Source: an uncultured Bacilli bacterium (lineage in GTDB: Bacteria > Bacillota_I > Bacilli_A > RF39 > UBA660). Taken from it: DNA of 38,905 nt. The translations under genes were made by a program, and so were the position numbers. Location of the stretch: positions 1 through 38,905 of the forward strand of contig CANQGB010000010.1 in assembly GCA_947600335.1 (NCBI GenBank), given 5' to 3'. The notes under the pieces were generated by a model that saw only the letters and a program-made list of their open reading frames with translations, was not told the DNA's origin and made no database searches. Shown one piece after another: positions 1-38,905 of the stretch (position 1 is the first letter of the stretch; the number at the start of each line of letters is the position of its first letter).

Positions 1-132
1 ATGCCCGTTTTCAACGAGCATTTAGTTTCTTATTATCGATTTGTTCTTCTTACGAGAATTAAATTTTTAATTCAACGATTTAAAAAAAAGAAAGGTAAAA
101 GCTTTGATGAATACTTTTACCTTTCTTTTTAA
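1..132 (+). other. Short open frame at window edge, possible 3' end of an upstream gene
   Basis: Frame 1 is open from the first base to a TAA at 130-132 (43 codons, basic and aromatic-rich). The window begins on an ATG but nothing upstream is visible, so this could be the tail of a longer gene or chance. The stop codon lies in the T-tail of the hairpin at 87-131, as expected of a gene ending in its own terminator. No family recognised. Confidence 0.25.
87..131. terminator. Strong bidirectional intrinsic terminator
   Basis: A perfect 15-bp inverted repeat, AAAGAAAGGTAAAAG at 87-101 and CTTTTACCTTTCTTT at 114-128, has a 12-nt loop. T-runs follow on the plus strand, and the A-run at 82-89 gives a U-tract on the minus strand. 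It would end transcription arriving from the left and from the minus-strand gene at 139-405. Confidence 0.85.
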
Positions 133-138
133 AAATAA

Positions 139-405
139 CTATTTCAAATATAGTTTTAAATAATTTAAGTCATATATTAGTTCATTTAAATTTAGTTTTA
201 ATTCTATGTTATTGGTGTTCTTTAACTTAATTTCAAAATAGTGAGCTAAAGTTTCCACAAAATTGCTATTTAAAAGTTTTTGATTAAATAGTTTTTGAAA
301 ATGTTTAGGTTTCTTTTTAAAGTTTATAATATCGAAATAAACAAGTATTTCATAAATTCTTTTTCCTAAATGATGGTTATTAATAAAATATATTGCTTTA
401 TTCAT
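139..405 (-). CDS. Hypothetical protein, 88 aa
   Basis: A small basic protein rich in Asn, Leu and Lys, with no membrane segment or motif I recognise. Its start is supported by an AGAGGAA Shine-Dalgarno about 7 nt upstream. It lies 48 nt downstream of the 155-aa ArpU-like gene, but a terminator hairpin (431-448) sits between them. It would therefore be read by partial read-through or from an unseen weak promoter. Its own 3' end runs into the 15-bp hairpin at 87-131. It probably belongs to the same small accessory operon as its neighbour. Function unknown. Confidence 0.55.
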   Translation of the reverse strand: MNKAIYFINNHHLGKRIYEILVYFDIINFKKKPKHFQKLFNQKLLNSNFVETLAHYFEIKLKNTNNIELKLNLNELIYDLNYLKLYLK

Positions 406-425
406 TTAATTTCCTCTTTTCTAAT

Positions 426-448
426 AAAAAAAATGCCCTTAGGACATT
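426..448 (-). terminator. Intrinsic terminator after the ArpU-like gene
   Basis: Read on the minus strand: AAATGTCC, loop TAA, GGGCATTT, then a T-run. The 8-bp stem contains one G-U pair. It lies between the 155-aa and 88-aa minus-strand genes. Confidence 0.75.
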
Positions 449-453
449 TTAAG

Positions 454-921
454 TTATTTAACGACCGCGATATTTAAAGCTAAAGCTAATTTAATAATTG
501 TACTTTCTCTGATAACTCTAGTTTCATAATCGGTCATGTTAGCTAGATAGCCATATTCTTTATGACTTTGATTTTTAGTATACAATACTAAAGTAAAATA
601 TTTTAATTCATCGTTATCCAATATCTTTAGAGCGTTATAAAATTTGTTATAAAAAGATTTAATCTTTTCTTCTTGTTCTTCTTTTTTATCTAAATAGTTT
701 TCTATTTTATTTTTGGTAAAAGAATTAGTATTGTACTCTAAAGAAAAATCTTGGGTTATACGTGGAGGTATTATATTTAAATAAGTACATTGGTAATAGA
801 TAAATTTGTTAATTTCTTTGATTAATTTTTTTAAACAATTTTCAAAGTCATAAATAGTATTTTGGTATCTTGGTACTTTAAAATAATTGTCATTGTTTAA
901 TTCAAATGGCATTAAATTCAT
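454..921 (-). CDS. ArpU/sigma-region-4-like regulator, 155 aa
   Basis: The C-terminal third (about residues 105-150) looks like a helix-turn-helix of the sigma region 4/ArpU type: an acidic helix ending in LKYFTLVLYTKN, then 'HKEYGYLANMTDYETRVIRE' and 'IIKLALALNI'. ArpU-family proteins are phage-derived late or autolysin regulators of similar length. This is a resemblance by eye, not a demonstrated match. The start has an AAGGGAGG Shine-Dalgarno 5-6 nt upstream. A terminator-like hairpin (936-976) and a 42-codon leader ORF (902-1030) lie just upstream, so expression may be controlled by attenuation. Two tandem promoters (1079-1107 and 1168-1195) drive the unit. It could instead be a prophage remnant or an accessory sigma-like regulator. 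Confidence 0.6.
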   Translation of the reverse strand: MNLMPFELNNDNYFKVPRYQNTIYDFENCLKKLIKEINKFIYYQCTYLNIIPPRITQDFSLEYNTNSFTKNKIENYLDKKEEQEEKIKSFYNKFYNALKILDNDELKYFTLVLYTKNQSHKEYGYLANMTDYETRVIRESTIIKLALALNIAVVK

Positions 922-1030
922 AAAAACCTCCCTTTCTAAAAAAAGAGAAAATTATCCCATACGATAACTTTCTCTTAAATATAAGAAATAAAATATTATT
1001 AGATAATGTATTCCTTTTTACTCTTAGCAT
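902..1030 (-). CDS. Leader-like small ORF, 42 aa, overlapping the attenuator and the next gene
   Basis: On the minus strand an ATG at 1030-1028 is preceded by GGTGGAGG with 7-nt spacing, a better ribosome site than most genes here have. The 42 codons read MLRVKRNTLSN... and end with TGA at 904-902, 20 nt inside the 155-aa gene in another frame. Codons 19-31 cover the hairpin at 943-976. A ribosome translating this ORF would therefore melt the terminator and deliver transcription, and possibly ribosomes, to the downstream gene. It may be a regulatory leader peptide or a genuine small protein; conservation is unknown. Confidence 0.45.
   Translation of the reverse strand: MLRVKRNTLSNNILFLIFKRKLSYGIIFSFFRKGGFYEFNAI
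936..976 (-). terminator. Attenuator-like hairpin in the leader of the ArpU-like gene
   Basis: Minus-strand AAGAGAAAGTTATC and GATAATTTTCTCTT form a 14-bp stem with one G-U pair and a 6-nt loop, followed by a run of seven T. It lies between the promoter at 1079-1107 and the Shine-Dalgarno of the gene at 454-921, inside a translatable leader ORF. Confidence 0.7.
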
Positions 1031-1078
1031 GTTTTTTCCTCCACCTACCCCCCTAAGGTGAAATGACTTAGGCGAAAT

Positions 1079-1107
1079 AAAATAACATAATGGTGATGGT
1101 TTGTCAA
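1079..1107 (-). promoter_or_regulatory. Sigma-A promoter, extended -10 (minus strand)
   Basis: Minus strand: TTGACA (1107-1102), 17-bp spacer, TATTTT (1084-1079) preceded by TGT. It is oriented toward the leader ORF and the gene at 454-921. Its presence argues that the plus-strand open frame across 1090-1308 is not a gene. Confidence 0.8.
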
Positions 1108-1167
1108 TCTTTTTTTATCAATCCTTTCAAAAATCAAAAATTCTCGAGAAAAATTCGATTTAAACAT

Positions 1168-1195
1168 ATTCTACCATGGACTAAAAACAAGTCAA
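1168..1195 (-). promoter_or_regulatory. Second, upstream minus-strand promoter
   Basis: Minus strand: TTGACT (1195-1190), 16-bp spacer, TAGAAT (1173-1168) preceded by TGG (extended -10). It is in tandem with the promoter at 1079-1107, giving a longer leader. Confidence 0.55.
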
Positions 1196-1312
1196 TTTTA
1201 AAAGAAGAGGAAAAATATTTTATTTTGAGCGATTTTGATTCTTTTTTAAGTGATTTTAAACAAAAAAAAGATAACTTTAGACAAAAAAGGGTAGTTCAAA
1301 TTATTTAGTATG

Positions 1313-1318
1313 TATAAT
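1313..1318 (+). promoter_or_regulatory. -10 box for the nucleotidyltransferase gene
   Basis: A consensus TATAAT lies about 31 nt before the chosen ATG at 1349. No convincing -35 is seen. Its position makes the earlier in-frame ATG at 1310 an unlikely start, because that codon would be upstream of the transcription start. Confidence 0.45.
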
Positions 1319-1348
1319 AGCGAAAGGAAAAAGAAAGGCAAGTTATTT

Positions 1349-2119
1349 ATGGAAATATTCACAGTAATTAATGAATTTGTGAATGAAAAGGGTTATACAA
1401 AAGATGAACATTGTGAGGGGATTGTTTTTTATGGAAGTCGAAGAACAGGATTTTCCAATGCTCAGTCGGATATAGATTTACAGATTTTATTTGATGAACA
1501 TCCTTTGATGCGGGGTGTTAGTAGATTTAAAGGGTATAGATTTGAATTCTTTGAAAAGACTTTAGAAGATATGTATAATAGAGCCCTAACAGATTATAAT
1601 AGTCAATCTAATGTTATGGTTTCCATGATTAAAGATGGTATTACGATTTATGATAAACGAGGCGAGTTAGAAAGATTAAAGCAATATGTAGAAGAGTTAT
1701 ATAGTAAACCAATGCCAGCAATAGCTGAACAAGATTTGAATGAACAAATAGTTATTTTAGACAATCGTTTAATGGATTTAAAGAAATTGTGTTTAAGAGA
1801 TGATATTTATTTTGATAGGTTATATAATTTAACTATTGAGAAGATTAGAGCTTTATATTATAAGAAAAATGCTTATCCAGAAATATCTACCTCGAAAGTA
1901 TGGGAGTTGTATAATAATCCAGAATACTCCATGGCTATGAGTAAAGTTTTACCGCCCAAGTATTTTATCGATTTATTTGGAAAAAGTTTAAATCCTAACT
2001 TATCTAAATTGGAAAAATATAGTATTGCCGAAGAAATGTTTAATTTAGTTAAAGAAGGTAATACTTTAGATTTAGATAATTTTGTAATACCAATTAAGTC
2101 AAGAAATAAGAAAAAGTAA
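1349..2119 (+). CDS. Nucleotidyltransferase-domain protein, 256 aa
   Basis: The MNT/Pol-beta-type nucleotidyltransferase signature is clear near the N-terminus: 'FYGSRRTGFSNAQSDIDLQI', that is GS-x-G-x-SD-x-D with two catalytic acidic residues. A third acid may be supplied by 'RFEFFE' about 30 residues later. The remainder is helical and could be a substrate-binding or HEPN-like domain, as in minimal nucleotidyltransferase (MNT-HEPN) systems and antibiotic nucleotidyltransferases. The substrate cannot be told from sequence. I chose the ATG at 1349 because AAAGG sits 10 nt upstream and a TATAAT overlaps the earlier ATG at 1310. The gene stands alone between the minus-strand operon and a terminator at 2123-2144. 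Confidence 0.8.
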   Translation: MEIFTVINEFVNEKGYTKDEHCEGIVFYGSRRTGFSNAQSDIDLQILFDEHPLMRGVSRFKGYRFEFFEKTLEDMYNRALTDYNSQSNVMVSMIKDGITIYDKRGELERLKQYVEELYSKPMPAIAEQDLNEQIVILDNRLMDLKKLCLRDDIYFDRLYNLTIEKIRALYYKKNAYPEISTSKVWELYNNPEYSMAMSKVLPPKYFIDLFGKSLNPNLSKLEKYSIAEEMFNLVKEGNTLDLDNFVIPIKSRNKKK

Positions 2120-2122
2120 GTG

Positions 2123-2144
2123 ACTACCTAAAATGGTAGTTTTT
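2123..2144 (+). terminator. Terminator with ACTACC/GGTAGT stem
   Basis: ACTACC, loop TAAAAT, GGTAGT, then TTTT. It ends the nucleotidyltransferase transcript. The same stem recurs at 4356, 5583 and 5707, with a variant at 3448. Confidence 0.75.
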
Positions 2145-2189
2145 AAAGTGCAATTTTTTTATTTTAAAGTGCAAAATTTGCACTTTAAA
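2141..2189. promoter_or_regulatory. Operator-like palindrome with an extra half-site
   Basis: TTTAAAGTGCAAA (2163-2175), one central base, then TTTGCACTTTAAA (2177-2189): a perfect 13-bp inverted repeat. The half-site TTTTAAAGTGCAA occurs directly at 2141 and again at 2162, exactly 21 bp apart (two helical turns). The palindrome ends 2 bp before the -35 box of the gene at 2253. There is no T-tail, so it is more like a dimeric regulator site than a terminator. Confidence 0.6.
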
Positions 2190-2191
2190 CA

Positions 2192-2220
2192 TTGCTGAAA
2201 TGTTAGAATAATGTTATATT
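2192..2220 (+). promoter_or_regulatory. Promoter of the anchored secreted protein gene
   Basis: TTGCTG (2192-2197), 17-bp spacer, TATATT (2215-2220) with extended TGT. It lies just downstream of the palindrome at 2163-2189. Confidence 0.75.
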
Positions 2221-2252
2221 TTATTTGAAAATAGTATTTATGGAGGAGTTAA

Positions 2253-3449
2253 ATGAAGAAAAAAATAATTTTACTATTAATAATATTATTAACCTTTATT
2301 TTAAAGGTTAATGCTACTACTGTGAATTTTGATTTAATAAAAGATACTAAAGATAAGGCAACTTTGGATTTAAAAGATGATTTAATTGGGACTTCAATTA
2401 ATATTTCTTACAAAGATGGTTATATTTTTATAATTCAAAATACGAGTAATACGGAAAAAATTGATTATTATGATTCTAATTTAGAATTAAAGAAAAGTGT
2501 AACTATCGAAAATAAATATATTATTGAAGGAGTTGCTAATCAAGAAAATATTTATTTACTAGCTTATGAAACAAATAATAAAACAACTAATTTTAAGATT
2601 TTAAAGTTAAATGAAGATTTAGAAATAATTAAAGAATATTCATTAGATGGTAAAGATTTAGAGAAAATTAATTATTTTGAATATTTTGATTTTTCTAAAT
2701 ATGGGATGCCATTTATGTCAACTGTAGATGATAAAATATCAATTATGGCATTTGATGAAAAAAATGAACAAGAAATAATTATTCAATTAGATTTGGATTT
2801 AGCTAAACATGAAGTGGTTTTATTTGATGATGAAAATTTAAAAAAATATTTTATTAATTTTTATAATATGGGTAATTTTATAGGCAAAATGTTACAAACA
2901 ACAGGAGTAGGTCGAAATTATGTAAGTTCAGATATCAATGATAATTATCATGTTTATGGTAGTTTTAATACTGATGATTTATCTCAAATTAATGAAAATG
3001 ATTCAGTGGTAACTTATTTAACTTTAACTAATGAAAATGATGAGATAATTTTTGATAAAAGTTTTGATGCTTTAAAAGAATATAAAGCAATAATTAATGT
3101 AAAGTTAATTAATGATTATATTGTTGCAATTGGGTTAAAAAATAATGGGGATAGTACAGATTATAAAAGAGAAATTATAGTTTTTGATTTAGAAGGAAAT
3201 ATTGTTCAAACTATTAATACAAATTCTTTGTATACAGATTTAATAGCTATTTCTAATGGTTTTGTAGTATCTAGAAATGATATGGTGAAAAAGGAAAGCG
3301 ATATAACTTATAATAATTATATTGAATTATACGCTAAAAATACTCTTCAAGCGCAAGCTAAGATTAATAATAATTATATGTATATTATATATTTAATCGG
3401 AGCTTTATTAATTGGATATACAACTATTAAAGTTTTAAAAAGAAAATAA
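2253..3449 (+). CDS. Secreted, C-terminally membrane-anchored protein, 398 aa
   Basis: The N-terminus (MKKK, then an Ile/Leu-rich core, ending LKVNA before TTVNF) is a classic signal peptide, with cleavage likely after residue 22. Residues about 371-391 form a transmembrane helix followed by the basic tail KVLKRK, so the protein should sit outside the cell, anchored by its C-terminus. The long exported part alternates short hydrophobic strands with Asn/Asp-rich turns ('GYIFIIQNTSNTEKIDYYDS', 'IYLLAYETNN'), which suggests a beta-propeller-like repeat fold. No catalytic motif is visible. GGAGGAG 7-8 nt upstream supports the start. It is separately transcribed and possibly controlled by the adjacent palindrome. 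It neighbours the TasA-like genes and may belong to the same surface apparatus, but its function is unknown. Confidence 0.7.
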   Translation: MKKKIILLLIILLTFILKVNATTVNFDLIKDTKDKATLDLKDDLIGTSINISYKDGYIFIIQNTSNTEKIDYYDSNLELKKSVTIENKYIIEGVANQENIYLLAYETNNKTTNFKILKLNEDLEIIKEYSLDGKDLEKINYFEYFDFSKYGMPFMSTVDDKISIMAFDEKNEQEIIIQLDLDLAKHEVVLFDDENLKKYFINFYNMGNFIGKMLQTTGVGRNYVSSDINDNYHVYGSFNTDDLSQINENDSVVTYLTLTNENDEIIFDKSFDALKEYKAIINVKLINDYIVAIGLKNNGDSTDYKREIIVFDLEGNIVQTINTNSLYTDLIAISNGFVVSRNDMVKKESDITYNNYIELYAKNTLQAQAKINNNYMYIIYLIGALLIGYTTIKVLKRK

Positions 3450-3473
3450 CTGCCTAAAAAGGGTAGTTTTTTT
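3448..3473 (+). terminator. Intrinsic terminator
   Basis: AACTGCC, loop TAAAAA, GGGTAGTT, then T-run. A 7-bp stem with one G-U pair, overlapping the stop of the preceding gene. Confidence 0.75.
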
Positions 3474-3627
3474 AAAGAAATGTAAAATAAAAGAAATATG
3501 ATATGTGATTAATATATAATACTAAATTAATATAATATCGTTATTAAAGCTAAGTAAAATCGGGTTTAAATGAAGATTTTAAAAAAATGCTAAGCCAAAG
3601 TTGGGTGTGAATAGTAACAAAAAAATC

Positions 3628-3656
3628 TTGCATTGCAGTAATTTTTCTGCTATTAT
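3628..3656 (+). promoter_or_regulatory. Promoter of the first TasA-like gene
   Basis: TTGCAT (3628-3633), 17-bp spacer, TATTAT (3651-3656) preceded by TGC. The block from the -35 to about 10 nt past the -10 is nearly identical to 4847-4885 upstream of the paralogue, so the promoter was duplicated with the gene. Confidence 0.8.
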
Positions 3657-3682
3657 CTTTATAGTAGGAGGAGAAAATAAAA

Positions 3683-4345
3683 ATGGAAAGAAAAAACACA
3701 ATATTATTAACAGTTATTGCTATAGCAACATTATTGGTGGCAGTAGTTGGAGCAACATTTGCATATTTTACTGCAGGATTAACAATTCAAAATGATAATA
3801 AGGATAATACGTCTGCAGCAGATGTTACAACTAAGGTTTTTGTTAATACTACATTTGATTATGGTAATAAAATAAATCCTTTAGATGATGCAATACCAGG
3901 TCATGCTGATTTGAAGACAATGAAAGTAACTGGTAGTGATGGTGATGAAGCTGCAACAATTAAATTAACAATGACACCTAATATTGCTACCGAATTTGGT
4001 GATGATGTTAAGTATAAGCTTTATAGCGTAAATACCAGTGAAATTGAAACAAAAAAAGTAACTTGTACTGAGTCAACTAGGGTAGCTGTTCCTGGAGATG
4101 ATGGCAATGTTAATTATTCTGATTCTATGACTTGTTCAGCAACTGGCGACATTAGTCCAGTTATTAATGGTAGTTTTAGTGGACAAACACCAGTAGAATA
4201 TACTATTACAGTTGAGCCAAATTCAGATGTTACATATTTTTTAGTTGTTCAATATGAAAATGATCCATCTTCAGCTCAAGCTGCACAAGGAAAAACATAT
4301 AAAGTAGATTTAAAAGTTGAAAATGTTCCAAATAAAAATGCCTAA
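3683..4345 (+). CDS. TasA/camelysin-like fibre protein, SipW-class signal, 220 aa
   Basis: The N-terminus MERKNTILL... continues through a hydrophobic core to 'VAVVGATFAYFTAGLT' (about residues 18-33), the hallmark of signal peptides cut by SipW-type signal peptidases in TasA/CalY-family proteins. The mature part is beta-rich with an Asn/Asp/Thr-rich surface. It has a conserved Cys pair (in 'KVTCTES' and 'SMTCSATG') that could form a disulfide outside the cell. The C-terminal strand pattern 'NSDVTYFLVVQYENDP' fits the family beta-sandwich. In Bacillus subtilis TasA builds biofilm matrix fibres, and a fibre role here is inferred. GGAGGAG lies 9 nt upstream. The gene has its own promoter and terminator (4356-4378). 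The closest relative is the next gene, at 4911. Confidence 0.8.
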   Translation: MERKNTILLTVIAIATLLVAVVGATFAYFTAGLTIQNDNKDNTSAADVTTKVFVNTTFDYGNKINPLDDAIPGHADLKTMKVTGSDGDEAATIKLTMTPNIATEFGDDVKYKLYSVNTSEIETKKVTCTESTRVAVPGDDGNVNYSDSMTCSATGDISPVINGSFSGQTPVEYTITVEPNSDVTYFLVVQYENDPSSAQAAQGKTYKVDLKVENVPNKNA

Positions 4346-4355
4346 AAAATAATAG

Positions 4356-4378
4356 ACTACCAAGGTTGGTAGTTTTTA
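4356..4378 (+). terminator. Terminator with ACTACC/GGTAGT stem
   Basis: ACTACCAA / TTGGTAGT with a very short loop, then TTTTT. It follows the first TasA-like gene by about 10 nt. Confidence 0.75.
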
Positions 4379-4496
4379 AATTATTAGAAAAAAGCTATAG
4401 TAAAGAAGATATGAAATTATAGTTTAGTAATTATGAATATAAATAATTTGCTATATAGTCATTAAGATTATATTCGGTTATTTTGCGTTTTAATAG

Positions 4497-4530
4497 GAGT
4501 AATGTAGTTTGTCTTCATTACTCTTTTTTT
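4497..4530 (+). terminator. Orphan intrinsic terminator
   Basis: GAGTAATG (4497-4504), 11-nt loop, CATTACTC (4516-4523), then seven T. It lies 120 nt beyond the terminator of the first TasA-like gene with no ORF in between, so it may end a small RNA. Confidence 0.75.
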
Positions 4531-4722
4531 GACTATGTATTTTATTTTTAATGTTATAAAAAATATATCTTAAATAAATCGACAATTTATAAATGTATAA
4601 AGTGTTAAAAAATAGTTAATAATATTTGTATAGGGAATTAATATATGTAAAATAATGTTTTCAAAAAAATTGGCTTATATTTCTTTATTAAATATTATAT
4701 TTTGGAGGGTGTTATACTTAAG

Positions 4723-4839
4723 ATGCAATTATACTGCAAATTAAATATAAATAACATCAATTTAATTAAAGTTAAATTAAATGCTTCTAATAATATATAT
4801 TTAAAGTTATTGACTATAAAGTGTATCTTAAATAGTTAA
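4723..4839 (+). CDS. Possible small ORF, 38 aa
   Basis: ATG at 4723 with GGAGGG 13-15 nt upstream (rather far), reading MQLYCKLNINN... to TAA at 4837-4839. It is Asn/Leu/Ile-rich, with no signal peptide and no known family. It ends just before the promoter at 4847. Composition is like the surrounding intergenic DNA, so it may be chance. Confidence 0.2.
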   Translation: MQLYCKLNINNINLIKVKLNASNNIYLKLLTIKCILNS

Positions 4840-4846
4840 AATTATC

Positions 4847-4875
4847 TTGCATTACATTAATTTTTTTGCTATTAT
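4847..4875 (+). promoter_or_regulatory. Promoter of the second TasA-like gene
   Basis: TTGCAT (4847-4852), 17-bp spacer, TATTAT (4870-4875) with extended TGC. It is nearly identical to the promoter at 3628-3656. Confidence 0.8.
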
Positions 4876-4910
4876 CTTTATAGTAGTAGATAGTAGGGAG
4901 GAAATAGACA

Positions 4911-5576
4911 ATGGAAAAAATGGAAAGAAAGAATACAATATTGTTAACAATAATTTCAGTAGCGACATTATTAGTTGCAGCAGTAGGAGCAACATTTGCA
5001 TACTTTACTTCTACTTTAACAATTAATTCTACTAATAAAAGTAATACATCTGCTGCAAATGCTAAAACTAGAACTTTAGTAAGTGCTACATTTGATTATG
5101 GTAGTGCGATAACTGCTTCAACCACTGCCTTGCCAGGTCATACTGATTTAAAAACAATGAAAGTGACAGGTACTGCTGGTGATACATCTGCAAAAATTCG
5201 ATTAACTATGACGCCTAATATTGCTACCGAATTTGGTAGTGACATTCATTATACTTTATATAGTGCAAATACTAGTGATATTGCAACGAAAAATGTAACT
5301 TGCACCGCTTCTAAAGTAGTGTCTTCTGTTCAATCAGATGGTTCTGTACGATATTATGATTCATCAACATGTACTGCCAATGGTAGTATTACAAAGGTTA
5401 AAGAGGGTTCTTTCACCGGAACTACAGCAGTAACTCAAGATATCACCGTTGCAGCAAATTCAAATGTTACATACTATTTGGTTGTCCAATATGTAAATAA
5501 TACTGAAGCTGCTCAAAGTGCACAAGGTAAATCATACTCAGTAACATTAAGTGTTAAGAGTCTTTCAGCTCTTTAG
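4911..5576 (+). CDS. TasA/camelysin-like fibre protein, tandem paralogue, 221 aa
   Basis: A close paralogue of the gene at 3683. It has the same SipW-class signal ('LLVAAVGATFAYFTSTLT'), the same 'PGHTDLKTMKVTG' and 'IRLTMTPNIATEFGSD' blocks, the same Cys pair ('NVTCTAS', 'SSTCTANG') and the same C-terminal 'SNVTYYLVVQYVNN'. It is richer in Ser/Thr and poorer in Asp than its sister, so the mature subunits should differ in charge. AGGGAGG lies 9 nt before the ATG at 4911; the sister's start corresponds to codon 4 (ATG 4920). It has its own promoter and a terminator at 5583. Two tandem subunits could be co-assembled or alternative fibre components. The family assignment rests on signal and pattern, not on a search. 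Confidence 0.8.
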   Translation: MEKMERKNTILLTIISVATLLVAAVGATFAYFTSTLTINSTNKSNTSAANAKTRTLVSATFDYGSAITASTTALPGHTDLKTMKVTGTAGDTSAKIRLTMTPNIATEFGSDIHYTLYSANTSDIATKNVTCTASKVVSSVQSDGSVRYYDSSTCTANGSITKVKEGSFTGTTAVTQDITVAANSNVTYYLVVQYVNNTEAAQSAQGKSYSVTLSVKSLSAL

Positions 5577-5582
5577 AATGAA

Positions 5583-5604
5583 ACTACCGAATTTGGTAGT
5601 TTTT
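5583..5604 (+). terminator. Terminator with ACTACC/GGTAGT stem
   Basis: ACTACC (5583-5588), loop GAATTT, GGTAGT (5595-5600), TTTTT. It ends the second TasA-like transcript. Confidence 0.75.
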
Positions 5605-5706
5605 AATTGTAAGAAAAAGAGATAAGAACAGGGGAATATGTTTTAGTTAAAAGAGGCTTTGAATTTTTAGTAAAATCTTTAATAATAGTTATAAATTACA
5701 TGTTAG

Positions 5707-5730
5707 CTACCTGAAATTGGTAGTTTTTTT
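5707..5730 (+). terminator. Further CTACC/GGTAG terminator without a preceding gene
   Basis: CTACC (5707-5711), loop TGAAATT, GGTAG (5719-5723), seven T. It lies about 105 nt after the previous terminator with no ORF between, so it is either a back-up terminator or the end of a lost gene. Confidence 0.7.
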
Positions 5731-5825
5731 AATATTTTTTAAGAAATTTTAAGAAATAAAAAGGAAATCGCAAATTTTCATTGTAAATATATAGTAGAGA
5801 GTATAAAAAGATAAGGAGGCAACTA

Positions 5826-6713
5826 ATGAAGCAAAAAGTACTCGAAATTATAAATGTATGCAATGATGGATTGTTTAAAGCCTTTTTTCGTGATATCAAA
5901 GTAAGAGAGATGGTGGCGACATTTGTAAGTAAAATATTACATATTGATAAAGAATTGATAAAAAGGGGAGAATTTCAGGGAGGAGAATTAATAAAGAAAA
6001 ATAAAAATGAAAAAGCAAAGACTTCCGATATAATAATAAAGCTAGAAAATGGCGATAGAATAATAATCGAAATGAATCAATTTCCTAGTAAGAATATCTT
6101 TGAAAAGAATACTAGTTATGGATTTTCGTTATTATCAGAAATAGTGCCAGTTGGGAGTAAAGATTATCCCAAGGTGTATATCATAAATATAGATTGTTTT
6201 AATAAGTTTAAAACAAAAAGCCCAATAATAAGGTTTAAATTAAGAGATGAAGAAGGAAATGAAGAGATAAATATTTATGAATCAGTACATGTAATAGTTG
6301 AAAATGTCTTAAGTGATGAATATAATGGAGATGAAGACATTAAAAAAGTAGTAAAATTATTAATGATGAAAGATATCAAGAAAATGAAAAAAGAATTTGC
6401 CAAGGAGGAAATGTATATGGCAGCAATAAGAAGAGTAGAAGAATTATCAACTGATCCAAATCATGTGGGATATTATAACTTAGAAGAAGCTCATAAACAA
6501 GATTTGTATGGGATGTGGGAAGCTGGAAAAGAAAATGGAATTGGAATAGGCCGAGAGCTTGGAATAAAAGATGGCATTGGTATTGGCCACCAAGAGGCAA
6601 CATTAATGATGATAAATAATATGCTATCTAAGAATTTTGATATGGAAACTATTTCTGAGATAGTTAATATGCCAGTACCGGAAATTAAAAAACTCCGAAA
6701 ATTAAAGAAATAA
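5826..6713 (+). CDS. Rpn/PDDEXK-type recombination-promoting nuclease, 295 aa
   Basis: It belongs by pattern to the PD-(D/E)XK 'Rpn family nuclease/putative transposase' group. The N-terminal 'NDGLFKAFFRD' corresponds to the family's D-x-x-F-K-x-x-F block. D68 in 'KTSDIIIKLENGD' and E82 in 'IIIEMNQ' fit the D...E-x-N/Q active site. The C-terminal part (from about residue 196) is a helical domain with a Gly-rich linker ('GIGIGRELGIKDGIGIG') and a terminal helix pair ending in 'PEIKKLRKLKK', usual for these proteins. AAGGAGG lies 8 nt before the ATG. Inside the gene, AAGGAGG at 6402-6408 precedes an in-frame ATG (codon 198), so the C-terminal domain can be made alone. In enteric Rpn proteins such intragenic short forms are reported to inhibit the toxic full-length nuclease. 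The domain is also duplicated downstream (6779-7087). Confidence 0.8.
   Translation: MKQKVLEIINVCNDGLFKAFFRDIKVREMVATFVSKILHIDKELIKRGEFQGGELIKKNKNEKAKTSDIIIKLENGDRIIIEMNQFPSKNIFEKNTSYGFSLLSEIVPVGSKDYPKVYIINIDCFNKFKTKSPIIRFKLRDEEGNEEINIYESVHVIVENVLSDEYNGDEDIKKVVKLLMMKDIKKMKKEFAKEEMYMAAIRRVEELSTDPNHVGYYNLEEAHKQDLYGMWEAGKENGIGIGRELGIKDGIGIGHQEATLMMINNMLSKNFDMETISEIVNMPVPEIKKLRKLKK
6417..6713 (+). CDS. Internal start: free C-terminal domain of the Rpn nuclease, 98 aa
   Basis: A perfect AAGGAGG (6402-6408) sits 8 nt before the in-frame ATG at 6417 (codon 198 of the full-length protein). The spacing is ideal, and better than at many gene starts in this window. The product would start MAAIRRVEELS and contain only the helical domain and the Gly-rich segment, without the D68/E82 active site. 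By analogy with the intragenic short proteins of enteric rpn genes (RpnS, which bind and block the long form) this could be a self-encoded antitoxin. A second ATG at 6411 is too close (2 nt) to the Shine-Dalgarno. Confidence 0.6.
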   Translation: MAAIRRVEELSTDPNHVGYYNLEEAHKQDLYGMWEAGKENGIGIGRELGIKDGIGIGHQEATLMMINNMLSKNFDMETISEIVNMPVPEIKKLRKLKK

Positions 6714-6778
6714 GAAATTAAGGTAATTTTAGTCTTTTGAAATATCTGATAAATGAATTTGCCAAGGAGGAAATGTAT

Positions 6779-7087
6779 ATGGCAGCAATAAGAAGAGTAG
6801 AAGAATTATCAACTGATCCAAATCATGTGGGATATTATAAGTTAGAAGAGGCTCATAAACAAGATTTATATGGGATGTGGGAAGCTGGAAAAGAAAATGG
6901 AATTGGAATAGGCCGAGAGCTTGGCATTGGTATTGGCCGGGAACAAGGAATAAAAGATGGGCAAATAATGCAACAAAAGGAAATGATAAACAATATGTTA
7001 GCTAAGAATTTCGATATGGAAACTATTTCTGAGATAGTTAATATGCCAGTACCGGAAATTAAAAAATTACAAAAATTAAAAAAATAA
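6779..7087 (+). CDS. Stand-alone duplicate of the Rpn C-terminal domain, 102 aa
   Basis: A second copy of the Rpn C-terminal domain, with the same AAGGAGG (6764-6770) and 8-nt spacing to ATG 6779. The frame is open further upstream to a TTG at 6737, but the Shine-Dalgarno fits 6779. The protein starts MAAIRRVEELS, is nearly identical to residues 198-295 of the nuclease, and carries a rearranged linker with an extra glycine repeat ('GIGIGRELGIGIGREQGIKD'). It has no catalytic domain. It lies 65 nt after the rpn stop with no terminator between, so it is probably co-transcribed. It may be an extra dose of inhibitor, or a fragment left by duplication. The intact frame despite the 12-nt change argues that it is translated. 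Confidence 0.7.
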   Translation: MAAIRRVEELSTDPNHVGYYKLEEAHKQDLYGMWEAGKENGIGIGRELGIGIGREQGIKDGQIMQQKEMINNMLAKNFDMETISEIVNMPVPEIKKLQKLKK

Positions 7088-7149
7088 GAAATTAAGGTAA
7101 TTTTAGTCTTTTAAATCTTTTGAGAGCATGACCTTTTTTGAATTTATAT

Positions 7150-7179
7150 ATTGATAAAGGTCTAAGCTTTTGATATACT
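7150..7179 (+). promoter_or_regulatory. Promoter of the repeat-protein gene
   Basis: TTGATA (7150-7155), 18-bp spacer, TATACT (7174-7179) with extended TGA. An inverted repeat GACCTTT (7131-7137) / AAAGGTC (7156-7162) brackets the -35. Confidence 0.6.
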
Positions 7180-7205
7180 AAATTATAGTAAGGAGAGTAG
7201 TTTCT

Positions 7206-9362
7206 ATGAATAACAACGATAATAATAAAGAAAAAAATAATGTTAGTGAAGACTTTCAAGAACAATATGATATTTTAATTGAAGAGGAAAAGGAAAAAGA
7301 GAAAAGAAAAAATTTTATTGTTTTTATAATATGTATTTTTGTTATAATTGTTTCGGTTTTAGTTTCTACTTATTCTTTTAGAGTAATTCATAATTTAAAA
7401 GCTAGTCAAAAATTAAAGTTAAATATAGATTTAAATAATGATGGTAAACCAGATTTAAACATTGATCTTGATAATGATGGGTCATGTGATGTAAACTGTG
7501 ATTATAATAATGATGAGAAGCCTGATACTAATTTAGATTATTATGGTGATAATATTCCAAGATTTAATATTGATCTTGATGGTGATGGTATTCCTGATGA
7601 AAATCTATTAAATTATGATGTTGATAAAGATGGCGTATGTGATTTAAACTGTGATACGAATAATGATGGTATACCAGATACAAATATTGATATGAATGGT
7701 GATGGTAAACCTAATTTGAATCTTGATACGGATAATGATGGAGTACCAGATTTAAATATTGATACTAAACATGATGGTAAACCAGATTTAAATGTTGATA
7801 CCAATAATGATGGAAAACCAGATTTAAATGTCGATACAGATAATGATGGAGTACCAGATTTGAATATTGACACTAAAGATGATGGTAAACCAAATGTTAA
7901 TGTTGACACGAATGATGATGGAAAGCCTGATATTAATATTGATACAAATGGTGATAATAAACCAGATATAAATATTGATGTAGATAATGATAATAAACCA
8001 GATGTTAATATTGATACAAATGGTGATGGTCAACCAGATTTAAATTTATCTGAACAAGATACGGATGGTAATTATGTATGTGATTTAAACTGTGATACGA
8101 ATAATGATAATATCCCGGATTTAAATGTTGATCTTAATGGTGATGGTAATGCCGATTTAAATATTGATACGAATAATGATAGAAAACCAGATGTTAATGT
8201 TGATACAAATGGTGATGGTAAAGCTGATTTGAATATTGATACGAATAATGATAGAAAACCAGATACCAATGTCGATACGAATAATGATGGTAAGCCAGAT
8301 ATAAATTTTGATATTAATCATGATGGAATCCCAGATGTTAATGTAGATACAAATGGTGATAAAATACCTGATAGTAATCTATCTAATCAAGATACAAATG
8401 GTGATAATGTATGCGATTTAAACTGTGATACGAATAATGATAATATCCCAGATTTAAATGTTGATCTTAATGGTAATGGTGATCCTGATTTAAATATTGA
8501 TACAAATGGTGATGGTAAACCGGATGTCAATGTCGATACTAAGGGTGATGGTAAACCAGATATCAATGTCGATGTTGATGGTAATGGTGTACCTGATTTG
8601 AACATTGATATTGATGGTGATGGTACCCCAGATGTTAACGTTGATACAACTGGTGATGGTACTCCAGATGGTAATACAACTAACCAAGATACTGATGGTG
8701 ATGGTGTTTGTGATTTAAACTGTGATACTAATGAAGATGGAAAGCCAGATATAAATATTGATGTAGATAATGATGGTAAACCAGATTTAAATATTGATAC
8801 TAATGATGATCAACTACCAGATATTAATATTGATACTAATGATAATGGAATACCAGATGTTAACGTAGATTTAACTAATGATAATTCTCCAGATGTAAGT
8901 ATCGATTCTGATGGTGATGGTGTTTGTGATACTGATTGCCGGGATGAAAATTCTATTGGTGAAATAAAACCGCCAGCTAGTGGTGATATTATAGTTTATC
9001 TATCTTATAGTAAGGGTGTTGGAGCTACTTATATTGAACCAGGTTGGAGTGGAACGCAAGAATTTAATTTAGAAAATAATTCAGATTTTACTGTAGCATA
9101 TAATTTAAATTGGAGTAAAGTTACTAATACTTTTAGTGCTAATGGTGGATTTGTATTTAGTCTAAAAAGAGATGGTGAAACTTTATTAAGTGAGTTAGAG
9201 GCTCCTAGTGAGGATTCAAGCTTGATGAATCATATTATTCTACCACCTCATACAACTCATCACTATCAAATATTATATGAATTTAAAGAAACTGGAGAAA
9301 ATCAAAATATTGATCAAGGAAAACACTTTAATGCAAAAATAACCGCTGAATTAATAAATTAA
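7206..9362 (+). CDS. Giant Asp/Asn/Gly-repeat surface protein with TasA-like C-terminal domain, 718 aa
   Basis: Residues 1-37 are charged and cytoplasmic-like, followed by an uncleaved-looking transmembrane helix (about 38-58). From about residue 75 to 585 the chain is some 40 repeats of 12 residues of the type 'NIDTNNDGKPDL', close to thrombospondin type 3/EF-hand-loop calcium-binding repeats (D-x-N-x-D-G-x-x-D). Six 'CDLNC'-type Cys pairs (near residues 95, 143, 290, 401, 500 and 573) interrupt the array and could be disulfide staples. Residues about 590-718 form a beta domain with 'EPGWSGTQEFNLENNSDFTV' and 'PPHTTHHYQILYEF', matching the strand pattern of the small TasA-like protein at 28523. 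This suggests a long calcium-stiffened stalk carrying a fibre subunit head, anchored as a type II membrane protein. AAGGAGAG lies about 10 nt upstream. It precedes sipW, but the first helix lacks an obvious SipW cleavage motif. Confidence 0.75.
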   Translation: MNNNDNNKEKNNVSEDFQEQYDILIEEEKEKEKRKNFIVFIICIFVIIVSVLVSTYSFRVIHNLKASQKLKLNIDLNNDGKPDLNIDLDNDGSCDVNCDYNNDEKPDTNLDYYGDNIPRFNIDLDGDGIPDENLLNYDVDKDGVCDLNCDTNNDGIPDTNIDMNGDGKPNLNLDTDNDGVPDLNIDTKHDGKPDLNVDTNNDGKPDLNVDTDNDGVPDLNIDTKDDGKPNVNVDTNDDGKPDINIDTNGDNKPDINIDVDNDNKPDVNIDTNGDGQPDLNLSEQDTDGNYVCDLNCDTNNDNIPDLNVDLNGDGNADLNIDTNNDRKPDVNVDTNGDGKADLNIDTNNDRKPDTNVDTNNDGKPDINFDINHDGIPDVNVDTNGDKIPDSNLSNQDTNGDNVCDLNCDTNNDNIPDLNVDLNGNGDPDLNIDTNGDGKPDVNVDTKGDGKPDINVDVDGNGVPDLNIDIDGDGTPDVNVDTTGDGTPDGNTTNQDTDGDGVCDLNCDTNEDGKPDINIDVDNDGKPDLNIDTNDDQLPDINIDTNDNGIPDVNVDLTNDNSPDVSIDSDGDGVCDTDCRDENSIGEIKPPASGDIIVYLSYSKGVGATYIEPGWSGTQEFNLENNSDFTVAYNLNWSKVTNTFSANGGFVFSLKRDGETLLSELEAPSEDSSLMNHIILPPHTTHHYQILYEFKETGENQNIDQGKHFNAKITAELIN
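7420..8960 (+). repeat. 36-bp coding tandem repeats (12-aa Asp/Asn/Gly units)
   Basis: Roughly 40 imperfect 36-nt units, each with the core AATGATGGTAAACCAGAT or variants. The period is kept in frame, and larger blocks recur around each 'TGTGATTTAAACTGTGATAC' Cys-pair segment (about 7640, 8080, 8410, 8710). In-frame slippage or recombination would change stalk length without breaking the gene. The complementary strand is open as well because of the repeat, producing spurious ORFs. Confidence 0.9.
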
Positions 9363-9372
9363 ATAGTAAAAG

Positions 9373-9394
9373 ACTCATAAAAATGAGTTTTTTT
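9373..9394 (+). terminator. Terminator of the repeat-protein gene
   Basis: ACTCAT, loop AAAA, ATGAGT, then seven T. Confidence 0.8.
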
Positions 9395-9418
9395 ATTATA
9401 ATTTTTACTAAGTGGGTA

Positions 9419-9447
9419 TTGTATTTTTGGCTTATGTATTTTATAAT
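9419..9447 (+). promoter_or_regulatory. Promoter of sipW
   Basis: TTGTAT (9419-9424), 17-bp spacer, TATAAT (9442-9447). Confidence 0.7.
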
Positions 9448-9474
9448 TAAAAAGAATAGAGAGGGCTGTGGCAA

Positions 9475-10329
9475 ATGAAACCAAAACAAAACTATAGTGG
9501 CATTAAGGGTAAAGCCAAATTTATTACTACAGCCATTTCTTGGAGTCTTTTAATTATCTTAATATTAGTAGCATCTTTTTTAGCTTACTATTTAATAAGT
9601 ACTAGAATTTATGCTCAAAAAGGGGAAAAATATGAGCCATATGTAGCTTTATATAATGTTATAACGCAAAGTATGGTTCCTAATATTAATCCCCAAGATG
9701 TTGTTTTAACTGTCAAAGTTAAGAATCCTGATGATATAAAAATAGGGGATGTTATTACTTTTTATTCAACTAGTTCTATTTCTATGGGAAAAATTATAAC
9801 ACATAGAGTTGTAGAGTTGGTTACTACAGATAATGGTGTTGCTTATCGAACTAAAGGAGATTTTAATACAGCACCTGATACATCACCAGCTGAATTTCAT
9901 AATGTAATTGGTAAAGTTGTTTTAAGAATTCCCCAATTAGGGAGAGTACAAAGTTTATTAGCTAGTAAAGGGGGATGGTTAATATTAATTGTTATTCCAG
10001 CCTTAGCAGTTATAATTTCCGATATATTAAAGTTGTTTCATTTAACAGACATTAAGAAAAAAGTAACTGTTATTGAACAAAGAGAAGAACAAGAAAGAAA
10101 ATTACAAGAAACTAAAGAAGAAGAAAGAAAAAAAGAACTGCGAAAAAAATTAAAACTGGAAACTAGCATTTATGAACCAGATCCAATTGAGGTAAATAAA
10201 CCAACAAGAATAGTGATTGGAGAATCAGTAGTAAATATTAATAAAGATGATATTGATGATAATCAAGTAGATAAGAAGAAAAAGAAAAAATCTAATAAGA
10301 AAAATAAAAAGAAAAATTTGCCAAACTAA
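9475..10329 (+). CDS. sipW: SipW-type (ER/archaeal-class) signal peptidase I, 284 aa
   Basis: It has an N-terminal transmembrane helix (about 20-42), then the signal peptidase core: 'TQSMVPNINPQDVV' with the nucleophile Ser, 'IITHRVVEL' with the His that replaces Lys in the ER/SipW class, and 'RTKGDFNTAPD' with the conserved Asp. A second membrane helix spans about residues 164-186. SipW cuts the special signal peptides of TasA/CalY-family proteins, and at least four candidate substrates lie in this window. Unlike typical SipW, it has a tail of about 95 residues after the second helix. The tail is first an Arg/Glu-rich coiled-coil-like stretch, then a Lys-rich end, and is predicted to be cytoplasmic. 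In B. subtilis SipW the cytoplasmic end has a separate regulatory role in biofilm formation, so this tail may too. GAGAGGG lies about 10 nt upstream. Confidence 0.85.
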   Translation: MKPKQNYSGIKGKAKFITTAISWSLLIILILVASFLAYYLISTRIYAQKGEKYEPYVALYNVITQSMVPNINPQDVVLTVKVKNPDDIKIGDVITFYSTSSISMGKIITHRVVELVTTDNGVAYRTKGDFNTAPDTSPAEFHNVIGKVVLRIPQLGRVQSLLASKGGWLILIVIPALAVIISDILKLFHLTDIKKKVTVIEQREEQERKLQETKEEERKKELRKKLKLETSIYEPDPIEVNKPTRIVIGESVVNINKDDIDDNQVDKKKKKKSNKKNKKKNLPN

Positions 10330-10346
10330 AAAAATAGTGCTATAAT
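10318..10346 (+). promoter_or_regulatory. Strong promoter inside the 3' end of sipW
   Basis: TTGCCA (10318-10323), 17-bp spacer, TATAAT (10341-10346) with extended TGC. Transcription would start near 10353, leaving only a leader of about 20 nt before the TTG start of the next gene. Confidence 0.8.
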
Positions 10347-10373
10347 ACCCACTCAACATGAGGGGGTATTTTT
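10344..10373 (+). terminator. Terminator hairpin overlapping the promoter and sequestering the next Shine-Dalgarno
   Basis: AATACCC-A-CTC, loop AACAT, GAG-G-GGGTATT, then TTTT: a 10-bp stem with one mismatch. The 5' arm overlaps the -10 box and the 3' arm contains the GAGGGGG ribosome site. Only transcripts coming from sipW can form it; those started at the internal promoter lack the 5' arm. Confidence 0.65.
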
Positions 10374-10374
10374 G

Positions 10375-10908
10375 TTGAAGGAAATAAATAAATTAATAAT
10401 AGCTAAAATTGCCCAGATAAATGTGATAATTTTGTTTTTAATTTTCTCTTTTCCAATATGGAAACATATTCATCAAGAGCAAGAAATAGCTGATACGGTG
10501 GCTTTAACTGGATATACTTTTATTGAAGAAAAGAATCCAATTAATTATGTCATGTATCCAATGTCAGATGAAAAAGCCATAAGTTCATTAAAGCCATGTC
10601 ATTTAACGGTTAAGAATGATTTAAAAGAAGATATTGATTATACTTTGGCTTTAAGTATATCAAAAGAATCAACAATGAATTTAAATAATTTAAATATTCT
10701 AATTAATGATCGAGTAGATAAATTAACTAATTTAAAATGTGTAGAAGAGTATGATTACATTTATTTTATTTTGGATAATGATAATTTAATTAATCAAAAG
10801 AATGAATATGATGTTATTTTTTGGTTAAATGAAGATACAAGTGATTTAGCAATGGAGCAAGAATTAATTTTTTCTTTTGAAATAATAGATAATAGTATTA
10901 AAAGTTAA
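10375..10908 (+). CDS. TapA-like accessory protein with N-terminal membrane helix, 177 aa
   Basis: An N-terminal hydrophobic segment (about residues 12-30) is followed by an exported beta-rich domain: 'PCHLTVKNDLKEDIDYTLAL' is the N-x-x-x-x-x-x-Y strand pair seen in TasA/TapA-fold proteins, and 'YDVIFWLNED' plus the terminal 'LIFSFEII' resemble the closing strands. There are two Cys residues (in 'KPCHL' and 'LKCVEE'). In B. subtilis, tapA, sipW and tasA form one operon, and this gene directly follows sipW, so a fibre-assembly role is plausible but inferred. There is no ATG: TTG at 10372 or 10375 is used, with GAGGGGG 5 or 8 nt upstream, favouring 10375. It has its own promoter within sipW and a terminator at 10909. 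Confidence 0.6.
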   Translation: MKEINKLIIAKIAQINVIILFLIFSFPIWKHIHQEQEIADTVALTGYTFIEEKNPINYVMYPMSDEKAISSLKPCHLTVKNDLKEDIDYTLALSISKESTMNLNNLNILINDRVDKLTNLKCVEEYDYIYFILDNDNLINQKNEYDVIFWLNEDTSDLAMEQELIFSFEIIDNSIKS

Positions 10909-10940
10909 ATTCAGGAACTGATAAAGACCTGAGTTTTTTT
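10909..10940 (+). terminator. Terminator of the TapA-like gene
   Basis: ATTCAGG, 12-nt loop, CCTGAGT, then six T. A 7-bp stem with one G-U pair. Confidence 0.75.
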
Positions 10941-11086
10941 GTTTACATGTCGAGATAAGTCAAAAAAACTAAAAAAATGTAAATTTGACATTGATATTAT
11001 AAAGGTTAAATGTTACACAAATTTTTCCATTAAAATATCTTGTAAAAAAGCTATACTTCGTGGTAATATATAGTTATGGTGATAAT

Positions 11087-12442
11087 ATGAACTATAAGAG
11101 GATTTTTAAAAGAGAAACGAAAGTCATTGTTTATGTCGTTATAGCTTTAACTATAGTTTTGATTGGGTCCAGTTATGCGTTAGTTTTTCAAGTAAAAAAT
11201 AACAATGCTAATCAAGTAGTACAAGCTGGTGGATTAGAGGTAACTTATTCAACTACTAATACTATTTCTTCTAATTCTTGTTTGGTTCCAAAAGCTGATG
11301 ATGAAACATCGGGTGGCTGTTCTTTTGAATTTACAGTTACAAATAAAGGTAATTTACCTTCAGCATATACGGTTTCCATTTCAAACATTACTGTTAGTGG
11401 AAAGACATTAATGGATTGGAAATACATTAAATATACTTTAACAAGAAAGTTAGGTACTACTACATCTACAGTGGCAAGTAATAAATTATTAAGTTCAGTA
11501 CCTACGACTAATAGTAAAAGAGTGTTAGATACAAATTCTTTGGCTCTTAGTCAAGCAGTTACTTATACATTTAAGTTTTGGATAATTGATGATGCTCCAC
11601 CTTCAGTAATTAAGCAATATGTTAGTTTGAATATTAATGTAGATAATACAGTTGATGAAGCAAAAGCCGCGACAGTATCATTGTCAGCAATGTCAGGTCA
11701 AAAGGGTTTATTTGAAATTAAAGATATATCTCCAAAAATATCAACTTATAGTAATAATACAACTACTACGGATGAGAAAAAAGAATATCGTTATACCGGA
11801 AGCAATCCAGATAATTATGTATATTTCAATTGTCAAAACGTAGCAAATTTGGAAACTTGTGAAAAATGGCGGATTTTAGGAGTTTATAATGTTCCTTTTA
11901 ATAATACGATAGAAACTAGATTAAAAATAGTTAATATGGATAGTAACATAACTAAAGCTTGGGATTCGACAAGTAATAAATATGATGCTTCGGCAATAAA
12001 GAAATATTTAAATGAAGAATATTTTAATAGTTTAAGTGAGTCAGCAAGAAATTTTGTAACTAATGCTCAATATACAACTAATGTTGTTACTGATAAAAAT
12101 ATAATGGCTAAAGATTTATTAGTTAATGAACAAGAAAGCGATGATAAAATTAGTACAAGAGTTGGGTTAATGAGTTTAAGTGATTATGCTTTAGCTAGTG
12201 GTGAGGAAATAACCTTAGAAAATACTGAACAATTAAATGCTAGTTGGTTACATAAAGGCGCTAATGAATGGTTAATAAATCCAAATGCTGATAATCAAGT
12301 ATATGCCATAAATGCGGATGGTACAATCGGAACTAGTCTACCTAGTGAAGAGAAATTAATTCGACCAGTAGTTTATTTAAATAGTGATGTTACATTTGTT
12401 TCAGGTTCTGGAACATTTGATGATCCTTATATTTTAAAGTAA
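11087..12442 (+). CDS. TasA-like domain fused to a DUF6273-like domain, surface protein, 451 aa
   Basis: It begins MNYKRIFKRETK, then a membrane/signal segment ending 'VLIGSSYALVFQV', a SipW-class-like junction. Residues about 40-190 are a TasA-like beta-sandwich with a Cys pair ('SNSCLVP', 'SGGCSFEFTVTNKGNLPSAY'). Residues about 210-451 form a different domain: 'YVYFNCQN..CEKWRILG', 'TKAWDSTSNKYDASAIKKYL', 'VGLMSLSDYALASG', 'ANEWLINPNA', 'IRPVVYLNSDVTF' and 'GTFDDPYIL'. This pattern resembles the DUF6273-type W-R-L/L-N/R-P-V domain common in surface proteins of uncultured gut Bacillota. Its function is unknown (possibly carbohydrate or matrix binding). ATG 11087 is chosen over GTG 11060 because GGTGAT precedes it and the signal is then properly placed. 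It probably decorates or caps the fibre. Confidence 0.65.
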   Translation: MNYKRIFKRETKVIVYVVIALTIVLIGSSYALVFQVKNNNANQVVQAGGLEVTYSTTNTISSNSCLVPKADDETSGGCSFEFTVTNKGNLPSAYTVSISNITVSGKTLMDWKYIKYTLTRKLGTTTSTVASNKLLSSVPTTNSKRVLDTNSLALSQAVTYTFKFWIIDDAPPSVIKQYVSLNINVDNTVDEAKAATVSLSAMSGQKGLFEIKDISPKISTYSNNTTTTDEKKEYRYTGSNPDNYVYFNCQNVANLETCEKWRILGVYNVPFNNTIETRLKIVNMDSNITKAWDSTSNKYDASAIKKYLNEEYFNSLSESARNFVTNAQYTTNVVTDKNIMAKDLLVNEQESDDKISTRVGLMSLSDYALASGEEITLENTEQLNASWLHKGANEWLINPNADNQVYAINADGTIGTSLPSEEKLIRPVVYLNSDVTFVSGSGTFDDPYILK

Positions 12443-12462
12443 TAGCCTTAGGGCTATTTTTT
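12440..12462 (+). terminator. Terminator of the TasA/DUF6273-like gene
   Basis: AATAGCC, loop TTAG, GGCTATT, then a T-run. The next gene starts about 20 nt later, so some read-through is likely. Confidence 0.75.
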
Positions 12463-12479
12463 TACGAAAGGAAATATTT

Positions 12480-12797
12480 ATGAAAGAATATTTAAAAAAT
12501 TATGTTTTAAAAGTAGAAATGTTGGTAAATGAAAAATTATCAGCTAATGAGATAGAGAATATTAAAACTAAAATTATGTTTTTTCAACATGAGAGATTAA
12601 TTCATTTATTAGTAACTCTGACCTTTTGTTTATTTACGTTAATATTTATGGTCTTAGGAATGGTATCGTTAGTGTTTTTAATTCCATTTGCGATTTTAAT
12701 AGTATTTGATATATTTTATATTATTCATTATTTCTTTTTAGAAAATAGTGTTCAATATTTATATAAATTGTATGACAAAATATTATCTAACAATTAA
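12480..12797 (+). CDS. Small two-helix membrane protein, 105 aa
   Basis: The N-terminal third is charged and helical ('LSANEIENIKTKIMFFQHER'), followed by two adjacent transmembrane helices (about residues 40-60 and 62-85) and a short polar C-terminus. Both ends should be on the same side of the membrane, probably the cytoplasm. AAAGGA lies 8 nt upstream. It follows the TasA/DUF6273-like gene through a terminator and may be the last member of the fibre locus. No known family recognised; an assembly partner or a small regulator would both fit. Confidence 0.6.
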   Translation: MKEYLKNYVLKVEMLVNEKLSANEIENIKTKIMFFQHERLIHLLVTLTFCLFTLIFMVLGMVSLVFLIPFAILIVFDIFYIIHYFFLENSVQYLYKLYDKILSNN

Positions 12798-12841
12798 AAT
12801 TGTGAATTAGATAAGTTTTAAAGGTTTTATCAAAAGATCCA

Positions 12842-12869
12842 TTGACAAAAACTTAATAAAAAATATAAT
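12842..12869 (+). promoter_or_regulatory. Promoter of the ATPase-TOPRIM pair
   Basis: TTGACA (12842-12847), 16-bp spacer, TATAAT (12864-12869): both hexamers are consensus. It gives a leader of about 80 nt to ATG 12955. Confidence 0.8.
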
Positions 12870-12954
12870 AGTGTAAAAAAATTCCATTTGATTTATTAAT
12901 CATTGTATTTTTTTTGCAATTTACATATAATAATATTAATTGAAGGTGAAGATT

Positions 12955-14109
12955 ATGTTAAAAAAAGTAAAATTAGATAATTATGCAACATTTATTAAAC
13001 CAACAGAAATAGATTTTTCAGCAACTAACTATAAGTTTCTAGAAAATGAAAATGTCGGAAGTAATAAAATACTTAAAGGTTGTCTATTTGTTGGTGAAAA
13101 TGCTTCTGGTAAAACAAAAATATTAAAAAGTATAACATTATTACTTGATTTATTATTTGGAAATAGCGAAGTTGATTTGATGGCCAATAAAAGCTTTTAC
13201 ACTAATAAACTAACTTATAAGCTTGAATATACATTTATAGAAGAAGAAAAAGAAATAATTTATTCGATTGAATTAAGTTTAGATGAAATTGTTTCAGAAA
13301 AATTGATAATTGATAAGCAAGTAATTTTAGAAAGACTAGGAAATACTGCAAAGTTTTATTTAAATGATGAAAAAACTTTTAGTGATATTTCAAATAAACT
13401 ATTATTTTTACGCAGAATATATTTTGATACCAATTTTTATGGAAATAAAATTCTTAATAAATGGTTTGATTATATGAAGAAATCTGTATATATTAATTGC
13501 TATTATAGAAGCGTTTTTAATTATTCAGGAACAAGTTTATTGGTTCATGAATATTTAAATAATAATGCAGTTGATGAAATAAATAATTTTTTAGAAAAAA
13601 TTGATTATAAACAAAAAATAGAATATGGGACTGAAACATCTGATCCGAATAAAAAGTTTTTTGTTAAATCAAATGATAATAAAAAATTTATTTCCTTTAA
13701 TAAGAAAGGTACAGATATTTACATTCCAGAAATGTTTGAATCAACCGGAAATATAACTCTTATGGAATTATTACCATCATTTTTATACGCGATTAATAAT
13801 GAATGTATGATAATTATTGATGAATTTAGTAGTGGTTTCCATAATGAATTAGAAGAATGCATAATAAAATATTTCTTTCATTATTCAAAAAATTCACAAC
13901 TTTTTTTTACTTCTCATTCTACAAATATTTTAAATAATACATTGATAAGACCAGATCAAATATATTCAGTTTATTTTGATTCAAAAAATGGTTCTATTTT
14001 AAAAAGATTTTCCGATGAAATGCCTAGAGAATCTCAAAATACAGAAAAGATGTATTTAAATGGAGTGTTTAATGGAGTGCCTAGATACAATAAAATCTTT
14101 AAAGATTAA
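12955..14109 (+). CDS. AAA-family ATPase of a defence-type ATPase/TOPRIM pair, 384 aa
   Basis: The N-terminus 'MLKKVKLDNYATFIKPTEID' and Walker A 'GENASGKT' (47-54) are typical of the AAA_15/AAA_21 (SMC/ABC-like, RloA/AbiLi) group. A Walker B 'CMIIIDEFSSGFHNELEE' (about 282-299) and 'FFTSHSTNIL' (about 318-327) complete the ATPase. The middle is a helical insertion with no motif I know. GAAGGTGA lies 6 nt before ATG 12955. The gene overlaps the next one by 38 nt (translational coupling), which encodes a TOPRIM-like protein. Pairs of this kind (AbiLi-AbiLii, RloA-RloB, AriA-AriB of PARIS) abort phage infection. A strong private promoter and a downstream toxin-antitoxin pair fit a defence segment. 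The precise subfamily is undetermined. Confidence 0.8.
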   Translation: MLKKVKLDNYATFIKPTEIDFSATNYKFLENENVGSNKILKGCLFVGENASGKTKILKSITLLLDLLFGNSEVDLMANKSFYTNKLTYKLEYTFIEEEKEIIYSIELSLDEIVSEKLIIDKQVILERLGNTAKFYLNDEKTFSDISNKLLFLRRIYFDTNFYGNKILNKWFDYMKKSVYINCYYRSVFNYSGTSLLVHEYLNNNAVDEINNFLEKIDYKQKIEYGTETSDPNKKFFVKSNDNKKFISFNKKGTDIYIPEMFESTGNITLMELLPSFLYAINNECMIIIDEFSSGFHNELEECIIKYFFHYSKNSQLFFTSHSTNILNNTLIRPDQIYSVYFDSKNGSILKRFSDEMPRESQNTEKMYLNGVFNGVPRYNKIFKD

Positions 14110-14869
14110 CTTTAAAAAAAATATTGGTTCAGTATTAATTGTTGTAGAAGGAGCTTCTTATGAATTTGAGTTATTGAAACAAATATTCAGAAATGTTCTT
14201 CATTATAATTATATTGAAAAAAGTAGGAATCAAAAAAATTTTAAAAATTATGATGAATTTGTAATGAAAGGAAATGAAAACTCGCGTGTAATTGTAATAA
14301 ATTCTAAAAATTCTAATTTGGCTTCTATAAAAAAGGATGAAAATTATCTCAATGAAATTTATAAAAATTTATATTTAGAATATGGAATAGATGCCAAGAA
14401 TATTAATATATATTTTATTTGGGATAGAGATAAGGAATCAAATCCGAAAAATATTACGAAAGATCTATTAAAGCAATTAGGAAATTCAATGGAAAATAAA
14501 AATGGTGAAATGAATGGACTATTATTGTTAAGTTATCCATGTATAGAAGCTTTTACTATTTCAAATTTTGATAAACAGACAATATTTTTAAAAGAAAAAA
14601 AATTAAAAAAGTATGTTAAAGATAATTGCTACATGTTAAATAGAATAAATAGATATACACTTTTAAATGCTACTATTATGATGAATAAGGGATTATTAGA
14701 ATGTGGAATTAGAAAATATGATTTAGATGATTTTTCAAAAACATCTTTAAAAGTTTTTGATGCGCAAGAATCATTTTTTGAGAGTAAAAAATATTATAAT
14801 TTATTGTCATTAATTTCAATAATGCTTTTAGATTTAAATATTATAACTGAAAGAAATTCAAGCTACTAG
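14072..14869 (+). CDS. TOPRIM-like (RloB/AbiLii- or AriB-like) partner protein, 265 aa
   Basis: 'SVLIVVEGASYEFELLKQIF' near residue 20 carries the Glu of a TOPRIM-like strand, and 'IYFIWDRDKES' (about residue 115) carries the D-x-D. 'LLLLSYPCIEAFTISNFD' resembles the P-x-x-E segment near the end of RloB-like proteins. The rest is Lys/Asn-rich and helical. ATG 14072 is chosen over ATG 14060 because GGAG lies 6 nt upstream; translation would restart inside the end of the ATPase gene. In related two-gene systems the ATPase senses a phage trigger and releases or activates this nuclease-like effector. That is established for PARIS and only inferred here. It ends before a clear terminator (14891). 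Confidence 0.7.
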   Translation: MECLDTIKSLKINFKKNIGSVLIVVEGASYEFELLKQIFRNVLHYNYIEKSRNQKNFKNYDEFVMKGNENSRVIVINSKNSNLASIKKDENYLNEIYKNLYLEYGIDAKNINIYFIWDRDKESNPKNITKDLLKQLGNSMENKNGEMNGLLLLSYPCIEAFTISNFDKQTIFLKEKKLKKYVKDNCYMLNRINRYTLLNATIMMNKGLLECGIRKYDLDDFSKTSLKVFDAQESFFESKKYYNLLSLISIMLLDLNIITERNSSY

Positions 14870-14890
14870 ATACTATAACTTGATTAAATG

Positions 14891-14921
14891 GAAATAAGTT
14901 ATTTGTTCTTATTTCTTTTTT
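14891..14921 (+). terminator. Terminator of the ATPase-TOPRIM operon
   Basis: GAAATAAG (14891-14898), 9-nt loop, CTTATTTC (14908-14915), six T. Confidence 0.8.
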
Positions 14922-14969
14922 GTTGTTTTCAATTATGACAATAATTAGCAAATATTTTATATTAAGAAT

Positions 14970-15006
14970 GGTGACAATTGACACCAACAAGTTTATGAGG
15001 TATAAT
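14970..15006 (+). promoter_or_regulatory. Consensus promoter with overlapping palindromic operator (toxin-antitoxin operon)
   Basis: TTGACA (14978-14983), 17-bp spacer, TATAAT (15001-15006): a perfect sigma-A consensus. GGTGACAATTGACACC (14970-14985) is a near-perfect palindrome covering the -35 and is the natural site for repression by the zinc-ribbon/HTH antitoxin encoded downstream. Confidence 0.75.
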
Positions 15007-15050
15007 TTAACTAAATTAATGAAAGGAGATATTATTTAAGGAGGGTAACA

Positions 15051-15416
15051 ATGTTAAGTACTTTAGATATTGATGCAGTTAATTCTTTTTTAAAAATATG
15101 TAAGAGAGAAATTGAAAATAAAAATTGTTACTTTGTAGGATATAGAACTATTACTATTAACGGTAAAAAAATATCGGCTAAACAAGCATTAATTGATATT
15201 GGAATTATGAAAGTTCAAGATATATGGAAATATGTATTAAATTTAAAGGTAAGTGATTGTATAAAAGTTGATCGCGATTTTGACTATAGTAGAGATATGA
15301 ATTCTGAAGTTTATATATTTCAGAAATTGATTAATAGTAAAATAGTATATATTAAATTGACTATGAATGATAGAGGTATAATATGCATATCTTTTCATGA
15401 AAGTTATGAGGGGTGA
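15051..15416 (+). CDS. MqsR-like toxin (predicted mRNA interferase), 121 aa
   Basis: The C-terminal two thirds follow the MqsR pattern: 'ISAKQALIDIGI', 'MKVQDIWKYVLNLKVSDCIK', 'SEVYIFQKLINSKIVYIKLT' and the final strand 'GIICISFH'. These correspond to MqsR's 'L-L-x-x-x-x-L-G', 'I-x-x-L-x-x-x-D-F', 'V-Y-x-x-x-x-x-x-x-x-Y-L-K-I' and 'I-V-S-F' blocks. MqsR is a RelE-fold ribonuclease that cuts mRNA at GC-containing sites. AAGGAGG lies 6-7 nt upstream. It is first in an operon with the antitoxin, the same toxin-first order as E. coli mqsRA. The match was made by eye, so it may be a sister family of MqsR rather than MqsR itself. Confidence 0.65.
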   Translation: MLSTLDIDAVNSFLKICKREIENKNCYFVGYRTITINGKKISAKQALIDIGIMKVQDIWKYVLNLKVSDCIKVDRDFDYSRDMNSEVYIFQKLINSKIVYIKLTMNDRGIICISFHESYEG

Positions 15417-15421
15417 TAATT

Positions 15422-16339
15422 ATGAAAAAAATTTTATATTGTTTTAATTGTAACAAGGATGTAGAACCTATATGTGACTTGCAAACAAATATTTATATAG
15501 TTCACAAACAACAAGTTCAAATTAAAGAAGAGGTTTTTAACTGTCCATTATGTAATAATGAATTATTTGATGAAAATTTGGATAGTTCTTTATATAATAT
15601 TTATAATGAATATTTAAAATTATATGATTTATCATTTTCTAAATTAAAAGAGATAAGAGAATCATTTAATTTATCACAAGAACTATTTGCAAAGTCTCTT
15701 GGATGGAGTAAAAGAACTATTGTAAGATATGAAAACGCAGATTCCTTACCACAAAATCAATATTTACAAATTTATAATAAAATTAAAAATAATAAAAGTG
15801 AATTTATTAATATTCTAAAAAATAATCGTGGACTATTGGGTGATGAATTATATTTTAAAATATTTAATATAGTAAGTGCAGAATTAGATATAAAAACAAT
15901 AAATGTGTTTTTGTATGTTTTAAAAGATAATTTTTTAACTAAAACACAAATAATGAAAAATTTATTCTCAATCGATTTTCAATCATTTAAAGATTATTCA
16001 AAACCTATTACATCTCTTAAATATGTACATGGTACTTATGGACCAATCTTTGATAATAAAGATGCAATCTTAAATTTATTAGTAAAGCAAAATTATATAG
16101 AAATGGTAAATAATGAAGAAGACAAGATATTGTTTAAACCTACAGTTGAACCTGATTTATTTTTGTTTAAAAAGCCGGAACTTGAAGCTATGGATAAAGT
16201 TTTGGATAAATTAAAGGGTAAAAATGCAACAATATTAACTAATTGGTCTCACAAATTTAAAGGGTGGATTGAAACAAATGATGGAGAGTTAATAAGTTAT
16301 TCATATGCTAAAGATTTTGATCTTCAAAATAATTGGTAA
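15422..16339 (+). CDS. MqsA-like zinc ribbon-HTH antitoxin with C-terminal Panacea/SocA-like domain, 305 aa
   Basis: Residues 1-50 form a YgiT/MqsA-type zinc ribbon with two C-x-x-C pairs ('CFNCNKD', 'CPLCNNE'). Residues about 72-115 are a HTH: 'ESFNLSQELFAKSLGWSKRT' then 'IVRYENADSLP', as in MqsA. The extra C-terminal part (about 150-305) has the Panacea (DUF4065/SocA-like) features 'DNFLTKTQIMKNLF', 'SLKYVHGTYGPIFDN' and 'ELEAMDKVLDKLKG'. Panacea domains are established as toxin-neutralising modules in hyper-exchangeable toxin-antitoxin pairs. GAGGGG lies 8 nt before ATG 15422, and the gene starts 5 nt after the toxin stop, so translation is coupled. It would bind the toxin and repress the operator at 14970-14985. 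Confidence 0.75.
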   Translation: MKKILYCFNCNKDVEPICDLQTNIYIVHKQQVQIKEEVFNCPLCNNELFDENLDSSLYNIYNEYLKLYDLSFSKLKEIRESFNLSQELFAKSLGWSKRTIVRYENADSLPQNQYLQIYNKIKNNKSEFINILKNNRGLLGDELYFKIFNIVSAELDIKTINVFLYVLKDNFLTKTQIMKNLFSIDFQSFKDYSKPITSLKYVHGTYGPIFDNKDAILNLLVKQNYIEMVNNEEDKILFKPTVEPDLFLFKKPELEAMDKVLDKLKGKNATILTNWSHKFKGWIETNDGELISYSYAKDFDLQNNW

Positions 16340-16422
16340 AATTAATATTTTGGAATTATTGTTAAAAGGAAAGTTTATAATTAAAAAAATTAAATTGATT
16401 TTACATCAAAATTTTACAAATG

Positions 16423-16499
16423 AATTAGTTAGCAATGATTTTAATGGCATAAAGGTTAGAAATATAATTGATTGGTTATTAGATGGAAAAATAAGATAA
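16423..16499 (+). pseudogene. Remnant of a second DUF4143 ATPase gene (3' end only)
   Basis: Bases 16423-16485 match 18145-18207, the 3' end of the intact ATPase gene, with a single mismatch. The frame still reads 'ELVSNDFNGIKVRNIIDWLL' before diverging to a TAA at 16497-16499. Only the last 25 codons or so remain. Together with the intact copy it forms a 63-bp direct repeat around 1.7 kb of DNA. Confidence 0.8.
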
Positions 16500-16552
16500 T
16501 CTTAATTTTTTCTTTTTTAAAATTAATAAAATGACTTTCTAAGCTTTTACAA

Positions 16553-16870
16553 GTGTTTTTTGTAAATTTCTTGAAAAAGTTGCAATTTGGTTTAAATAAA
16601 GATTATCATGAAGAATTAAAAGCAGAAGCTGATATGTTAGTGTTCGCTGCTATTAATAGCCCAAAAAAATGCGGAATTGTAGATCAAGTTATTTCATATA
16701 TAAATGCTTATGTAATAGATAATATTGAACAAAAATATATAATCTTAAGGTTTAAAGAATTATATGAAGATGAAGAAATAGCTAGTTTATTGAATATTAG
16801 TTTAGAACAAGTTTTAGAAATAAGAGAAAAAACTTTAGAAAGATTAAGACAAGATGAAATATTAAATTGA
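16553..16870 (+). CDS. Sigma-region-4-like small protein, possibly 5'-truncated, 105 aa
   Basis: Residues about 58-100 look like sigma region 4: 'EQKYIILRFKELYEDEEIAS' then 'LLNISLEQVLEIREKTLERL', the usual 'L-R-x-x-x-x-x-x-E-I-A-x-x-L-x-I-x-x-x-x-V' helix-turn-helix. No region 2 is present. The only start at the 5' end is GTG 16553 with no Shine-Dalgarno, and the frame is open only to 16535, so the gene is probably cut at its 5' end or begins at an internal ATG near 16634. It lies among gene remnants between the two copies of the 63-bp repeat. It may be a dead fragment of a sigma-like regulator. Confidence 0.4.
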   Translation: MFFVNFLKKLQFGLNKDYHEELKAEADMLVFAAINSPKKCGIVDQVISYINAYVIDNIEQKYIILRFKELYEDEEIASLLNISLEQVLEIREKTLERLRQDEILN

Positions 16871-17009
16871 TAAAAAAAATAGATTATAGTTGAAAAAAAT
16901 AGAAATCAATTTCCGCTTGCAAAAAGTTTTAAAAAAATATTTTTTGCAAATGTATCATCAAGACTTTACAGATGAATTTTTTTTTGATATTATTATGTTG
17001 GCGATGAAA

Positions 17010-18212
17010 ATGATAATTAGAAAAAGATATTTAAATAAAATGATTGATGCAAAAGATACGGAGTTTATAAAAGTAATAACCGGAGTTAGAAGATGTGGTA
17101 AATCAACTTTACTTATGATGTTTAAAGAATATTTATTAAATAGTGGTGTAGAAGAGGAAAGAATAATTTATATTAATTTTGAGTCGGCTAAGTATGATGA
17201 TATAAAAAACTATAAAGATTTATATTCATATGTTAAAGATAGAATTAAGAATAAAAAAATGTATCTTTTATTAGATGAAGTGCAAAATGTAGAAATGTGG
17301 GAAAAAGCAATAAATTCATTTAAAGTGGATTTTGATATAGATATCTATATTACAGGCTCAAATGCTTATTTGTTATCTTCTGAATTATCCACTTTACTTT
17401 CGGGAAGATATATAGAAATAAAAGTGTATCCTTTATCTTTTAAAGAATATTTAGAATTTAATAATTATGATAAAGAGAATATAGAAAATAAATTTAATGA
17501 ATACTTAAAATATGGTGGTCTTCCAGCCATAACGTTAATAAAAGATAAAACTGATTTAGTGTTATCATATTTAAATGATATATATAACACGATTGTCAAA
17601 AAAGATATAATAGATAGAAATAATATTAAAGATACCGCATTACTGGAGAATATAATAAAGTATTTGGCTAATAATATTGGTAGTAGTGTTTCTGCTAATA
17701 AAATAAGCAATTACCTAAATAGTAATAAAATAGTAGAAAAATCTAATCATCAAACTATAGATAATTATTTAAATATGCTAGAAAAATCATATATAATGTA
17801 TAAAGCAGATAGAACAGATATTAAGAGTAAGTCATTATTAAAAACTTTGGGAAAATATTATATATCAGATACAGGAATAAGAAATATTATACTAGGTTTT
17901 AGAAATGTTGATGAGGGACATTTACTGGAAAATGTGGTCTATTTAGAACTTTTAAGAAGAGGATATAAAGTTAATATTGGTAAATCAAATGACTTTGAGG
18001 TAGATTTTATTGCTGAAAATCCTAATGATATAAAGTATTATCAAGTAGCAAAATCTATTTCTAGTGATGAGGTAAGAAATAGAGAACTTAGAAGTTTGGA
18101 AAGCATAGATGATAATTATGAAAAGATAATATTAACTATGGATAAATTAGTTAGCAATGATTTTAATGGCATAAAGGTTAGGAATATAATTGATTGGTTA
18201 TTAGATGAATAA
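17010..18212 (+). CDS. AAA_14/DUF4143 family ATPase, 400 aa
   Basis: Starting at 'MIIRKRYLNKMIDAKDTEFI', the protein shows Walker A 'GVRRCGKST' (about 22-30), Walker B 'MYLLLDEVQNV' (about 82-92), 'IYITGSNAYLLSSELSTLLS' and 'GRYIEIKVYPLSFKEYLEF'. This is the AAA_14 domain followed by a DUF4143 C-terminal half ending in a nuclease-fold-like 'NDFEVDFIAENPNDIKYYQV'. These ATPases are abundant in gut bacteria and archaea, often in several copies; their role is unknown. The frame is open to a TTG at 16890, but family members start at the equivalent of 17010, where a weak GGCGATG precedes. A second copy's 3' end survives at 16423. A terminator follows at 18225. Confidence 0.8.
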   Translation: MIIRKRYLNKMIDAKDTEFIKVITGVRRCGKSTLLMMFKEYLLNSGVEEERIIYINFESAKYDDIKNYKDLYSYVKDRIKNKKMYLLLDEVQNVEMWEKAINSFKVDFDIDIYITGSNAYLLSSELSTLLSGRYIEIKVYPLSFKEYLEFNNYDKENIENKFNEYLKYGGLPAITLIKDKTDLVLSYLNDIYNTIVKKDIIDRNNIKDTALLENIIKYLANNIGSSVSANKISNYLNSNKIVEKSNHQTIDNYLNMLEKSYIMYKADRTDIKSKSLLKTLGKYYISDTGIRNIILGFRNVDEGHLLENVVYLELLRRGYKVNIGKSNDFEVDFIAENPNDIKYYQVAKSISSDEVRNRELRSLESIDDNYEKIILTMDKLVSNDFNGIKVRNIIDWLLDE

Positions 18213-18224
18213 AAAAATTTTCAA

Positions 18225-18260
18225 AAAGAACAAGTTTTAAAATAACATGTTCTTTTTTTT
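18225..18260 (+). terminator. Terminator of the DUF4143 ATPase gene
   Basis: AAAGAACA (18225-18232), 15-nt loop, TGTTCTTT (18248-18255), long T-run. Confidence 0.75.
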
Positions 18261-18312
18261 AGGAAAATTCAATATTATTCCTTATTTTAGGAACAATAAA
18301 TATGAATTTTAT

Positions 18313-18390
18313 GGTCAACTTTTTAGTGAACTAAAAGAATTGTTTTCTAATAACCATGTTGAGTATTTTGTGCTGTATTATAGCCGTTAC
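18313..18390 (+). pseudogene. uvrB fragment
   Basis: From GGTCAACTTT at 18313, the sequence matches uvrB 19250 onward (offset 937) with only four differences over the first 60 bases, then decays. Its frame reads '[20 protein letters not shown]' against uvrB '[20 protein letters not shown]'. It is a partial duplicate of the uvrB ATPase region, about 940 bp upstream of the real gene's equivalent. Confidence 0.85.
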
Positions 18391-18447
18391 TTAAAACCTC
18401 TATTATTTTGGGCTTTTTAGTGCTATTAAATTCAAAAAGTGAAGAAA

Positions 18448-18516
18448 ATGATAGAAAAAGATTTAGAATATAAATTAATTAGACATATAGAAGATTTTTT
18501 TGCTAGAAATAAGTAA
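18448..18516 (+). pseudogene. Possible YhcG/DUF1016-type nuclease fragment
   Basis: A 22-codon frame 'MIEKDLEYKLIRHIEDFFAR' resembles the 'E-K-D-L-E-x-A-L-I-x-x-I-x-x-F-L' segment that begins the PD-(D/E)XK domain of YhcG-family proteins. A later frame near 18614-18660 ('YNSIGVIKCYAYSKN') may be the shifted continuation. Broken by stops; identification uncertain. Confidence 0.3.
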
Positions 18517-18983
18517 AGGTTTTATGTTTGTATGTATGGAAGAAAACTAATCCCATTTTGAAGATAACACGAAACTAATCTTCAACAATCGACTGACTAA
18601 TGTGAAAGATTAGTTTATAATTCTATTGGTGTTATAAAATGTTATGCTTATTCAAAGAATTAAGAAACAAATACATATATTGGTAAATAAAAAAATTACT
18701 TGAGGAAAATAAAACTTTTAAAATTGAAAAAGGAATATACAGTGATAACAAAAATATAAATTATAAAGTTTAGAAATTGTTACATTTTAATTTAAAAGTT
18801 AATTGATGTTAGTAAAATAAATACTGACACTCTTTTTTATGATAAATTAGTCTAGTATTCGTTGCATTGATAGAGTTAACTTAAGATAATTTAATAGATA
18901 AAAATGTTATGGTAAAAAGATTCTTAACATAAAATAGCCAAAAAAGTTGAAAATAATAAATGGGAAAACATAGATTGGTTTCC

Positions 18984-19012
18984 TTGTTTTGCTTATAAAA
19001 TAGTGATAAAAT
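18984..19012 (+). promoter_or_regulatory. uvrB promoter
   Basis: TTGTTT (18984-18989), 17-bp spacer, TAAAAT (19007-19012) with extended TGA. No LexA-type or DinR-type box was noticed nearby. Confidence 0.75.
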
Positions 19013-19048
19013 ATGGTAGCAAAATTTAATTATGAGGGAGGCCAAAAT

Positions 19049-20995
19049 ATGTTTGAACTTATATCTAAATATGAACCAAGTGGTGACCAACCTGAAGCTA
19101 TAAGAAAGCTAGTTGAAGGTATTAAAAATGGTCAAAAAGAACAAGTTTTACTAGGAGCAACAGGTACGGGTAAAACTTTTACGATTGCTAATGTGATAAA
19201 AGAAGTTAATAAACCAACTTTAGTACTTGCGCATAATAAAACACTGGCTGGTCAACTTTATAGTGAACTAAAAGAATTGTTTCCTAATAATCATGTTGAA
19301 TATTTTGTTTCCTACTATGATTATTATCAACCCGAAGCTTATGTTCCATCGAGTGATACTTATATTGAAAAAGATTCTTCGATCAATGATGAAATTGATG
19401 AATTAAGACATGCGGCAACATCCTCATTAATCAATTATCCAGATACCATTGTAGTTTCGAGTGTATCGTGTATTTATGGTATTGGTGAAAAAGAAGAATA
19501 TATTAATAAAATGCTTATATTAAATGTTGGCGATGTAGTTAAAAGAAATACCATTATTAACAAATTAGTCGACATGACTTATGAAAGAAGTGACTTAGAT
19601 TTTCATCGGGGTACTTTTAGGGTAAGAGGGGATATTATCGACATTATTCCTGTTAATGAACATGCTAATGGCATTCGAATTGAATTATTTGGGGATGAAA
19701 TAGAAAAAATATATAGTTTTGACCCCGTTACTGGAGCTTTGATTCAAAATAAAAAAACGATTACTATTTCGCCGGCTAGTCATTTCGTAACGAGTGATGA
19801 AAAAATGACAGAAGCCATTAGAAGAATTGAAGAAGAATTAGAATCTCGCTTAGAAGAATTGAAAAGCCAAAATAAGCTAATTGAAGAACAAAGATTAAGA
19901 GAAAGAACTTTGTATGATATTGAAATGCTTAAAGAAACAGGTTTTTGTAATGGGGTAGAAAACTATTCAAGACATTTAGCTTTAAGAGCCGAAGGAGAAA
20001 CTCCTACCTGTTTAATTGATTTCTTTCCGAAAGATTTTTTAATGGTAGTCGATGAATCGCATGTAACTTTACCGCAAGTTAGAGGAATGTATAATGGCGA
20101 TAGAATGCGGAAACAAACCTTAGTTGATTATGGTTTTAGATTACCTAGTGCTTTAGATAACCGGCCTTTAAAATATGAAGAATTTGAATCCAAAATCAAT
20201 CAAGCTATCTATGTTTCCGCAACACCAGGCGATTATGAATTAGAAAAAACTAAGGGTGAGTATGTAGAACAAATAATAAGACCAACGGGGTTACTGGACC
20301 CGACTATTGAAGTTAAACCAACTACTGGCCAAATTGATGATATAATTAACGAGATAAATATTCGTAAAAATAAAAATGAAAGAGTTTTAATTACTACTTT
20401 AACTATTCGAATGAGTGAAGAATTAACTAACTATTTAAAAGAAATGAATATTAAAGTAGCATATTTACATAGTGAGATTAAAACTTTGGAAAGATTAAAA
20501 ATTATTCAAGAATTGCGCCAAGGAATATATGATTGTGTGGTAGGAATTAATCTATTAAGAGAAGGATTGGATATTCCCGAGGTTAGTTTAATTTGCATAC
20601 TAGATGCTGATAAACAAGGGTTCTTAAGAAGTAGTCGCAGTTTAATTCAAACGATTGGTCGGGCTGCCCGAAATGCTCATGGTCATGTCATAATGTATGC
20701 GGATACTGTTAGTGAAGCCATGGATTTAGCAATTACTGAAACAGAACGAAGAAGAGAAATTCAAGAAAAATATAATCAAGAACATGGTATAATTCCTAAA
20801 ACTATTGAAAAAGCTATTAAAGAAGTTATTAGTAACGAAATAGAAACGCCAAAAGAAGAAACTAAGATGAGTAAGAAAGAAAAAGAACAATTATTGATTA
20901 AGATTGAGACCGAAATGAAAGAAGCGGCGAAAAATTTAGATTTTGAAAGAGCAATGGAATTGCGTAATATTTTATTTGAAATGAAAAGCGAATAA
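19049..20995 (+). CDS. uvrB: Excinuclease ABC subunit B (UvrB), 648 aa
   Basis: The damage-recognition helicase of nucleotide excision repair: it receives DNA from UvrA and positions UvrC. It opens '[20 protein letters not shown]', has Walker A 'GATGTGKT' (about 40-47), the '[20 protein letters not shown]' beta-hairpin region, '[17 protein letters not shown]', helicase motif VI 'QTIGRAARN' and the C-terminal UVR domain ('[20 protein letters not shown]') that contacts UvrC. Length is normal. ATG 19049 follows GGGAGG at 8-9 nt, whereas the earlier in-frame start at 19013 overlaps the promoter. uvrA lies 3.8 kb downstream, and uvrC is not in the window. A fragment of this gene lies upstream at 18313. 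Confidence 0.97.
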
Positions 20996-21019
20996 ATATT
21001 TTAAAAAAAAGAAAAATTG

Positions 21020-21028
21020 TGCTATACT
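21020..21028 (+). promoter_or_regulatory. Extended -10 promoter of ppaC
   Basis: TGC-TATACT ends 25 nt before the ATG. No clear -35. Confidence 0.55.
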
Positions 21029-21053
21029 TAAAAAGCAAAAAGGAAGTGGGACT

Positions 21054-22676
21054 ATGGGAAAAATATTTATCTTTGGCCATAAGAATCCGGATACTGATAG
21101 TGTTTGTTCAAGTATTAGTCTAGCTTATTTAAAAAATCAAAAAGGTGAACAAACAACTCCAAGAGTTTTAGGAAATATTAATAAAGAAACTAAATTTGTG
21201 TTAAAATACTTTGGGTTTGCCCAACCGGAATATATCAATAATGTTAAAGTGCAAATTCGGGATATTAATTATAATAAAGGCGTAATGATTAACGAAAATA
21301 CTTCGATTACTAATGCCTTTAATTACATGCAACAAAATAATTTAACAGCTTTACCTTTGGTTAATGAAAAAAAACAATTAACAGGGTTTGTTACTTTAAA
21401 AGAAATTGCATTGATGATGATTTATGGTATGCACGATGAATTAGATACTTCTTATGATAATATTTTAGATACGTTAAATGGAACTCAAATTTTAAAATTT
21501 GATGAAGAAATTGCGGGTAATATCTTGGCCAGTAGTTATCAAAGTCAAACTTTTATTGATGAGATTGAATTAGATAATTCATATGTTTTAATAGTGGGGG
21601 ATCGATACAAAGTATTAGAATATGCGGTTCAAAGTGGCGTTAAGTTGATTATTATTACGGGTAGTCACGATGTGCCAGAAGAAATATTGGAAGAGGCTCG
21701 CCAAAAGAAGGTTAATATTATTCGAACACCATTTAATACTTATCATGCATCTTTAAAAATAAGTCATAGTAATTATATAAGTACGGTTGCTATTAATAAG
21801 AGTCCTGTGGTTGTTAATGAGCTAGATTTTCGCACTGATTTTATGGATTTAGCGGAAAAAACAGGGCATACTAATTATCCGGTTGTTAATACTAAAAAGC
21901 AATGTCTTGGTTTGCTTCGGGTAACCACAGCTTCCGATTACGAAAAGAAAAGAGTTATTTTAGTAGACCATAACAACTTAGACCAAAGTATTATGGGAAT
22001 TGAAGAAGCCGAGATTGTAGAGATAATCGACCATCATAATCTCGGGGCTATTGGAACATCTAAACCAATTAATTTTCGTAGTATGACGGTTGGATGTACT
22101 AGTACAATTCTATATTATATGTACAAAGAAGAAAAAATTCCGATTCCTAAGAATATTGCTGGTTTAATGGTATCGGCTATTTTATCAGATACAATGATTT
22201 TAAAGTCCCCAACGACGACAGAAAAAGATATTACTGCCGCGAATGCTTTAGCTAAAATAGCGGGGATTGATATTAACAAATATGGTATTGAAATGATTAA
22301 AGCTGGTTCATCTATTAAAGGTATGAGTATCGATGATATTATTTTCCAAGATTTAAAATCTTATACGGTTGGTCATACAATGTTAGGAATTAGTCAAGTA
22401 ATGACTTTGGATTTTGATGAAATTAAAAAAGATATGGAAAAATATATTGCTCGGTTAGATGAAATTGCTAAAGGTCAATATAATGTAATTGTTATCTTTA
22501 TTACCGATGTTATTAAAAATGGTTCTTATATGATTTATAATACTGATTCCGAAGAGTTATTAAAAGAAGCTTATGATTTAGATGGTATATATGAAGGTAT
22601 GTATCTAGATAAAATAGTTTCACGGAAAAAACAAATGTTACCTAACTTAATGGATACTTTAGAAAAATGGGGTTAA
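21054..22676 (+). CDS. ppaC: Family II (Mn-dependent) inorganic pyrophosphatase with CBS-DRTGG insert, 540 aa
   Basis: It hydrolyses pyrophosphate to phosphate in the cytoplasm. The DHH-type active site is split by a regulatory insert. The N-terminal metal motif 'GHKNPDTDSVCSSI' (8-21) comes first, then a CBS domain ('VQIRDINYNKGVMINENTSI', about 64-122), a DRTGG-like domain (about 125-240) and a second CBS motif ('TNYPVVNTKKQCLGLLRVT'). The rest of the catalytic core follows: 'VILVDHNNL', 'VEIIDHHNLG', 'SDTMILKSPTT', and a C-terminal DHHA2 domain with 'SIKGMS'. CBS-PPases of this layout are known to be regulated by adenine nucleotides, and the DRTGG form also by diadenosine polyphosphates. 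Plain family II enzymes are about 310 aa, so the length agrees with the insert. AGGAAGTGGG precedes the ATG, and the gene lies 58 nt after uvrB. Confidence 0.93.
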   Translation: MGKIFIFGHKNPDTDSVCSSISLAYLKNQKGEQTTPRVLGNINKETKFVLKYFGFAQPEYINNVKVQIRDINYNKGVMINENTSITNAFNYMQQNNLTALPLVNEKKQLTGFVTLKEIALMMIYGMHDELDTSYDNILDTLNGTQILKFDEEIAGNILASSYQSQTFIDEIELDNSYVLIVGDRYKVLEYAVQSGVKLIIITGSHDVPEEILEEARQKKVNIIRTPFNTYHASLKISHSNYISTVAINKSPVVVNELDFRTDFMDLAEKTGHTNYPVVNTKKQCLGLLRVTTASDYEKKRVILVDHNNLDQSIMGIEEAEIVEIIDHHNLGAIGTSKPINFRSMTVGCTSTILYYMYKEEKIPIPKNIAGLMVSAILSDTMILKSPTTTEKDITAANALAKIAGIDINKYGIEMIKAGSSIKGMSIDDIIFQDLKSYTVGHTMLGISQVMTLDFDEIKKDMEKYIARLDEIAKGQYNVIVIFITDVIKNGSYMIYNTDSEELLKEAYDLDGIYEGMYLDKIVSRKKQMLPNLMDTLEKWG

Positions 22677-22690
22677 AGACCTCTTTTTTT
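22669..22690 (+). terminator. Terminator overlapping the ppaC stop
   Basis: GGGGT, loop TAAAG, ACCTC, then seven T. A short 5-bp stem with one G-U pair, so moderate strength. Confidence 0.5.
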
Positions 22691-22698
22691 GTTATACT
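22690..22698 (+). promoter_or_regulatory. Extended -10 promoter of the SDR gene
   Basis: TGT-TATACT immediately after the terminator T-run. It gives a very short leader to the TTG start at 22716. Confidence 0.5.
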
Positions 22699-22715
22699 AA
22701 AAATAGGTGGTAAAA

Positions 22716-23468
22716 TTGAAAGCATTAATAACTGGGGCTAGTAGTGGAATTGGTAGGGATATGGCTTATTATTTAGCTAGTCAAAATATCGATTTAATCT
22801 TGGTAGCACGGCGAAAAGAAAGATTAGAAGACATTCAAAAAGATTTAAAAGTAAAGGTAACAATTATGCCGTTAGATTTAAGGAATGAAAAAAATGTTTT
22901 TAAACTTTATGATAAAGTGGCCAAAGAAAATATTGATATTTTAATAAACAATGCTGGATTTGGTTTATTTGGCAATTTTAGTGAAACAGATTTAGATAGA
23001 GAATTAGAAATGATAGATTTGAATATTAAAACTTATCATATTTTAACAAAGTTATTTTTACAAGATTTTATGAAAAAAGATGCCGGTTATATTTTAAATG
23101 TTTGTAGTAGTGCAGGTTTTTTAGCGGGACCGCGTTTGAGTACTTATTATGCTACGAAAAATTATATTACTAAACTAACCTTGGCTATTTATGAAGAATT
23201 AAGGCAACAAAAAAGTAAAGTGACTATCTGTGCTTTGTGTCCCGGACCAGTGAATACTGAATTTACGAAAGTGGCTAAAGGTAAATTTACGGTTAATGAA
23301 GCTGACAGTAAATATGTGGCGAAATACGCGATTGATAAAATGTTTCAACGAAAATTAATTATTGTCCCGACATTGCGGATGAAAGTTGGTTTGTTTTTCG
23401 CGCGGTTTGCGCCATGGAAATTAATTTTAAAAATTGCTTATCATATTGAATATCGAAAAAGTTCCTAA
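22716..23468 (+). CDS. Short-chain dehydrogenase/reductase, 250 aa
   Basis: A classical SDR: the NAD(P)-binding 'ALITGASSGIGRDMAYYLA' comes at the N-terminus, with 'ARRKERLE' after beta-2 (Arg pair suggesting NADPH preference), 'INNAGFGLFG', the catalytic 'VCSSAGF' Ser and 'YYATK' Tyr-x-x-x-Lys, and 'CPGPVNTEF'. The substrate is unknown; a C-terminal basic helix ('APWKLILKIAYHIEYRKSS') resembles the DltE/YqjQ-like subgroup of lipid or ketone reductases. Start TTG 22716 is chosen because AGGTGG overlaps the earlier in-frame GTG 22707 and is then correctly spaced. It lies between ppaC and an MFS-like gene, each with its own weak promoter. Confidence 0.85.
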   Translation: MKALITGASSGIGRDMAYYLASQNIDLILVARRKERLEDIQKDLKVKVTIMPLDLRNEKNVFKLYDKVAKENIDILINNAGFGLFGNFSETDLDRELEMIDLNIKTYHILTKLFLQDFMKKDAGYILNVCSSAGFLAGPRLSTYYATKNYITKLTLAIYEELRQQKSKVTICALCPGPVNTEFTKVAKGKFTVNEADSKYVAKYAIDKMFQRKLIIVPTLRMKVGLFFARFAPWKLILKIAYHIEYRKSS

Positions 23469-23482
23469 AAAGCATTTAAATA

Positions 23483-23491
23483 TGTTAAAAT
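23483..23491 (+). promoter_or_regulatory. Extended -10 promoter of the MFS-like gene
   Basis: TGT-TAAAAT, 17 nt before the ATG; no clear -35. Confidence 0.45.
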
Positions 23492-23507
23492 TATTTTAGG
23501 TGGTAGT

Positions 23508-24695
23508 ATGCAGAAACTAAAAAACAATACTAGTTTAGGATTACTGGTCTTTTTAGCTTTATTTGGACTATCTATTGGTACTTTTGATAATTATCGGGAA
23601 TTGTGGATAAGTACTAATGGTTTAACTCCTTCATCTATTAGTCATATTATAAGTGTTTCTTATATCGTAACAGTGTTTGTTCTTTTTTATTTTTCAATAC
23701 GAATTTCCCCTAGTAAGTTAAAATTAGGAGTTTGTTTAACTTTGATTTTAAATATGCTAACGGGTACCATACTGATTTGTTTAAATAATACAGGTTATTT
23801 ATTTTGGATAAAGTTTTTAATGTTTTTTAACATTGCCTTTAGTCAATTAATTTTGGCTAGTGCTTATCCTTTAATGATGAGTATCCAAAAAGATGATGAG
23901 TTATATACGAAAAAAGTATTTGTCGAATCTTTTTTTAACAAACTGGGTTTTTTAATTGTAGCAATTTTATTAGGTAAGACTATCTTTTCACGGGTAATAG
24001 ATTACAATACCTGTTTATTGTTTTCGGTTATTTTTAATTTCTTCGCTTTAATTGTGCTACTAGCTATCCCGGTAGTAAATAACAATCGTAACCATTTTGA
24101 TCTCACTAGTTCTTTAAAATATTTTCAAAAAAACAAAGTAATTTATCATTTTTTATTGGTTAATATGCTCGGGGACTTAATTTGGGGTGCTTGTTTAGGA
24201 CTACCTATGTTGTTATTAACTGAGAATTTACAATTATCTTCGGCACTTGCTAGTTTAATCATTTTAAGTCTTGGAATATTGTCGAGTATCTTAGCCATTG
24301 TTTTTCTGAAATATTGGCGCTTTTCCAATGATAAGTATAATTTGTTTGTCAAATTTGGATTGCGGATTATTTTATATGTTCTGTTGTTTATAACTGGTAA
24401 TAAGGTAATTTTATGGGGCATTATCGGCTATTTACTTTTGACTGACCAAACCCACGGCTATATATTTCAAAGTTACTTTATCAATAATATCAAAGAAGAG
24501 TATTCCCTTTTTTTAACTACGCTGCGTTATTGTACCTCTTTATTGGGGAGAGCTATTGGAACCTTTTTTTGCGGGTTAGTGTTTAAGCAAAATTTGTCTA
24601 TCTTTATCTTACCCACTTTAATTTTTAGTATCATCCATTATTTTTTAGCGGTTGATTTAATTAAGAAAAAGGAAAATGGTTTAATAAATGATTAA
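23508..24695 (+). CDS. MFS-like multi-spanning membrane protein, 395 aa
   Basis: About 11-12 hydrophobic helices run through the whole length with short basic loops, the layout of a major facilitator transporter split into two halves near residue 190 (polar linker 'VVNNNRNHFDLTSSLKYFQK'). The first half includes 'GLSIGTFDNYRELWISTNGL' and 'SPSKLKLG', the latter at the place of the MFS loop 2-3 motif but without the classic G-x-x-x-D-R-x-G-R-K. No substrate can be inferred. AGGTGG lies about 6 nt before the ATG. It lies between an SDR and uvrA without obvious functional link. Confidence 0.7.
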   Translation: MQKLKNNTSLGLLVFLALFGLSIGTFDNYRELWISTNGLTPSSISHIISVSYIVTVFVLFYFSIRISPSKLKLGVCLTLILNMLTGTILICLNNTGYLFWIKFLMFFNIAFSQLILASAYPLMMSIQKDDELYTKKVFVESFFNKLGFLIVAILLGKTIFSRVIDYNTCLLFSVIFNFFALIVLLAIPVVNNNRNHFDLTSSLKYFQKNKVIYHFLLVNMLGDLIWGACLGLPMLLLTENLQLSSALASLIILSLGILSSILAIVFLKYWRFSNDKYNLFVKFGLRIILYVLLFITGNKVILWGIIGYLLLTDQTHGYIFQSYFINNIKEEYSLFLTTLRYCTSLLGRAIGTFFCGLVFKQNLSIFILPTLIFSIIHYFLAVDLIKKKENGLIND

Positions 24696-24764
24696 ACTAT
24701 TTTTTTAATTGCCATACGAACAAATATATGCTATATTAATTTTGCAAATAAAAGTGTTTTTTTG

Positions 24765-24773
24765 TGGTAAAAT
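24765..24773 (+). promoter_or_regulatory. uvrA promoter (extended -10)
   Basis: TGG-TAAAAT. A TTGCAA at 24742 is 20 bp away, so the -35 is poor. A second -10-like TGCTATATT lies at 24729-24737. Confidence 0.5.
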
Positions 24774-24798
24774 AATTAACGCAAGTGAGGTAATTAAT

Positions 24799-27603
24799 AT
24801 GGATAAGATTATAGTTAAAGGGGCAAGAGAGAATAATTTAAAAAATGTTAACCTTGAACTACCTAAAAATAAACTTATTGTGATGACGGGAGTATCAGGA
24901 AGCGGGAAAAGTAGTTTAGCTTTTGATACGATTTATGCCGAAGGTCAAAGAAGATATGTCGAAAGTTTAAGTGCTTATGCGCGTCAATTCATTGGTAATA
25001 GTGAAAAACCAGATGTGGATAGTATAGAAGGGTTAAGTCCGAGTATTTCGATTGACCAAAAAACTACAAATAAAAATCCGCGGAGTACTGTCGGAACTAT
25101 TACGGAAATATATGATTATCTACGTTTGTTGTTTTCGAGAATAGGTACACCATATTGTCCGAATCATCATGTTCCGATTAAAAGTCAAAGTATTGAAGAA
25201 ATGACTAATCGAGTTTTAGAATTAGAAGAAGGAACTAAAATTGAGGTTTTAGCGCCAATTTGTCGGGGTGAAAAAGGAACGCACAAAGAATTATTTGATA
25301 GTATGCGGGCTAAAGGTTTTTCAAAAGTACGAGTTAATGGAACTAATTATGGTTTAGAAGAAGAAATTACTTTAGAAAAAAATAAAAAAGATAACATCGA
25401 TGTGATAGTAGATAGAATTGTTGTCAATGATGAAGAAAGAAGCCGTATCTTCGAGGCTATTGAAACAAGTACTAAATTAGCAAGTGGCAGAGTGATTATT
25501 CATATTATTAATGGCGAAGAATTAATGATGAGCGAGAATTATGCTTGTTTGGAATGTAATTATTCAATTGGCGAATTAGAACCACGAATGTTTTCGTTTA
25601 ATAGTCCTTATGGAGCTTGTGATGCTTGTAAAGGTTTAGGAACCAAATTACAATTAAGTACCGACTTACTTATTCCTGATAAAACTCGGAGTATTAAAAA
25701 TGGCGCGATTGTCGCATTAAATATGGATTATAATATGTATATTGCTCAATTGTTAACCGTTTGTGAACATTATGATATTGATATTACTGTACCTGTTAAA
25801 GATATGCCTAAAGATAAACTCAATTTAATTTTGTATGGAACCGATGAAAAATTAGAATTTAAGTATACGTCTAAAACCGGTAATACGAGTACAAAATTAG
25901 ACTACTATGAGGGAGTTGTTAACAATTTACAAAGAAGATACATGGAAACTTCCAGTACTTGGATTAGAGAATGGCTTGAAAATTATATGGTCGAAACTGA
26001 ATGTGAAGAATGTCATGGAGCTCGGTTAGATAAAAGTATCTTATCTGTTTATATTAACAAAAAAAATATTTATGATATGTGTTGTTTAAGTATTAGTGAA
26101 CTCTTAGAATTTATTCAAAACTTAAAATTAACCAAGGAACAACAAGAAATCAGTCACTTAATTATTCAAGAAATTAAAAATCGCTTGGAGTTCTTGGAAA
26201 ATGTTGGTTTAGGTTATTTATCGTTAAATCGGCCAGCGGGAACTTTATCTGGTGGTGAAAGTCAACGAATTAGGTTGGCTACCCAAATTGGTAGTAAATT
26301 ATCAGGCGTTTTATATGTTTTAGATGAACCTAGTATCGGTCTTCATCAAAGAGATAACGAAAAATTAATCTATTCTTTACAAGAAATGCGAGATTTAGGT
26401 AATACTTTAATAGTTGTAGAACACGATACGGATACTATGTTGGCCGCTGATTTTTTAGTAGATGTTGGTCCGGGAGCAGGCGATAATGGCGGCGAGATTG
26501 TCGCTTATGGTACGCCCGAAGAGGTTATGAACAACGAAAATAGTCTAACGGGCCGTTATTTAAAAGGAATTGAAAAAATTGAAGTACCGAAAAAAAGAAG
26601 AAAGGGCAATGGTAAATTTTTAGAGGTTGTTAAAGCAAGTGAAAATAACTTAAAGAATGTTACCGTTAAGTTCCCTTTAGGCAAGTTTATTTGTGTAACT
26701 GGGGTTTCTGGTAGTGGTAAAAGTACTTTAGTCAATGAAATTTTATATAAAACTTTAGCCAAAAATTTATATCGTTCCAAAGAAATTCCCGGCAAATGTA
26801 AGGATGTCAAAGGCTTAGAAAATATCGATAAAGTGGTCGATATTACGCAAGACGCTATTGGGAGAACCCCTAGAAGTAATCCAGCTACTTATGTGGGAGT
26901 ATTTGATGATATTAGAACTGTCTTTACCGAAATGAAAGAAAGTAAAATGCGGGGTTATGATAAGAGTCGTTTTTCCTTCAATGTAAAAGGTGGCCGTTGT
27001 GAAGCATGTCAAGGTGATGGCGTTAAAAAAATCGAAATGCATTTTTTACCTGATGTTTATGTGCCTTGTGATGTTTGTCATGGTGCCAGATATAATCGGG
27101 AAACTTTGGATATCAAATTTAAAGGTAAAAATATTGCAGAAGTGTTAGATATGCGGGTATCTGAAGCGGTCGAGTTCTTCGCAAATGTGCCAAAAGTTAA
27201 GCAAAAACTCGATGTCATGATGGATGTTGGTTTATCATATATTAAGTTAGGTCAAAGTGCGCCAACTTTATCAGGCGGTGAAGCTGGTCGGGTAAAACTG
27301 GCCAAAGAATTACAAAAGAAAGCTACTGGTAAAAGTGTCTTTATTTTAGATGAACCAACAACCGGGTTACATACTGATGATATTAAAAAATTGTTAGTTA
27401 TTCTCAATCGAATTGTCGACAACGGTGATACAGTCATTGTGATAGAACATAATTTAGATGTCATTAAAGTAGCCGATTATATAATTGATTTAGGACCTGA
27501 AGGAGGAAATGGTGGTGGCGAAATAGTTGCGACTGGTACGCCTGAAGAAGTGGCCAAAGTTAAGAACTCTTATACTGGAGAATTCCTAAAGAAATATCTT
27601 TAA
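24799..27603 (+). CDS. uvrA: Excinuclease ABC subunit A (UvrA), 934 aa
   Basis: The damage-sensing ABC ATPase dimer of nucleotide excision repair, which loads UvrB. It starts 'MDKIIVKGARENNLKNVNLE', with first Walker A 'GVSGSGKSS', 'YARQF', and zinc sites formed by 'CLECNYSIGELEPRMFSFNS' with 'CDACKGLG', and by 'CEACQGDG' with 'CDVCHG'. Signature motifs 'LSGGESQRIRLA' and 'LSGGEAGRVKLAKEL', second Walker A 'GVSGSGKST', and both Walker B regions ('LDEPSIGLH', 'LDEPTTGLH') are present. The first small zinc module is degenerate ('YCPNHHVPI'), as in many UvrA proteins. ATG 24799 has GTGAGG about 9 nt upstream, whereas the longer frame to 24709 runs over the promoter. Full length for the family. 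Confidence 0.97.
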   Translation: MDKIIVKGARENNLKNVNLELPKNKLIVMTGVSGSGKSSLAFDTIYAEGQRRYVESLSAYARQFIGNSEKPDVDSIEGLSPSISIDQKTTNKNPRSTVGTITEIYDYLRLLFSRIGTPYCPNHHVPIKSQSIEEMTNRVLELEEGTKIEVLAPICRGEKGTHKELFDSMRAKGFSKVRVNGTNYGLEEEITLEKNKKDNIDVIVDRIVVNDEERSRIFEAIETSTKLASGRVIIHIINGEELMMSENYACLECNYSIGELEPRMFSFNSPYGACDACKGLGTKLQLSTDLLIPDKTRSIKNGAIVALNMDYNMYIAQLLTVCEHYDIDITVPVKDMPKDKLNLILYGTDEKLEFKYTSKTGNTSTKLDYYEGVVNNLQRRYMETSSTWIREWLENYMVETECEECHGARLDKSILSVYINKKNIYDMCCLSISELLEFIQNLKLTKEQQEISHLIIQEIKNRLEFLENVGLGYLSLNRPAGTLSGGESQRIRLATQIGSKLSGVLYVLDEPSIGLHQRDNEKLIYSLQEMRDLGNTLIVVEHDTDTMLAADFLVDVGPGAGDNGGEIVAYGTPEEVMNNENSLTGRYLKGIEKIEVPKKRRKGNGKFLEVVKASENNLKNVTVKFPLGKFICVTGVSGSGKSTLVNEILYKTLAKNLYRSKEIPGKCKDVKGLENIDKVVDITQDAIGRTPRSNPATYVGVFDDIRTVFTEMKESKMRGYDKSRFSFNVKGGRCEACQGDGVKKIEMHFLPDVYVPCDVCHGARYNRETLDIKFKGKNIAEVLDMRVSEAVEFFANVPKVKQKLDVMMDVGLSYIKLGQSAPTLSGGEAGRVKLAKELQKKATGKSVFILDEPTTGLHTDDIKKLLVILNRIVDNGDTVIVIEHNLDVIKVADYIIDLGPEGGNGGGEIVATGTPEEVAKVKNSYTGEFLKKYL

Positions 27604-27621
27604 TTGTGCAATCATTTTTAG

Positions 27622-27627
27622 TATAAT
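27622..27627 (+). promoter_or_regulatory. -10 box upstream of lgt
   Basis: TATAAT with only a weak TTTAAT at the -35 position (17-bp spacing). The gene starts 21 nt later. Confidence 0.4.
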
Positions 27628-27647
27628 AATGCAAGGAAGGTGAACAA

Positions 27648-28460
27648 ATGAACCCCATTTTATTTACGATAGCTGGAATAAGTATTAGATGGTATTCGGT
27701 TTTGTTATTAATTGCAATTATTTTAGGTTTTATTTTAATTGAATATGAAGGTAAAAAATATGAATATCCTAAAGACTTTCTTTTTAATCTAGTTTTTTGG
27801 GTTGTAATTATTGGTTTTATTAGTGCGCGTTTATATTATGTTTTATTTAATTATAAAATGTATATCAATGATCCGATTAGTATTTTTAAAATCTGGGAAG
27901 GCGGTTTAGCAATTCATGGTGGTTTAATCGGCGGCTTTTTAACTTTGTTATTTTATTGTAAAAGATACAATGCGAATGTTTTAAAAGTAACTGATATGGC
28001 TACAATTCCACTTTTACTCGGACAAGCTATTGGTCGTTGGGGTAATTTCTTTAATAGTGAAGCCCATGGAAGCGCAACCAGTTTGTTAGAATTACAAAAT
28101 TATCATATTCCCAAGTTTATTATTGAAGGCATGCATATTAATGGGATTTATTATCATCCAACTTTCTTTTATGAATCAATTTGGTGTTTGTTAGGTGTTT
28201 TTTTGCTTTTGGTCGTTCGGCATTATCGGTATTTAAAGGTTGGCGAATTAACTTGTATTTATTTAATGTGGTATAGTTTTGGGCGCTTCTTTATCGAGGC
28301 TTTAAGGACTGATTCTTTGATGTTTTCGGGCTTTAAAGTAGCCCAAATTGTTTCGATTACATTGTTTATAATTGGACTAATCATGTTGTTATTTATTAAA
28401 AGAAAAAGTAAGTTTGAAAGTTTATACCATAACACTGGTGGTAGTAATATAAAATATTAA
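27648..28460 (+). CDS. lgt: Prolipoprotein diacylglyceryl transferase (Lgt), 270 aa
   Basis: It transfers diacylglyceryl from phosphatidylglycerol to the lipobox Cys of prelipoproteins at the membrane. About seven transmembrane helices are seen. Motifs are 'IRWYSVLLLIAI', 'AIHGGLIGG' with the essential His, 'GQAIGRWGNFFNSEAHG' (family signature G-R-x-G-N-F-x-N-x-E), 'YHPTFFYES' and 'GELTCIYLMWYSFGRFFIE'. AGGAAGGTGA precedes the ATG by 5 nt. It follows uvrA by 44 nt with its own -10. Confidence 0.95.
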   Translation: MNPILFTIAGISIRWYSVLLLIAIILGFILIEYEGKKYEYPKDFLFNLVFWVVIIGFISARLYYVLFNYKMYINDPISIFKIWEGGLAIHGGLIGGFLTLLFYCKRYNANVLKVTDMATIPLLLGQAIGRWGNFFNSEAHGSATSLLELQNYHIPKFIIEGMHINGIYYHPTFFYESIWCLLGVFLLLVVRHYRYLKVGELTCIYLMWYSFGRFFIEALRTDSLMFSGFKVAQIVSITLFIIGLIMLLFIKRKSKFESLYHNTGGSNIKY

Positions 28461-28467
28461 AAGATAA

Positions 28468-28496
28468 TTGACAAAATCTTCAGAATAATAGATAAT
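28468..28496 (+). promoter_or_regulatory. Promoter of the small TasA-like gene
   Basis: TTGACA (28468-28473), 17-bp spacer, GATAAT (28491-28496). Confidence 0.75.
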
Positions 28497-28522
28497 TATA
28501 TTATAGAATATGGGTGATTCTA

Positions 28523-29056
28523 ATGAAAGTTAAAGAAAATAGAACAGTTCTTTTGTTGTCTTTGTTTATTGTTACTGCGCTAGTTATTTTAACTATTATG
28601 GGTAGTTATGCCTTTTATCAATCAACATTAACAACTAAGGGTACGGCAACTGGACCTTCAGTAAAAGCTGGTAACTTACAATTAGATTTTGCTGATGGAA
28701 CTAGTAATGTTAATTTGACAAATATGATTCCTGGCGATTCTTATTCTAAAAAGTTTACAATTAAAAATTCAGGAACAGAAAGTGTAAAGTTTAAAATAAT
28801 TATTAAAGATGTTACCAATACTTTTACTAATAAGAAGGATGTAACTATTACGGTTAAACAAGGTACTACAGCTATAAAATCAAATGTTCAATTTCCAACT
28901 GCCAAAGCAGCGATAACGGATACTATAACTTTAGCTCCAAGTGCAACGGCTACATCGTATGAAGTAATTATAACCTATAATTCAACTACAGCAGATCAAA
29001 CTGGTGATATGGAAAAAAAGCTAGTCGGTACGATTTTTATCGAGGGTGCGGCGTAA
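28523..29056 (+). CDS. Small TasA/camelysin-like secreted protein, 177 aa
   Basis: It begins MKVKENRTVLLLS, with a hydrophobic core ending 'VILTIMGSYAFYQSTLTTKG', a SipW-class signal junction. The mature domain has the family pattern 'VKAGNLQLDFADG', 'MIPGDSYSKKFTIKNSGTES', 'VKFKIIIKDV', 'ITLAPSATATSYEVIITYN' and a closing 'VGTIFIEG'. No Cys pair, unlike the paralogues at 3683 and 4911. It is the closest match in the window to the C-terminal domain of the giant repeat protein. GGGTGA lies 5 nt before ATG 28523. It sits among housekeeping genes 18 kb from sipW, with its own promoter and terminator. It is presumably exported and processed by SipW. Confidence 0.75.
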   Translation: MKVKENRTVLLLSLFIVTALVILTIMGSYAFYQSTLTTKGTATGPSVKAGNLQLDFADGTSNVNLTNMIPGDSYSKKFTIKNSGTESVKFKIIIKDVTNTFTNKKDVTITVKQGTTAIKSNVQFPTAKAAITDTITLAPSATATSYEVIITYNSTTADQTGDMEKKLVGTIFIEGAA

Positions 29057-29076
29057 TATAATAAATAATTGGTTAG

Positions 29077-29109
29077 GATATAGATTAAATATCTATATCT
29101 TTATTTTTT
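29077..29109 (+). terminator. Terminator of the small TasA-like gene
   Basis: GATATAGAT, loop TAAAT, ATCTATATC, then TTTATTTTTT. It stands directly before the Shine-Dalgarno of tex. Confidence 0.75.
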
Positions 29110-29123
29110 GGAGGTAAATATAT

Positions 29124-31238
29124 ATGAATATAATTGCAACATTAGCCGAAGAATTAAATGTTAAGACTAATCAAGTAGAAGCAGTTTTAAAATTGTTAAG
29201 TGAAGATTGTACGATTCCTTTTATTGCCCGGTATCGGAAAGAAATGACTGGGGCTTTAGATGAAGAACAAATAGCGCGGATTGCAGAACAATATAAATAT
29301 TTATGCAATTTGGAAAAAAGAAAAGAAGATGTTATAAGATTAATTGCCGAAAAAGATATGTTAACTCCGGAATTAGAGAGTCAAATTAAAAATTGTACTA
29401 AATTAATTGAAGTTGAAGATTTATATCGGCCATTTAAAGAAAAGAAAAAAACTAAGGCCACTGAAGCAATTAAAATGGGTTTAGAACCTTTAGCCAAAAA
29501 AATTATGGCATTCCCAAAAAATGGGAACATTGATTCTTTAGCTAGTGGCTACAATATGCCGGTTGCTGAGGCCGTTTTAAATGCTTCTTATATCATAAGT
29601 GAATGGGTTAGTGATAATGCCTACATGCGCCAAAGAGTGCGTAATTTTATATTTAATACGGGTTCAATAAAAGCGAAAAAGAAAAAAAATAGTGTTGATG
29701 AAAAGAAAGTATATGAAATGTATTATGATTTTACGGACCGCATTAAATACATTAAACATTATCGCGTTTTAGCATTAAATCGGGGCGAAAAAGAAGGAAT
29801 TATAACCGTTAACTTAGATTTTGATAATGAAAAAGTTCTAGAAATGTATAAAGAAAAATATCTGAAAGATAAAGATTCCTTTGTATGTCCTATTGTCGTT
29901 GATGCTATTAATGATGCTTTAAAACGCTTGATATTACCAAGTATTGAACGTGAAATTCGGGCCATGTTGACAGAAAATTCGAGTGCCGAAGCCATTAAAA
30001 CTTTTAAAGAAAACTTAGGAAAATTGTTAATAACTAAACCAATTAGGAACAAAACAGTATTAGGTTTTGACCCGGCATTTCGGACTGGGTGTAAGTTAGC
30101 TGTATTAAACCCTTATGGGGAAGTATTAGAAATAGCGACCATTTATCCACATGAACCCCATAACAAAAAGGCCGAAGCCGCGAAAATATTAAGAGAATTA
30201 ATTACCAAATATCATATCGATATAATTGCGATTGGCAATGGAACAGCATCTCGGGAAAGTGAAATGTTTGTTAGCAAAGTTATCAAGGGCTTGCCCGTAA
30301 AATACAACATAGTTAGTGAAGCCGGGGCTAGTGTTTATTCGGCTAGTAAATTAGCGATTGCGGAGTTTCCGGATTTAACCGTTGAAAAAAGAAGCGCCAT
30401 TTCTATTGGCAGACGAATTCAAGACCCTTTATCAGAGTTAGTGAAAATCGACCCTAAGTCCATTGGTGTAGGCGAATACCAACATGATGTAAATCAAACT
30501 AATTTAAGTGAAGCTCTCGATTTTACAGTACAAAAAATTGTTAATGAGGTTGGGGTCAACATTAATACCGCTAGTGATAGTATTTTAAAATATGTTTCAG
30601 GTTTAACCAAAAAAGCAATTGAAACTATTCAAAATTTTAAAAAGAGTCAAGCTTTTAAAGACAGAATGGAAATAAAAAACTTGAAGGGAATAACGCCTAA
30701 AATATATGAACAATGTATTGGTTTTCTACGCATTAATGATGGGAATAATATTTTAGACCGAACTAAAATTCATCTCGAAAGTTATCCTTTAACTTATGAA
30801 CTTTTAAAAAAATTAGATCTAAATTTAACGGATATTGATACATTAGAATTTAAACAAACTTTAAAAGAAATCAATGTTGAAAAAATAAGTACCGAATTAC
30901 ATGCCGATGTCTATACTATTCAAGATATTATTCAAGAACTTTTAAATCCGGGATTAGACCCGCGGGATAACTTACCTGATGTGTTATTAAAAAGCGATGT
31001 TTTAACGATTGACGATTTAAAAGAAGGAATGGAATTACAAGGAACAGTTAGAAATGTGGTTTCTTTCGGAGCATTCGTCGATATTGGGTTAAAAAATGAT
31101 GGTTTAATTCATATTTCCAAGTTATCGCAAGAGTACATTGCTAACCCTTTAGAAGTCATTCATGTCGGTGATATTATTACTTGTTATGTGGATAAAATTG
31201 ATAAAGAAAAAGCAAAAGTTAATCTAAGATTGATATAA
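29124..31238 (+). CDS. tex: Tex family RNA-binding transcription accessory protein, 704 aa
   Basis: The Tex N-terminal helical domain is clear ('IPFIARYRKEMTGALDEEQI', 'LYRPFKEKKKTKATEAIKMG'). It is followed by the YqgF/RNase H-like domain ('VLGFDPAFRTGCKLAVLNPY', 'IAIGNGTASRESE', 'PVKYNIVSEAGASVYSASKL'), helix-hairpin-helix repeats ('VGVNINTASDSILKYVSGLT') and a C-terminal S1 RNA-binding domain from about 630 ('GTVRNVVSFGAFVDIGLKND', 'GLIHISKLS'). Tex is a widely conserved nucleic-acid-binding protein affecting transcription and RNA stability. GGAGG lies about 9 nt before the ATG. The terminator hairpin upstream ends right at this ribosome site, so transcription probably depends on read-through or a hidden promoter. 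Confidence 0.95.
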   Translation: MNIIATLAEELNVKTNQVEAVLKLLSEDCTIPFIARYRKEMTGALDEEQIARIAEQYKYLCNLEKRKEDVIRLIAEKDMLTPELESQIKNCTKLIEVEDLYRPFKEKKKTKATEAIKMGLEPLAKKIMAFPKNGNIDSLASGYNMPVAEAVLNASYIISEWVSDNAYMRQRVRNFIFNTGSIKAKKKKNSVDEKKVYEMYYDFTDRIKYIKHYRVLALNRGEKEGIITVNLDFDNEKVLEMYKEKYLKDKDSFVCPIVVDAINDALKRLILPSIEREIRAMLTENSSAEAIKTFKENLGKLLITKPIRNKTVLGFDPAFRTGCKLAVLNPYGEVLEIATIYPHEPHNKKAEAAKILRELITKYHIDIIAIGNGTASRESEMFVSKVIKGLPVKYNIVSEAGASVYSASKLAIAEFPDLTVEKRSAISIGRRIQDPLSELVKIDPKSIGVGEYQHDVNQTNLSEALDFTVQKIVNEVGVNINTASDSILKYVSGLTKKAIETIQNFKKSQAFKDRMEIKNLKGITPKIYEQCIGFLRINDGNNILDRTKIHLESYPLTYELLKKLDLNLTDIDTLEFKQTLKEINVEKISTELHADVYTIQDIIQELLNPGLDPRDNLPDVLLKSDVLTIDDLKEGMELQGTVRNVVSFGAFVDIGLKNDGLIHISKLSQEYIANPLEVIHVGDIITCYVDKIDKEKAKVNLRLI

Positions 31239-31240
31239 TA

Positions 31241-31249
31241 TGCTATAAT
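31241..31249 (+). promoter_or_regulatory. Extended -10 promoter of the LtaS-like gene
   Basis: TGC-TATAAT, 21 nt before the ATG, just after the tex stop. No good -35. Confidence 0.55.
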
Positions 31250-31270
31250 ATGTAGCAAGGAAGTGGGAAT

Positions 31271-33190
31271 ATGAAAAAATACTCAATGCTAATACTTTAT
31301 TTATTCCTTTTTGTTTATTTAGAATTTGTCAGTAAAGTATTGATGTTTAACAAATTAATAGATTTAAGATTTATATATACAATATTATTTTCGTTGGTAA
31401 CGGCATTAATTTTATTTATAGTAAGTAAGTTATTTAAAGCCAAAACTAATAAAATTATTTCAGGAATCTTGCTTTGTTTAATAACTTTCTTTTATGTATT
31501 TAATTATCTGTATTATTCTTTATTAGCAACACCTTTTTCAGTTAGTGTTTTAGAGTTAGCCGACCAAGCTTTTGATTTTTGGGATATAGCTTTTCATGTT
31601 ATTAACATTGATTTAATTAGTATTTTAATTATGTTATTGCCTATTGTTTTATATTTTACTAATCAAAAAGTATTTGACTATGAGCCTTTGAATAAGAAAA
31701 ATATTGCTTGTTTAATATGTACTACGGTGATTAGTTATTTTGGGTGCTTATTAACTTTAAATTTTGATAAAGAAAATTTGTATTCAGCTTATAACCTATA
31801 CTATAAAACTGATTCGATTATTGATTCGACGGATGTATTAGGGGTATTTACGACTCAAAGACTAAATATAAAAAGAAATATCTTTGGTTTTGAAGAACAA
31901 ATTGTTTTAGAACCTGATGATAACCCCGAAGAAATCCCCGAAGAAATAACTTATAATCAAATGGATTGGAATTTTGATGAATTAATTGCGCAAACTGATG
32001 ATAGTAATTTACAAAACATATATGATTATTTAAAAGACCAAACTCCAACCAATAAAAATAAATATACCGGTCTTTATAAGGGCAAGAATTTAATATTTGT
32101 CTTAGCTGAAGGTTTTAATTCAATTGCCGTCGATGAAAATAGAACTCCAATGCTTTATAAAATGATTCATGAAGGTTTTGATTTTACGAATTTTTATAGC
32201 CCAGTCTTTTTAAGTACCACTGGAGGAGAATTCCAAGCTACTACTAGTTTAATACCGACTTCTGAGATTCTTGGTTTATGGCGACAAACTGCGCCGACAT
32301 TTAGTTACGCTATTGGTAATGCGTTTACAAAGTTAGGATATAAAGCGCAAAGTTATCATGATTGGACTTATTCATATTACAGCCGAAATAAGACGATGCC
32401 AACGCAAGGCTTTACCGATTATACTGCTTGTGGTAATGGCTTAGAAAACGAGATTAATTGTAAATGGTTGCCAAGTGATGTAGATTTAATTAAAGCAACT
32501 TTAGATAAGTATGCCGATAATACCCCATTTGTAACTTACTATATTTCTGTTAGTGGTCATGCCCCATATAATTTTACCGGTGGCAATAGTATTAGTATAA
32601 AAAATCAAGAAGCAGTAGCTGATTTACCTTATTCCGATTCTGTTAGAGCTTATTTAGCGGCCCAATTGGAGTTTGAATATGCGATGGAAGCATTAGTTCA
32701 AGGTTTAGATGAAAAGGGCATTTTAGATGATACTGTGATTGTTATTGTGGGAGACCATTATCCTTATACCTTAACCGTCGATGAAATTAATGAAGTCTCT
32801 ACTTATGAAAGAGATAAAACCGTTGAAGTTAATCATAGTAATTTAATAATTTGGAATAATAAAAAAGTAGATACTACTATTAATAAAGTAGCTAGTCAAT
32901 TAGATGTCTTACCAACGATTTTAAATTTATTTGGTGTGGAGTATGATTCGCGCTTACTTATTGGAAATGATATATTTAGTGATAAAGAAGGTTTAGCTAT
33001 TTTCTCCGATAGAAGTTGGCGAAGTGATTTAGGGGTTTATTATTCAGCAACTAAGGAATTTATAGCTAACGATGGTGTCGAAATACCCGAAAATTATATT
33101 CAAAATATGAATGTTAAAATAGCTAATTATTTTACAATGAGCAAGTTGATGTTACAGGAAAATATTTATACTAAATTAGTAGAAAGATAG
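31271..33190 (+). CDS. Lipoteichoic acid synthase-type sulfatase/phosphoglycerol transferase, 639 aa
   Basis: Five transmembrane helices in the first 160 residues precede a large extracellular alkaline-phosphatase-fold domain. 'KNLIFVLAEGFNSIAVDENR' carries the metal-binding Glu. 'STTGGEFQATTSLIP' (about residue 315) holds the catalytic Thr, like LtaS G-K/G-T-x-x-x-E-F. 'TYYISVSGHAPYN' and 'VIVIVGDHYPYTL' provide further metal ligands. LtaS polymerises glycerol phosphate from phosphatidylglycerol onto a glycolipid. This could also be a primase or a modifying phosphoethanolamine/phosphoglycerol transferase. Length is typical. AAGGAAGTGG precedes the ATG. The next gene, asnB, begins 9 nt after the stop, and a PAP2 phosphatase follows, so an envelope-related operon is plausible. 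Confidence 0.85.
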   Translation: MKKYSMLILYLFLFVYLEFVSKVLMFNKLIDLRFIYTILFSLVTALILFIVSKLFKAKTNKIISGILLCLITFFYVFNYLYYSLLATPFSVSVLELADQAFDFWDIAFHVINIDLISILIMLLPIVLYFTNQKVFDYEPLNKKNIACLICTTVISYFGCLLTLNFDKENLYSAYNLYYKTDSIIDSTDVLGVFTTQRLNIKRNIFGFEEQIVLEPDDNPEEIPEEITYNQMDWNFDELIAQTDDSNLQNIYDYLKDQTPTNKNKYTGLYKGKNLIFVLAEGFNSIAVDENRTPMLYKMIHEGFDFTNFYSPVFLSTTGGEFQATTSLIPTSEILGLWRQTAPTFSYAIGNAFTKLGYKAQSYHDWTYSYYSRNKTMPTQGFTDYTACGNGLENEINCKWLPSDVDLIKATLDKYADNTPFVTYYISVSGHAPYNFTGGNSISIKNQEAVADLPYSDSVRAYLAAQLEFEYAMEALVQGLDEKGILDDTVIVIVGDHYPYTLTVDEINEVSTYERDKTVEVNHSNLIIWNNKKVDTTINKVASQLDVLPTILNLFGVEYDSRLLIGNDIFSDKEGLAIFSDRSWRSDLGVYYSATKEFIANDGVEIPENYIQNMNVKIANYFTMSKLMLQENIYTKLVER

Positions 33191-33199
33191 GTGGATGTT

Positions 33200-35026
33200 A
33201 TGTGCGGTATTGCCGGATTTATTAGTCAAGATAAAAATAAGGCTGAAATAATAAAAAAGATGACTGATAAGATTATTCATCGGGGACCTGATGCTGAAGG
33301 ATTTTATAATGATGAGGAAATTGCTTTGGGTCATCGGAGATTGTCGATTATCGATTTAAATGGTGGTTCTCAACCGATGTTTAATGAAAATAAAGATTTA
33401 GTAGTTATTTTTAATGGGGAAATATATAATTATTTAGAATTAAAGGCTGAGTTAAAAAAACATAAACATAAATTTATGACCAATAGTGATACCGAAGTTT
33501 TACTCCATGGCTATGAAGAGTGGGGCGATAATTTGCCTAAAAAACTACGGGGAATGTTTGCTTTTGCTATTTGGAATATTAAAACTAAAACCTTATTTTT
33601 AGCTCGCGATAATTTTGGCATAAAACCGTTATATTATTATCAAAATCAAGATACATTTATGTTTGCTTCAGAGATAAAATCTTTGTTAGTCCATCCCCAA
33701 TTTCAAAAAGAATTAAATAAAGAATTAATTGGTCCTTATCTATCTTTTAGTTTTACGCCGACTAATGAAACTTTCTTTAAGAATGTGTATCGATTAGAAC
33801 CGGGAACTAGTTTGACTATTAAGAATCAAAAAATAACGAAAAAAAGATTTTTCAAAATTGAATTTAAAGAAAAAGACAAATCATACGATTATTTTGTCAA
33901 TGAAATTGCGCAAACTATGCAAGATAGTGTCAATCATCATATGTTAAGTGATGTCGAGGTAGGTTCTTTTTTGTCAAGTGGAATTGATTCATCTTATATT
34001 GTAAGTTTGGCCCATCCTGATAAAACTTATACAGTTGGTTACGATATTCCGCGGTATAATGAAATCGAATATGCGGAAGATTTAACGAATAAGTTAAAAA
34101 TCAAAAATGTTAGTAAAAAAATAACGAAAGAAGAATACTTAAAAATAATTCCTAAAATCATGTATCACATGGATGAACCAGCTAGTGACCCGGCGGCGGT
34201 GGCTTTGTATTTTGTTTCGAATTTAGCTAGTCAAGATGTTAAAGTAGTGCTATCTGGTGAAGGGGCAGATGAATTATTTGGCGGTTATAATTACTATCGC
34301 GAAGAAGTTGATTATCAATTTTATAATAAAATACCTTATTTTCTTCGCCATGCGGCGGCTTTAGTTTTTGGGTTATTGCCAGAGTTTCCAGGTCGTAATT
34401 TCATTGTTCGACGGGGAACAAAATTAGAAGATGGTTACATTGGTGTTAATAAAGTCTATTCGGAAAAAGAACGTAAGAAAGTTTTAAGTTTTAAAGATAC
34501 CTTAAAAAATAAACAAATCACGGCACCGATTTTCCAAGAATATCAAGCCGAAGATAACATCATTAAAATGCAAGCCATCGATATTAATTTTTGGCTAATT
34601 AAAGATATTTTACAAAAAGCTGATAGAATGACTATGGCAAACTCGATTGAAGGTCGTGTTCCGTTTATGGACAAAGAAGTCTTTAAAGTAGCATCATCTT
34701 TGCCGTTTGCTTATAAAGTATCTAAAGAAAATACGAAAGTAGCTTTAAGGGAGGCCGCGAAAAAGGCTATTCCGAATGAATCATATAAAAAGAAAAAATT
34801 AGGTTTTCCTGTTCCGTTAAGAGAGTGGTTAAGGGAAGATGACTTTTACAATGAAGTCAAAAATACCATTAATCAAGACTTTGTTAAAGAATTTTTCAAT
34901 CAAAAATATGTTCTAAAATTATTAGACCAACATAAAAATAGAAAGAAAGATACTTATCGTAAAGTTTGGACTGTTTATTGTTTTATTAAATGGTATGAGG
35001 TATTCTTTTTGAATCGTGAGATATAA
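33200..35026 (+). CDS. asnB: Asparagine synthase (glutamine-hydrolysing), 608 aa
   Basis: Start ATG 33200 places the N-terminal nucleophile Cys as residue 2 ('MCGIAGFIS'), as the glutaminase requires; AGGTGG lies 5 nt upstream, and the earlier GTG 33191 is not used. The class II glutamine amidotransferase domain shows 'IIHRGPDAEGF', 'GHRRLSIIDL', 'IFNGEIYNY' and 'NSDTEVLLHGYEEWG'. The synthetase domain has the PP-loop 'FLSSGIDSSYI' (Ser in place of the usual Gly) and 'LSGEGADELFGGY', 'DPAAVALYFVS', 'DRMTMANSIEGRVPFMD'. It makes Asn from Asp, Gln and ATP. asnB-type enzymes can also amidate cell-wall precursors, which the neighbouring LtaS-like and PAP2 genes make worth considering. Confidence 0.93.
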   Translation: MCGIAGFISQDKNKAEIIKKMTDKIIHRGPDAEGFYNDEEIALGHRRLSIIDLNGGSQPMFNENKDLVVIFNGEIYNYLELKAELKKHKHKFMTNSDTEVLLHGYEEWGDNLPKKLRGMFAFAIWNIKTKTLFLARDNFGIKPLYYYQNQDTFMFASEIKSLLVHPQFQKELNKELIGPYLSFSFTPTNETFFKNVYRLEPGTSLTIKNQKITKKRFFKIEFKEKDKSYDYFVNEIAQTMQDSVNHHMLSDVEVGSFLSSGIDSSYIVSLAHPDKTYTVGYDIPRYNEIEYAEDLTNKLKIKNVSKKITKEEYLKIIPKIMYHMDEPASDPAAVALYFVSNLASQDVKVVLSGEGADELFGGYNYYREEVDYQFYNKIPYFLRHAAALVFGLLPEFPGRNFIVRRGTKLEDGYIGVNKVYSEKERKKVLSFKDTLKNKQITAPIFQEYQAEDNIIKMQAIDINFWLIKDILQKADRMTMANSIEGRVPFMDKEVFKVASSLPFAYKVSKENTKVALREAAKKAIPNESYKKKKLGFPVPLREWLREDDFYNEVKNTINQDFVKEFFNQKYVLKLLDQHKNRKKDTYRKVWTVYCFIKWYEVFFLNREI

Positions 35027-35029
35027 AAT

Positions 35030-35623
35030 ATGAATAGAAATTTAAAAAATTGTTTGATAGCTATTGTTCTTTTAAGTATTCTTTTAGGCTTATTATTTAC
35101 GGGGATAATTAATGATTTTGATAGTTATTTTGCTAGTTTAATTTATCATAATTCTGTTTTAACTAAAATATTTAAGACCATTACTTTTTTCGGGTCCACT
35201 ATTGGAATAATTATAATATGTCTTAGTTTATTAATTTGGATTAGAGATTATAAAAAACTGATTTGGTTGTATTCTTGTTTAATAGTTTCAACACTGGTTA
35301 ATAACATTGTTAAAGTGATTGTGGCTAGACCTAGACCGTTATTAGAACACTTGGTGCAAGAAAATACATATAGTTTTCCAAGTGGGCATGCGATGGCAAC
35401 ATGTACTTTATATGGCGGAATAATTTATCTAATTTGGCAATCAAAAATAAGTAAAAAGGCTAAAATAATAGATACTATTTTGTTATTAAGTTTAGTTTTA
35501 ATTATTGGTTTTAGTCGGTTGTATTTGAATGTTCATCATTTGAGTGATGTTTTAGGTGGCTTTTTATTCTCCATTATTATTCTAGATATTGCTATTTTAA
35601 TCGATACGCGAAAACAAAAATAA
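35030..35623 (+). CDS. PAP2-family membrane phosphatase, 197 aa
   Basis: Six hydrophobic helices with the three phosphatase motifs: 'KVIVARPRP' (K-x6-R-P), 'SFPSGHAMAT' (P-S-G-H) and 'GFSRLYLNVHHLSDVLGG' (S-R-x5-H-x3-D). These enzymes dephosphorylate lipid phosphates such as undecaprenyl pyrophosphate or phosphatidate, with the active site facing outward. The ATG is 3 nt after the asnB stop with no strong Shine-Dalgarno, indicating coupling to asnB. It is the last gene of the apparent ltaS-like-asnB-PAP2 unit. A role in undecaprenyl recycling is likely but not proven. Confidence 0.9.
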   Translation: MNRNLKNCLIAIVLLSILLGLLFTGIINDFDSYFASLIYHNSVLTKIFKTITFFGSTIGIIIICLSLLIWIRDYKKLIWLYSCLIVSTLVNNIVKVIVARPRPLLEHLVQENTYSFPSGHAMATCTLYGGIIYLIWQSKISKKAKIIDTILLLSLVLIIGFSRLYLNVHHLSDVLGGFLFSIIILDIAILIDTRKQK

Positions 35624-35653
35624 AATTTTGTGCATGCTTAAATTGGAAAAAAA

Positions 35654-35662
35654 TGCTATAAT
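35654..35662 (+). promoter_or_regulatory. Extended -10 promoter
   Basis: TGC-TATAAT, 34 nt before the next ATG; weak -35. Confidence 0.55.
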
Positions 35663-35696
35663 CTAATTATCAAGTACTGTAAATATAGGAGGAAAT

Positions 35697-35912
35697 ATGT
35701 CAAATATTATTGATAAAATGATTAATAGTTTAAATATAAGTGATGATATTATTGAAAGATTAAATGAGCATAATATTGTGTATGTTAAAGATTTATGGCC
35801 TTTAAAGAGGGTAGATTTAAAAGATTTTGGTTTTAATAATAAAGATATAAATGAAATAATTATTAAAATGCAACTTAATGGTTTAGATTTAAATAAAAAG
35901 TATGTTAAGTAA
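35697..35912 (+). CDS. Small HhH protein resembling the RNA polymerase alpha C-terminal domain, 71 aa
   Basis: The whole protein follows the alpha-CTD pattern: 'INSLNISDDIIERLNEHNIV', then 'YVKDLWPLKRVDLKDFGFNN', then 'KDINEIIIKMQLNGLDLN'. Compare alpha-CTD 'I-x-x-L-x-L-S-x-R-x-x-N-x-L-x-x-x-x-I-x-T-V-x-D-L' and 'G-x-K-S-x-x-E-I-x-x-x-L-x-x-x-G-L-x-L'. It is therefore a free-standing helix-hairpin-helix module of the DNA- and regulator-binding type. AGGAGG lies 5 nt upstream. It has its own promoter and no obvious partner. It may be a transcription modulator that mimics alpha-CTD. The resemblance is by eye and conserved DNA-contact residues are only partly kept. Confidence 0.65.
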   Translation: MSNIIDKMINSLNISDDIIERLNEHNIVYVKDLWPLKRVDLKDFGFNNKDINEIIIKMQLNGLDLNKKYVK

Positions 35913-35919
35913 TAAGTTA

Positions 35920-35949
35920 TTGCGATGGTATGATGTCTTGTGCTAATAT
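35920..35949 (+). promoter_or_regulatory. Promoter of the 142-aa gene
   Basis: TTGCGA (35920-35925), 18-bp spacer, TAATAT (35944-35949) with extended TGC. Confidence 0.6.
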
Positions 35950-35973
35950 GATAATAGGAAAGAAGAATGAGTT

Positions 35974-36402
35974 ATGAAACAAACACCAGTAGCTAAAGTT
36001 TATGAAGCATTGACAGCAATCGCCTCAAATCGGGTAGAGTTAAATGAAGATAATGCCATCGTTACATCCTCTGATAATTCTAAAAAGTATCAAGTTAAAT
36101 GGCGAGATAATAAGTATACATCTAATGATAATGCTACATATTGGCAAGGTTATCCTGGGTATCCCGTGATAACAGTCTTAATGTTGCAAGGCAAAATAGA
36201 GTATTCTAAAAAAGTATTAGATTATTTAAAAGATATTAATTGGCATGAATTAAATGAACAATATAAACGGAATTACGATGAAGCAATTTTAAGTGTTTTA
36301 GCAAAGTTTGATGCTGAGGCTTCCGAATATATTAAAGAATGCGTTGAATATATTTACAAACAATTATTGAATTTAGATATTGAAATAGTTAAGAAATTAT
36401 AG
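35974..36402 (+). CDS. Hypothetical protein, 142 aa
   Basis: A soluble protein with no signal or membrane helix. The N-terminal half ('TPVAKVYEALTAIASNRVEL', 'KKYQVKWRDNKYTSNDNATY', 'WQGYPGYPVITVLMLQGKI') has a mixed helix-strand character with a conserved-looking Trp-Gln-Gly-Tyr-Pro-Gly-Tyr-Pro motif. The C-terminal half is helical ('DEAILSVLAKFDAEASEYIK'). I do not recognise the family. It has its own promoter and ends in a strong bidirectional terminator at 36403. Confidence 0.75.
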   Translation: MKQTPVAKVYEALTAIASNRVELNEDNAIVTSSDNSKKYQVKWRDNKYTSNDNATYWQGYPGYPVITVLMLQGKIEYSKKVLDYLKDINWHELNEQYKRNYDEAILSVLAKFDAEASEYIKECVEYIYKQLLNLDIEIVKKL

Positions 36403-36431
36403 ACTTAGTAAGGACCTTATTAAGTTTTTTT
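36403..36431. terminator. Strong terminator after the 142-aa gene
   Basis: ACTTAGTAAGG / CCTTATTAAGT with an almost closed loop: 11 pairs with one G-U, then seven T on the plus strand. Confidence 0.8.
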
Positions 36432-36435
36432 ATGC

Positions 36436-36460
36436 CAATCAAAAAAGGAGTTGCCTCCTT
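36436..36460 (-). terminator. Minus-strand terminator of the protease operon
   Basis: Minus strand: AAGGAG, loop GCAA, CTCCTT, then TTTT. It lies right after the stop of the gene at 36466-36828, convergent with the plus-strand terminator. Confidence 0.8.
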
Positions 36461-36465
36461 GAATT

Positions 36466-36828
36466 TTATTGATAGTAAAGTAATGATACTTCGTTGTTAA
36501 GAGTTGTTCCAGTTATGGAGTAGCAGGCCATGGATGCACTGCTTTTATCATAAATAAATTGTTGAGTTAAGGGTTCACTAGTACCGGCAGCAACAAAGAC
36601 ATGCAATCTAACTTGAGCTCCATCAGGAATAGGTGAATCGTGTAGTAAATCAACAGTTCGTTCGGCAAATTGTAAAATATCGCGATAACCTTCTGTAAAC
36701 CAACTACGCCATTCAGCATCGTAACTGACATTACCATCGCTGTCTACTTGTCTTTCTTTATATTCAATAACTATTTGAGCAACAAAAACGCCACCATTAA
36801 TTAATTTAAAATAACGAACATTATTCAT
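36466..36828 (-). CDS. Small beta-rich protein of unknown function, paired with a trypsin-like protease, 120 aa
   Basis: The chain is an alternation of strands and turns: 'YFKLINGGVFVAQIVIEYKE', 'EWRSWFTEGYRDILQFAERT', 'PDGAQVRLHVFVAAGTSEPL', 'TQQFIYDKSSASMACYSITG' and 'TTLNNEVSLLYY', suggesting a compact beta-sandwich such as those of lectin- or pore-forming-type small proteins. There is no signal peptide. I cannot name the family. AAGGAGG inside the end of the protease gene lies 9 nt upstream, and the two genes are 3 nt apart, so they are translationally coupled. Base composition is visibly less AT-rich than the neighbours, hinting at transfer. It could be a substrate, inhibitor or effector partner of the protease. 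Confidence 0.75.
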   Translation of the reverse strand: MNNVRYFKLINGGVFVAQIVIEYKERQVDSDGNVSYDAEWRSWFTEGYRDILQFAERTVDLLHDSPIPDGAQVRLHVFVAAGTSEPLTQQFIYDKSSASMACYSITGTTLNNEVSLLYYQ

Positions 36829-36831
36829 TAA

Positions 36832-37647
36832 TTATTCCTCCTTTGTTAAATTGGCTGTGTATTGAAATAGTTTATCAAAATCATCATCAAACATTGGAGA
36901 TAATAATGTATTAGGTGTTTTTAAAGAGTTTGATGAGCCATTTAAACCGACAACGGTTTCATTATCTTCTAAAACCCAAGGACCTCCAGAACAGCCAGTT
37001 AGCATTTTATTGCCAGAGATTCCCCATAAACCATTGCCTTTTTTGGTAGCAGTTCCATTAATGAAAACCATTTGGGCTCCTTCAAAGAAATTACCTGGAT
37101 AGCCAAAGGCAGTTATTTTTTGATTAGTAATGTCTGTTTTGGCATATGTAAGGGGTTTAGAAACGGTTGAATCTTTAGCTAATATGGCTAGGGCATAATC
37201 CCATTTGCGGCTTTTTTCTGTAAACCACTTTTCTTTTAAAATAATCTTTTTAAAAGGTATGTCTTCTGCCGAAATTTCACCTTCATAGCAACGAGAAAAA
37301 AGAAAATTTTCGGCTACATTTCCTGTTTTACTATCTTGAACACAATGAGCGGCCGTTAAAATAATATTGTTTTGGCCAACAACACTAGCACTACCCACAA
37401 AATCTTGATTATTTAAGGTAAAGAATAATTTTCCGCCAGCTTCAAAAGGCCTTTTAGTTAAGTCAGCTTGCACTGGGTCAGTTGTGACATCGTTCGTGGC
37501 TTCAACTGTAAGACTTGGATCGATAAAAGCTTCAATAGAGATAGCTGCTTGTTTTCTTTCGGGTGTCCAATAATTTATAATTTGTTCCGGAGATAAATCT
37601 AAATTATCTAACTCAAAAGTGTTAATATTTGATAAATGGTCATTCAT
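36832..37647 (-). CDS. Trypsin-like (S1) serine protease without signal peptide, 271 aa
   Basis: The chymotrypsin-fold triad is clear: His101 in 'NIILTAAHCVQD', Asp150 in 'RKWDYALAILAK' and Ser220 in 'LTGCSGGPWV'. Cys residues next to His and Ser (102 and 219) and Cys120 occur, but the protein lacks a signal peptide or membrane helix. It opens 'MNDHLSNINTFELDNLDLSP', with a long acidic N-terminal region (1-65) ending near 'TKRPFEAGGKLFF', which could be an inhibitory propeptide. Cytoplasmic trypsin-like proteases are known as effectors in some bacterial defence systems, where they activate a partner by cleavage. Here the coupled 120-aa beta protein is the obvious partner, which is inference. 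The promoter at 37681-37709 and a GGAGGAGG ribosome site are strong. Confidence 0.85.
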   Translation of the reverse strand: MNDHLSNINTFELDNLDLSPEQIINYWTPERKQAAISIEAFIDPSLTVEATNDVTTDPVQADLTKRPFEAGGKLFFTLNNQDFVGSASVVGQNNIILTAAHCVQDSKTGNVAENFLFSRCYEGEISAEDIPFKKIILKEKWFTEKSRKWDYALAILAKDSTVSKPLTYAKTDITNQKITAFGYPGNFFEGAQMVFINGTATKKGNGLWGISGNKMLTGCSGGPWVLEDNETVVGLNGSSNSLKTPNTLLSPMFDDDFDKLFQYTANLTKEE

Positions 37648-37680
37648 GTTATATTTCCTCCTCCTATTTATCTTAATTTA

Positions 37681-37709
37681 GTTATAACTTATATGTTTAT
37701 AAAAAGCAA
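37681..37709 (-). promoter_or_regulatory. Promoter of the protease operon
   Basis: Minus strand: TTGCTT (37709-37704), 17-bp spacer, TATAAC (37686-37681). Confidence 0.7.
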
Positions 37710-37773
37710 AAAATATGCTGGAAATTTTTGGAAATATGTAAAGTGGTGTTGATGGAAAATGTAAAGAGATGAT

Positions 37774-37800
37774 AAAAAAAACAGCCTTTATGGGACTGAT
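37774..37800 (-). terminator. Terminator of the yafQ-like operon (repeat copy A)
   Basis: Minus strand: ATCAGTC, loop CCATAAA, GGCTGTT, long T-run. It shares the stem type and the adjoining 20 bp (plus strand ACTGATATTATTTTTAAATT) with the hairpin at 38672-38692. Confidence 0.65.
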
Positions 37801-37885
37801 ATTATTTTTAAATTTAGTGAGTGTTTACATTTTTTAGATTTTTGTTTAGTTCAAGATGTAATAATTTTCAATTATATATTATATA

Positions 37886-38191
37886 TTATTTGTTAAACAA
37901 TTCACTATGTGAGCCAGTACTAATTAAAAATAGTATTAATTCATTATTATTATATTTGTAAATTAATAACCAATCTGGTTCAATATGACATTCAAAACAA
38001 TCTTTGTATTTTTTATTTGTAACTAAACTATGATTATGATATTTTTTGTCTAATTTATCACCATTAGATAATTTATTTAAAACTTGAATTAATTTTTTAA
38101 TATCCTTTCCTTGTTTAATAGCTTTTTTTAATTGACCTTTAAATTGACTTGTACCTTTTATTTCATATTTGGTGTTTTCTATTCCTAGCAT
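37886..38191 (-). CDS. YafQ-family toxin (mRNA interferase), 101 aa
   Basis: A RelE/YafQ-fold ribonuclease that would cut mRNA on the ribosome. It has 'YEIKGTSQFKGQLKKAIKQG', 'LIQVLNKLSNGDKLDKKYHN', 'HSLVTNKKYKDCFECHIEPD', 'WLLIYKYNNNELILFLISTG' and 'SHSELF'. These are the family blocks including the His and the C-terminal 'G-S-H-S-x-L-F' with the catalytic His. Its ATG overlaps the antitoxin stop by 1 nt (TAATG), giving tight coupling. No defect is seen in the reading frame. Second gene of a RelB/DinJ-YafQ operon. Confidence 0.88.
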   Translation of the reverse strand: MLGIENTKYEIKGTSQFKGQLKKAIKQGKDIKKLIQVLNKLSNGDKLDKKYHNHSLVTNKKYKDCFECHIEPDWLLIYKYNNNELILFLISTGSHSELFNK

Positions 38192-38484
38192 TATTTAAGC
38201 ATGTCTTCAATAAAAGTATTTACGTTGTGATAACCTTTAACTTTTATTTTGCCTTTTTCTATATCATCTAATTCTTGTAAAGCATCCTTTAGTTCAGGGC
38301 TGGGTTCTGATGAAGTTATATTAGGTCTAAAAGGTAAAGCTTGTTCTCTAACACTTTGAGTTAAAAATATATTTAAGGCAACACTTGTGTTCATACCTAA
38401 ACTTTTAAATAATTTATCTGCTTGTGTTTTTAAATTTTTATTGACTCTAAAGCTCATATTTATAGTGTCAGATATATTTGTCAT
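38191..38484 (-). CDS. RelB/DinJ-family antitoxin, 97 aa
   Basis: The N-terminal ribbon-helix-helix 'TINMSFRVNKNLKTQADKLF' and 'LGMNTSVALNIFLTQSVRE' binds DNA, and 'ALPFRPNI' is the DinJ/RelB hallmark following it. The C-terminal part ('ELKDALQELDDIEKGKIKVK', 'GYHNVNTFIEDML') would wrap the toxin. GGAGATGA lies close before ATG 38484, and the longer frame to 38517 overlaps the -10 box. It is expected to repress its own promoter at 38508-38536. Confidence 0.88.
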   Translation of the reverse strand: MTNISDTINMSFRVNKNLKTQADKLFKSLGMNTSVALNIFLTQSVREQALPFRPNITSSEPSPELKDALQELDDIEKGKIKVKGYHNVNTFIEDMLK

Positions 38485-38507
38485 AAAATCATCTCCTAAT
38501 TGACATA

Positions 38508-38536
38508 AATATAACATAAGTTCAATATCTTATCAA
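38508..38536 (-). promoter_or_regulatory. Promoter of the antitoxin-toxin operon
   Basis: Minus strand: TTGATA (38536-38531), 17-bp spacer, TATATT (38513-38508) with extended TGT. Confidence 0.7.
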
Positions 38537-38566
38537 TATTATTTCAATATCTTTTTAATATTATTA
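38521..38566. repeat. Two tandem 22-23-bp repeats over the antitoxin promoter
   Basis: TTCAATATCTTATCAATATTA followed by TTTCAATATCTTTTTAATATTA. The repeats cover the -35 and the DNA upstream of it and are a natural operator for cooperative binding of the ribbon-helix-helix antitoxin. Confidence 0.5.
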
Positions 38567-38664
38567 TATGCATCAAATAAATTTTTATATAATAAAAAAG
38601 TATTTATATATTAAAAATTGTTTTAAATAGTATTTAATCTTTCAAACTAGTAACGTGGATATCA

Positions 38665-38692
38665 TAAAAAAATCAGCCTTCATAAGACTGAT
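38665..38692 (-). terminator. Terminator of the partial gene at the right edge (repeat copy B)
   Basis: Minus strand: ATCAGTC, loop TTATGAA, GGCTGAT, seven T. A 7-bp stem, related to the hairpin at 37774-37800. Confidence 0.75.
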
Positions 38693-38774
38693 ATTATTTT
38701 TAAATTGGAGCGATTGTGGAAGATATTTACAACTTTCACTCCTGACGAATTGATGTATAGTAAATTAATCAATT

Positions 38775-38905
38775 TTATTTCAATACATAATATGTATTTT
38801 TTCCAGTACCAACTTTTTCTATAATTTTTTCTTTTAATAATTCAGATAAAATAACTTTTGATCTAGCAGAAGATACATTAAATAATTTATCAATGGTTTC
38901 TCTTT
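38775..38905 (-). CDS. C-terminal winged-helix end of a partial gene
   Basis: Only the last 42 codons are in the window, ending TAA at 38777-38775. They read 'RETIDKLFNVSSARSKVILS', 'ELLKEKIIEKVGTGKNTYYV' and 'LK'. This is a winged-helix DNA-binding domain like those closing Fic-domain proteins and AlbA_2/RecG-related ATP-binding proteins ('...L-x-x-L-x-x-x-G-x-I-x-x-x-G-x-G-x-x-x-Y-x-L'). The 5' part, and so the identity of the main domain, lies beyond the edge. A terminator follows at 38692-38665. Confidence 0.7.
   Translation of the reverse strand, partial: RETIDKLFNVSSARSKVILSELLKEKIIEKVGTGKNTYYVLK

Follow-up and report, generated by a model that had tools for sequence, protein, structure and literature searches.

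A putative RpnL/RpnS gene-within-gene locus with a second, free RpnS-type copy in an uncultured Bacilli bacterium

The rpn genes of Escherichia coli encode a toxic full-length nuclease, RpnL, and make from within the same gene an antitoxin, RpnS, that blocks it (Zhong et al. 2023, PMC10327210). The same study reported that a short mRNA starts inside each E. coli rpn gene, that rpnE and rpnC are each followed by a free rpnS gene (ypaA in the case of rpnE), and that the ypaA product is made. The number of four-residue repeats varies between strains and sets the pairing; in a measurement made on E. coli RpnC only, one repeat added to RpnC_S abolished the inhibition of RpnC_L until both carried the addition. 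Fusion of an N-terminal domain to an rpnS region also occurs, a Gram-positive rpn gene from Clostridioides difficile likewise makes RpnS, and Rpn genes are present in 34 bacterial phyla (PMC10327210).

An antitoxin made from within the toxin gene, a free copy behind that gene, variation in repeat length and a Gram-positive case are therefore already known. An initial annotation of the locus described here proposed a Gram-positive toxin gene whose inhibitor is made both from within the gene and from a duplicate. The layout is as it described, and is not new, its elements and the C. difficile case being found in PMC10327210; since that study already reports these features, the interpretation amounts to a correct description of a system already in the literature. 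What is added here is a family-wide excess of internal starts and promoters, the recurrence of free RpnS-type copies under constraint, their consistent mismatch with the neighbouring gene, and the distribution of the two tails in E. coli.

The window, meaning the whole stretch of DNA that was analysed, is 38,905 nt of contig CANQGB010000010.1 from the assembly GCA_947600335.1 (fragmented, 69 contigs) of an uncultured Bacilli bacterium (RF39; UBA660) of gut type. Its rpn gene (5826–6713, forward strand) encodes a 295 aa protein of the full-length RpnL type. The protein scores 48 bits against PF12784 (PDDEXK_2; cut-off 27.4) and 70.1 bits against TIGR01784 (cut-off 52.1), bearing out the initial assignment to the PD-(D/E)XK Rpn family. 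The presumed active site, a signature of ND..FK, SD and E-M-N, is conserved across the genus and can be aligned with E. coli RpnE, with N for Q at the third position. PADLOC returned no match, and structure prediction of the full-length protein, from an alignment of two sequences only, gave a model too poor for use.

In layout, the closest counterpart is E. coli RpnE_L / RpnE_S / rpnES (ypaA), which also comprises a nuclease gene with an internal Shine-Dalgarno sequence and ATG, a downstream copy with its own Shine-Dalgarno sequence, and four-residue repeats. As in the window, the K-12 free copy ypaA exceeds the inner copy by exactly one repeat and ends in another tail. Unlike RpnE, the window protein belongs to a distant lineage, has Gly/Ile-rich repeats, and presents E-x-N rather than E-x-Q at the presumed active site; it is a PDDEXK_2 protein (PF12784), whereas E. 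coli RpnE is a Transposase_31 protein (PF04754, named in PMC5350276) and in K-12 is annotated as inactive. The C. difficile gene resembles the window gene in being Gram-positive with an internal start, from which RpnS production was shown there; unlike in the window, no free downstream copy is described for it in the parts of PMC10327210 consulted.

The rpn locus sits among surface-protein genes (3683–5576 and 7206–10,329), a conserved cluster that includes TasA/CalY-like proteins, a 718 aa protein of 12-residue Asp-rich repeats and a SipW-type signal peptidase. The TasA-like and repeat genes directly adjoin in genomes G007, G003, G017 and G013, whereas in G008 the same Asp-rich repeat gene is immediately preceded by another rpn gene (about 48% identical). 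These arrangements suggest that the spot within the cluster is a repeatedly used insertion site. Elsewhere in the window, an AAA ATPase gene (12,940–14,109, about 6 kb from the rpn locus) is weakly similar to the MADS3 and PtuA defence ATPases, and a Pol-beta superfamily nucleotidyltransferase gene (1310–2119) has a weak match to NTase-conflict.

Direct reading of the gene confirms the internal Shine-Dalgarno sequence AAGGAGG that had been noted at 6402–6408, 8 nt before an in-frame ATG at 6417. Another ATG in the same frame, at 6411, is only 2 nt from the Shine-Dalgarno sequence, too close for use with it. The frame that opens at 6417 and runs to 6713 would encode a 98 aa RpnS-type product with seven four-residue repeat units. 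The conservation of such starts was assessed in 64 distinct full-length rpn genes of the window's taxonomic family, 52 after removal of near-duplicates, an internal start being an ATG or GTG with a Shine-Dalgarno match of at least 5 nt, 70–119 aa from the C-terminus. The 52 genes include 34 with such a start, compared with 19.9 ± 2.5 when synonymous codons were permuted within each gene, and other 50 aa windows of the same genes gave only 5, 1, 4 and 3. Both the shuffles and the position rule out a chance Shine-Dalgarno sequence. Relatives lacking the internal signal would have spoken against the initial annotation; instead, judged by the synonymous shuffles, the internal start is conserved beyond the demands of the protein sequence.

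A predicted intragenic sigma-70 promoter, TTGAAA-17-TATAAT (11 of 12 positions matched), is found further upstream at 6298–6326. Within the 150 nt before the internal start, sites matching at least 11 of 12 positions are present in 14 of the 52 family genes against 2.9 ± 1.4 after shuffling and 0–1 in control windows, and sites matching at least 10 of 12 lie mostly 87–126 nt upstream of the internal start. With this conserved predicted promoter, a separate short mRNA such as that seen in E. coli would be expected in a distant lineage too.

The C-terminal part of the protein (the S domain) is related to the known antitoxin domain, as the family S-domain profile matches RpnA_S (PDB: 7th0) with an E value of 4.7e-4. 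An AlphaFold model of the S domain, of poor quality and with only two sequences in its alignment, has helices at residues 53–75, 80–87 and 91–99 with pLDDT values mostly of about 70–80; a Foldseek search with this model identified no significant match. In PDB entry 8vd6, chain A (a "CAP repeat") has five near-identical helix-turn-helix units that resemble the RpnS tail. A Gly-rich region of four-residue repeats occupies approximately 6528–6611 of the full-length gene. Between family copies and paralogues, its insertions and deletions are multiples of 4 aa (12 nt), and its counterpart in E. coli RpnS is the pairing helix.

Directly behind the gene, its 3' part is duplicated in tandem. Two direct repeats (families D3 and D4), pairing 6385–6565 with 6747–6927 (181 nt, 97% identity) and 6609–6741 with 6983–7115 (133 nt, 93% identity), show that the duplication is real and set its limits at about 6747–7115, slightly wider than the 6755–7112 first given. 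The duplicate retains, as had been reported, the same AAGGAGG (6764–6770) and an intact frame of 102 codons, opening at the duplicated ATG (6779) and ending with a stop codon at 7085–7087; an alternative reading from a TTG at 6737 gives 116 aa. This free-standing RpnS-type gene (6779–7087, forward strand) contains eight repeat units against seven in the gene. The two C-terminal frames are 86% identical, sharing head and tail regions with the Gly-rich units between them rearranged. The linker was initially said to have changed by 12 nt; the net gain is indeed 4 aa, although it did not arise as one simple 12-nt insertion.

The free copy is on the same strand as rpn after a gap of 65 nt without an intervening terminator. 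Since the duplicated segment begins downstream of the intragenic promoter, the free copy is without a comparable promoter of its own and, from this arrangement, is probably read from the same transcripts as rpn. An assembly artefact is an unlikely source of the duplication, the same layout being present in many other genomes including complete E. coli genomes.

A search of related genomes for rpn genes with a free downstream copy, the check that had been proposed, found that the arrangement recurs. The S domain is present in 136 of 291 genomes of the family, and free S copies lie directly downstream of full genes in G000, G008, G055 (two), G075 (two loci), G225, G243 and G306 (three), with a free S in G007 as well; they recur in six sampled genera, and in further cases a contig end truncates the upstream gene. 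At one G075 locus (contig C38; L084, 208–1677) a full rpn gene is followed by two free S frames, with fewer repeats in each successive one. Among loci not picked for having a free S, and with the window gene included in both counts, free copies accompany 2 of 11 decidable full genes in the genus and 2 of 13 among the family top hits. The pooled dN/dS of free copies against the upstream copy is 0.31; for full-length genes, compared in pairs across that region, it is 0.26. As the frames are kept and the two values are near each other, the free copies are not decaying as a class. A duplicate confined to one assembly with a broken frame would have undermined the initial annotation; the copies are instead recurrent, intact and constrained.

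In none of the pairs read are the free copy and its neighbour one and the same allele. In the family, the repeat number differs in 9 of 11 complete pairs of full gene and free S, always by multiples of 4 aa, and the other two pairs (G306, contig C18, and G055, contig C15) have equal repeats with different tails. There is no equal pair among 12 distinct two-copy haplotypes of E. coli rpnE, two of which were read by eye since the anchor motif was altered, and none among five distinct haplotypes of rpnC. Inner and free copy have unequal repeat numbers in all E. coli haplotypes that were read; in rpnE the repeat ranges of the two copies hardly overlap. Selection for mismatch was considered and set aside, as full-length paralogue pairs within one genome differ in repeat number about as often (10 of 12 close pairs). 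For this reason the mismatch is attributed to general hypervariability rather than to demonstrated selection. By analogy with the published repeat rule, free copies are predicted to neutralise the neighbouring toxin poorly, and the second tail is probably no simple backup off-switch.

The window's genome has both states of the locus, the two-copy arrangement described above and, on contig C19, a single-copy full-length rpn gene that is about 96% identical, has nine repeat units and ends in a tail of the free-copy type. The body and tail residues of the free copy are closer to this C19 gene than to the adjacent rpn. In G008, the repeat block of a free S is the same as that of a distant full-length gene on contig C20. 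Also in G008, an orphan RpnS-type frame with a strong Shine-Dalgarno sequence, AGAAGGAGAT, stands on contig C66 (L038, 829–1120) with no adjoining full-length rpn. As a general rule, an exact match between a free S and a different full-length gene of its own genome was rejected: the correspondence is only partial (the repeat block in G008), and none of the genomes compared has a full-length gene that agrees exactly in both repeats and tail. A phage source, or a phage-borne free RpnS, was likewise rejected: searches of viral contigs and phage records yielded no relatives, and a protein scan of genome contigs found none.

The two tails were counted in 5426 complete E. coli genomes. The rpnE inner tail (tailE) is present in 3099; 3095 have the junction of tailE with the free S, and 5363 have tailD, the tail of the free S. 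From the first two counts, tailE is almost never without a free S behind it. Some 2260 genomes have tailD without tailE, and all single-copy rpnE genes that were read end in tailD. The two-copy and single-copy states differ by one segment, as expected of recombination between the shared heads. This pattern of sequences suggests that tails are exchanged via recombination, the change being either a loss through fusion or a gain through insertion.

Truncated downstream copies with a homologous head, which recombine and replace a variable C-terminus, are familiar from the orphan toxin/immunity modules of CDI and Rhs systems and from silent pilin cassettes. There, toxin or antigen domains are swapped; in rpn, the exchanged part would be the control domain of the toxin together with the antitoxin.

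The window locus has every defining RpnL/RpnS feature that could be settled by sequence. Its assignment to this toxin-antitoxin type, taken jointly with the explanation of the second, free RpnS copy as a spare allele, is given about even chances. By analogy with the family, the full gene would encode a toxic anti-phage DNA nuclease. The predicted intragenic promoter (6298–6326) and the internal ribosome-binding site (6402–6417) would make the C-terminal domain alone, and this RpnS, as in E. coli, would bind the same domain of the full-length protein by dimerisation through the repeat helix, silencing the nuclease. The free copy (6779–7087) would have arisen by recombination between rpn copies and is kept as coding sequence. 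With its different repeat number and tail, it is most likely a poor partner for the adjacent toxin; because the heads are shared, partial cross-inhibition is possible, and the free copy may bind rpn paralogues as well. The 181-nt heads are nearly identical and lie 362 bp apart; if they recombined, the inner tail would be lost and the toxin gene would take the free-copy tail, so that a single event would alter the toxin and its intragenic antitoxin alike. That free RpnS genes in general are mismatched spare alleles of the control tail, and that head recombination switches the specificity of toxin and intragenic antitoxin at a stroke, is put forward tentatively, as possible rather than probable.

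The view of the initial annotation, which makes the free copy a genuine second antitoxin gene raising the RpnS dose for the adjacent toxin, is also a possibility, if a doubtful one. The 97% identity of the heads, the same Shine-Dalgarno sequence and the same strand with a 65-nt gap and no terminator all agree with it, as do the constraint on free copies and the production of the ypaA protein (PMC10327210). However, the repeat number and tail differ in the window, none of the E. coli haplotypes read has equal repeat numbers in the two copies, and adding a single repeat was enough to abolish inhibition in E. coli RpnC (PMC10327210). With its additional repeat and its greater similarity to the C19 gene, the free copy is doubtful as an inhibitor dedicated to its neighbour. 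That similarity, in the tail residues, would fit an anti-addiction role against other rpn toxins, either the C19 paralogue or those of incoming mobile DNA, and so would the repeat block shared in G008 and the orphan S with its own Shine-Dalgarno sequence away from any full-length gene. This role is nevertheless unlikely given that the C19 paralogue has nine repeat units to the eight of the free S, that repeats plus tail were not matched exactly in any genome compared, and that phage records and viral contigs yielded no relatives.

Free copies start at different points, some appear eroded (G075, contig C35), and only about 2 of 11–13 decidable full genes have one, which would be expected if the copy were the non-functional remnant of a second tandem rpn gene with its nuclease part deleted. 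An intact frame and Shine-Dalgarno sequence that recur in several genera, a pooled dN/dS near that of functional copies, and repeat changes confined to multiples of 12 nt argue against such a remnant, making it quite unlikely.

Returning to the spare-allele explanation, its significance would lie in how a toxin and an antitoxin that share their coding bases can change in concert, a question that becomes testable if the free S fails to neutralise its neighbour. In that event, the free copies would be a source of new pairing specificity. If the explanation is true, the toxin-antitoxin lock of a population can be changed while lock and key stay together throughout.
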